Assembly (NCBI GenBank): GCA_014871385.1
Contig: CM026429.1
Coordinates: forward strand, 9,233,075-9,297,074
From: Ceratodon purpureus
Taxonomy: Eukaryota; Streptophyta; Bryopsida; Pseudoditrichales; Ditrichaceae
DNA length: 64,000 nucleotides
Direction: 5' to 3'
This document shows, in pieces, positions 1-64,000 of the stretch. Positions within the stretch are counted from its first letter, which is position 1. Each line of letters opens with the position of its first letter. Position numbers and translations under genes: made by a program. The notes under the pieces were generated by a model. The model was not told the DNA's origin. It saw only the letters and a program-made list of their open reading frames with translations, and did no database searches.

Positions 1-13
1 TCTCAATCTAAGT

Positions 14-104
14 AGAGAGATGAACTTCAATCTCCGAAGGAGACCGACGTGAATTAAGTGTCTGTTCAATCTACCCCCAATCCAAAGCCCACAGGACAAA
101 GCTC
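14..104. repeat. Dispersed repeat, copy 1 of 3
   Basis: A block of about 90 bp containing 'gtgaattaagtgtctgttc' and 'acccccaatccaa' recurs at 1794-1884 (close match) and 5268-5345 (degenerate). All copies have the same orientation. No coding potential is seen. It may be part of an old transposon end; the parent family is not recognised. Confidence 0.7.
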
Positions 105-175
105 AATCTAAGTATTACTTAATAGATTCAACCGTAGGATCTTGAAATCAACTTGATATACTACTCACATATTAA

Positions 176-304
176 CCCCTAAAGGACAATAGTCCTAGAA
201 TGAGCTTTTTTGAAACTTGGGCATGTACATTTCAAATTTCAGAAAATCTTTCGGAACGGCACACCTCCATTTCAAATTTCATCCACATAATTTCTTCCAC
301 AAAA
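176..304 (+). mobile_element. Partial TTAA/CCCCTAA element (5' end only)
   Basis: TTAA at 172-175 is followed by CCCCTAAAGGACAATAGTCC and a block that nearly repeats the start of the next element at 309. No 3' terminal repeat follows; the fragment stops at the TTAA (305-308) where the next element begins. A perfect 31-bp inverted repeat links 251-281 here to 391-421 in the neighbour, so the two pieces could fold on each other. Confidence 0.6.
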
Positions 305-308
305 TTAA

Positions 309-1169
309 CCCCTAAAGGATAATAGTCCCAGATTGGGCTTTTTTGAAACTTGGGCATGTACCTATGGTTACAATTTGAATCGTGATTTTCTGAAATTTGA
401 AATGGAGGTGTGCCGTTCCGAGAGCTCCGTGTGCATATTTTTATTTTTCAATTCCGACATCGGGATCAAAAGTTATGAAGGTTTAACTGTCAAAAGCTGC
501 TCGTTGGGCAGCTGCTGAAATTTTCTAAGCCACTGTGAATGCAGCAAATTCTGCCCAAAACTGCCCAAAACTGCCCAAATCTGCCAAAATCTGCCCAAAG
601 ATGAAACATTGAAATTCCACCAAGAATTGAGATTTTGATATTTTTCAAAAATAAAAATTTCAATTTATAGAAAAGGCAGTAGAGCATGTTTCCACCGTTC
701 GGATTTCCAATCCAAGAATTTTTCATATGCTATTTTTATTGTCAAAAAACGGCCTTTGTATGTGAATTTCAGCACACCCCCTAGCGAAAAATGATTCTTT
801 TGGAAACCTTCTACAACTTTTTTGAATATAATATTTTTTGGACATGTACCTAATTCAATTAGGAACAATAATATGGAGAGATTCATTCCATATCTACTTT
901 AAAAAATGGTTTTTTGGGCCTTCAAAACTGTGATGTCCCCTTTCTTTGCAGGGAAAAAAAACTTGTTTTTCTACTTTGAACGTTACGATCTTGCAATGGG
1001 TGAGGAATAAGTGTGTGAAATTTGGTGGACATGTACACATAGAAGTTAGCTACAAGATCTTTCTGTTAGATGTACTTAAAAAGACTCCAAGTTTGCAAAA
1101 TCCACCTTGCTTTGAAGAGGGGCTGTTTTGAGGCAGTTTTGATGAAAAATACCCTCAGAACTTTAGGGG
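309..1169 (+). mobile_element. Non-autonomous piggyBac-type element (MITE-like), 861 bp
   Basis: Bounded by TTAA at 305-308 and 1170-1173, with terminal inverted repeats CCCCTAAAG / CTTTAGGGG. The 5' subterminal sequence (agtcc-agattgggcttttttgaaa-cttgggcatgtac) is shared with the elements at 22565 and 44175. No transposase is encoded; the short open frames inside are chance. TTAA duplication plus CCC-starting ends is the hallmark of the piggyBac superfamily. A shared internal module (a GATCTT motif followed by AAATTTGG) lies at about 965-1065. Confidence 0.75.
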
Positions 1170-1173
1170 TTAA

Positions 1174-2024
1174 AATTTGACCGTTGATTCTTTTTCATTT
1201 GGAGATCGTAATGATGAAATAGTGCTAAGTTATTTTCAATCACTGTCAAAACTTCTCTTTGTCAAACTTTGAAGTTTATCCTTGTAAAATCAATGTATAC
1301 TATAACTTGGATTGGATAGTGATTTGAGAAAATATTTGATTAAGAATATATTATCAAAAAATCCCAAAAAAAAAACTTAAAACTATATTATTTTGAGCTA
1401 CTCCAATCAAATTCTAAATCTAAAAAGTTTCATAATTTCTAAATCATAAGTCTTTTTTTTTTGTGAAAATTGGCTTTCTACAAAGTTCTTTGTAATTTTT
1501 TCGTTCGATAAAAATTTGAAATGGAAAAATAAAGTTTGATACTTCATCTAGAATGATCGAAAACCCCAAAAGCCAATACAATATTAAAACAACTTAGGGA
1601 TTAAGGGTTGAATGTCCAACGTTAGATTGTATTTGACAACCTTTAAACTCAATTAAATACTTAATTTTTAATTACATTTAATTAATTAAATTATAGTTAA
1701 TAATAAGAATGTATAATTAAACAATTGAATTTATTCATTTCTAAAAATTATCAAAATTCAATGAAAAGAATTGGAGTTTCATTGAAAGTCAAAGAGAGAG
1801 AAACTACGGTCTCCGGAGGAGACCGAAGTGAATTAAGTGTCTGTTCGATCCACCCCCAATCCAATGCCCACATGACAAAGGTATTGGAAGTAAAGATCTA
1901 CTCCCCCTTTTCGAGAGTAGACACTTTAGTCACAAAGTAACCAGTAACCAATAACCAATAACAAGTAACAAGTAACAGTAGAAATTATCTTCTCAAGATT
2001 CATTTGATTGCGATTTTGGACACC
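1174..2024. other. AT-rich intergenic DNA
   Basis: No gene is seen. The stretch is AT-rich with homopolymer runs, and it contains the second copy of the dispersed repeat at 1794-1884. Confidence 0.6.
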
Positions 2025-2115
2025 AAGCCACGAGCTCATTGTTGGTTGGAGGTGGGCGTTTGTTTCATTTATCTGGTCCGGGTTCAAACCCTGATGGACT
2101 CGTTTGAGTGGATGT
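2025..2115 (+). repeat. tRNA-like B-box segment, possible SINE head
   Basis: The sequence ggtccgggttcaaaccctg contains a good RNA polymerase III B box (GGTTCAAACC at 2091-2100). A weak A-box-like stretch (tggttggaggtgggc) lies about 45 bp upstream. No cloverleaf can be drawn. This could be the tRNA-derived head of a SINE or a decayed tRNA. Only the B box is clear. Confidence 0.3.
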
Positions 2116-5100
2116 GGGGGATGAAGTGGCTTGGTTTGAAAGTCAAAAAGCTATGACAATCCATGATTTGTGACTTTTTGGTTGATTATAATGATTTTTT
2201 CATTGTGTCTTGAATTTATATACATCATCTATTTAAACTAAAATTATATAATCCTTGCTTTATTCGTCAATAGATTATCATACATATTATTTTTTTCTTT
2301 TAATTTTAAAATGAATATAATTTGAAGAAACAAAAAAATGTACTGAATTTATCAATTGAAGTAAAATTTGATGTCATTCGGTTCATTTTGGTGTGATCTT
2401 GAATAATTGAAAAAACTTCCTTCAGTTTGAAAAAACATGAATAAAATTAATAGAGATTATTTTTTGAAAAATAGAAAATCCTTACAAGCACATGTTTTGA
2501 ATTAGAGTTTATTATCAAAATGACACACCAATGCATCAAAGAAAGAATTCAATTAGAAATTGTTTTAGACTTAATTTCTGATGCCTACACTATTTATACA
2601 TTATGTGATTATATTAGTTATCAATCAAAATATTTCATCATGTGACAAGATGGTATAAGATTACTATACTATTCTTAAAACAATGTAGTTTTAAAAAGTA
2701 AAGAAATGTTATAATTATTTTCAATAACTATTAACTTCACTAAATTTGAGTGTCAATTTTTAAGACGTTAGACGTTTAGTCCATCTAGCTATTTTTATTC
2801 TATATAATGTTTGATTTTAATATAAATTTGTTGTTGGATTGAAGTTGAAGTAAAATCTAGTTTTATAGTAGAAAGCTTACTTTAACCAAAATTGTCATAA
2901 AGATTGATGATGGTTTGATACATCTAACTACTTCAAATTCAATGTTATAACTTCCAAATTCCAAATGTTTATAGTGATAAAGACAAAGTTGTTGCACCTT
3001 CAATCATAAAATGATTCCCAATTGTACAATATGCATATATGGAACCATATATGGGACCTTTTACGTTCAAAACGTATAAAGGCAACAATGAATTCTAACC
3101 ACATTCTTTCATAAAAGTGGTATACATTTCTTATTGAATTAATACAACTGGGGCTATGTACAACCGTCGACGAAAATCATAATTTATCATGTCCTAGGGT
3201 ACAAACTCCATTATTATTTTAATTACAATATAAATTAAAATATTTCACAATGAAGTATCTGTAGCGGCACTTGCCAGAGAAATGTGAAGTCTCACATTTA
3301 GGAAATAAATAAATAAATGTATATTTAGATGTATATTTAGGAAGTTGCAAGCGAGGCTAGGTTGATGACAATCACGACCACAACCAAGCTGACGCTTACG
3401 CCTTTCAATTCCATTTGTTTTTTTTTGCGTAAAAACCCATTGCGAGTACTTTGTCAACAAAATTAAAGTACAGTTAAAAACAAAGTTACTCGTTTTTTGA
3501 ATGATGGTTTGCTTAGTGTAAATTTGAAAATTGCTTGAAGACCACTTTGTGAAAAAAATTCCAAAAATCAATACTAACAAGTAAGAAATGAAAGGTGTTC
3601 ATATAAAAATGAAATAAAATAAAACCTCACAAAAATGAATGAAGTTGATACCAAAGGACATGAGAACGACGGTCACCACGACCACGCTAACGATTATTCT
3701 TCATTTTTTCCTAAGATAAAACCCTCTCCAAGTTCATCGTCGGCGAGATAATACATTAATTGTACAAATTTTATTATTTAAATAAACATTGATGTTGTAG
3801 TTTAATGTTCAATAATGAACAAATTATTTTTTGTATTTTGATCATCAAATTTTTATCAAATTCCATGGAGAGAATTTAAAAATCAACTAACTGTTTTGGT
3901 TGAAGCATGTTCCTTTCTCAATCTTTTTCCTACGCCCAATTCGTCAAAGACACACAACCGGATTCTTTAAAATAACTATACAATTTAATTTTAATTTTAA
4001 TTTTTTTTAAGTCTTACAAAAGAAATTGAGAAAAAAATCCTACTTTCTTGAAGAAACAACCCACTCCATGTACAATACTTTAATCAAGTATCCATTCATT
4101 AATATTTTATGAGATTGGAGATGATGTAAAAGTTTCATTGATGATAAAGGATATTGGCGATATACTCTATTATTCACTAACGTTGCCATTCTAAAGTTGG
4201 TATAGGCATACTGAAGTTTATTAGAAAATAATTTAAAAAGTCAATGGTATAATTTTTGGGAGACAACAATTTCTTTAAATATAATATAAATGAAAAAATT
4301 ACTTAATTTTTTTTGCAAAGAATTGAATACAATTGTGTCACGTGAAATAAATATTCATATTTGCTTTAGTAAATTCAACCAAACCTTCTATCTATTAAAT
4401 TTGGAATAGTCAAAATCCAATTCACATCATTAAGAGTTGTCTCAGGATCTGGCTCAAGTGCATCCCATCTTAAATCTTGTGTCCATGTTCGCTATATTGA
4501 ATGGTCTAGTTCCACTGCACTGTATGCGAAGTTCTTTGACTCAAGTGCACATGTTATTATTCTCTGACTCAAGTGCACATGTTGTTAAACTGATATCATT
4601 TAATTCCAGTTCATCCATCTACACTCGACTCATTGTCTTGCTCTATTCATCATGTGCTTCCACGCTGACTCTAGTGCACATATTGTCAGTTTGGAATTGT
4701 CTAAATCTACCCCATCCATCTGCACTTGATAGTTGTCTTGTTCCACTCATCATTTGCTTCCACATTATTACATGAGATTAGAAAATTCATTCATCCATCA
4801 AATATCTCTATTTACATTACATAAACTTTGCATTTGACTACAATAGTCTAAAAAATGTATGGCTTCGTATGTGTTTCTAGGCATATTAATGGCACCTTTA
4901 TTAATCAAACCTCTATATGATTATAATTGTGTAGAACATTCTAAAAAATTAAGAGATTTAACGTTATTTCTATCTTTTAAGTCAATCTTCAACAAAAAAA
5001 AATCATAATTTTTTCGAAGAGTGTAAACAATCGTAAGCCTTCAACTTCAGAGAATTCATAGTTTGTACATGGTATGGACTTAAATAATGTAGAATATAAA

Positions 5101-5640
5101 AAGTGATGTATGCTTAAATATAATATTAAATAAAAAATATTTGAAGTATATGATATATGTATTATAAATACAATCTATTGTATCTTTGGATTTTTTTTAG
5201 AGTCATAGCCCCTTGGAAATTAATTCTAAACACACATGCACACATCAACTACAAGGTAGAAAAAAAAAGAGAAACTTCAATCTTCAAAGGAATCCTATGT
5301 GAATTAAGCGTATGTTTGTTCCATCTATAGACCACACAAAACCATAAGGAAGTGAAGTTCATGGTTTGAAATTCTACTTTATGCTCAAGATTTAAATTCA
5401 AGCATTGTATAATTCTACTTGCATCAATTTTGGTCTGTCTTAGGAGCATATTCATCTTATTAATTTATCTCATTTAGCTCTAAATATCACACACCTTTAA
5501 TAAATATAAACATGAGCCAAAAAGAAGAAAAGGAGAGACATAATTTAAACGAAATAAAGAAGTAGATGATAATTTAAATTGAATTTTGAATCATTATAGT
5601 AATATATTAAATTTGGAGGTGGGTGGAAACACAATGATGG
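2116..5640. other. AT-rich intergenic DNA, no gene seen
   Basis: About 3.5 kb of AT-rich DNA without a recognisable gene. Around 4520-4700 the phrase ctcaagtgcacatgtt recurs with drift, suggesting decayed tandem repeats. A degenerate copy of the dispersed repeat lies at 5268-5345. Open frames here have no family signature. Confidence 0.55.
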
Positions 5641-8600
5641 TGTAGTTCACTTTTGACATTTATTCAAGCTGAGTCATATGGTTTTAGCATCAGGTCATGA
5701 GGATTTCTAGGTCCCTTGCATGGAAAGATGAGGTAGGTTCTCTCCTCACTGTGGTGTTCCACATTGGTTGGGCCATTCCAAGGCTTTTTGTAATTATAGC
5801 AATGTCTCTAACAAACCATTTCTGCAAAGCAGCTAGATTTTCTTCCAGCTTTGAAGGCACTAACATGACGGATAATTAACATCCATTTTGCTAGTGAATC
5901 AGCATGTGACCGAGTGTAAATTTTAGAACAAACTCATCAAGCCCATGGCACTTGATTTGGTACACCATGATTATACTCGCGGAGAGGCCCATGTACTTCC
6001 ACAATCTGGTTTCATGCACCTTCTCTCATCCGGTTACAAAATACATGATGCATCACAAACTTTAGCATTACAAATTCTTATATTACTGGCACCCATGTTG
6101 TGGGGCTTCTTCGTACTTGTTTCCACCAATTGTGATGTCCCCGGTGTTGAGCAGCATCAATTTCCAACTATTGGCTCCCTGTTTTCTGGAAACAAGTTGG
6201 TGGTCCAATCGAACGCACCCACCCCCAGCCAAATGACCACTTTAAAATAAGGTTTTGCATCAATTTGGAGCTTTTATGTTTTTGGAGCCAAGTGGGAAGG
6301 GATCTAGCCATTCCTGGCAGGTCATAAACCAAAGCTCATCATCAGGATTCCAAATGCAGGCCACAAGGCTTTACAGCCTTTGTGGCAAAGCAACAGCCTG
6401 TTGGTCTCTTCAGAGCTCCAGAGCTTGTCTGTGACCACTGTCCAAATACTCCATGCAATTCATTTCAGAGCCCAGATCATCACACTAGATTTTTCAGACT
6501 CCGGAGGAAACCTATCGCATAGGATCCCCATGGGCCATAATCATCATCAAGCTCCATTTTAACTGAAAGTGAATTTATGAGAGCATGTGCTTTTGGCCAC
6601 CTCCAAGGGCGGCTGCTGCCGTTTTCCTCCCTTTCCATGTGCACCCTTTTGCCCCCCCTTTCTGTTCACTAGCTTATCACTCACCCATCTTTCATGCTAT
6701 AACTTATTTGGTCATATAATAACTTGGCAAGGTAACTTGACATGATGCTTTTTACACAAGATAATCTTAACAAATGTTGAGCGCTGGGTCCTCTCTGGAT
6801 GAGGATCACTACTCCGGCTGAATTCACTCCCACAGTGCGTACAATGATAGGCCTACCCATTTGATGTACAGGAGCTTTAAACGACGAGATGATTGAACTT
6901 TTGGAGAGCCTGGCTGCCTGGGACTCGGGAGAACACTGCAGCGGGCTTTTCATCCTTTTGGATCGGTCACGCAGTAAGTTCTAACTCTACCTCGGAGTGG
7001 AGGCTTTATAGACCGGCGAGTAGTGTAGATGTTGGTCATACTTGTGATCGAGAAGCTGTTCTTTTGCGAGCCTTGCAGCTGCTTGAGCTCACGCCAGTGT
7101 GTCTGCATTCATTGTCTTCAGGTGAGACACTGGAAAGCACATCTCTAGGTTAGCTTCCTCTCACCCTACTCATGTTCCTTGGTCAACTCCACACGTCTCC
7201 GGTTTCTTCATCAGATACCATAGTTAATGTCCAACGACACAGGAGCAGAATATACTAGTATGTTAGCAGAAGCATGACTTTTGGTTTTATAATCTTGAAG
7301 AATGATACACCTTTGATTCTTGTTTCGAACTGAAGTTGAAAGTTGTTTCGAATCATTTCGAACTTGGCTAAGTCCAAGTCACCTTGAGGATTTCTTGATC
7401 TGGGCGGTTTGGGTAGCTAGCTTCACTGTGCGTGGGACTCATTGCTTCCATTCGCAGCACGTTTAACCGCTGCAGGTACTGGTAAGAGCTGGAATTTCTA
7501 ACACTTTGCAAAGTAGCGGTGAAATCACGAACGTCTCCTCACAGTTGAGATATTTACTGTTGGTTGAGGAGATCGGCTTAGAGGCGGAAGAGAGAGAGAG
7601 CGAGGTAGAGGTGAGATCGACTAGATAGTTAGCTGGGCAACGCAGGAACCGCCTTCAACGTCTGCTGTGCTAGAGCCTCGCAGACGTTGTTAATTAATCT
7701 ATAACGTCCGAAGTTCTCCACTGCGATGAAGGGACAATATGACTCGGAGTTGGAGCTAGCCGAGGAGTGCATAGAACTTAGAATTCATTGCAGCTTCACT
7801 GCCCGGAGTTTGCCTGACTAAGATTGCGAGGCCTTGACTAGAGCTTGACGGTCAGTGAATACTAGAGCTTGACGTGAAGCGATGTGTCTAGTGGCGAGAG
7901 GGAGAGAGAGAGAGAGAGAGAACTGGGTTTACGTTTAGAGTAAGTGTTGCGTTGTTGGATGCAATGACGTCTCTACAGGATCTGTAGTTCGTGTTAAATG
8001 TGTGACCGCTGTGAATAAACGGAGGTCAAGAGGTTGGGTAGAGCTCGGGTCCCGGTGGGTTCGAACAATGATGTAGCTGGAGTGGACAGCAGCGAGATCG
8101 AGGACGACGTATTTGGGTGTGAATATTTTCGGCGAAGTGGACAATCAGCTGCAGCGGCGCAGTAGCACGTCCGGAGAATGATATGATTAAAGAGCCCGGA
8201 GAAACGGGGAAGTTAGCCGAAAAGTTGCGAAAGGAATGAACGCGTACCAAGAGAATGCTGAGAATGATTCTCCGGTAGGTTGTAAAGTGGAAAAAGTCGG
8301 AAAGAGAAAAGCAACAGTAGTTCCACCAGCAAGTGAGCTGCGCGACGCGCGAAGTTCGTTCAATTGCTAACTAGTGTGAGCCTCGCACTTGATTAATATC
8401 ACGACGCCAGTGCCCAAGTTATCTGTTGCGCTGAAGTTCTGGAAAATGATTCCGGGTTGGAGCTAGCCGAGGAATGCATGGAAGTTAGCGACGAAGTTAT
8501 TGCTGTGTTGCCGGCGGGGTTCGTGTTCTGGCTAAGATTGCAAGGCGCACACATTCCTTGCAATCCTCTCATAGTCGTAGGAAACGGCGTCAGGTTGCAT

Positions 8601-9590
8601 ATTCCCATGAATAAGCGTGAGGGTCAGTCTCTTCAACGATGATGAAATGTCTTCGTAAGCAGTCGTCCTCTGTGCTTCAACTTCTTCCTCACTGACTTAC
8701 TTCTTACTCCAGCATTGTTCAATTTTCCACAAACTTCTTTTTGCACGTCGTAGTAGTATTGCCGGCTACGTCTCCCCGAGCTGTACGTGTGAGTACCCAT
8801 CGCACGGAAGGTAGGCGCTGACCAGTTGTGGAATTCATTGTTAATCGCAAGTCCGAGACAGAAAGTCGCTCGTCGTTACGCTTGTGGGTATTTTCAGGAA
8901 CCGGGACTGCGTGTGAGCATTGCGCAATGGAGCGAATTCTGTTTTGAGGGTCACATTTCTCTTTGCCTGTGATTACTTCTGTGGCTCGGATTGTGTGAAG
9001 CTCTCTATTTCCCAATTTATTTCAATGCGGTTGCATGGGAAATTCAGCCGCTGGGAAATATCTGTTTCGTAGATAACAAATGCTTGTAAAGCAAAACTTT
9101 TTGGGAAATATCTGTTGTGAAGAGAATTTGTGCATGTTTGTATGAGTCGCGAGTCACAATTAGCTTTGGAAGGTTTTGTAGAACAGGGGAGGGATTGTGT
9201 TGATTTAATGTTTCGGTCAACTGTCAGCTGATGCTACTCGTTCGCTCACGTTTTGAGATGGATTTCGGTTGGATTTCAGTTTGCTGCGCGTGCGTCGTCG
9301 GTGGTAGGATGTTAGATAAGCAATACTTTTTGAAAGCACGGCGCGAGGTAGAGAGAAATTGTTTGGTTATCGAGCTAGTTGAAAAGAAAATGTTGCACTT
9401 GCTTGAATGTGTTCTCTCAGCAAGCTGCCCACGCCATTTGGTTGACGCGAATTCCAAACACTGAGGTTGCCGAATGTCTGAAACGTCGCGCTGTGATGAT
9501 GCAGGCTGTTCTCTTCTGGATGCAAGCGCTCTTTCTCGAACCGGGTCTCCAGCTCCGAAGAAATAATTCTCACCACCAAAGCGAGCTCAT
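5641..9590. other. Upstream region of the prolyl oligopeptidase gene
   Basis: GC content rises toward the gene at 9651. No protein is recognised in either strand. A degenerate direct repeat of about 200 bp links 7640-7840 with 8350-8560 (offset about 707 bp; shared core gttggagctagccgagg at 7749 and 8456). An (AG)n run lies at about 7900-7920. The segment probably holds the promoter and 5' leader of the downstream gene plus old repeats. I cannot place the transcription start. Confidence 0.4.
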
Positions 9591-9650
9591 ATGCTTCCGT
9601 TGATCAAAGGAGGAGGTTCAGAGGCCGGAAAACCGGCCACCGCCGCTGCC

Positions 9651-12600
9651 ATGGGGTCCTTGGGATCACCACAGAATGGTGTGGGAATGGAGTTTTGTAA
9701 GCTCCAGTATCCCAAAGCTCGCCGCGATGAGTCCGTGAAGGACATCTACCACGGCGTTGAAATCGTGGACCCTTACCGCTGGTAAGCTTTCCTCAAGCCT
9801 CACATTCTCTTGCGTTCCTTTCTAATTTTTGGGCATCCATCTCGTCCACATATCCTCGCGTCCATCATACTAAGTGAATGACTAGAAGATAATTCCCAAC
9901 ATGCCTTCCGACGTGTTTCTGAAATGTGAAATTGTACCCGAGAAAAATCTGTTTAAATCCGACCTCTCACGATTGCTGTCGCAGGTTGGAAGACCCCGAC
10001 TTACCCGAAACGAAGGAATTCGTCACCAACCAAGTGGAGTTGGCAAACAGTGTGTTGGCAGAATGTGATAACCGTGCGAAATTGAAGAAGAAAGTCACGC
10101 GTTTGTTCAACTATCCTCGATATGGATGCCCGTACAAACGTGGAGACCATTTTTTCCACAACCACAACTCGGGCTTACAGGCGCAGAACGTCCTCTACAT
10201 TCTGGTACAGTACCGTGTGTTCAGTACTACTCTCAATTGGAACATCGCCATCCCGTTTCTTGAGGGAGACAACATTGCTGATGATATTATATGACAATTA
10301 TGATGCATGTGAGGGTGCTCATTTTATTTGTGATTTTTTCGCAGGACTCGGTGGACGGGGAGGCAGAGGTACTGCTCGATCCCAACACATTGAGCGAAGA
10401 TGGCACAGTATCGCTTTCAATCAAAAGATTTAGCGAGAACGGAGAGTTTCTGTCCTACGGAGTGAGCTCAAGCGGGAGTGACTGGCTGACCATCAAAGTG
10501 ATGCGAGTGAAGGATCGGAGTGTGCAACCTGATACCCTATCATGGGTGAGGTACTGGTACCTTATGCCTATTCAATTTCATGCCAGCCCCATGCGAATCC
10601 AAGACCGGACTGTCCATCATTAACGCATGATGTCCAGGGACGTCTTGTTCGATCGGTGGCATGCAATTTGAAGCGCGCATTTAACTCACTCATTGTGGAT
10701 TTGTGGCACTTGCAGGTGAAATTTACTTCCATAGCTTGGACACATGATCATAAGGGCTTCTTTTACAATCGATATCCGCAGCCCAAGTAAGTTGCAATGT
10801 TACCACATTTCGAAATTTTCGGCTCTCTGTGCAGTTTTAATGTTACATCCATTCCGCCTGCCGTGTCTGAAGTGGTCAGCAGAAAGTTGAGATTCTTGAA
10901 CGAGATGTAAGACATTGGCATCTTTAAGTTCATGCGAGGATCCTGATTATTGTTGTGCATTTCAGGAACATGGAGGGCACAGATGTTGGCACTGAGACAG
11001 ACATCAATCTATTCCACGAACTTTACTACCACTTCGTAGGCACTGATCAATCTGAAGACATTCTGTGCTGGAAGGACTCCGAGCACGCGAAATGGTTGTC
11101 TTCAGCTAGAATCACCGACGATGGGCTGGTACGATGTCATTGGCACTTCACCTTCCGTGGAATGGATTAATATCATTTTCATTATGCCTCCCCTATTCCT
11201 GAATTACGCATATGGAAGAGGTTAGTTGATTGCAGAGCCTTTTGTCTAGGGCTTCTTTAAAGTTTTATGACATGTTTGTTTTTTTGTCGAACAGTACTTA
11301 GTGCTGTCCATCAATGAAGGATGCGACCCTGTGAATCGGCTATTCTACTGCGACCTTACAATGATCTCAGGCGGTTTGGCAAGCTTGAAATACGTCAACT
11401 CCATGCTACCCTTAATCAAGCTTGTTGACAATTTCGAAGCGCAGTACCTCTACGTAGCCAACGACGGGCCCATATTTACCTTCTTAACCAACAAAGATGC
11501 ACCTAGATACAAAGTGATAAGAGTTGATATTACGAAACCAGAGGTTTGGACAGATGTCATTCCGGAGTCAGAAGCGGACGTCCTTTCCAGTGTAACCTGT
11601 GTAAACAAGAATCAGCTGCTGGTCTGCTACATACAGGATGTGAAGCACTTGCTTCAAATTCATGATCTGCTAACTGGAGCATTCCAATGGCGACTTCCAC
11701 TTGACATCGGCAGTGTGACTGATACCTCGGGAAGGCGACAGGATTCTGAGATTTTTATCAGATTCACCAGTTTCTTAACTCCAGGAATTATCTACAGATG
11801 TGATTTAAGTGCAACCAAGCCAGAAGTGAAGGTGTTGCACGAGGTTGGCTCGGATATCTTTGATCGTTCAAGGTTTGAGACCAAACAGGTATTTGTAAAA
11901 AGTAAGGATGGAACCAAAGTCCCAATGTTCATAGTTTCCGGTAAGGGTCTGATTCAGAATGGTAATCACCCTGCACTTCTGTATGGCTATGGCGGGTTCA
12001 ATGTTAGCCTCACCCCCAGCTTCAGCGTTTCTCGGCTGGTCCTTGCCCGTCACTATGGTGCAGTTGTGGCGGTGGCCAATATTAGGGGCGGCGGTGAGTA
12101 TGGTGAAGAGTGGCATAAGGCTGGCTCTCTCCTGAAGAAGCAGAACTGCTTCGACGATTTCATTTCCTGTGCAGAGTATTTGATCGACAAGGGCTACACA
12201 CAGTCCAACAAATTGTGCATTGAAGGGGGTAGTAATGGTGGGCTACTTGTTGCTGCCTGCATCAATCAGGTAACCAAACTTTAACGACTTATCGTCATTC
12301 GCACTGTTTCTTTGTACCTATGGGAAAAATGATGACGGCCTCTATGAATGAGGATATGGTTCGCTTGCAATACTTCGAGCACAGAGTGTTCTAACGGCGT
12401 ATCTGCCCCTGGTTTGTGCAGAGGCCTGAGCTCTTTGGCTGTGCCTTGGCCCATGTAGGTGTGATGGATATGCTACGATTCCACAAATTTACAATAGGTG
12501 AGCTCAGGTTATATTTTGTCATTTTCAATCTGAAGGTCAATGTCCACTCCTGCAACATAGTCACTGATCTTGAGTAAATTTCCAAATGCATGCTACTGCT

Positions 12601-13479
12601 GGCTATGATAATGTTAAACCACAACTAACTAGACTCTTTGACAATCTGCAGGGCATGCATGGACCTCTGACTATGGTTGCTCTGACAAGGAGGAAGATTT
12701 TCACAATTTGATCAAGTACTTGCTCTTTCACTCTTCAACTTCTTTCAGAACTAGAAGAGTTGAAAGTATCTCATTTATGTGAACAATGTATCTTTTGAGC
12801 ACCTTTGATCTAGACCTCCATTGCATGCAGGTATTCGCCGATTCATAATGTCTGGAGACCTTGGGAAAAATTGGGTGGAGTGCAGTATCCGCCCACCATG
12901 CTTTTGACTGCTGATCACGACGATAGAGTGGTCCCCCTCCATTCTCTCAAGCTTCTCGCTGTATGCACCTTCACACCAGTTATACTCATTGGACTTGTAC
13001 ACTTTGGACCTGTGAAATCATATCAAGTCTCTTCTTATTGATACAGAACTGTATTGAGACGAGATTAATAGCTTGGAATGACAACTTGCATGCAGGCTCT
13101 TCAGTACACTCTTTGCACGAGCGTGGCGAAGACCTCGCAAACGAATCCGATAATTGCACGCATCGACAGAAAAGCTGGACATGGAGCTGGCCGGCCTACG
13201 CAGAAGATGGTGAGTTCGAATAATTTCTATGTCCCCGCACATGTTGCCGAGCACGCATGCTTTCCTTTTATTTTCTTCGAAATAAAAAAACTTGCGTGAG
13301 CACATTGCATTCGAGGATCCATTTCAAGTCTCTTTTAGAGCAGTAGGAAGTAGGACCGTATGACTGTTTACCATTCTGATATGAATTTCAAATCTCCTAC
13401 GTTGCTTGTGCAGATCGACGAAGTGAGTGATGCCTACTCATTCTTTGCGACGATGGCAGGAGCACCTTGGGTGGAGTGA
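9651..13479 (+). CDS. POP: Prolyl oligopeptidase (S9A serine peptidase), 11 exons
   Basis: Exons: 9651-9781, 9985-10204, 10345-10545, 10716-10786, 10966-11128, 11295-12269, 12422-12497, 12652-12715, 12831-12960, 13096-13209, 13414-13479; all introns are GT-AG and all junction phases agree. The product is 736 aa, near the usual 700-740. The family cleaves short peptides after proline, normally in the cytosol. Visible are an N-terminal part entering a beta-propeller (motifs [18 protein letters not shown]) and a C-terminal alpha/beta-hydrolase domain with the triad Ser575 in GGSNGG (codon 12231), Asp664 in DHDDRVVP and His706 in KAGHGAG. ATG 9651 was preferred over the in-frame ATG at 9591 because it sits in a strong GCCATGG context and fits family length. 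One oddity: exon 3 starts with DSVDG, where homologues as I recall them have QDS, possibly an extra CAG choice at that acceptor. No signal peptide is seen. Confidence 0.95.
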
Positions 13480-16400
13480 TGAAAGTTATGTGTGCAATAG
13501 GTAGCCAGCTGCAATATCCACTCATAACCGGAATCACAAGGACTCCAATTATCAGATCTTAGGGTGTCAGGTGAATCCAACTATACATAAGCAGAGAGAT
13601 CCAGTAAATACAAAACTGACAGTGCTCTGTAGTCACAGAAACGAAGTTGATAGGGTCCACACTTCCAACAGTAGGCCACAATCCTATTTTTGCTCCCATA
13701 GTATCTGTGCTTCTGCAAACAATTTTGACCCACCCACGGTAACAAAGAGAACGATTAGCCATCCTAGTATACATAACTTTTTCCTTAGATGGATAAGCAT
13801 TGCTAAACAGTGACCGGCATCTGTGCCTGTGTCCAAATTCCACATTAAGCCCCAAATTTTTAACTTGTGGACAGCAGGAAATGCCAGACATGAAGTCCTC
13901 TGTCAAATTTCCACTTCCTTGTAAAGTTATCACGTTACAAGGAAAATGATGTTTCATTTGATCTCTTGTTTGCCATGTCTCAATTCATGACAAAGTAGCA
14001 CGCCAATGCTGGCTAAGCTATCAACAATGTGACCACTGCTAGATTTTTGTCTACTTCACCTATCTATCTCCGGTCTCTAAGAACAGCATCTAGAAAATCA
14101 GCTCTCATGTACAGCACATGTGTAACAAGTAATAATGTCGGTGACCATTATCCTCAAGACCTGCAATTGCTAAAGGCAATTAGACACTCCACAACTACAG
14201 CATAGTAGGTATCTGAGTAAAGAAAAGGAGCCGAAATATGAAAGGCTACGTTAGAAATGAACTTGGGCTTGGTATAGCAACACAATTTCCCAGTTGTAAG
14301 ATTCAAGAGCAGAAGCGATCGACTGAAGAAAAAAACACCATGGCTGTCCCTCAAATTCAGAGCTGCCTTGATAGACAAGCGCTTGCTGCTCTCTAAGCAA
14401 TTGGTGTAAAAGCATATCATGTCAAGATTACAAAGAAGCCAGAATCCAGGTCAAGTTTCAATACCAACAACTGCACTCAGCCTTCTTCTCCCCATCTTAT
14501 GAAACTCTTCCGCAACGATATGGAGCTAATAGAGTTATTGGTAACGGTCTATTGCCCTCCTTTTTTCATGGAAACAAAACCCAAACCTCCCAAATCTCCC
14601 AAAAATAATCAATACTAGAGCTTGGTTGTCATCAATCTGACACCACTTCTCCTCACGGTCCCATCCCACTATTCAATTCTTTTCTTTCCCTCCAAATTTT
14701 TATAACTAAAAATTTCAATCTATCGAGTGTTCTATTTTGGATCTACATTAAGATCATGACGATCTTGTCCTTTCCAAATTACAGGTTAAAAACTCAGATT
14801 TTGAGAGACTTTACAAATAACTCTAATCTTGGCATTGGTAGTTAATCTCAACACACGTTTTGACTGCATGTTAATGCGGAAAAGGCTACTTTTTTGTATG
14901 TTAGTTGTGTTGCTTCTGACTCACCAACTTCCACAATGGTTCAAAATAAGAATTAAAAGTGTTGAATTTGCTACTAATACTGATGGCAAATCCTCATGGA
15001 ATCTTGGATGGAAAATCCTCATAGTTTGAAAAAGTTACTGAGATTCAAATCAATGCATCCACTTCAATAATGGCTTCTTCGATTATCAACTTTTTATTTG
15101 TATAAAAATGGAAAGCTTTTGATCTTCGTCGCACCAGACTCGTAAATATTTTAAATTTAGTTGTATTTGTGACTCTTTTCTTATTAAAAAGAACTCCATG
15201 ATTTATTGTGCATATTCATTTACCTACCTCCCTCAATGATGATTGAGGCATTGTGTATCAACGACGATTGATGCATTGTGTATCAATCACAAGTGAGGCA
15301 TTGTATATCAATGACTTTTCAATAAGAATTTAATTATGAATTTGAATTCTTTTATCTATTAATCTCTCAATGATCTTATGTTGTAGTAGAATGAAATAAG
15401 ATACTTTAATAGTATCTTTCTACATATTTAGTGATTTTTCTACATATTTATATAGTCATTTTTCTACATATTTTGATCATTTAGCTTTATATTTTGATTC
15501 TTAACAATACATTTTGAGCTCTATACATTTTTTGTAAATCACTTTGACATGAAATGAATCATAGAAAATTACATATTATGTCATTTCTATAAATTTTATA
15601 TATTCATAAATTTACAAAATTATTGAATTTTATGATTAATTTTGGTGATTGGATGAATGTCATCTATGACTTTTTCATAGTCAAATGTCAAAAAAATTGA
15701 AAATAGCAACATATTAGGCCTAGAGAGCACACATTTCACTAGCACATGATATAAGGTGTGTTTAAAGCATTTATTAAAAAACTATTGAATTCATAAATAA
15801 GAATTTATTAAAGAATAAAAAAATATTTTAAAAAAAATAAAAATATAAACCTTTACTTTAGATTTATATTACAAAATCTTCAATATGTTCTAATAATGTC
15901 ATTTTACAATATTTGTCATAGAAGTTATACCAATTTATCATTTCTAAGGCTATAATCAAATGATCAATAAGATTATATATCCACTTTGAGGTAAAAATTT
16001 TTTTTTTTTGGTATCAACAAAACCTATACCATTTCTTACGAATGGTCAATTAAATCCATCATAATTCATGCAAACAATCCAACAACTTTCAAATTTTATT
16101 TGCATTCTATGATCTAATTTTTTTTTTCCTAAATATATTCAATTCAAAGAATATGCATTAAATCATATAATACTCCAATGCAAATGTGGATGCAAGTTTT
16201 GATTATGTCATCAGCTTTTTTAAGTATATTACACCTCAATAAATGGAAAAATAATGCATGTACCAAGATAAGAACCATCATGAAAAAAAGACATGTTGGA
16301 ACATTAAGAATTTGGAAACAATCATTCCTTTTAAAATAATCTTGTTATAAATTAGAATAATAATAATCTTGAAATATCATGATAAGCAATGTTGAAAAAA

Positions 16401-17245
16401 ATGGATGTTAAATTTGATTCCAATCATGGGTTTTTTCAAATCTTAGATATAATTTAACATTGCAAGGTGTGTGGTTGTAAACATGATTTTAAAATATTTT
16501 CTATAAATTTTTATTTTTGATTTTATTTTCCTATAACCTTCAATTCAGAATCTTAACTCCCTATAAATCACTGCAAATTCAGGGAATTTGAAACAACGCC
16601 TTATGTACTGGTGCATCTTCACGCTCATGATCGCAGACCTCCGTCTCCCCCACATTTACCAAGGGGCTCACGACTTCGAAGGCTCTGACGCTGTTGCCAC
16701 CCCGACGCCACTCTTGACATGCAAAAGGTCCATTTTAAACGTTTAAAAAGGTACTCAAAAGCTGCAATGAATATTAGTGTTGAAATGTTGAAAAGATTTG
16801 CAAAAGAGCTCTCGTGGAAGAAGAGGGCTAACTGAATAACAGGCTAACATGTAAAACTTACTTTCTAATTTGTAGTCTTGACTTAAAAAAAAAAAAACTA
16901 TAAAAGGTCTTAAAAGATGCACTACAACAAGAATTTGGGTTGATTGTACTATACATTCACCACTTACTTTTAGTATTCTAAACATTAATATACAAAATTA
17001 ATTTGTTTAAAATTAAATACAAATTTTCATTAAAAAATGCATTTAAAAAATAAATTCAATCATGAACTTTAACAAAAGAACACATCGATAATCATACATG
17101 TTTCAAAAATTACCAAATGAGCCAATACATAATTTTGGTACATTTATCAAAGACATACAATAAAAGAACAAACTAGTTTCTTAAATCTTAAGAGCACAAT
17201 TTCGTAGATCAATCCATCATGTTCCATTGCTTTTGGTCTTAAAAC
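13480..17245. other. 3' flank of POP, then AT-rich intergenic DNA
   Basis: The first several hundred bases have gene-like composition and probably include the 3' UTR. From about 14.5 kb the DNA is AT-rich with no recognisable gene. A tandem repeat of three 25-bp units lies at 15242-15316. A short GC-rich patch at 16603-16745 carries a small open frame and is listed as a finding. Confidence 0.5.
15242..15316. repeat. Tandem repeat, 3 x 25 bp
   Basis: Three consecutive units built on attgaggcattgtgtatcaa, starting at 15242, 15267 and 15292, with a few substitutions between units. No function is evident. Confidence 0.75.
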
Positions 17246-17249
17246 TTAA

Positions 17250-18179
17250 CCCCTAAGTGCCCAAGCATGTTTTGGGTCTCAAAACCTCCAAAACAGTGAT
17301 TTTTGACAACCTTGTAGAAACGACAATTTGAACCAAACAAATTTACTTTTTTTAGACATCCAGCCGTAGGATCTTGTACTAAACCTTCTTTAGAAGTACT
17401 GATAAATTTTTCAGCCGTTGGATGTTTACCATCTTAGAGATTATAATATTCAAAGTTGCAGCAAAACTTTTTTTGGGCATTGGCTGAATGACATAGTCAA
17501 AATGGTGCAAAGGGGGAGTTGAAGATTGTTACCCCAAACATTTTGCCCATATTTTTTTCCATGTGGGTAATCAAGTTGAGTACCTCCATGGAAAATTTGA
17601 GAGACTCATTCCTTTTTTTGGCTCTCATAAAAATTGTTTTCTAGAAGCAGGTCTGAAAACGTTGATATAGTAAAACATGCATGACGTCACGTATATTTGG
17701 TTTTAGAGAAATCAAAACGGTAGTTAGGTGCCTTCATAAGTTTTTGATTTTTGAGCGAAATTATTTTTGAAAAATTTCAAAATCTCAAATTTTGACGAAT
17801 TTTGAAAGAAGTAATTCAAAAATTACTGAAAATATTGAAGCTTGTCTTTGTAATTTTTAGAGGCTGCCCTTGTAAAATTGGTTAACTTTTTGGCTTGGGT
17901 CACTTTGGATTTTGAGTAATGATTTGGTTATGAACATACTTTTAAAAAAATAATTGAAAAAAAGCTTAATTTTATGCTGCCCGTTTTGGACTTCAAACCA
18001 AAAATTTCTAGATTGAAGGTCTTAAAATTGGAATTTGGCTTTGCAAATTTTAACACATACACTTTGCAGTACAAGGAGCATCCAGTAAAAATCTTAGGCA
18101 AAAATAACAATTTTAACCCCTTTATCTAGACTGACCGAAACAGCAAAAAGCCATTTCGGCTTTCCTGGGCACTTAGGGG
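17250..18179 (+). mobile_element. Non-autonomous piggyBac-type element, 930 bp
   Basis: Flanked by TTAA at 17246-17249 and 18180-18183. Ends are a perfect 14-bp inverted repeat, CCCCTAAGTGCCCA and TGGGCACTTAGGGG (18166-18179). No transposase is encoded. Near the 5' end (17330-17465), in reverse orientation, is the internal module also found in the other elements (agccgtaggatcttgt and cagccgttggatg about 45 bp apart). This is the cleanest small copy in the window. Confidence 0.85.
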
Positions 18180-18183
18180 TTAA

Positions 18184-21100
18184 TCTTGTCGTCATACCAT
18201 ATAATTGTTTGTTTTTTTTTTTTATCTTTGCATACTTATTTGTCGGATTTTTGTATCCTTGAAAATTTGTTGAATTGAATTTTCATCATCATACACTTTT
18301 AAAATGATAAAAATTACAGCTTCCACAATATTAGATTTTCATTTTTTTATTAAAAAAATATTTAAAAAAAAATTATTTAGTGAAAAATCTAACTGTTTAA
18401 AAAATTTTAAACACATAATCATAAAATTATATTAATTTTTATTTTTTGATATCATGTAAATTAAATACAACAAAAATCAAGAAAATTAATTTAAGCATTT
18501 ATTAATTTATTGAAGTAAATTGTTAATTATAATTATATATTTTATTTTATTTTAAATTTATATTACTTAACTCAATATATATAAATAAAAAAATCATGTA
18601 TATCAATCATAGTCAATTGATTCTATATAAATTTCTTAATGAAAACCAAATTTGTATATCATTTTAAAACGCACAATCTCTTTTATTACTTAAAGGATTA
18701 TTTGCATATGGTTTGAGATTTTTTAATCTTTTTTGTATATCTATTGATATAATATACAATTTATATGTATAAATATATGGATTTTGGAAAAGAAGTATGA
18801 TATGATTGTTGTTCATCAAAAAATCCGAGTCAATTCCATTCAATTTCTCAAACACTTGGAGATAGCAAGGAATTCAAAATTCAAAATGAGGAGAAAGCAA
18901 AAGCAAAGAGAGGGAGATTGTCACCTTTAAATCTATAAAGTAGATCTTAATTTTGAAGCTATGAAGAAGCCAAATGTGAAGAACATATAGGAGTATCACA
19001 AAGAAGAAAGTTTCACTGGTGTCGAAATTCATGACTTTCAAGGTATTTCTTGTTTACTTGAAAGAATGGCCTCTACCCTTCCCATGATGTCTTGTCTCTA
19101 TGACTCAGTTGAGATCACACCAGCAGTCCAGATGGTTCTGTCACGGTAGCGTGCTTTACTTGAGATAATGTGTTTTTCTGTTTTTAAATTTTCTGTTCTA
19201 CTGTTTTACTTTGGTTAGGTCTGTGATTCAAGAAATGGCAATGCTATACGGAGAGGACTGGGTGGCCAAGTCTGTTATCAGTTACAGTACTTCGATCAAT
19301 TTGAGACGCGGCTCGGGGTCATATGAGGATAACTTGTTGGATTTCTACCCCGATATTGAGATTGTCAGTTCTCTTCTGCATCAGCTTTCAAGTTGATAAC
19401 AACAGTGTGGTATGGGTTTATGGATAATAACAAAAAGATAACATAACAAGGAAGATTAGGTGGACAAAATTTTGCCATAAAGAAACAAGTATGAAAAAGA
19501 AAAAAAATAAAAATGATGAGCCTCTATTTGAGGATGAAACCAAAATTTGTTAGAAGATATAAGGTGCCCAAAACGATTTTAGTTTGCCTTGAATTAGCAC
19601 AGCTTTGGAGTTTTGTACTTTGTAACTTTACTTACATTTTTTAATGAATTTGTATTTAAGTCTTTAATTGCAGTAGATGCCATGTTATAAGTGCGAGCTA
19701 GAACATGATATTATAGCATTGTTGAAATGCAAGGAGTTATTATAATAAAAGTGCTTTTGAAGATAATGAATAAGTTTTAATGTAACAGGAACCCCTCACC
19801 ACACCCTAGCTTGTTGCATTCACAATTTCTTTAAAAAACTTAGGCATCTTGACAATATAAAATAATTACTTTGATCCATTCCTATTATTTATAAAATATA
19901 AATTTGAATCTAAAATAAAGACAGTTGATGCAAAAAATATTGTTACATTATGAATTTTATGTAAAATTTTATGTAATTATATTATAATGTAAGTTTCATG
20001 AAAATTATAAATACTTTGTTATTGCAAAAAACCTTGATAAAGTGGATTTGTTTTTTTATAAAAATTACATAAGTCTATAATTGATGAGATGTATTGGCGC
20101 CATTAATTTGCAGTGGCCGATAGGTCACGACATAATTTAGTATATTTAGAAAAATTTAAACACTTGTATAATTTACTTTTTGGCTTTGATATCTTGAAAG
20201 TTTAATATTTATTTTTATAAATCTTATGATCAAATTTAATCCAAAAATAAAATCCATGAATATGATTGAATTTATACTAGAGGAAAAAAATATTTAATAT
20301 ATTTCAATCAAACAATACTTTTTATTTTAGATATATTAATTTTAATTTTTAAATATATTTGAATTTAATATTCCTAAATATTCTTAAATTTTCAATTTAT
20401 GATTACCATATAAAAAACGTGAAAAGAACATGACTTTTGAATATGGAAGATGTAGTTTTATGTTTAAAATTGATATTCACATAAAAGAATTTGATGGTTT
20501 TGGATAAACTAAAGAAAATTAAAAAATCTTCAATTGTAAAATGTATATTGAATTAGAACAAAAAGTTATATTTATAAAAAAATAAAAAATAAAAAAGATA
20601 TTACACTTAATGTACAAAATTATTATAATATTTCATAAATAATCCATTTCATGAAGCTTTGGTTTTCATGATTTATTGAAAAGAAGATAATTAAAAATTA
20701 TAGATCTCTATGCCAAACCATCTATAAATGAACAGATGAATATTTTGGAAAAACCACTTTCAATCAAAGTTTCAAGTCCTTGTACTTAAAGAATTGCTTA
20801 ATTATGAACAATTTTCTTTCTTGAATTTTCTTTGCAACAAAAAGTGTGCACTATAATAGTATAAATTTTTTTAAACTCCCCTCAACCAACAAAAACGATA
20901 ATTTCTATTGCATTCTCATAGACTTTGGTAATAAAACAAATGATGTCTTATCAAAAAATACAAAAATGCTATATTAACCAATGCAAAAGTATTGACTGCA
21001 ATTTCTACCTATTTAGAAAAGTCAATGCTTTGGAGTTATGTCTTTGTGTTGACGTATTTAATGATTAGGACTACAAACTTAATGGAATTATAATTTGGTG

Positions 21101-22560
21101 ATAATACGTTTTTCTCAAGAATATTGTGGTATTGAGTGCATATATCTAGCTTGGGGAAAAAAACAGAGACATTAGAATTAATTTAAATAAAGATGATGTT
21201 GTGATAATTAAAGCAACAATTGAAAAGAATTAGGATCACTTGACACACTAAATTTAAAATTCAACAACATTAACATCAACGCTTAAAGATGGATTCATTT
21301 TGTTAAAGACTTATCAACATGCAATGGCACTAGTTATATGTTTGATGACGTGTAGAGTGTAGTGTTTAATAAGTTTAATCAATATTTATACTAAAAACTA
21401 TTGAAATCTTTATTAAAACTTAATGCATGAAATTACATTTATTTTGTTGATTGAATCTTTTGTGGGCAAAAGCAGGTTTGAAACACCTACAATTTTTGGA
21501 TGTTTTTTTTTAGAATTAATTGTGCTAAAATTAGTGTTACTATTTAAAATATTTAATCATATAATTATGAACATACCATGATAAAAAAAGTGTGAATTAA
21601 ACCTAGGTAAGATCGTTGGATTGGAAATTATAACACATCTTTAAATTGTAAAATGCACACTTCAAAAATGAGACTTCAAAGTTATACAAAATTTGGGTTT
21701 AATTTTTAAAATTAAAGTAGCAAGTGTCACGACTTGTAGTAATTTTCCTAACAAATAATTGAAGGAATTGTCTACAGTTGAGGCAGTTTGGACATATAGT
21801 TAATTGCAACATGCAACACGAGTACTTGAGGCCTAGTAAAGAGGGCTATCCTTCACTTTCATTTTGTATATGTAGAAGAATTTTATGAGGAGTTATAAGT
21901 ATTCTTAAGATGTGTCGATAGGATTCACGTATGTAATAATAGAAAAACAAATTAAAAAGTTAAATAAAGATAGCATATATGAATACAACAAAGAAATTGG
22001 GCAAAGCCAAGCTAGCCCTTGTCATTTGCTACAATCGATTTGTTAATTTTTAGTTACTGTAATTGAATAAAACATCTAAGTTCAAAGTATCCCATAGTAA
22101 ATTTATAACATTCTTAAGTAGTATGGAAATGCCACCCTCTTGAAAGATATCTTTGTTCAAAGAATAAAGATTCACTATTGCATTCAAAAGAGCATTTGGC
22201 AATGAAAAGAAACTTGCATCTTAATATAGTATTGAATCCATTTACTATCACTTATTAACTTACCTTCAAAATTAGGATAAGAAAACTATTGCTAGATAAT
22301 CAAAGAATCCTCTTCAAATATTTAAATATTTTCCAAACTTGATGATATCAAGGCTTGATCAAGTATGATATAAAGGCTTGATCAAGTATGATATATTGGT
22401 TCGAGAAAAACCTTCTATTTATATGTTAAAATTAGTACTTATATGTTAAATGTACTATTTGTATTTATATTTGATATTATTTTATTTATAGTCATATTTA
22501 GTATTAATTTATATAAATAGAAGTATTAAATACAAGTGTTATATATATATATATACTGTG
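18184..22560. other. AT-rich desert
   Basis: More than 4 kb of very AT-rich DNA. The only gene-like signal is the possible two-exon frame at 19066-19396, listed separately. A tandem pair of 23-bp units (aggcttgatcaagtatgata core) lies at 22351-22396, and a (TA)n run precedes the element at 22565. Confidence 0.55.
19066..19396 (+). CDS. Possible two-exon short gene or captured gene fragment, function unknown
   Basis: An ATG at 19066 opens a frame to 19145, where cacg|gtagcg can act as a donor. A tttggttag acceptor ends at 19218, and the frame continues in phase from 19219 to a TGA at 19394-19396, giving 85 aa. The second exon is better in composition than its AT-rich surroundings (motif EMAMLYGEDWVAK). 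I do not recognise the protein. It may be a piece of a host gene carried by a transposon, or chance. No flanking terminal repeats were found. Confidence 0.25.
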
Positions 22561-22564
22561 TTAA

Positions 22565-23487
22565 TCCTTAAATGATAATTGTCCTAAAATGGGCTTTTTA
22601 AAATTTTGGGCAAGTACATGTGATGTCAATTTTAGATATTTTCTTTTGAATTTTTGTGAAAGTAGGCCATAACAAGAACTTTGGAGGAATCTAATTTATT
22701 TTTCAATTAGATATTTTAAAAAATAGTTATGGTACCCAAAGTGAAATTTTGTATTTAGTGGGCAATTCAAGTAGCCATGCTAAATACATATATTACCTCT
22801 AAGATTATTTGTATAAATACTTGATGTTGTCGTCTTTGAAATTTCCCAAAAAAAATTCATTCAGTACAAAATGTTTATTCCACAAAATATCAAAGTTTTC
22901 TCATCGTTTCGGGCAGTTTATTAAAAAAACTTATTCTTTTTTTCATAAAAGTTTCAATTTATTTTTTATTTTTAGGTTTTTTATTTTTTCCACTCAGAGG
23001 ATGCACATTAATCTTTACTTTGAGCGTTTGGATTGGAATTTTATAAAATAATGGAATTTCTAGGAGACAATTACGAATTAGCATTCTTATGTACTCAACT
23101 TCATAAAAATATTGTTTTCAACATGCTACACTTGTATTTTGTGTGTAATTGGTTTCATACAACTAGCTATCTTAGTTGTCTTTGTCATGCACCAAAACCC
23201 CCTTAAATCCGTATTGTAAAAAATCTAAGAAAAAAAAAGTTATAGTGTGTCAACCTAGTCAAAAATTGTGTCAAAAAATTTTGTTTAGAAATTTCAATTG
23301 CTATAATCTTCTAATCTTTACAGTCAATTGTGTTGAAATTCTTTGAGCTATCTACTACAATAATCTTATTGAAGATCTTGCGGTTAGAATTAGAAAATAA
23401 TGATTTTTTAGTCATTTATGTTTTTTCCATTGTAAATAGGAGTCTTGGAGAGTTTTCTAGTGAAACATAGTCAAGGAACTTTAGGAG
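22565..23487 (+). mobile_element. Non-autonomous piggyBac-type element, degenerate, 923 bp
   Basis: Flanked by TTAA at 22561-22564 and 23488-23491. The ends are decayed versions of the family ends (TCCTTAAAT at the left, CTTTAGGAG at the right). The 5' block tcctaaaatgggctttttaaaattttgggca matches the starts of the elements at 309 and 44175. The 3' part (23290-23400, tgctataatcttctaatctt ... gaagatcttgcggttag) aligns with the 3' subterminal region of the autonomous element (51440-51530), so this copy is probably derived from that lineage. Confidence 0.7.
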
Positions 23488-24007
23488 TTAATAATGCTAC
23501 TTGTATTTAACACATATCTTCAAAGGTTTGGTCAAAGATATTTTAGATGAAATCTATTGATGAAGTTACAGTTTTTTTCTAACATTAGAGTTTCCGTAAA
23601 GTCACCTTGAGTTTTTAGAAGATACCATGAATTTGGCTTTATTGTATTACTATTGTTTACTCCAAATAGTTAAGAGATATCAAATGGAATGTGTCATTTC
23701 TAACCCTATTTCTACGAAGACTCTCTACCTCTCTTCAAATAGAATAACTCAAAGTAACTCCTTATCCGCACTCTAGACTTCCACTTTGAATCAAAACTCA
23801 TTGTATCTAAATCAAATACCAGGTACCTTCACAAATAACTATAGTTTTTACATTCAAATTAAAAATAAAATAAAATAAAAAAATAAAAAAAATACCACAA
23901 ACTAGCTAACAACCAACCAACCAATCAATCCACAAGTGTCAAAACCCACAGAATTATTCAAACATGCACTAGTGGAACTACTGTTGTTTTTCATTTACTA
24001 GTTTGAA

Positions 24008-24064
24008 GATTATGCACGGTGTTGAGGATTATGCACGGTGTTGAGGATTATGCACAGTGTTGAG
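24008..24064. repeat. Tandem repeat, 3 x 19 bp
   Basis: Three adjacent copies of gattatgcacggtgttgag, the third with one substitution (cacagtg). Confidence 0.8.
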
Positions 24065-24881
24065 TAAAATTGGTCACATAAAACAAGAAATAGAGCACTT
24101 TTCCATATTCTTATGAATGAGAAGCGACACCTTTGAAATGAAAAACGACCGGTTTTGTAATAGTGATGTCCCTCCCTCCCACCCTAGACTCAACACTCCA
24201 AGAAAGAAAATCTCAATCAACGTAATATTGCATGTCAATGCAGACGGTGCACTTCACTTGAGAAACAGACAGAAATGGACCTCCACAAACCACATTCTTA
24301 TTCAATGGCCCTCCATTCATACAACAATAATGGCGGTCACCCACCCTCCCTCCCGCTACAAGCAGCCCCCGAATAGAAAGAAACGGGTTCAGTTGGAACA
24401 AACATGAGAGTCAGAAACGTGCTTCCCTCCTTCACTTTGTTTTTGGGGTGTTCATTGGAGCACTTTATTCCACTTCACTCGTTGTTTACAGTACTCTTGT
24501 GCACCGGAATCAACATTTTAAATTTAAAAACAAGAGTGGTGTGTTACAGTAACCTTTTGTTTTTTTAGATTTTTTTGTGGAAGTAGTTAAGCATGGCATT
24601 TTGATCAAGAAAGGATGAGAGGTGCAATGAAACTTGAAGGTGCCTTCTGTTTAGTAACATGTGGTGTTTTTGTACTTGTTTCCAGGTGATAAATCTTACA
24701 TTTTGTATTAAAAAAATACTTGAAGATATCTTTCATTTTCCGTAATATTAATAAGAAGGTGTATCTAGAACAAAATTACTCTAATATAACCTAAATTACA
24801 TGCTCTTATTCACATTATTTACATTATTATAACTCTGAACTAATTACTTGATTGTAGCAAAGAAGAATGGTGTTAATTTTT

Positions 24882-25020
24882 ACTAGTGGAAATCATGCCC
24901 ACAATGACCAGAACAAGTGACCAGGATCATGACCATCTTGATAAGATTTTCCAAAATCTTGTCAAAATGGTCATGATCCTTGTCACTTATTATGATCATT
25001 ACAGCATGGTTTCCACTAGT
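24882..25020. mobile_element. Foldback (hairpin) element with CACTAGTGG ends
   Basis: Almost the whole 139 bp is an imperfect inverted repeat. The left arm begins actagtggaaatcatgc and the right arm ends gcatggtttccactagt. Arms are about 65-70 bp and meet near gataagattttccaaaatc. The shape is typical of a MITE or a hairpin-RNA precursor. CACTA-like ends hint at the CACTA superfamily, but no target-site duplication is clear. Confidence 0.55.
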
Positions 25021-25599
25021 GTTTGTTTCATTTTTCTTTTTATATAGAGGTACATCATCTAATTAATGTTATGTATTACCATGTCAAATCAAACAAATAT
25101 AGAAAGACCAAAATCAGAACATAAACAAAATTCTTAACATAAGGTAGAGGGTTGTGTTCCCGAGCGGGTTGCAATCCCGACCCCTACTGATTGGGGAAGG
25201 GGTGTCAGGAACCAACCAGCCTTATTTGAGAAAGTGTCCAAGAAGGTTCTAATTACGTCCATACTTGGGAAATCTGAAAGTTTATGAATGGTTCTCATTG
25301 GTACCAAAGCGTTCTATTTTCAGAATCCAACCGCTCATGAATGTAGGACTCTAGTGAATGGTCAATGGTCACTCTATGCCTTCAGACTCAAAAATTCATA
25401 GAAAATTGTAGAAATTCTCAAAAATTAAATTTTCGGGGGATGCCTTTGCAATAGCTCTGCCGAGCATCCAAAAATATAAAAAAATCTTTCACAAGTCTAA
25501 GTATGCAAACCTGAAATTCAGTCGGGAATACGAGCCTCTACCTTAACAGATTCTTGTTTTGGACTTGGTTGCTTTGTAGTGGAGCTTACATTCATCACA

Positions 25600-26486
25600 T
25601 GCAATAAAATTTACATTTCATTTGAGTTCAAAGATATCCAAAAATAAAATAAAGAAAAGGAGAAAAGAAGAGAAAGAATGAAAGAAATGAGAGAAGAGGG
25701 AAGAAATGGCCGCGGAGTGAGTGGGAAGGGGCAATGCGAAAGAAAAGGACGAAAGGCCGGAAAAGTTGAAGGACGAGAATGCGAGAGAACAGAAGAGAGA
25801 GAGCGAAGGAGAGAGAGAGAGAGAGAGCTCCGAGCCCAGTGCCGAAGCTCATCACTCCTCACTCCCCATCGCCATCGCCATCGCCATCGCCGCTCCCCTC
25901 CCGCTCTGCCGTGGCCTCTCGGGATCCAAATCCACCGCCTCACCGCCACGCCCTGCTCACAACGCATCCCAAGGGGCTCCACTACGGGACCTCACACCAG
26001 CGCACTTCCCACCCCTGGGGCTGGCTCAAATTTCTCCTCTACTTTCGCCGTCTTGGAGAGGGGGATCTAGCTCTCAGTCTGCAACTAGTGGGCTGCAGGA
26101 GGGGGCAGGATCTGAGGGTTACAAGGCTGGAGCTCACCATTATACGTGTTGTTGTGAGTGTCTGAGCTGAATTTATCGAGAGGGGGATCTGTGCTGCTTT
26201 TCCACTTCTGGGGCGGAGGAGAGAAAGAGAGGAAGAGAGGATCTGGGGTGTTTGTGGCAGTGCATGGTTTGGGTTGAGGTTGGTGGAGTTCGGGTTTGAG
26301 GTTAGGTGTTGGTTTTTATTTTATTTTTTGAGTTGGGGTTGCCGTGGTTAGGTTGAGTTGGATCTTTCTGTCAGGGCGTGGAGGATGTGAGCAGGGCGAA
26401 GGAGAGGAAGAGCGGGAGCTTGTGGTGTTGTGATAGAGAAGGGGGAGAGAGTAGGTTTGTGTTGTGGTTTGGGATCTCGGGGGTAG
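25600..26486 (+). promoter_or_regulatory. Promoter / 5' leader region of RABH1
   Basis: A purine-rich, then GC-richer segment immediately upstream of the RABH1 start. It carries a GA-rich tract (25640-25830) and a short CATCGC-type hexamer repeat (25867-25891). Several overlapping frames are open because of low complexity; none looks like a real protein. The transcription start cannot be fixed from sequence alone. Confidence 0.45.
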
Positions 26487-28686
<2,200 letters not shown>

Positions 28687-31600
28687 ATGATGACAGGAGC
28701 AACTCACCTATTGGAATCCGACGTTGAACACGGACACTCGTTTTCTCTTTAAGTTGTAACTTTTGTACTATTTTCGAAACCCTGAAGGCTCAACTTCTTG
28801 CTGGGTCCAATTGAGGGACCAAGGTCCCGCTTTCAAGGAGGTCCGAGTCTATTCAGCTCACAGCACAGCAGAAATATGCTGTTAGTGGTTTGGACAATCG
28901 ATATTAGAGGGTTATTCTAGGAACTTGGCTTCCAGCTGATTATGTTCAAACTGGATATGTACTGAGGAAGTGCATAGAGTTTGTCAGACGCAACCTAGTT
29001 AGATTTTCTGGAGGTAACGAGGTAAAGGATTATAAAGTATTGGCGAATGTTCTATTTGCCTTACGAGAGGGGGTCTTCTGTAGGTAGTGCTGCAGGAACA
29101 CAGACAAGCGGGTAGCTTTTATCAAGTTTAGGTACCTACTGTACCTGTATTTTTGTAGCATTTGATCAATAGAACTCAAATTTAATCTCACACTCTTGGT
29201 TTGGCTCAATGATTTCTTCCATCACGTCAACCAGTGTATTTGAACTTTCCTCCATCAGTCATGCTTTTCTGCGGTTGCACTCACGCATGAACGTACACTA
29301 TCTATGAATTGTGTGACCTGAACATTGTCATAATTTGTATTAGTGATATCATAATCTAGAACAATGGTTGTATGTGTGGTAGACTTCCTTGGCTAAATGG
29401 TTTCAATGACTTCGAAGACGGTAGTCTCTACATCCACTAAGCAGGACTAGAAACGGGTTTCCGAATGCTTCATTTGTTTCCTTGATCAAATCTATGCATA
29501 GAAATGTGAGGAAGTGCGCAAACACCAACCAGAAACCAGACACCAGGAACTTGCTCTTGTATCGATATGCCCAATGTTAGATCCAACAGCATTGAAGGAA
29601 CACTATTGCCAAGAATGAGGTTAACAATTAGCAACTACTGAGGTATAACAAACTGTTCGGACGTCTTTCAACACAACACTGAGCATCACACTCCGTTGGG
29701 AAAGCCGAAACTCTTTACAATTTGCACTGCACCTCCGTTTCTGAAAATTCAAAACACAAACGAAAGTTCGGGAGGCACCTCAGCTGTTGAATGCAACCCA
29801 TCAGCTTGTCAGATCATAGCCAATGCTGATACCACATCTGAAGTGGGTACCTTGCAGCCGAAAACAGTAACCCCGGTTTTTAACATCCTCTTAAATGATC
29901 TCAGTAAGACAAGCGCTCTATTCACATACCTGACCAGATGTGCAGGTGAGAAATGTGATGCCTCGGCGTTCTCTGGAAGAATCTGATGCTTTCGTGCCGA
30001 AAACAAAACAGAAAGTTTTAGTTAGGTCTTGGGTTGACCTGTGCTAGAAAACTACACTACTTGTCCTCCGGAGGGCAACTCTCCAGGTGCTTATTGCAGT
30101 GATGGCATTCCTTTCTAGCTGCTCTCACAATTCTTACTGTCTGCCAGGTTGGGGTGTTGTCCACATCTCACATGCCAGGTCCTGTGCTAGAATATAGCTA
30201 TGGTGGGATGATGCTTGCTGGTTCTAAGTTATGCTGATTCAACATACTTCCACTCACATGTTTCCAGGGTAGCATATCATGTTGCTGGGCATTCTCTACT
30301 TAGAAGCACATAAGTTTTAGAAAGCATAAGAACTAGGGTGACCCTCGGGTTTGTCGATCTTAATGACTTGGTTAGAAGATTCTCTCGGTGTTTCATCATG
30401 AGTGATTCGGTAGCTCTTCATGTGAAATGACTCCATGTGCACCTGCAGGTGTGTTGAATGTTGTGTGTGATTTCGTAAACCTTCTTCGGTACATCTGAAA
30501 TAGGCTCCATGAACATTCTTCACAGCCCCTCGAAACTCTTCTGAGGTGACCTCAACTTGTATTCATCGCCAATCTCTCTGCAGTCGAAATAGGTATCTTT
30601 TCCTTCTTCATGCCGAACCGAAATTTCGCAACCGACATTCTTGGTCATGGACTGGAATGGTGGTCTTAATCCTCCCTGACTGATTTGATTGTTTTTTTTT
30701 CGTCTCTCTCCACCAGGTTTGCATTAGGGCTTTGCTCACTCGCATTGTCAGAATTCTGGGTCGTATCACTACCCAGAAAAATAGAATCATCACGGGTCAG
30801 TGAGTGATAAGAGTCGGCGATGTGAGTTACAGCGCTTCTTTCGTTCTCTGCTGCCCTCTCACCTCAAGCAAGAGCTAACTCTTACAATTGAGTGCCAGAC
30901 TGCTTGGATTGTTCGGAAACATCATCTCCGAGGACCTTTAGCTTTTCCCCTTGAGAAGTTGAGCGTTGCTTCGGTGAGCGTGCTATTTGAATTTTAGGTT
31001 CCACCGTCAAGTTTCCCCCACTTCACCACATAGCCTGCCATCAGAGAGCCATGTGTAGGCATTCATGGCAATGTGCGTAGGGGTTAAGGTTAACCTTCGG
31101 CGGTGGTCCGCCTTCCTGGTCATGTACTAAGCTGCTTCTTCCATTAGCCGTACTTTCTCCCCGTGTTTGATTGCAAATCCTCACTTCGGTAGGAGCAATC
31201 CAGGTAGGGAGGGGTGATTTTGAATGCCACAAGGGAGACCCGCAAGCTGAATGATGCGATAGATGATGATGATGTTGTTTGCTATCGGACGAAGGTAATT
31301 GGCTTTTTTCCATGTCCTTGCTCGCATAGGCATAGTATTTGCTTTGCTTCATATGGTAATGGTCACTGTGGTATGGGTTAGGGTGCTCGAAGTGTGCTTT
31401 CGAGGACCAAGCGCTGTAGCAGAAGACTGAATCCTTAAGGTAGAGTTTTCGGAGGTTTAATGTCGGTTTCGACTGGTTTTGGATGTTGGGCCCGGGCTTA
31501 GGCTTATCATTTGCTTTGGCTTGCATCCTTATTAGATCGACTTGCATAATTTTTCGCAGGTGGGATGGGTTGTGTAGATTGGTGTACAGTACTACATCTT

Positions 31601-33426
31601 ATCTTTCTTCTGGGATGTCGGGCCTGGAAGGTTTAGAGGCAGTTTTTGTGTTCCTTCTTCACGTTAGGTCCATCCCGAGAACTCGATTGGGCAATTTGGA
31701 TGTGGAGAGATTGACGTGGATTGCGCCATGAATGTACTGCTTCGGGATTTAGAGGTCGATCACATGTGGGATCTTCTCATGTGCTGGGCTTTTGATATGA
31801 TGTGATGTGCCAATTCACTTGCCTATGTGATTGTCCTTCGCGCTTGTTGCAGTGATCATACATGTTACATTGATTGGGCAGTTTTCTTCGCAATCCTTTT
31901 TTCTATGAAACCTGTTTTTAAGCAAGCTGATTTTTGTTGGGTTCGGGCGAGCTTTGGGTTGCTTTAGATGATCCATGTTTTCTGCAATGCTATCTTCATT
32001 GTAGAGTTTTATAGTCGTATCCCAGGCGGAGTGATCAATGTCAATCAAGGATGTTGATTGTACGTGGCATGTACTTGTCATCACGTCGCTCTTTTTTCTC
32101 AGCCTACTTTCGCGAGGATTCGATGATTTCGCTACTAGATGCGAGAGTTGCAAGTAATAGAATGTAAAACGTTTCCTGAAGTCCCTAGCAAGTGGTTAGC
32201 TCAACGACGACTCAACGCCTTGCTCTATGTCTCGGGAATGATGAACTGCACTTTTGTTTTGGATTTAGAGACTCATGGTGTACAGGATCAGCATTACCTA
32301 TTCCATGTCGTATTCGCCAGCAGGAATTAGGTGATGCCGAGAAGAATGATAATTTCTTCGATCTTTTTAGAAAGGATTCTCGTTTGGGTTCACAAGAGTT
32401 TTTGAACCCATCTGTAGAATTCGAACACATTGGTGACGAGTGGGTTTAGGGCTTACGCAAGTTTCGCGGTAGGCTGCAAGCAACACTGCAGATCGTTTTA
32501 TTGTCTTAGTGAGCCAATGGTGGTCTAAGTGAGCATCGGCAATCAACTTTGCATATCGTTGCATTATTACCATGACCGAGCTTCGGATGGAGTTGAATAG
32601 CTTGGTCACTTGGAATATCTAGTCTTATTACTAGTTAGAGAATTTAGGTCGACACATCACCTCTAAAGCTGTGCCCGCTCATTGGCAAAGCTGAACCCAC
32701 TTCTGAGAATTAGGGCTTCGGTATCAGAAAACTGATTCCATCGTAACATAGCAGTAGCGAAGGAATTTTTTCCAGAATTTAGTGGCCGGGCTGTGGTTGC
32801 TACAAATTTATGGAGTCCGTTGACGCGGTACTGTACTCTATTGCAGGTCTTGAGTGTTCAGCCGGGGGAACATATGCAGAATCAGCATTGACATGTGGGC
32901 CATCCCTGCTTTATGTTCCTTGCAACAATACACAAGGTGAGTCGGACTGGAGCCTTGCTGTAAAATGTTATGGAGGTTCAAGAGCATTCGAAGTTAGCTC
33001 CACGCGATCAAGTGATGATCCTTTCTGATGAGGTGTTAAGATCAGTCTACTCGTGGTGATCCGGGGATATTTAACATTCTATACATGTGAAGAATTCATG
33101 GATAGACTGTTCATACTTTGTTGTGTTATCAGATACGGTGGAATTCGGTTTGTATCATTTGTTTTCAGATGTTTAGGGCTTTCAGGAATATGGATACGGG
33201 AGCTATTCCAAGTCCCACGAGTTATATGTGAATCGTGTCATATGTTCCCATAAATATGATCAATGGTCTTTTTAAACAAGCTGGGGGAGCAAGAGAGTCT
33301 CGCACAAGTCTACTGGAAATTGGGTCCACTACCTGAAGCCCCCTGACCCTTTTTGTTCATATAACAACAAGAAGTCCGTGGTATGCTTCAGGATCAAGTA
33401 GCTTTGTAAATTTAGGGTGAGTGAAA
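28687..33426. other. RABH1 3' flank and long upstream region of the GTE gene
   Basis: The first roughly 500 bases look like RABH1 3' UTR. The rest has moderate GC and many short open frames on both strands but no protein I recognise. It may contain non-coding 5' exons and introns of the GTE gene or an unrecognised transcript. No rRNA or tRNA, and no clear transposon end, was seen. Confidence 0.4.
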
Positions 33427-36400
33427 ATGAAATCACGGCTTGGAGCTGAAGGTGATGAAGCTACACAACCTGTTCAGCCTGGATCTGCACAGGAAGGGCG
33501 AGGTATGTTAACATCTTTCTTTACTGTATATACGAATCTTACGGATTTTCTAATGGGCAATGATATTGGTTCTAGTGCGACATGTTTAAACATTGCTTGT
33601 TACAGCCTGGAACCTTCTAGTTGAAGCCTAAGTCTGATCAACTGATTAATTTTGGAGTGGTCGACTTGGAGAGCGGAAAGAATAAAAAAATCTCTCATAG
33701 TATGAGTACATGTTAGAAGTAGCGTCTAATCTTGCTGTGGAGACGTAGCAGGAGCGAGAACTAGAGACGGCAGACCACCATTACCAGCTGCAGTAGGGCA
33801 GACCAGGGACAGCATGACAGGAGCTAATGAGGATGAAACGGAAATCTCAGAGGTTGCGAAGGATCTTCTGAAACAACAAGTTCAGGCCCTATCAGCAAAA
33901 GTTGAAGAGGTGCTCTACTTTCTTAACATTCATTGCAAACACGTGCATATTCCTAATGTTCAGTATTTGGAGATCCACAACCAGCGTCAGATTCGCTGTT
34001 CAGTCTGAGCCTTATATTCTTTATGTACCTTGCTCTGGTTAGAGCCCAAATGCTTAGTTGTTACACACTTGGGTATAAATTACTTGGTTTAAAGGTGGCA
34101 CAAAAGCTTCGAATGTTCTTCATAACATCTCCCGTGTCTATGATGTTTGCCTTTGAGCCATATAACCAGTCTAAAAATTCTTCTGGGAAGTTTGCAGATG
34201 GAGAGAAAGGTTGCTGAGGTAACCCAAAAGAGGAATGCTGAACGCAAAAGCAAGGGGAAGTTGGGCACTGGTGTAAAAGACCGTGACAAAGGAGGTGGTG
34301 CTGTCAACAAAAAGCAGCAGCAATTACTGGATATAACCAAACGGGAGGCAGCTCGAAGCAAGCGCATGCAGGAACTAATGCGCCAAGTTCAAAACATCTG
34401 GAAACAGGTACAATTGACATGTTTACCGGAACTTACTCAGCCTTTTATTGTGCTTCAATCTTGAACTTTAAGGTTTTTAAAATTCTGCGTCATGTTTTTT
34501 TGTATTTGTTATTCGGTGCGTCCTCTTTCTCTTTGATCGTTGATGAAGCATCTGATCACTAACTCTGGATAGCTATGTTGACTACTTCGATTATCGTATT
34601 GCTGATGCATTGAATCGAACAAGCACCTGATCTTATCGTGACCTGGAACGAAAGTGCCATCCCCAACTTGAATACCTTATTGTGCTTTCGGATGAATTAC
34701 AATTTTTAGAACTGGTGTTGGAGATCCTGGAAAAGGCTACAAGTATGTTTAGAATTGAGTTTGCGATCGGTAAGACGGTGACTCTGAGTAATTTTGCAGA
34801 TTTCTCAGCATAAGTGGGCTTGGCCTTTCATGAAGCCTGTGGACGTTAAGGGCCTGGGTCTGCACGACTATAATGAGGTACGTGATATTAAATTATTCAA
34901 TATCCATATTCTCTTGTATATCCTAGACTGGAGCTCTCTTTCATCATCACTAGGTTATGATGGATTCAGAGCAGATAAGGCTCAGTTTCTCTACATAGAA
35001 TCGTTTCTCTTTCGGAATGTTAGTAGTATGAATTTGCACAGGACCAAGAATTGTGAAATAGATTACATGATATCCAGGAATATACATATCTAGATGAAGT
35101 ATGCCAAGTTAGCAATTCGGCATAATCAGCGGAAGCCACCCTAATTACAGTGACTTTTCAAATTTATATTTATCGAATGCATTCAATTTTTTATTTTGTT
35201 TTCTGAGGCTATGTTTTCTTGGAGTAGGTTATCGAAAAGCCAATGGACATGGGCACAATAAAAAACAGAATGGATGCAAAAGACGCTTCAGGGTACCAGC
35301 ATGTTCAGGAAGTCTGCGATGACATGCGCCTAGTTTTCTCCAATGCTATGACATATAATCCTGAGGGTTCTGACGTTTATGTGATGTCCAAAACCCTCTC
35401 CGATAAGTTTGAGGAGAAATGGAAGTCTCTCATTGAACCAAAATTGCACGAGGAGGTAAGCATATTCTCGGGGGTTCTTACTGATGATCTTCGTTATCTG
35501 ATCCTTCTATCATGAATGTATTCCTCCCAGCAACCTCAATCCTCAAGGAACTCAGTGCAAACCTTTATTGAATCATTCATTATAAATAATATTTTGTTGC
35601 ATATCTCTGCGTTCTGGTCTACTGGTATTACGCAGAACTCAACTGATATCAGTGATATTGATTCTCAATTCTTGATTGTTGACACTCCACTATATTCTAA
35701 GTCGGTGACAACATGCACGTTCCTGGACAGGAGTTGAGAAGATTGCAGGAAGAAAACGAAGTTCAGGTCAAAGAAGGAGTGCAGGCAGTGGAAGAGATAG
35801 ACGTAGAAAAGCTGACAGAGCAATATGCAGCTCAGGTAAGTTACGACTACAGTTTAGCTTTGGTACCATCCACTTGCGAGAGATTCTGGATGAATGTGAC
35901 AAAGAATATAAATTTAAACTTCATGCACACACATTGAATGCTGGTACTGGACTTGGTTGCATTCTCTTGAGTCTCAGAAAACCCCTCTGGGATATCTACG
36001 TGGCTAGAAATCTAGGATTCACCTCTGAAGTTAGGGCTGTCATCAGTGGAGCTACGAAGGACACTCTTCTATCATATAGCGTATTGACCGACACGTATTA
36101 GAGATGAATAGCAATGATATCATATTGTTTAATACGCACATCCATCAAAACTAATTTGTGAAGATCGCGAAGTCAGAAAATATAGGACATGCTTTTCTAT
36201 TTAAACGTAAATTTTAACTCATTAGGCGTGGAATTGTAGTTGGAGGAACTTGATAAGCAGCTAGAAGAGCTGAAGCAACAAGCAACTCCGAAGTTCAGGT
36301 TAGTATTATAGCTTTTGTCATCCATGTGACATTGCTGGTGGATATGAACTGCTAGTTGCACTTAGAGTTCTTTTGCTTTGGGGGATTGTTACGCGCATGT

Positions 36401-37150
36401 ATAAAACAAATATCATACGACGAACACTTAGCTGTGGTTTAGAACAGTTGGTAGTTTTCCTTCGAAGTTTGTATGTTGTCTGAACTTCGGTATCTTAATT
36501 AGAATTAAAGATCTCAATCTGTTGTTATTCATTCCTGATGCACAGCTGGTATACAATCTCTTGTAGCCTTAAGCTTAAAAACACTTGTGCTAGATATAGT
36601 CAACAGTGTATACTTTGATAAAGTTGTGGCCATAGCTTTGAAGGACGCAAACATCTGTCGATTAGTGCTAATGATTGGATTTTTGATCTAGCAGCAGGGC
36701 AATGTCTGTGGAGGAGAAAAGGCATCTGGGGCAGAGCCTTGGGAAGTTACCGCCTGACAATCTGAGTCACGTTATTCAAATCATTGCACAGAAAAATCCC
36801 TCATTCAATGCACATTCTGACGAAGTTGAAGTTGATATCGACGCCCAGGTTCGTTGCATGTCTGTTCCTCTGTTACTTAATCCTTCCTTAAATCAATCTT
36901 CTAGGAATCCTACTCTTATCCGAAGATGGCAGAATGGTCTTTTTCCATGGCACACTTTGAGCTAAACATACTATTGTGGTGGACGCAGGATCCGGCAACA
37001 CTCTGGAGGTTGCAGCGTTACGTGCAGGCAGTTTTAAGTACTCCGGCGTTGAGGCAGGCCATGCCAAGGAATCAGGCCACCAAGCGCAGCGGCAGTTCTC
37101 TACAGAACAAAACCTCGAGCAAGCGTGGCAAGAAGACTACCACTCCTTGA
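33427..37150 (+). CDS. GTE-type bromodomain and NET (extra-terminal) domain factor, 9 exons
   Basis: Exons: 33427-33502, 33749-33909, 34198-34407, 34800-34877, 35228-35455, 35731-35835, 36240-36298, 36698-36848, 36989-37150. The product is 409 aa. Order of parts: acidic/variable N terminus (1-80), Lys/Arg-rich coiled stretch (80-140), bromodomain (about 140-245), charged coiled-coil (250-305), NET domain (307-370; MSVEEKRHLGQSLGKLPPD, then the acidic DEVEVDIDA), and a basic Ser/Lys tail. Acetyl-lysine pocket residues are visible: WPF (157-159) and the Asn in TYNPEGSDVY (Asn219). One bromodomain plus NET is the plant GTE (IMB1/GTE1-like) plan; such proteins read acetylated histones in the nucleus. 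An in-frame TGA lies nine bases before the ATG (33418-33420), supporting the start. The exon 8 acceptor is a TAGCAGCAG triple site. Confidence 0.93.
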
Positions 37151-37777
37151 CTTTCTCAAGGCCACCATGGAGTGTTCATCTTGGCCTTGAACTGTTTCCT
37201 CACTTCATGGACAATTTTCTCACGTCATAAATAGAGTCCAGCAACAGCCTCTTTATATCAGTAGTAATAGCCACGTTGTTTCATCACTGGAATAGCGTTC
37301 TTTGGGATGTCGAATAGAAGATTACTCCGACATCCACTTAATATGTCGGAATATACATATTTCCTTACTAGCCCATCTGCTGATGGGTTACTCCAACAAT
37401 GCAGATCAAATCTAGAGTGTGCAAAGACTGGGCAATATATAATCAATGGAATGCTCTGGCTTGTAAATCCACGGGAGTTTTGACTGGTGAACAATACCTC
37501 ATGCAGAGTGACTTAGCAAATATATCCTTTTTATCTAGATTGATATGCTTTGGCATAATTCATATTTACCATTCCATGTATACCGGACCGTACCTTACAA
37601 AAAAGTTGTGTATGTCTGGCTTTTTTTTAATTCTGTGAAATTCGTTTTTTGGAAAAAATCAATATTGTGCTTCTGTCATTCATCCACAAAGAGCTTGCTA
37701 GTTCGTTTAGGTTTAACATTTAGTCAATCAAAAATGGCAATCAAGGGCAGCTTAGTTGATCATGACCTAATCTCTTC
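37151..37777. other. 3' flank of the GTE gene
   Basis: Probable 3' UTR followed by intergenic DNA. No gene is seen. Confidence 0.5.
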
Positions 37778-38217
37778 TTTTTTTTTTTTTTTTGAAGACA
37801 CGTAACAATTAATATTACTGCAAAATGAGAACCGAACAACTGCCAAGGGAACCGAGGTTCCCTGGTCTTGGGGGGGTCACACAGTAACCCAGCAAACTAA
37901 ATCAAGAATACTTCTTGGGGCCGAGTAGGAATCCAGACCACGGTCATATCCGTGCGGTAGCCAAGGAAAGGTGCCGAAATCATCCAGAGGTTGTCAAACT
38001 TGGTAAGGATCCGGGCTCGATTTCGAGGTCGACGGCGGATGGCACGAAGAACTTTGAACCAAGCGACGCGCCCTGCATCAAGCAATGCATCCCAAATGGC
38101 TTGATGCATGCGATGGCTGGTCCAGTCTTCCTCAGCGAAAATGCGAGCGTTGCGTGCAAGCCAGTCCTCCCACCTAATCTCTTTCACGCCCAAACTTACT
38201 TTGCATTCTTTCAATAA
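37778..38217 (-). mobile_element. 5'-truncated LINE (non-LTR retrotransposon) 3' fragment
   Basis: On the minus strand a frame (38214-37897) encodes about 105 aa with DWLARNARIFAEE, typical of the region after the zinc knuckle at the C terminus of plant LINE reverse-transcriptase proteins. The 3' end is marked by a run of 16 T on the plus strand (37778-37793), which is a poly(A) tail in the element's orientation. The layout resembles the C-terminal part of the LINE at 57395-58820 but the sequence is clearly different. No target-site duplication was identified. Confidence 0.65.
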
Positions 38218-38404
38218 GTTAAAAGAGCTAATTTCATGGTTTTAGCCTTGTGTAGCTTCAAAGCTTCCATAGGTGTAGCTTAAAAGCTTCTAAAGATTGA
38301 AAGAAGAAAGAATTGGAAATGGCACAAAGGACCGCATATCGTGTCAAGGCCTACTCTACTCCGCCAAAGTTATTAATTAACATAGACCAAACATAAATTT
38401 ATCT

Positions 38405-39190
38405 TCTGTAGGGCACTCAAACTTTGGCAAAAAAGGAATCGAAGCATGTTCTTGTATATGGTATGGATAACAAACGACATGGTATCGATGACAAATCACC
38501 GTTGTTGTTTCCTCTACAACCGGAGATTATCTTTTACATTTTAAATTTATTTTACAGGTATAACAGACAAATGCTTACCTCCTCAAAAAAATTGTCAAAA
38601 AATATATGAAGTTATTGGATGGCATCTATCTTACAGCAATAACCATTGGAACAATCTTACAATATGAAAAGCATTTGTGGTGTGCATACTACAACCTTAT
38701 AGGAGAAAGAAAATACAAGAAATGGACATATACTTGTAAAGACTCCAATCTAACATGGATAATGGATTGCCGAATCGTGCACATTTTTAAAGACTTCATA
38801 AGTTGGGTAAGAAAGGAACATCCACACATTCTCTTGGTATTTGTTCCTACAAATTGTTCTAGTGTATATCAACCTGTAGATGTGATACTTCAAAGATCAG
38901 TTAAATACGGCTTCCACCAACAGTTTGACAAATACAATACATTCTACTTAATCAAGAAAATACAAGAAAGTGCATTATACTAGGTCAAGTTGGATATAAA
39001 GATGTTTGTACTCCAACCTTACTTCTATAAATGGCTCTACTATGCATGGCAACACATCAATCACCCAACCATGATAAAGAAAGAAGCAATGTGCGAAATT
39101 TACCAAAATATCATCAAGACATTCCAATGGATGACCACATAAAGAACCCGTTTCAAGGACGTGGCAAGCAATATTATAGCTTAACCAAAG
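38405..39190 (+). pseudogene. Decayed DDE_1 (pogo/Tigger-like) transposase
   Basis: Fragments of a DDE_1-superfamily transposase follow one another in changing frames: SKHVLVYGMDNKR (about 38425), GITDKCLPP (about 38560), GWHLSYSNNHWNN (about 38620), then WIMDCRIVH and HPHILLVFVPTNCSS-YQPVDV (38757-38888), and a C-terminal YYAWQHINHP stretch (about 39040). At least one in-frame stop and two frame changes separate them, so the gene is dead. The order matches the family, where host-like transposases cut and paste through DDE catalysis. No terminal repeats were found. Confidence 0.75.
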
Positions 39191-39199
39191 AAGCAAGAA

Positions 39200-39955
39200 G
39201 ATGACACCAATCTAGACCACCAAATTGAAATGATAATGGAACAAAAGTCTCCCGAGAGCAACAAAGATTGCTACAACAAACAAGTAATCAAGACTCTCAA
39301 CACTACAAGGTCTTAGCAAGAATAAGGTACAAGCTGCAAGCCACATTCTTTCCTTGTATTGACTACATTGATGCAACAACATTACCAATATTGTTCACTA
39401 TAGTTGTTTCCGTAAAGGCCGAATAAGCGGAGATGTGTTGCCTAGCCAGTAAGTTTCAAAAATACTGTACACATTTTTAATTATGCAGCATGTGAGGAAA
39501 ATTGCCTCATTCTATAGGCGACTGCAAAATGTGTGTTATCCGGTTTCTGTGTGTTCGGTTTTGGAGGTTGGAGCCTAGGGCCAACCTTTCAGAAATTCTG
39601 GGGCGCTCTCGCGAGCACCGCAGGGGGGTTGGAAATAGTTTTCAACCAGCAATTGACGCGTCTCGGTAAAACCTCACTAACTGCGTCATTGCCCCAAGCG
39701 CAAAGATACCGTGACCTCCGCTCCGGAATCACCATATGCTTGGAGAAAGCTGGAATGCCAACAACCGATATCGGATATATCATGCCCAGAGCTGAACCGG
39801 TGACCGACATGCGCTATGAATTCGCAGCTGGAATACTGCACCCATGAAGAGCAGTACTTTGGGGTTGATCGGTTTAACTATTAACCGATCTTTCAAATTA
39901 ATTAGTGACGGCCATTCTCACATATGTATGTCCTTGTAACGTACCCCGACACGTA
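39200..39955. other. Intergenic DNA with a GC-richer patch
   Basis: No gene is recognised. At 39590-39840 the GC content is higher and both strands have open frames of 70-100 codons, but neither has a family signature. It could be an old transposon fragment. Confidence 0.4.
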
Positions 39956-40340
39956 CCCTGCATCGTCCAGGTAGTATGATCCAGCTATCTAGTTCATCGC
40001 TTGAGAATGAATGCGAGGGCCATGAACGTCGACGATGAGTTTTCGTGTGTGTGTCTGGCTGAACGCGCTAGCTGGGCAGAGTTGCGTGACAGAGATGACC
40101 ATGTTGTCGCCTTGCGAAGAGGGAGACAATGAGGAGACATTGAGCAGCTAATTCATGTGCACAGAAGCTGAAAGCACATTGAGACATTGAGAAGAAGTGC
40201 ATGTCTGTGTGACAAATCACCACAGCTTTGATGATTTCATTGTGAGAAGAGTGATCGCTAGGCGTTCCCTCTGCCGTTCCTCAGGGTGTTTTTCCCCTGA
40301 GGCTTGTTTCTTGGTTGACTTTTTAATCACCCCAAAAAGG

Positions 40341-40422
40341 GAGCTTGAGGCCGAGTGGTTAAGGCGGCAGACTCGAGATCTGCGCAGGTTTCCCTGCGCA
40401 GGTTCAAATCCTGCAGTTGACG
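40341..40422 (+). tRNA. tRNA-Ser(CGA), acceptor stem damaged (probable pseudogene)
   Basis: The D arm (GCCGAGTGGTTAAGGC), anticodon arm with loop CTCGAGA (anticodon CGA), long variable stem (GCAGG-TTT-CCTGC) and T arm (GCAGG-TTCAAAT-CCTGC) are all well formed and typical of tRNA-Ser. The 3' acceptor half is AGTTGAC plus G, but the upstream GAGCTTG pairs with it at only one or two positions. The first seven or so bases therefore seem replaced. It lies in the loop of the large inverted repeat. Confidence 0.7.
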
Positions 40423-41260
40423 ACGTCATCATCATTCCGGTTTTTGCCCATCCGACGTCATTTTTATTCCCTTAACCAAGAACAAATGTGAAGTGTCAAG
40501 AGAAAATCAATCAAGCACAAAATCACTGCAATACGGTAGACAAGGAAATCATGGTTTTGGTGACAAGCATGTGCATTCATTGAAAGAGCAACTTGGTAGA
40601 ATGGATTATCATCAGTAAACAACCAGAATTGTAACAGTTTTTACTCCCTAAACCTCCCCAGAGAATGTGACAACTTCAAGGCATTTTGTTGCAATCTGTG
40701 AAACACGAAGCAAGAGTAAAACTAAATCATGAAAACGGTCAAGCTAATAAATTGATCAAGAATTGCAGTGTTATCAGTTAATCTCCATCCATTTTTACAC
40801 TGTAGCCGCAATGTGTACCAATGATTGGACAACAAAGCCAAAAATGAAACACATTTAATTATTATCAACGTGGATTGTCAATGTCTGCTCACGGTCTAGG
40901 TTGAGTGACTTGCGGCACCCTCTTGTAGTGATGAGCGTTTTGGTAAATTTACAATGATCTCTTTCAAGGATCCTCTTTTTCGGGGCGCTGCACGCTGCCT
41001 GCCTAACCCAACCATCGTCCCAGATCTGTGTCCATTCGGGCGCACAGATACGGAGAATCGACTGCCCCGATTACTATTCTCACAAATAAATCATCAAAGC
41101 TGTGGTGATCTGTGACACAGATGCAGTTCTTCTGAATGTCTTAATTGTGCTTTCAACTATATACAAGGTCAATGTCACTTGGTTATCTCAATTTTCGCAA
41201 TAATACGTACCTCGGGCGTCTAAAAAATGCTCACTGACAACTCTACCCAGCGCATTCAAA

Positions 41261-41334
41261 CACACAGGAGAAGTAATCGTCGACGTTGATAGCCATACAC
41301 ACAGGAGAAGTAATCGTCGACGTTGATAGCCATG
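41261..41334. repeat. Tandem duplication, 2 x 37 bp
   Basis: Two adjacent nearly identical units starting at 41261 and 41298 (core cacacaggagaagtaatcg). It lies inside the right arm of the large inverted repeat. Confidence 0.85.
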
Positions 41335-41525
41335 CAATGCAGCTGGCCCTCGCATTATCAAGTGATGAACAAGAGGATCATACTTCGCATGTCACCCACC
41401 TGGATGATGGGTGCTGGGTTGCATGGACCCGCACCAAATGTCATCAGTGAACAATGCACTGTACATTATTGTATCTAGTTGAGCAACTATCGATTCTGGG
41501 AATGCATTGTGCGACATCCTCGTCA

Positions 41526-43534
41526 TCAAGCTGGTGGCTGCACAACCCCACGACGTTTTCGTACTCCGAAAGGCATTTCCAGCTCTGCCTGGATCTCCGT
41601 CTCGGGAACTATGTCGCCGGTTTTGACCTTGACCAGTGGAACTGTAGACTCTGTGGGACTGTCCAGGTCTACTTGCTCTGCTTTAAGCTCGGTTTTTGAC
41701 TTTCGTGCAAAGGATTTTTCAGCCATCGACGTTCGGGTAATGAAGAGGATTGTCTCTACTAACATTCCAGCAATGAGGCCCAGCACTCCACCTGCTGCAT
41801 GCTGCATAGCCATGTCCATAATTTCGAATTAATCATCCTTTATGTCAAATTAGAGCTCCCGATTTAGTTCTTAAAGGGATTTATTCAGTTTGCAGGAACA
41901 CATTAAGCAGAAAAGTTACGATCGGAGTCAACAAGTGTCCCAGGCTTGTACATTACGGGATTGAATAGTGAGCCCAACTCAGACAGGTTTCAAAAACGAA
42001 AGCTACACATAAACGCGACACTGTAATTCTATCTACAGAGCTTATGGATTTATGAGGTGAGATTGCTTGTAGTTTCTGACGTATGAGAATTGGACCTTCA
42101 CAAATGAGAGGGTGTGCACATACCATTGCTGGGTAATCCGGAAATTGAGACCGAACAATCGCGTAGCCAAACATGTACCCTGTGAACATAATGACCAGTA
42201 CATGTAGACCTGCAGGAAAAATGCGGACGTTAGAACATTCACATTACATACGCTATTTTGTCCGTACTACCCAGTACAGTTCTTCGTTTACACAATTAAC
42301 GTCATGTGCTGTGAAGAATCGATACCAATGCGACAATGTCAAACCTCAACGCAGACAATGGAAAATCGCAACGCAACATAAAGACCAATTTACGTACCAA
42401 AACCCAGAGAATTCTTGTAGGAAGAGAAGTACTCTCGATCCTCGTGACGGTCATTGTTGGTTACATCTTTTACGAGTTCGCTGTATGCCTTCTTATCGGC
42501 GAGCTCTTGCAATCTCGCAAGGCGATCTTTCAGCTCTTTGCTCTGCACATTTTGAAATGACAACTGTTTTTTAAATACCCCAAATTGTTATTTCAACTTC
42601 ATACTCGTTTACATAGCACTTTAAAGAGAAGTAACGCCTTTCCTACCGCTGGGCATTGACTACAGGAATTTGGAAGAGAGCAGCAAAAGAACCCTCAAAG
42701 CCATTTTTGGTATTTTGGTAAGTTATCTCTCTCATTCGCCCAAAAGGGCAGTTCAGAGAAATGTTTGCATCATCGGGGACACTGCTCTCTTCCAAATCCG
42801 AGCCTCAACAAAGATGACATGTAGTGTAAGTGACGTGATTCCCTCAAAGCCATTTTTGGTATTTTGGTAAATTATCTCTTTCATAACCCCGAAGGGCTTC
42901 AGAGAAAGGTTTGCATCATTGGGAATCACTTCACCGAAGTCAACAGAAGAGTCCTTCAGTTCGCATTCGTGTGTATTTTTATCAACACATGTGATTTCTC
43001 ACATCAGCATTGCAGAATTTTTCTTCCTCATCGGACTCTTAAGATCAACGAAATCGTTCGATCATTTCCAAGCTTTACGTCTCCACACCGAAAGAAACGC
43101 ATTAGGGTTCACAAAACCTCGAGATAAAACAGATAAAATACCTTCTCCCGAGGCTTCGGACTCTCAAGCACAAACGAGCTCCCTGCCAGAACCTGATGAA
43201 ACGGCACACCATACCCAGGGGTGAGCTGCACCCATACATCCCGAATCACAGGGTAGGGCACCACATCCGCCTCCACATACTGCAAAGCCGCATCCCGCAG
43301 CTCTGAAGACAGCACCTGGGAGCGCGCTGCGGTAGAGAGAAGAGACTGGATATTGGGGCAAGATCGCAGCACAAGCCCGTTCGCTGTGCTGTAATACAAC
43401 AAACCTATCAGTCCCCCGATCAACCTAAAACCACCGCATAACCATCACATCATACACAAACGCACACAACATGAACACTCGACCAACCTTTGACAGTCCA
43501 GTCTAGTAAGCCGGGGATCCCCTTGAAAGCCCAT
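41526..43534 (-). CDS. Vma12-like ER factor for V-ATPase assembly, 5 exons
   Basis: Exons in minus-strand order: 43534-43488, 43388-43142, 42542-42398, 42209-42124, 41801-41526; phases agree throughout. The product is 266 aa. The plan matches plant Vma12/TMEM199-type proteins: soluble N-terminal part (SCPNIQSLLS), the signature SPKPREKSKELKDRL at about 90-105, a Lys/Glu-rich helix (LARLQELADKKAYSELV), then two membrane segments (about 148-168, LHVLVIMFTGYMFGYAIV; and about 176-198, GGVLGLIAGMLVETILF) and a cytosolic tail longer than usual (about 65 aa, acidic). Yeast Vma12 works in the ER to assemble the Vo sector of the vacuolar ATPase; the same role is inferred here. The first exon is short (15 codons) and less certain than the rest. 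The 599-bp intron 2 contains copied sequence from the upstream region. Confidence 0.85.
42692..42930. repeat. Direct repeat inside intron 2 of the Vma12-like gene
   Basis: The phrase ccctcaaagccatttttggt and following bases occur at 42692 and again at 42841 (offset 149 bp), with fair similarity over about 90 bp. Confidence 0.7.
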
Positions 43535-44174
43535 CAGTTTCGCATTTGTGTGTAGGTTTATCAACACGGTCACGTCAGCATTGCAGAATTTTGCTTCATC
43601 CTCGGGCTGAAAAAACTATCTACCAAAAACACAACACAGCCTACACAAAGGCAGCTAGCCTAGACGATGTCCACGACCCAAAACGCTCTGATGGAATACG
43701 CAGATTGAGCAAAGATGGCCCAAGCAAATGGTAGACTTGAGGTGAAGGTCATGTTGTGGGTTCTTTAAGGGGAAGAATTAGGGTTAGGGTTTTCGGCAGT
43801 TGGGTGAACTGCAAGCAAAGCCAACGAGTGTGAGGATGGGGACCCAAAGGCGTTATAGCCCTAATGGCGAGATGGTCTATAACATGCGTAGATTTTTGTG
43901 TGCGTGATTGTTGGTTTTGGGTTTGATGATGGTTTTGGGGAGTGCGGTCAGCTTGGTTGTTTTGTTTCTGGATGTGTTGGGAGATTGAAAAGCCGCTACG
44001 GGTGCGTATTTAAAACCGTCATTGTACATAAAACCAGCATTCTACTCTGAGGGTGGCGGCCAGAGATAACTTCTAATATTATTAGATGATAATACCACAA
44101 GTTTTTTTCTCTTAATTTTTTTTTTATAAATACTTTTTTTTTTCAACAACACCCAATAACAAGTAATAGTGACT
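43535..44174. other. Upstream region of the Vma12-like gene
   Basis: This is the promoter side of the minus-strand gene. The first 80 bases (43537-43610) resemble 42958-43040 inside intron 2, so part of the 5' flank has been duplicated into the intron or the reverse. The remainder is low-complexity and AT-rich near 44.1 kb. No other gene is seen. Confidence 0.5.
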
Positions 44175-44699
44175 CCCCTAATCGGCCAAAGTCCTAGAAT
44201 GGGCGTTTTTGAATATTGGGCAGGTTCCTAAGGAGTGAATTTTAATTGAAATTTTTTGAAATTTTTTGTGGGAATAAAACTTTTAGAGAGCTTTTTGGAG
44301 AATTTTTTTTTTTTTTTTTTGATGTTCGACGTAAAAGTTATGGTTGACTGAGTGCAAAACGCTGCTCCCAGGGAAAGGCGGGTAGGGCAATCCTCCAATG
44401 AGATTGAAGGAGCTTCTTTGACTTTTCAATGGGGTCAGGGTTTATGGAGGGGTTTGTAGAGGGAATATTGAAGGGCCAAGAATGTGGGCTAGGGAAAGGA
44501 GGAAGGGCCCGGTTCATTGGGTAAAGGGCAACAGGGCCGGTTCAGTGGGCGGGGCGAACAAGGCGGGGTCAACATCGCGGGTCGAGGTCAACAGAGTCGG
44601 TGGGGGAGCAAGGGGGGTGGGGAGCAAGGGTGGGGGCTGTCTCGGGGGAGTCGGGGAGCAGGGGCGGGGACGGGGGCTGCATTGAAGGGACTGGGGCGG

Positions 44700-44795
44700 G
44701 GAGCTGCCTGTGAACAGTGCCGTGTGCACTGATCACTGTCCACTGCGCACAGTGAACAGTGCGCAGTGCACACTGCACTGTTCACAGGCAGCTCC
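44700..44795. repeat. GC-rich hairpin, about 96 bp, in the piggyBac 5' region
   Basis: A perfect 21-bp inverted repeat (44700-44720 with 44775-44795; ggagctgcctgtgaacagtg and its complement) encloses further pairing (gtgtgcact at 44722-44730 with agtgcacac at 44765-44773) and a loop rich in short cagtg/cactg words. It sits at the end of a G-rich tract on the plus strand (44480-44700). Confidence 0.8.
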
Positions 44796-45145
44796 TCCAA
44801 ATCACAGTAAATCACATAACGAGATGAAGAAATCACAGGAGGACAGCGTTTCGGAGTGCGTCACTCCGAGTGCACATAGCCCTGTCCACTGACAGAATCA
44901 AAATCTGAGAAGTCACTGGTCATGTGGGAGAAGGGGATGAAAACGAAAATTCATGCCGGCTTCAATGAAATATACAGTTCGAAATTGTGACTGTAACCGT
45001 TCTTTTGAGGGAAAATTCAGGAAAATAAATTAATTAATTAATTAAATTAAATTTTATAAAAAAAATATATATTTCACATAAGAAATATCTAAGCAATACT
45101 AGGCTTTTCAAACCCATGGAGCGGAGCCAGAAGGCTTTGAATAAG

Positions 45146-45475
45146 AGCAATGGGTCCAGTAGGACCCGTTGCCTGTTAAGTAATTTTAGGGTTCACATAA
45201 AACAACAATAGGTGGATAGCAAGGGTTGATTTCATTGAATTTTGGGTTTTATAGCCTTATTTTATCATGCAAATAATGTTAAAAATAAATAAATCTCAAA
45301 CTTATATAAAAGCAACGGGTCCGGTAGGACCCGTTGCTCGTTAAGTAATTTTAGGGTTCACTCAAAACAACGATAGCGGGATAGCTAGGGTTGATCTCAT
45401 TGAATTTTGGGTTTTATAGCCCCTATTTTATCATCCAAATAATATTAAAAATATGTAAAACTCAAAATGATCAAA
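45146..45475. repeat. Tandem duplication, 2 x 165 bp, with palindrome
   Basis: Units begin at 45146 and 45311. Each starts with a near-perfect palindrome (gcaacgggtcc-ggta-ggacccgttgc in unit 2) and continues with about 130 bp of similar AT-rich sequence. It lies inside the piggyBac element just before the nested copy. Confidence 0.8.
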
Positions 45476-45527
45476 ATCAAAGAATAAGGATGCAAAAAGC
45501 CATTTACAAAAAATCATTTATCATTAA

Positions 45528-46603
45528 CCCCTAAAGCATTTGGCCATAAAATCCCAAATTCCGCCTCAAATCTGCCCTGTTTTAGTTCAAGGTAGAATTA
45601 TGAAAATTTAAACGTAATTAGAAGAATCGAACCGTAAGAACTAGTACCTAACTTGTACATGTATGTGTACACAAAATTTTAGACTGTAGCTCCTCACCGA
45701 TTGGAAGATCATAAGGTTTGAACTTGAGTGAAAAGTTTTTTTTGGTCCTGCCCGGCAGGGACAGCCACACTTTGGAGAGTAAAACAGCCAAATTTTTGAG
45801 ATCTTGTGGTTGGAGGCTCTTCAGTTTTGGATTCTAAATTGAGTTGGGAGTATGCTCAAAAAGATTGAAAAGAATACAACACAGAGAAGCATTGAAAAAC
45901 CACATTTCTAGTGATGGGAGTCAAATGAAATGCAAATACACTGGCTCTTTTTCCACACTACAAATGCCTAAGAAGATCATCTATTTTTTGAAATCCGAAC
46001 GGTGTATACGTGCATTTCTATGGAAAAGAAATTGTGGAGGAAAAAAATCTAAAAAATAAACAAATCCGAAATAGATATGAATTTTATAGTGGTTTAGGAG
46101 GAGATAATGGTGAAGGAAAAATGGGTGATGAAGGTGACCCAATCACTGTAGATCTGTTTGACAGTTTTTATAAAACTTGGAACTTTGACTGAATATATCT
46201 CAAGATCCGTACGGTCAAAATTAACAAAATTTGGAAAGCACACTAATTTGATGGCTCTGAAAAAAATCCAACGGTTGGATTTTTCAAAATCAAGTTTTAA
46301 AAAAAATTGTAAAACGATTTCAGAAAGGATCATTTGGAAGTCACTGTAGATTGTCATAGATTTGGTACACCACTTGCATCGGCCACAAACCTGCCCGAGC
46401 TGCCCTGAATTGAATTTTGATCTTTAAACACGATTTATTTCTTAACTATGGGCCCGGTGAAAGTGAAATTTGGTCTTGTTAGAAAGATATAACAATTTCC
46501 CATGTTGTGCCAAAGTTTCAGCCACATCCGGTAAAATTTGACTCATAGGGAGCCTGACCGGACCCTAAATCATACCAAAACTGTTGAGTTGATGCTTTAG
46601 GGG
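45528..46603 (+). mobile_element. Nested non-autonomous piggyBac-type element, 1076 bp
   Basis: Flanked by TTAA on both sides (45524-45527 and 46604-46607) with a perfect 12-bp inverted repeat CCCCTAAAGCAT / ATGCTTTAGGGG. No protein is encoded. It carries the shared internal module twice in opposite orientations, near the left end (45620-45730, with aaccgtaagaac and gattggaagatcata) and near the right end (46190-46280, with agatccgtacggtc and aatccaacggttggat). It must be younger than the arrival of the host element. Confidence 0.85.
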
Positions 46604-47348
46604 TTAAGTAATCACTTGACCCAATCAATCAAATTAATTTTTCATTTTTAGAAAATCACGAATGTAATAGTTAAATTTCTAAACGTAAATTTGTAAATAT
46701 TTTCATTATAAAATTGATCATTAAATTATTTTATTAAAATATTCAGTATATAAAAATAAAAAATAAAAAAATAAAAAAGTAGTGAGTTCTATGGTTCTAG
46801 CTTTACTGTGGCAGTTGGGATCAAATTTTCATCTCTGACGCAGTTTTCGTCACTGCAAATCTGTTAAATGCAGGAACCAGGTGGCCTAAATTCTGGCTGA
46901 TAAGGCCTACACATGGACCCACGCACCCTAAGCGACGCACTCCGAAAAGACAGCCTCAAATCACAGTAAACAAATCACAGAACTAAATGAACAAATCACA
47001 ATAAACAAAGCACAGTTCTGAGACCAATGAACAAGTCACAGAGAATCAGCAACTCACACAGTGAACAAATCACACAAACTGTAAATCACCATAAGGGAAA
47101 ATAACAAATTACAGAATCAACTTGGGATGAAACACCTTGATGAAGTGTAACTTAGAGAAATTCATGTGCAAACTTTGCATAGTATTCCATAAAGACCTAT
47201 TCTTGTTGCAACCATGTCAAAGCCATAATTCAACTTTCCACCAAGTAGATGTGAGTAAGATACCAAACAACAATGTCATGAATCTAAATATGAAATCAAA
47301 AATAACACCTACCACTTCAAACATGGACTTTCTCAACATATACATGTG

Positions 47349-47355
47349 TATATAA
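47349..47355 (+). promoter_or_regulatory. Probable TATA box of the piggyBac transposase gene
   Basis: TATATAA lies 78 bp upstream of the proposed ATG (47433). This would place the transcription start around 47380 with a 5' leader of about 50 bases. Confidence 0.45.
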
Positions 47356-47432
47356 CTTGGGCTCAAAGAAGTCCATTGCAACATTGATAGTGCAACATAG
47401 CCATAAGCTTCTCCAATTACAACTATAGTGAG

Positions 47433-50400
47433 ATGCCTAGAAGGAGATCATGGAGGGGGAAAGAGGTAAGTCAAGCATTTCCATTTTCTACTTACAAATT
47501 GAAAGTTCTCTACTAACTTCAAATTTGTACTTACTAACACATGTTCTTCTTGAGTTTTGTAGGAGAGCTTCTTGGAGGCTCCAAGAAGGAGCTCAAGGTT
47601 GCAATCTCACCAAGCATCTACAAGTTCGAATCTCCTTCTACCCTCCTCACCTTCACATCTACCTCCACACCCTTCTCCAACTCCACCTCCAAAACCTCCC
47701 TCACCTCCTCTTCCACAATCTGCAAATGTAGGAGAAGACTTACATGCATTGTTAGAAGCAAGAATTGCACAAACTAACCCTGCTTTTTAAGATTCCCAAG
47801 ATCTTTTTGAGAATGAGGGGAGGGAGAGCTCTTGTGAAATTTACAGTGAAGATAGCTTTCATGAGGGAGATTATGCCTATGAGGAGGAGAGGACCTTGGA
47901 GGACTTATGGTGGCCTGAAGAATCTAGTTATGACATCCACAAATTCAATGCAAACACTCACAAGAGAAAGAAGAAAAAAAATAGAGAAGGGCTCCTCCCC
48001 GTCGAAGCTCTGGGCGCTGCTATTGAACTGCTTGCGGGAGGAGAAGAGCGGGGAGATACAAGGCCAACGGCTCCTTCGACCTTGCTGGAGGATGGCGGGC
48101 AGGGACAGCGGGGAGCCCGCGAGCAGGGCGGGACTCTGAGCCCGGGAGAGGGCGGGGACGTCGGAGAGTGGGTTCAAGGCCGCGGGTTTGGGGGGGGCAT
48201 GCAGTGGGGAGGAGGCCACGAGGGCGAAGGGCGGCCCGATGGCCACGAGGGAGGGGGCTTTGGCGAGCTGGATGGCCGCGGGGAGGGCGGGGAGCGGAGT
48301 GGCTGTCAGGGGGTTGGCGGGGAGTGCCAGGGAGGATGGAGCGAGGAGGGAGGGGACAGGGAGCGAGGGAACGGGGAGGGAGGGAATTGGGAGCGAGGGA
48401 ACGAGGAGGGAGGGGACTGGGAGCGAGGGAACGGGGAGGGCGGGAGTTGGGAGCGAGGAAACGGGGAGGGAGGGGTTAGGGAGCGAGGGAACAGGGAGAG
48501 AGCGAGTTCGGATAGAGGGAACGGGGAGGGAGGGAGTTGGGAGCGAGGGGTCGAGGAGGGGGGGAGCGTTTGGGGAGCGGAGGGAGCTCAGACTGCAGAG
48601 GGAGTTCAGGCTGGGGAGGAAGTTCGGGCTGGGGAGAGAGTTCAGTCTGAGGGATTTGTTATGGACAGTGGAGGGGAGAATGTGGGTGGGGGTTTGTTTC
48701 AAAGGCATATGGGTGGAGAGAATGGAGTGACTCCGAGGAGAAGGCAAAGGGACAATGTTTTTTTGCCACCAACATTAGAGAGTGATAGTGATGATTTTGA
48801 GAGCGATGGATATTTGAGTGGAGAAGATGACGAAGGGGAAGATTTGGGAGATTGCAATAGCACAAAGTATTTGTTCCGGGATGCAACGTGGAAAAAGACC
48901 CATTACACTTATGATCCAAAGCCTCAAGATTTTGATGGTACTTCGGCCTCAAATATTTTTTGGAGGTGCTTTCCTACCATGTTACAATTGTTTGAGATAT
49001 TTTGGACACGTAATATTGTACGGAACATTGTTAGAGAAACGAATCGGTATGCAACGGCCGTGGGTACGGATGGAAATACTATGGATGGTGCGGGATGGGT
49101 GGAATTTACGGAGGCCGAGTTCAAGGCGTTTATGGCAATATGGTTATACATGGGTATGAAGCGTCAACCAAATTATGAGTCTTATTGGCAATATCGTGGA
49201 TCAATTTATCATTGTTGTATTATTTCGAGAATTATGACCCGTACTCGTTTCAAGATTTTGAACAAGTGTTTACATATCACTAATCCGGCTAATTATGTTC
49301 GTGAGAAGGAATTGCCGGGTTATGATAAGTTGGGCCAAACTAGATGGTTGATAGAGAGCATTCGTGACAATTGCAAGAAGGTTTGGATTTTAGGGGAATA
49401 TTGTACCATCGATGAGATGATGATACGATATAAAGGATCGTATTGTCCTTTGAGACAATATATGCCTCAAAAACCACAAAAGTGGGGCATAAAAGTATGG
49501 TGTTTAGCGTGTTCCAAAGTAAAATATGTTTGGAATTTTGAGATTTATTGTGGTAAAACCCAAGTTGTAGAAGAGGAGCGACGGATTGTTAGGGAGGAAC
49601 CAAAATTAGCGCACAATGTTGTTGTGAATTTGACAAATGACATTGTGGATAAAGGGCATGTCATTGTTATGGACAACTTTTTCACAAGCGTTGGACTTTT
49701 TAGAGAATTATTATCAAGGTCGATTTATGCAACCGGGACAATGCGCTCGAATCGGATTGGTGTGCCTAAAGTGTTGAGAAATACAAAGGCATATAAAGGA
49801 GAAGAACAAGGGTGGATGGATTGGAGAATGCACGAATCAAGGTCTATGGCTTCCGTGGTATGGAAAGACAAGAAACCGGTTTTACTTTTATCTACTCATG
49901 CACAACCAACTATTACTCCCGGATTACATGTTCCAACGGTACCACGTCAAAATGGAGCTATTCGAGAGGATATTCCAACATCGCCTATGCATTTGGAGTA
50001 TACAACTCATATGCGGGGAGTTGATGTCGCCGACCAACTCCGAGCATCTTATTGCACTCAAAATCGATCCCATAAATGGTGGCATCGTGTCTTCTTTTTT
50101 TTACTTGATATGACCGTGGTGAATATGTTTCTAATTTATGTTGACAAATGCAATAACTCTTTGCCGGTTCGCAAACCTATGCCTCATCTCCAATTTCGGA
50201 CAAAGCTATGTGAGGCATTATTGCAAAATTGGAGAGTACAAGAAGAAGACGACTTTGTATCTCCAACACAAGGTCGCCGATATTGCTATCCCATTTATTC
50301 CAAGAGAAGAAATCCTTGTGTGGTATGCAATAGGTCAAAGCACAAGAATGGGAAAAGACCACATTTTTATTGTCCTTCATGTGAGAACAAGTTCATGTGC

Positions 50401-50566
50401 TTCAAGGGAGAAAACTCATGCTTCCAAAAATATCATGATGGTCTTTGCCGACAACGCCCTCATAATGTAAGTTCTATGGAAATTCATGTATTTGTTGGAT
50501 TTATTTCGTTCATTTTTTTGAAATTATTGTTGTTAGGTTTATGAAATTTTTACAATGTCTAAATGA
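47433..50566 (+). CDS. piggyBac-family transposase (DDE_Tnp_1_7), spliced, one in-frame stop near the N terminus
   Basis: Proposed exons: 47433-47465 (MPRRRSWRGKE), 47563-50466, 50537-50566; introns of 97 and 70 bp with GTAAGT donors. The frame is open except for one TAA at 47788-47790 (codon 87); without it the protein would be about 988 aa, against roughly 600 in insect piggyBac. Counting residues from position 47896, catalytic aspartates are Asp506 (TIDEMM, codon 49411), Asp593 (VIVMDNFFTSV, codon 49672) and Asp710/Asp713 (GVDVADQ, codons 50023/50032). The C terminus has a Cys/His cross-brace (CVVCNRSKH, CPSCENKFMC, CFQKYHDGLC) like the piggyBac end-binding ring. An insertion-like Gly/Glu/Arg-rich repeat (48358-48568) extends the N-terminal region. 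The family excises and inserts at TTAA. An internal ATG at 48661 would spare the whole catalytic core, so the stop need not abolish activity. Retaining the last intron ends the protein at 50544 instead. Confidence 0.85.
48358..48568. repeat. In-frame 30-bp minisatellite in the transposase
   Basis: About seven copies of a 30-bp unit (core gggagcgagggaacggggag) encode a 10-residue repeat such as GGSWERGNGE. The tract is strongly G-rich on the coding strand and keeps several frames open on both strands, which explains long shadow frames here. The encoded segment should be disordered and mixed-charge. Confidence 0.85.
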
Positions 50567-50739
50567 ATCTTCCCAAATAATAAAGAATTTGGAAATAATT
50601 ACAGTCATTTAAAAATTAATTAAATTTAAATAAACTAAAATATTTTTAAAAATAAAATTAAAAAAGCTTGTGGAAAAAAAACAGTGACAGAATGTGGATT
50701 GTTTTGATGAAATACTGATAAGGGGAAGTTTGGATACAC

Positions 50740-51010
50740 AGGCAAGGGGGGGGAGGGGAGGCGTTTAACTTGCGGGCCCAGGCACCTGAAAGGGGACACT
50801 GCGGGAGGGAGAGAGCGGGGAGCTAGGGGGCGGGGATGGAGGGGAGGCTGCGGGGAGAGGGCGGGGGTCGAGGCTGCGTGGAGAGGGCGGGGGTCGGGGC
50901 TACAGGAAGAGGGCGGGGGTCGCAAAGGGGACGGGTACAGAGTGGATGGGGTAGGGGAGTATGTGAAGGGAGGGGGAGGATCATGATTGTACAGTGGGTG
51001 GGTTCCGGTG
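50740..51010. repeat. G-rich degenerate repeat in the piggyBac 3' region
   Basis: Plus-strand G-rich DNA with repeated gagggcgggggtcg words at a spacing of roughly 30 bp. It resembles in composition the G-rich tracts at 44480-44700 and 48000-48660 of the same element. G-quadruplex formation is possible. Confidence 0.6.
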
Positions 51011-51629
51011 GAGACGCCTGGGACTTGGCCTCCCAGGCCTCCATCTCCTGCCCACATCAAATTTCACTTTGATCAACAATCCCTCCTTTGAAATTCAAGT
51101 TTTTTTAATTTTTTTTTTTAGAAAAAATAACTTCACATAAAGAGTAGTGTGTTCACCGTATGGATTGTGGAATTTCAGAAATCTATGAGAGCTATAATTA
51201 TTTTCTCTTTGAACATGCAAATGTAAACCGTGACTCCTACTTTTTTTGCAAAGTGATTTTGTACATGTTACATTCATTTTCTAGTCCTCATTTTTTTCAT
51301 ACATGTACCTAACAGGGTTATCTTCCCATATTTCCCGAACTGCCAACTTTTGTAGTGGAGAATTTTGATCTACAAGTGGTCAAACGTTGCTAATTGTCTT
51401 GGGCAATACAAAAAAAAAGTTTTTACTTTAGTTCAAATGCTATAATCTTTTCATCTATGCGGTCGAATATGCCAAAAAAAAATTTGGAAGTTAACAAAGC
51501 AGTCTTATTTGAGATCCTACGGTTGAAAGTTGGAAATCACCATTTCTTTTTCACAATTATCTCTTGCGATAGAAATGGCAAATTTTGACAGTTTTTGGAG
51601 AATTCAAGTCTTGGCCGATTAGGGGTTAA

Positions 51630-53969
51630 TAGAGAGTCCAACAAGCTCTTTCATTTTGAGTAAGGAAATAAAAAACAGAACCCATGGTGCACTATTGAGT
51701 TCTACTATTGAGTTCTTATGTAGATTTTAGAATAATGAAGATAATCTTACTTAGGAAGAATAGATTGATGACGTGGCTAACTTTTATAACCGTAAAAGGG
51801 CTAGCGCATATATTCCTTAAATTATTGCAATTTAATAACATTTAATTGTGTATAGACTATTCTTTAATTATAATGCAACCTAAAAATATTGTAATTAGGT
51901 TGCCAAAATACAAATACCTATTGGATGTTTATTGCTAGAAAGTAAATATGTGATTAGTCTAAGTATGTCTCTTGTAATAGAAGTTTAAATCTAATTAATA
52001 ACACAATACGTCTATGTTGGTCTTTGTTTGTATAACTATTTTAGATTTTATTCTTTGTTTGTATAATTATTCCCACATCTACCTTATCTAAGTTATTTGT
52101 TTTTACATCTCATTCTCTAATAAGCACAAGTACCAGTATCAAGTACAAGTCTATCTTTGCATTCTTTCTAACTTACAATTTTGAAATTCTATTTCTTTCA
52201 TACCCTTATCTATAGAAACATGGGTATCAAAAATATAATACCATGTTAGTGATACCTTAATGGTTATATTTTAAAATAGCATGTATATTAAAAGAAAAAT
52301 CTACTTACCACTTGTTTAGAGCATGAGAATATATCCATGCCTCAAAAGAGGGACTCAAAATATTGATTCTACGTCATGTATCTTTTCTTGGAACTTCTAT
52401 AGACTTAAAATAATCTTCAAGAAGCCGTAATTATGAAATATTTTGAAGGTTGTAACTAACTTAAATTAGAGAGCCATTGAAAATTGGCTTTCCATGGAGT
52501 CCTAAGGCATTCAACTCTGAACAAACCACTATCATGCCACACACAAGCTAAAACAAGCATTATAATAACTAGTAGGCAGAGACCGATCTTCCTCGAAACA
52601 ATGCTTAAAACTTGCAAGATATGTGATGATGAACAAAAGTAAAAAAAAATGCTAAAGATCAAAGCATGTACCATTTGTTGATAACAGGTTCGTTCAGTCT
52701 TGAAAAAAAATTTAGTACATTTGGAAAATTAAGGTTTTTTTCCAAAAGTTTTGTTTTTTTAAATCACTAAAAATAGCCTTAGATGGATTAAAAAACGGCA
52801 AATATTACATAAATCAATTTCTTGTATTTTCGTTTTTCCATCCTCAAACTTTACAGTTCCTTTTGTTTTCTTTTTTATAATCAAATATTTGTCAATGCAA
52901 AAAATTAGAGCTGCCTCGCTTACTCTTACTCGAACCACAGCCGAGCAAATTACTTCTGTGCTGGAATCCTAGATTTCCTGACACCCCGATCAAGTGCATC
53001 GACGTGTGACAACAGTTATCCAACCTAATTGCCTCAATGCACCATGCCACAAGCTGAAAATATAAGGAAAATAGCTCTAACTTACCAATTCAAAACCACC
53101 AAGAACTGGAGAAGTGAGGAGGTGGGCTGTCGACCACACTCTCATGATCAATGTAGCGGAGTATTGTGTGTTTACATTTAGCTACCATGGAAAGATTGCG
53201 TGAAGCACAAGCCCTATATCGTAAGATTACGTAAACTTAAGTTTTGTTAGACAGTAGTGAATTGCAATTTGCAATTTTAGGAATTTGCCCAATGAACATT
53301 GAGGTGAACGTCATTTACCAAAGTGCTGAGATTTCTCCCACCTTTTCAAGCACTGCATCATGGGATATCATATATCCATTCGAGGACCGAAGGCGTTCCC
53401 GGCACAATTCCTAATTGCACGCCCAAAGAGGCCCTACTTGCAATTCACGCAGATGTTTGAACATTTTGTAGATGTGCAGTTTCATGCTTGATGCCACATG
53501 CAAACCTTGCACTATTTTCTATTCTACTAAAAAAGACACAGAAAATCACTCCAACAGGCAAGTGTGCAAATTAAAACCCAAGAATCACTTCAAAGAGCTC
53601 TCATTGAATGCTCATCTTATATATTGACAACTTGCACAAATATGCAGTCCTGTGGCTCCGGAGATGCGTCAAAATCTGTGGGTGAACATAGCTGATCCTC
53701 AAATCCTATTTAGAGGTTTGGCTACCTCAAGCTCTATATGGTAGAAGTTTCAAGGAGATACTACACAGCAGGAAAGGCCTGAATACTCCATGAGAGGGCA
53801 TGTTCCTGGAGCATTTATTGAAGCTTTGAAATAAAGAAGTTTCAAAGGGATGCAAATCATATCGTTCTATGCTCAAATATGATAGGCTGGTGGAATCTGC
53901 ATCCATACTGTATGTACACAAGAGTCGGATAAAAGGCACGCCATCTAGAAGAACCGTTCTTAAGTATTT
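51630..53969. other. Intergenic DNA between the piggyBac element and the PFA-DSP-like gene
   Basis: AT-rich, with no recognisable gene. The part from about 53.5 kb up to 53969 probably includes the 3' UTR of the minus-strand gene. Confidence 0.5.
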
Positions 53970-55819
53970 TCATACCTTCCCAATAATTTTCCGTTTGTAA
54001 GATCGGTTTTCTGTTGTCAGTGGGCTACTTGAAGAGTAGTAATATTTCTTGTACCCTGGTGTGTCAGCACCATTTGACAATACTACTTTGGGCTTTTCAG
54101 TTTCTGCTATTGCTTGCACCTGGAAACAGCAGCAAAAACACGTCATCAAATAGGTTCACACAGCTTCCAACAGCAATAGAAGAACCTGGAAACAACTATC
54201 AAATTGAAAACTAACGAAGCTGGGACATTGAAATAGTTATTGGCGCACATTGTTTTCATCTAAAGAAGCGATCCATACAAAGAATCCGGAAGACCACACT
54301 GTTTCTTATAAGTTGTTACCAAAGCATTGAAATTAGATGCCAACTCTACAGAGCCTCGTGCAACCAATGGTCCTTGAAGGACCGGAATCAATATATTCAG
54401 TTACAATCAGCATAAAAAAGCATACCTCATTGGTTGTTTCTCCTTTGGTAAACATGCCTCCTTGCAATTGCGCTCCAAGCTCAGAGGCTTGCTCTTGACG
54501 CAGTTGCTCAGCAAACTCAGCTTCTTCCTCCTCCTGCACAACAACTAGCCGTCACTGATATGCACTGAAGGTTTATATGCCATTGCTCAGTCGAGATTGA
54601 GGTGAAAATGCCCCTGCTCTTCACGCCTCAAAACTGAGAAAAGGTTTGCGAGGTGCCCTCACATTCCTGAAGCCTTGAGAACTACGAAGTTAAGTGTCTC
54701 AAACAAGTCAATAGCATCTCTAACAAGACCAGAAAAACTGAGCAATCAAGAAAAGAAAGCTACAAAAGAAGTACACAGCCAACAGGAAAGTCTCAATTAC
54801 GAGTTTCATAAAGTAGCAGTGTACCCTCGTGAAGCCTTCAGGTCATAGCACTTCCTTCGTTAAAGGATGCAGGAAATATGACGCAAGCAAAAAGTTGCAG
54901 AGGCAAGTTATTGTACCATCATCCGGCGCTGGTCAATGAACCATTCTGGTAAGTGCTCTGGCAATGTCACAAGATCCTCATCGAACAGCTCCATAAACTG
55001 CTCATTTGCGTATCGAGCATTGCTCTTGGCATAGCGCCTGTACTGTTTGCCTCGCGCAGAGGAGCCACACGTTAGAATTTACCATGATCATACGACGCAT
55101 AAAAACCAACAATCTCTAACCCTTAAAGATTAATTTAAATTCTAAATGTTCCATGATTAGCGGAGTGCAAAAGTCGTTAGAAAACTAACCTCCTCTAAGA
55201 TGGGGGTCAAGTTCCATTCTTGAAGGCGACGTAGACAGCCCACAACCGTGCCTGTGGCATGTATACCGGCTCTGGCAGAACGTTCCATCAACAACAAGAT
55301 TAAAACAAAAGCATAACATCGTGCACTGCCACAAAACTTTGTCATGAACAGTATCACAATTAAATCGGTGGAAGAAATACTCACAAGCACATAACAAGGA
55401 CTGGGTGAGTGGTAACATCCAACACAATCTCGAGTGCATCCTTAATAAGCTCCTCATTAATAGGCTTCCATGAGGCCGGGGGCATCCACACACCAACGCC
55501 CAGATGTATCTACAAAGACAATGCACGTTCAAACCATATCATTCAAAACAACAGTGACGAGGGTGCAAAACTTCAACAGATAACATTAGGTCTCACGTAA
55601 ATCAAGGAAGAAACAAACCAGTTTGATTTTGTTCGTGTTGAGGAAGTCGGTCACAGCTGTAGCAAGAGGCTCCGGAGACAAATATACCACGGTGCGGATC
55701 TGCAGATGCAACAAAAACGGCAAGTTGTGCACATCCAGAGTCTTTGCTCTGTACACGCCTGATTCTACCACGCCGTAAGCATCCGGCACACTCATGTAAG
55801 CCAACGTCATCCCTGCCAT
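53970..55819 (-). CDS. PFA-DSP-like (Siw14/Oca-type) protein with degraded phosphatase signature, 6 exons
   Basis: Exons in minus-strand order: 55819-55619, 55509-55385, 55271-55190, 55042-54917, 54533-54426, 54119-53970. The product is 263 aa. The fold signature follows plant and fungal atypical dual-specificity phosphatases: GVVESGVYRAKTL (16-28), IRTVVYLSPEPL (about 43-54), HPVLVMC (102-108), GTVVGCLRRLQEWNL (116-130), ARYANEQFMELFD, and LPEWFIDQRRMM. The active-site loop reads C108-L-A-G-I-H-A114-T-G where active members have CX5R (HCKRGKHRTG), so the phosphate-binding Arg is Ala and the preceding His is Met; catalysis is doubtful. This depends on the exon 2/3 junction (TT|GTGAGT donor, GCCAG acceptor), which gives Leu at the split codon; the Ala lies wholly in exon 3. 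A Glu/Gln-rich helix (179-205) and a basic Ser/Tyr tail follow. The start is GCCATGG at 55819. The last exon may instead be spliced at aag|gtatga, changing the final residues. Confidence 0.82.
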
Positions 55820-57330
55820 GGCACCAAACCACAAATCATTGCCCACTAAACTCCACCAACATCCCAATTCCTACAACACTTCCAATCGGCAAACCCTGGT
55901 TTATTCCAATCCTAAAACCCTAATTCGACATCATCTTTTACATATCAAACCAGTTAAACCCTAAAACTCCATATCCATCAATATAGCAAGTTCCCACGCT
56001 CCACAAGTCGTCCCAAAACTACCAACACTAATTAAGATTTCAGATTCCAGATACACATCCAAAACTACACCAAAACCATATAACCCTACCAAAACAACGA
56101 ACATGAAGCTCCAATCATTCATGCAGTGACAAAAAAACAAAGGTTTACCCAATCAACCCAAATGAAACACTAAGCACAGAGAACTCACCCACTGATATCA
56201 GATCTTCTGTCGTGCCAAAAACCAATACCTCCGAACTACAGAATGCAGTTCAAGATTGCAGCATCAGAAACATAACCTGCTCCTCCTCCGAGAATGATGA
56301 TGATGATTGCAGTACAAAACAGAGACAATGAATCCTCCAGAGAAAGAATGCCCACTTGAATGACTCAAGTACTCCAACACCATGCACAGATGGTTCCAAG
56401 TGATACCATCTCACATGCAAATGAAGCTCTGATCTCTCCAGATCCGCACTCTGATCAAATCATAAATGATGCATGGTTTGAATGATCGGAGACGATGGTC
56501 TGTACTGGATTCTAGTGTTGATGGGAGATTACCCAAGTGGATGATTTGGTGACCCACATAGGGACTTTTCTCGGCATGCACAATAGCGTGATTATTTAGC
56601 ACAGGTGTAGATTTGGGTGTGTAGGATCTAGGATAGAGGTGGATGGTTTGGTTTGTTGGTTTTTGGGTGCAGTGACGGGTATGGGTGGATATATTGTACA
56701 GTGGCGTGGGAGCTGATTCTGGTGCTGGGTTGGATGTGTATCTCCAACATTCTGATTCTTTAGGATTTAAGAGGCCAATCGGAGGTGGACATTTAATTCC
56801 ACCACCGAGGTTTTCTTGACATTTAATTCCCCACCGGAATGCAATCGGAGGTGGACAATGGACATGTGGGGTTGAGTGATGTGGATTCTAAGTTGGATTT
56901 ATAGTGTTCAAAGGTGTTTTTGTGAACCACATGGGATGTTCCAATGTCCACTTCCAGTGGCCTTGGGCATGCTCCAAAAACCCTTGCAAAATCAAAGCTC
57001 TCCTATGTGTTGATAACGAGGTGGGCCTTCATCCTTTTACAATTCGTCAATTTAAGAGTTATACCTTTTTAATTTCTTTTAGAAATTTTGAATTTACAGA
57101 GACCTCGAATTACTATAGAGGGGTCTCATTAGTCAATTGTAGAAAGTTACAAAAAATTAGGAAACTTTGTATATATCAACGGGTATTACTTAGGGGCGTT
57201 TGTCATTAAGATGAAGTAGACCTTTATTGTATGAGCACTAAATATCCCAAGTAAGATTATTTATCAAAGATAGACTATTTTTTTTCAGTATATGTCAAAA
57301 AAAGGGTAGTCTTATATTATCTCGGGAGCT
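55820..57330. other. Upstream region of the PFA-DSP-like gene and intergenic DNA
   Basis: Likely promoter and 5' leader in the first few hundred bases, then intergenic sequence. A short duplicated phrase (caatcggaggtggaca) occurs at about 56775 and 56845. No gene is seen. Confidence 0.5.
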
Positions 57331-57394
57331 TCCGTTGCCGGGACTCGAACCCGGGTCGCTCGGGTGAGAGCCGAGTATCCTAACCACCTAGACT
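57331..57394 (-). tRNA. tRNA-Glu(CTC), 3' part of a gene split by a LINE
   Basis: The minus strand of 57394-57331 gives tRNA-Glu from the D arm to the 3' end: anticodon stem CTCGG/CCGAG with loop CTCTCAC (anticodon CTC), T arm with GGGTTCGAGTCCC, acceptor half CAACGG plus A. The first eight bases are absent here and lie 1.4 kb away at 58831-58838. Bases 57385-57394 are one copy of the 10-bp target-site duplication. As it stands the gene cannot make a normal tRNA. Confidence 0.9.
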
Positions 57395-58820
57395 TAAAAT
57401 CCCTGTTCGGGTTAAAGCGAGAAAGAGAACACAACCGGGGAAAACACCCGGGGACGCCCAGAGGGCCGTCGCGCCGCCCGAGGGGAGCATCAGCCAGAGC
57501 CGGAAGCGACAAGGCACGCCTAGCTGTCACTAAGCTACAAAGTCAAAGCAGACTAAGAAGATCCAAAAAAGGATCCAGCAATACTACGAAGTCAGAGCAG
57601 ACCTCGCTGACCCAAAGGGTCGGAGCGGAGAAACGACACAGTCAAAGCAGACCGCTGAACCTCATGAAGAGGGAGCACACCAGAAACAACGACCAAAGCG
57701 GGCCGTGATCCTCAGAAAAGAGGAAGCTAACAACCTAAGCTGTCAACTAAAAAACCAGGCTAACTATCTAAGCAGAAAGCTATCATGTGAACTACGATCC
57801 TAACCAAAACGAGGCTTGGCTTGCGAGATCAGTCGCAGACCGCAGGTCCCCGGGGAGGCTGAGAGCGTCTTCGGGGTCATCATCATCTTCGTCATCCGAG
57901 GCATCCTAAGAGGAGAGCTCGGCTTGCATTCGAGTGATAATATCCGTGAGGATAGCATCAGTATGGAATTCTGCTCGTTCCTCAATAGAAGGGTTCCATC
58001 CAGGAAAAGCAAATTCTTGATTAGAGATTTCAGGAGCTTGAAACTCATGGAATCTGTTAGCGAACTCTCTTGTGAGAAATTCGGGGTGTGGAACTGGTTT
58101 CCATGTGGGAGAGGAGGTTCCTGCGCAGAACAACTCCCCTTGTGTCCATATCGAAAGGAAAAGCTGCACCATAGCGGCATGCTTCTCCGGAGACCTCTTC
58201 TTCTTGTAACATAAAAGCTCCTTCCAAGCAGCCATACTCGTTTGTACTGTAATCTTCCAAGTCTTGTAAAGTGCCACCCCTATGTGGAAGTGGCCATCAC
58301 GAAGGTCGTGCTCCACTTTCTGGCACCAAATTTGGTACAGCAAGATACTGCGGATAATGTCCCAGGGAGTTCTCTTCGCAATCTTACAGGTGGTCCTACT
58401 CGCATCCCATAAGGCATTAGGTTCCGGCTGGCGGCCCCTGCTGGTGTTTGGAGGATCCATATCGCCGTGTAAGACACTCTCCCAGTGTCTGAGACTGGGG
58501 TCTAGGCCAGCCAAGGATCGCAGGTGTCGAAGGCGTTCCCATGCGGGAAACGCCGCATGGCATCTAAACAATGCATGCTCTGATGTCTCGAGGGTATCTC
58601 CTGAGCATAAGTTGCAGACATCGGAATGTCCGATTTTCCTACGCCATGCACCAATCGGTAAACCGTCTGCAACAGTTAGCCACTGATGCCACATGCGTGA
58701 AAAATACGCCTTCCGATGGGCAAGAGGGTAGCCTCTCCGTTCCATCTCCTTGTCCCACTGAAGCTGGCGGGATCTCTGTCGAGTGATAATTCTGTATCCT
58801 CACTTAGTCGCTTAGTCCTA
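57395..58820 (-). mobile_element. 5'-truncated LINE inserted in a tRNA-Glu gene
   Basis: The minus-strand frame open from about 58790 to 57906 encodes at least 279 aa of the C-terminal end of a LINE ORF2-type protein, with a zinc-knuckle reverse-transcriptase tail (CNLCSGDTLETSEHALFRCH at about 32-60 of that frame, then a Trp-rich helical region). The reverse-transcriptase core is absent, so the copy is 5' truncated. About 500 bp of 3' UTR follow, with a roughly 50-bp repeated unit (agtcaaagcagac at 57541, 57590, 57640). The insert ends with ...GGGATTTTA rather than a long poly(A). It is bounded by the perfect duplication CACCTAGACT (57385-57394 and 58821-58830). Confidence 0.88.
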
Positions 58821-58838
58821 CACCTAGACTACAACGGA
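58821..58838 (-). tRNA. tRNA-Glu(CTC), 5' part of the split gene
   Basis: On the minus strand this reads TCCGTTGT followed by AGTCTAGGTG, the first 18 bases of tRNA-Glu. Joined to 57384-57331 it gives a 72-base tRNA-Glu with a fully paired seven-base acceptor stem (TCCGTTG with CAACGGA). That complementarity shows the two pieces were one gene before the LINE arrived. Confidence 0.9.
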
Positions 58839-59472
58839 TGACAGCTGGATTTTTGACACGTCATCACAGAAGTTGTGCTGACGTGGCAAGACCAAGGAAC
58901 TGCCAGATGACGTGGAGAGGCTGAAGAAACACTTCTATAATGAGCTTTCAGTTAGCTCTCCGGTCATACCAATCAGAAGTTCTTGTTAACACCCTTTCTT
59001 ACGCTCTGCAAGTATACAGTGCACATCAGTAACGCATTAGGGTACAAAGTGAATCATATCATACTGGTGCTAGTTACCAGTGTACCAACAGCTCTCAGCC
59101 ATGCTCCTATCTTGTCCAAACATGAACATTTCGAGTTTCTAACGGGGATTATAAATATCCAGATACAGCATCTGGAACAGCAAGCCCAGCTTGTCAATCT
59201 AAAATGACAAATCCAAGACTACGAAAAAGGACAATATGAAGTTAATGAAGGACAATATGAAAATAATGAAGTCATCACGAGATCTGGAAAAAATACGGGA
59301 ATTACCCTTCAAGAATTCAAACTTGGTAGGGAAAATCTCATCTCTATTTTAAAAAATCCTGCCAAAGCATATTTCATAATTTCTACAGGGTACGAAAGTG
59401 TCTTGATGTAAGACCCCTCCTGATACATAAGTTGAGACTCTCAAATGTGCATCTTAATTGCGATCGCCACTT
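58839..59472. other. Intergenic DNA / 3' flank of the WD40 gene
   Basis: No gene is seen. The portion next to 59473 is likely the 3' UTR of the minus-strand WD40 gene. Confidence 0.5.
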
Positions 59473-62400
59473 TCAAGGTCCATTGTCTGCTTTCAGAACC
59501 TTTGTCAGATCAGGAACCCACAATGACAATGCAACTGATGCAGTGGCAAACATGAGCCGGCGAGGTGCCCACTTCACACATGCAGGCACCCCTGCATTGT
59601 TCGTCCAGCATCCAACCTGCCAGGTCATGACACAATACAACTCTAAATTCAGCAATTATTTCTCTGGTGACTAACTGAGATTCTGTTTCAACGTGGTACT
59701 TTCAGAAATTTAAGAATCATGATGTCCTAGAGTATGTCGAAAACACTATGAACCATCAGGCAGAGAACATTGTTTGCGGAAGGGCCAACATTTACGAGAC
59801 TCTGCATCCCAACTTGACTCAAACTCTAGAGATGGTGGATGCTGCAGATCCAGAAAGTACAGTTTTTAAAAAGATTTGTACCTCAGCACCCGATGACGTA
59901 CTCCATGCTCGTAAAGTGCCATCACCTGACCCTGCAGAATCCAGTTCTTCGATTACAACCAGGACATCGAGATTCATCATCACTAGCACAAGGACGGCAC
60001 TTGAGCAATCCAGTCCTTCATCAGTATGGACGTCAACATGTCAAGGTAGAAATGGAAGGGCTCCAACCTGGCAATCACAACTCCATGCCTCGATTGAAAA
60101 GCTAGCCTATATCAGAACCACACAATGGAGATGTATCCCCTTTCTAGCAAATCGCCCAACCAAACGTCAAGACAACATTTGAGTAAGAGCTGCAATACCA
60201 CATTTCTAGGTTAGAGTGTAGACGTACCCGCAATTACAAACTGTGCATCTGGACTGAAGGAAGCCTCCAGTACCCCGCCATCAGGATTAGGTTCCAAAGT
60301 GAAGTCGTGGAGCTGTCATTATGCACACACACCGTACATGGTAAGCCACATATGATGCAGGACGCAACTCCATTTAATACACAGACCCAATATCAGAGTG
60401 CATACCTTCCGCCCAGCGTAAGCATCTAAAACATAGACATGGCCATTGGATGTTGACAATAGCATAAGCTTGCCGTCGTGGCTGAATTTCATACCAGACA
60501 CTTCAGCCGTATCATCCCCTACTAAGAATGTATCAAAAGGTCCCTGTTTCAGAAAATCATGGACTCATTAGGCATCCTTTTACTTGTGTAGGTAACATCA
60601 AGATGCAAAAGCAACCAGGGCTCAGAACAAGGACAAGGGCTAAGAAATGTAGAACAGTTGCGCTAAATGGATGTAAATTATAAATTGAACAAGGACCAAT
60701 TACAAACATCAAATGAGCTGCCAACCTTGTCATAAGAGCGTACATCAAAGAGCTTAATAGCTCCACCTTCCATAGCCACAGAAAATACAAGACCTTGTTG
60801 ATCATATGCAACAGCAGGCCTGCCCCTAATACGCAACAGTCCCTGAAGCAATAATTATGCGATTAGTGTACCAAATGACTTCAGTAACAACAGCTACAAG
60901 TGAAACTCCAAAGTTAGAAAAGATTACACTTTTCCAAGTTCATCCAAAACCCTAGGCTGGCACAAAGGCTACTCAAATCCTTACAATCACCTGAATCCCC
61001 GAGAGCTAGAATGCATTATCTAGCACTGTCCATTGCAAACAAATTGCTGAAATGCTACAGTAGTTAAAATTTGCGGTAGTTAGTTTCGTGAAAACTTAGC
61101 CTAGGAGCTCGTGACAATGAACTATGTCCATATGGAAACCCTAACATCCAGGGGGGCACAGAAGTGTGACCAAAAATACGAGTATAGTAGCAATAATCTA
61201 GCTATTGACAAAAAAGAAGTTGTGCATAAGATGAAGTGAAGGGGAGGCATCCCATACCTGACACACATTGGTGCGTAAATCCCAGAGACGTACAGTATGG
61301 TCCAGCGCACCAGACATGAAGCAGTCATTCTTGGGTGACATACATAGTGACACCACCCTGCACTGCATCACATCTTTTCTAAGTCTATGCATATGAGCAA
61401 TGGAAAAAGCCAGAATGACAACCATACCTGTCCAGATTTCTATGCAGTCACGAACAAAGCTGACTGAAAAACTTGAAACAAAAGACGGCTAGTGTTGACG
61501 CAAATGCAATGAAGAAAAGATACACCTCATAAACTCAAGAAGCACTATGACAACACCAGATTAAGATAGGGACCTGTCACGATGACCCTTGAAGTAGCGC
61601 AAATACCGATTATCGTACAAAGATAGGTACCGCAAGGACTCTGCAAATCCCCAACGCACAAAATCAGTGACATCCCAACAGACTTTCTCGGGGGTTATTA
61701 GCTGCGTATAAAATCAACACTTAACCCAACACACATGAGAGGGTACAAGATGGCCTTACCATCCCATCCGTTCTTAGAAGAGTAAACGACTGAGCTGGTA
61801 TGGTGAGTGAAGCAAATTTGGTCTACCCCATACTTCTTGCTGTGTATTGTTTTCAGCAACCTGCTCTAATAACAGGCATAAGCAGACAGGTGTTGAGAAT
61901 TTCACCCAAAAAAACTGGCGGTATTTTCTAGCAATAAACACAAGAGTAGCATGCAATCCCTAGCTAGAGTGCAACCATATCTAAGTGATCCGAAAGTGAC
62001 CGCAAGCCGCAGGTGATATATATTACCATAAGAAACATAGAACAAGCCCATTGTCTCCTAACCAGCTGTAGGAGTGTGACTTACGTGGCATTAGCGGTAT
62101 CATAAAGACGTATAGACTCATCGTCGGAAGCAGTGACAAGAAGGTCATCGGTTCGATGAAAATCAAGTGAATTAACCTTCCCTCCCTGAAAAAACAAATC
62201 ACAATAAACTAAATACACTGAACGATCTTATCAAACAATTTTCTCAAACATTTGCAACCAGCTCTCTTATTCTCAAATTTCAATTCTATTTGAACAATTC
62301 TCTTAAATCAATAATGAGCTCTTCAAATCCAAAAAAGAACTTCAAGCGATCAGAATGCATGTTAGTTCCACATGACCATTTGCAAACAACATGCAGGCAA

Positions 62401-63239
62401 AATCCTCTCTGATCATAGAAACAAGTGGGACAACGACTTGCCAAAATCAACCAAGACCCATCCGTACCCAAACATCTCACAAAATGAACATTAAACCCCA
62501 CGTCTAGACAGACTACATTCCATCAAAAAATACCAACAAACACCACCCACAAAGAAACTAATTAAACCCGATTCAATTGTCCCAAAAACCAGTTTAAAAC
62601 GCTAAACCCCGAAACCAACAATCCATCCACTAAACCCAATCTCACTCAAACTACATCCCCCTCGAAAACACATCGCCCACCCAGACCAAACCCATCACTA
62701 TCATCCTCAACCCTCCCGAAACCCTAAAATCTCTCCACTTCACCAAAACTGCAAAACCCCTCCGGATGCCGATTCCTTCCATTACCCATTACCCAAATTC
62801 GCCCACTTCTCCATCCTCACACGAAACTCACACGACATAATCAATCTCTCGAAACCAAACCTTCAGTCCCTTCTAAAACGGCCACCATGAATTAACCTTA
62901 AACGTATGCTCATCAATCACCCAACATCTGTCTCTCGAACCTCCAACAGAGGACCTCGACCCAATCGACCTCCGTGTGTAAGCTTACACACTCGTTGAAT
63001 TCACTACCATAGCTCCGAAGCGCAACACATAGGTGAGGAGGATTTGGACCCATTAAGTGGCATTTCACATAAAAGCGATATGTTATGCGTGTGGGGGAGG
63101 AGGAGGGATTTGGATGTGAGGGAGGAGAGTGGGAGAGGATTGGACATACGTAGTCCTTGAAGGTGGCGCCCATGCACATGTTGGTGATGACGGAGTCGGT
63201 GAGCTCCAGCGCCACCTTGTGCTTGTCGTCCATCACCAT
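59473..63239 (-). CDS. Swd2/WDR82-like WD40 protein (COMPASS subunit type), 10 exons
   Basis: Exons in minus-strand order: 63239-63150, 62185-62085, 61860-61760, 61640-61574, 61357-61258, 60842-60726, 60543-60406, 60312-60228, 59931-59882, 59616-59473. The product is 330 aa, the normal size for Swd2/WDR82. Recognisable blocks: [15 protein letters not shown] (12-26), [20 protein letters not shown] (first WD repeat), [30 protein letters not shown] (third), [54 protein letters not shown] and [15 protein letters not shown] near the end. In plants and yeast these proteins belong to the COMPASS H3K4 methyltransferase; a related role in transcription-termination complexes is also known. The start uses the first ATG (63239); a second in-frame ATG at 63233 is possible. 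All introns are GT-AG and all phases are consistent. Confidence 0.94.
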
Positions 63240-63488
63240 GGCGGATGTGGGCGCTGCTCCGCTTCATTCCCTCATGGCGCTGTCTGTCCTTGCGAAGGGC
63301 GTGGGGGTGGTGATCGCAGTCCAGGCTCGCGAGAATTCCTGCGCTTGCAATCGATCCTGTGCTTCCCGGGCTTGCTTGCTTGCTTGCTCGCTCGCGAGCA
63401 AGAAGAGGCCCTTCTTCGACTTGTCTTGTGAAGGATTTTGGAGAGATGATTTTCATTCTCGCGACTGGATGATCCGCATCCTGGTTGT
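63240..63488 (-). promoter_or_regulatory. Promoter / 5' leader region of the WD40 gene
   Basis: Upstream of the minus-strand start, with higher GC and a short CTTG repeat at 63371-63388 running into a ctcgctcgcgag palindrome. It probably contains the 5' UTR. Core elements cannot be assigned reliably. Confidence 0.4.
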
Positions 63489-63722
63489 GGGATGAGTTTC
63501 ATCATCACACTGAAGTGAGTTTCGTCTTCGTGTTGGGATGAGTTTCGTCTTTGAGTTGGGATGAGTTTCGTCTTTGCGTTGGGATGAGTTTCGTGTTTGT
63601 GATGGTATGAGTTTCGTCTTCGTGTTGGGATAATTTTCGTCTTTGTGATGGGATGAGTTTCATTTTTGTGTTGGAATGAATTTCATCTTTTTGTTATGAT
63701 GAGTTTCAATTTTGTGTTGATA
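63489..63722. repeat. Minisatellite, about ten units of 23 bp
   Basis: Repeats of gggatgagtttcgtctttg with two to four more bases per unit. Units are most alike in the middle and drift toward the right end. The array lies about 250 bp upstream of the WD40 start. The remaining 63723-64000 shows no feature. Confidence 0.8.
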
Positions 63723-64000
63723 TAAGGTGGAGGCACCCATAGCCGATCAGGTATCCATAACTAATCAGTACACTTCTCCATTTCCGACCTTCATTTCCGA
63801 CCACTTACTGTTCAAAATCTTGGGAGATCTAGAAGAAAGCATCAAGCATGATTGGTAGAAAGGGAATCAAAGGGAATCATATGGAAATATTCTGGTAGTA
63901 GTGGAGTGATCAAGTTTTGGTGTCATGGTGGTCGGTTTTAGGTGGGCCTACATATCGGTGATATGCATTACACAAAAAATGGCTTTAAAAATTCATAGTA

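Follow-up and report, generated by a model that had tools for sequence, protein, structure and literature searches.

The window analyzed here, the whole stretch of 64,000 nucleotides of DNA, contains a piggyBac-like element at 44175–51625 (+), which measures 7451 bp from end to end and 5352 bp once a probable nested insertion is removed. A predicted transposase gene lies between its terminal inverted repeats, and smaller elements flanked by TTAA are found in the same window. Among the host genes, a prolyl-oligopeptidase gene was located at about 9.9–13.2 kb of the window. Its predicted exons, joined by hand from their translations, give a protein that shares 99% identity with KC19_8G101600 of Ceratodon purpureus from end to end; the second listed match, another Ceratodon protein, has 84% identity. 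On the basis of this one host gene compared by identity, the DNA almost certainly belongs to the moss Ceratodon purpureus, in agreement with the original prediction that contamination of the contig was unlikely, and the locus tag suggests a location on chromosome 8. A bromodomain exon (35228–35512, +, 51.4 bits) was detected on one side of the element and a WD40-like exon (61201–61488, −, 25.1 bits, slightly below the cut-off of 27) on the other. The window also contains a U4 spliceosomal RNA gene (39567–39707, −, 107.2 bits) with a tRNA-Ser (cga) close to it at 40339–40422, as well as an open reading frame of 297 aa (57909–58799, −) that matches zf-RVT weakly (22.2 bits against a cut-off of 27.5), perhaps a LINE-type remnant.

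The left terminal inverted repeat of the element, CCCCTAATCGGCCAA at 44175–44189 (+), is preceded by GACT without TTAA. The right one, at 51611–51625 (−), is a perfect match to it and is followed by TTAA at 51626–51629. When the window was searched with CCCCTAATCGGCCAA, only these two sites matched with 0 mismatches, and 4 sites were obtained at up to 3 mismatches compared with 1.10 expected by chance, the other two having 3. Both the perfect 15-bp inverted ends and the right-hand TTAA announced by the original prediction were thus recovered. The repeats start with CCC, as described for piggyBac inverted repeats in the passages of PMC10813416. TTAA on both sides, a further feature of the superfamily, was not found for the transposase copy, with TTAA on the right and GACT on the left. 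The bases at 44164–44176 (TAATAGTGACTCC, two of them within the element) and at 51627–51639 (TAATAGAGAGTCC) agree at 11 of 13 positions; at least 11 agreements were reached by 39 of 20,000 random window pairs, for a comparison that was picked post hoc. The offset of this likeness does not fit a TTAA duplication, and with the left TTAA absent it does no more than hint at a repair event.

The transposase gene was modeled with a first exon at 47433–47465 (+), which begins with ATG and was deduced from the reading frame and GT–AG sites only, and a second exon at 47563–50466 (+), which matches PF13843 and is open except for one TAA. The predicted GT–AG intron between them (47466–47562) joins the upstream ATG exon to the frame of the open reading frame. 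A GTAAGT donor-like site follows at 50467, and both features fit the spliced transposase that had been proposed. The exons joined from 47433 to 50466 comprise 979 codons, with the TAA at 47788–47790 as the single stop.

The open reading frame at 47791–50544 matched Pfam DDE_Tnp_1_7 (PF13843), the check named beforehand, with 268.4 bits and an E-value of 1.4e-79 (cut-off 22.4 bits). Among solved transposases, piggyBat (E 1.8e-26) and piggyBac (E 7.5e-26) were the only two distinct sequences matched at E ≤ 0.01. Together with the moss host gene, these matches bear out the claim of a piggyBac-type transposase in a land plant. The aspartates that we take to be catalytic in a piggyBac-type transposase fall within 49411–50034 (+) by alignment to piggyBat and piggyBac. 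Their codons are at 49411–49413 (TIDEMM), 49672–49674 (MDNFFTS) and 50023–50025 (GVDVAD), with an extra Asp at 50032, and all three align with Asp residues of both solved proteins, as expected from the claim that the catalytic residues were in place. In an 18-row alignment of relatives, D202 is invariant and D289 is present in at least 90% of the rows, while the Asp of the GVD/GID motif, counted by eye, occurs in 15 of the 15 rows reaching that place. The C-terminal Cys/His motif can be seen by eye, as originally noted, but its zf-Tnp_2 match (17.1 bits, E 0.0085) is below the Pfam cut-off of 24 and only suggestive.

Five structural models of the transposase were predicted, with mean pLDDT from 53.1 to 76.0, the best one (76.0) having a pTM of 0.72. 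When the predicted fold was compared with the PDB, chains of piggyBat and piggyBac took the first three places (E 2.0e-23 to 3.2e-22), with TM-scores by query length of 0.59–0.61 and loose superpositions (rmsd 8–14 Å), and the next fold match was Tn5 with an E-value of 1.4e-4. The sequence matches and the predicted fold support the assignment of the transposase itself to the piggyBac superfamily. Tandem repeat analysis also identified a 15/30-bp repeat at 48330–48566 (+) that encodes a low-complexity stretch of the transposase. Over 48330–48654, inside the open transposase frame, 15/30-bp and 18-bp tandem repeats are both present.

The open reading frame of the original prediction begins directly after the in-frame TAA at 47788–47790 (+), and the frame extends upstream, in the predicted N-terminal region, to the ATG at 47433, which is joined on by predicted splicing. 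Residues 1–180 of the joined frame, with X at the stop, were compared with residues 1–200 of 144 relatives using a threshold of z 6 against shuffles. Four of the 144 (P0012, P0014, P0019 and P0256) aligned across the TAA, with z values of 15.6, 9.8, 14.6 and 8.6, and read through it with L, R, V and I, respectively. The other 140 remained below z 6 at the N-terminus, perhaps in many cases owing to incomplete sequences. The likeness to the four relatives is strongest downstream of the stop, and upstream it consists mainly of a few residues around NPAF. Since four relatives read through that position, the TAA is read as a nonsense mutation of the present copy within a gene model that is itself a prediction, and full-length transposase is probably no longer made from this copy.

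The frame remaining open after the TAA is 2754 bases long and includes the whole DDE core, with in-frame ATG codons at 48199, 48661 and 48709. A start at any of these could retain the whole catalytic core, and the copy need not be dead. A functional copy that still transposes, with translation begun from one of the later ATG codons or with the TAA being an error of sequencing or assembly, would account for the long open frame and its ATG codons. Nevertheless, four relatives keep a similar N-terminal sequence across the stop, the left end is without TTAA, and the 5′ region carries a probable nested insertion, and this explanation is considered unlikely. With a decayed copy as the preferred reading, the intact ends and core that had been proposed stand in part: the core is open and the 15-bp ends are perfect, whereas the predicted gene has a nonsense codon and the left end lacks TTAA.

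The probable nested insertion (44849–46947, about 2.1 kb) is delimited in the 5′ part of the element by inverted 25-bp stretches at 44849–44873 and 46923–46947, which are 84% complementary, with GACAGC on both sides. Located within it is a non-autonomous element at 45524–46607, with 1076 bp between its TTAA sites and inverted ends CCCCTAAAGCAT, its TTAACCCCTAAAGCAT ends being perfect. At 45141–45480, also in the probable nested insertion, two tandem copies 165 bp apart are 86% identical over 176 columns. Because of this insertion within an insertion and the stop codon, the copy appears to be old rather than young. No support was found for the suggestion that it was possibly young, and the elements sharing its ends have ends only 62–66% identical to it.

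To the left of the nested insertion, a foldback with 46-nt arms, 91% complementary, was found within the element at 44700–44795. As RNA (44690–44805), it has a predicted folding energy of −86 kcal/mol with a z of −12.1, and none of 200 shuffles folded equally well. This foldback could be a source of small RNAs against the element. Its assignment as MIR1858 (Rfam RF04119) was set aside, with 48.6 bits against a gathering score of 137. A Rfam match on the element to the Brucella sRNA BSR0626, below its cut-off, was also set aside.

The preservation of a catalytic core in an otherwise decayed copy would also be seen in a domesticated, PGBD-like host gene derived from piggyBac whose transposon ends had been kept by chance. 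This explanation is at odds with the perfect 15-bp ends on both sides, with the nonsense codon, and with the many similar sequences found elsewhere (201 at E ≤ 1e-20), and it is regarded as extremely improbable. A decayed transposon remains the reading followed below.

Small elements with TTAA were then considered across the same 64 kb. The end sequence TTAACCCCTAA was found at up to 1 mismatch at 12 sites of the window compared with 1.36 expected, a number reached in 0 of 100 shuffles. For 4 of the 5 left-type sites a right-type site lies 200–2000 bp away, with a maximum of 2 in 100 shuffles. The four paired left-type sites are those at 172 (doubtful), 305, 17246 and 45524; the site at 22561, whose end has two mismatches, was excluded from this count. 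Four elements in the window are firm, free of transposase and flanked by TTAA on both sides. Besides the nested one at 45524–46607, they lie at 305–1173 (861 bp between the TTAA sites), 17246–18183 (930 bp, a second end type with inverted ends CCCCTAAGTGCCCA) and 22561–23491 (923 bp).

Three of the four firm small elements (305, 22561 and 45524) resemble the transposase element beyond the inverted repeat. For 305–1173, the left end has 65% identity over 194 bp with the left end of the transposase-bearing copy. Both ends of 22561–23491 resemble those of that copy, with 66% identity over 170 bp to its left end and 63% over 201 bp to its right end. For 45524–46607, the left end matches the right end of the transposase-bearing copy with 62% identity over 120 bp. 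All 3 elements with ends common to the transposase element have TTAA on both sides. In the end comparison with the transposase element, no end match was found for 17246–18183. From the end similarity, we infer that the three end-sharing elements were moved by transposases of the present lineage. Since their ends are only 62–66% identical to the transposase element, the lineage would have had a long stay in the genome.

A further candidate at 172–1604 was dropped from the firm list despite TTAA on both sides, with a left end of about the 305 type and a right end of about the 17246–18183 type. It surrounds 305–1173, with 93% identity between the initial 57 bp counted from 172 and from 305; its right end also gave a weak match to 22561 (63% over 112 bp), which was left unused. 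A search of the window for further transposase remnants yielded 145 tblastn matches from the 144 relatives, 0 of them outside 47300–50700.

Among the 120 matches listed out of 201 at E ≤ 1e-20, the closest relatives of the transposase were P0247 (ENA), 89% identical over 57% of the core, and P0001 (JGI), 79% identical over all of the core, on contigs of 2,253 and 3,523 bases, respectively. None of the 120 came with an ncbi, uniref or nr source. A quick tree was built from 52 rows, the window and 51 of the 144 relatives (P0041 and 92 others were omitted), with midpoint rooting and no bootstraps; three long end branches were flagged. The window groups with P0247 (SH-aLRT 99) and P0001 (95), within a clade of 31 rows (SH-aLRT 100) that excludes the Mytilus row, the sole named animal row. 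The Mytilus protein was also the only named one among the 41 relatives of one protein search. In scans for related loci, 29 pattern-matched stretches in viral contigs from one scan gave 0 confirmed by tblastn, with none from further viral scans, and 24 pattern-matched stretches in genome contigs likewise gave 0 confirmed by tblastn.

A recent horizontal transfer, with an animal, alga or fungus as the donor, would be compatible with nearest relatives that have no organism names. The only named animal row falls in another group of the tree, however, and the divergence of the elements that share these ends within the window points to a long stay, and we find such a transfer very unlikely. With host names missing, the tree as such neither shows nor excludes horizontal transfer. 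The preferred reading, a resident but decayed transposon, is followed from here on.

The element is very probably a decayed, formerly self-mobile piggyBac-type cut-and-paste DNA transposon in the nuclear genome of Ceratodon purpureus. Transposons of the piggyBac type, best known from insects, excise seamlessly and move by cut-and-paste at TTAA; piggyBac is widely used as a tool for gene transfer, and most studies of it concern animals. By analogy with these systems, the transposase, with an RNase H-like DDD core, would recognize the CCCC... ends, excise the element at TTAA and reinsert it at another TTAA. The present copy would later have gained the nonsense codon near the predicted N-terminus of its transposase, its left TTAA may have been lost or never present, and the copy appears to have been interrupted by other elements. 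The lineage, through putative intact copies, is the likely source of mobility, in trans, for the end-sharing TTAA elements of the window.

The nearby elements with matching ends suggest that a piggyBac-type transposon has long been at home in Ceratodon purpureus. A broader proposal is offered only tentatively and seems rather doubtful at present: mosses might hold an old, diverse and vertically kept piggyBac lineage with its own transposase clade, which would have scattered very many TTAA-flanked miniatures over the Ceratodon genome and be a main DNA-transposon force in mosses, largely overlooked by repeat annotation. If true, such a plant lineage, with transposases and miniature elements of its own, would offer a system adapted to plants for study and inform on how the superfamily is distributed among the eukaryotes.

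PiggyBac elements have already been reported in land plants, and the moss element is one more member of a kind already known. Table 2 of PMC4438587 includes PiggyBac among the DNA transposon superfamilies of all studied groups, land plants included. For the C-fern genome, passages of PMC6890710 give 1,230 PiggyBac elements covering 122,417 bp, and those of the MITE review PMC10004981 name PiggyBac as one of seven angiosperm MITE superfamilies. The feather-grass genome is credited with one PiggyBac of 75 bp in the passages of PMC8319324. In contrast to the three first-named sources, a review of land-plant transposons recognizes six TIR superfamilies in plants, and the word piggyBac is absent from its text as indexed (PMC9033089). 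The rarity in land plants originally supposed is therefore in keeping with this review and partly contradicted by PMC4438587, PMC6890710 and PMC10004981, as far as their passages go. For the moss Pohlia nutans, 23.68% DNA transposons are given, with no superfamily breakdown in the passages of PMC9247546. No published description of a piggyBac element from a moss was found among the papers listed by searches of an open-licence library, where the one match for Ceratodon was due to the word 'piggybacking'.

Compared with these known cases, the moss element shares the superfamily name with those of the C-fern, the angiosperm MITEs and PMC4438587, whose passages consist of lists or annotation counts and describe neither a transposase nor the structure of an element. 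P0247 and P0001, known from proteins on the contigs given above, are like the moss element in core sequence and tree grouping. The solved piggyBac and piggyBat systems (6x67, 9c0f) have in common with the moss transposase a DDE_Tnp_1_7-type core, aligned catalytic Asp residues and, as predicted, the fold, at 21–23% identity in the structural alignment. Unlike these two systems, the moss element has a long N-terminal region of low complexity that includes a 15-bp tandem repeat, predicted introns, a nonsense codon and the terminal inverted repeat CCCCTAATCGGCCAA.
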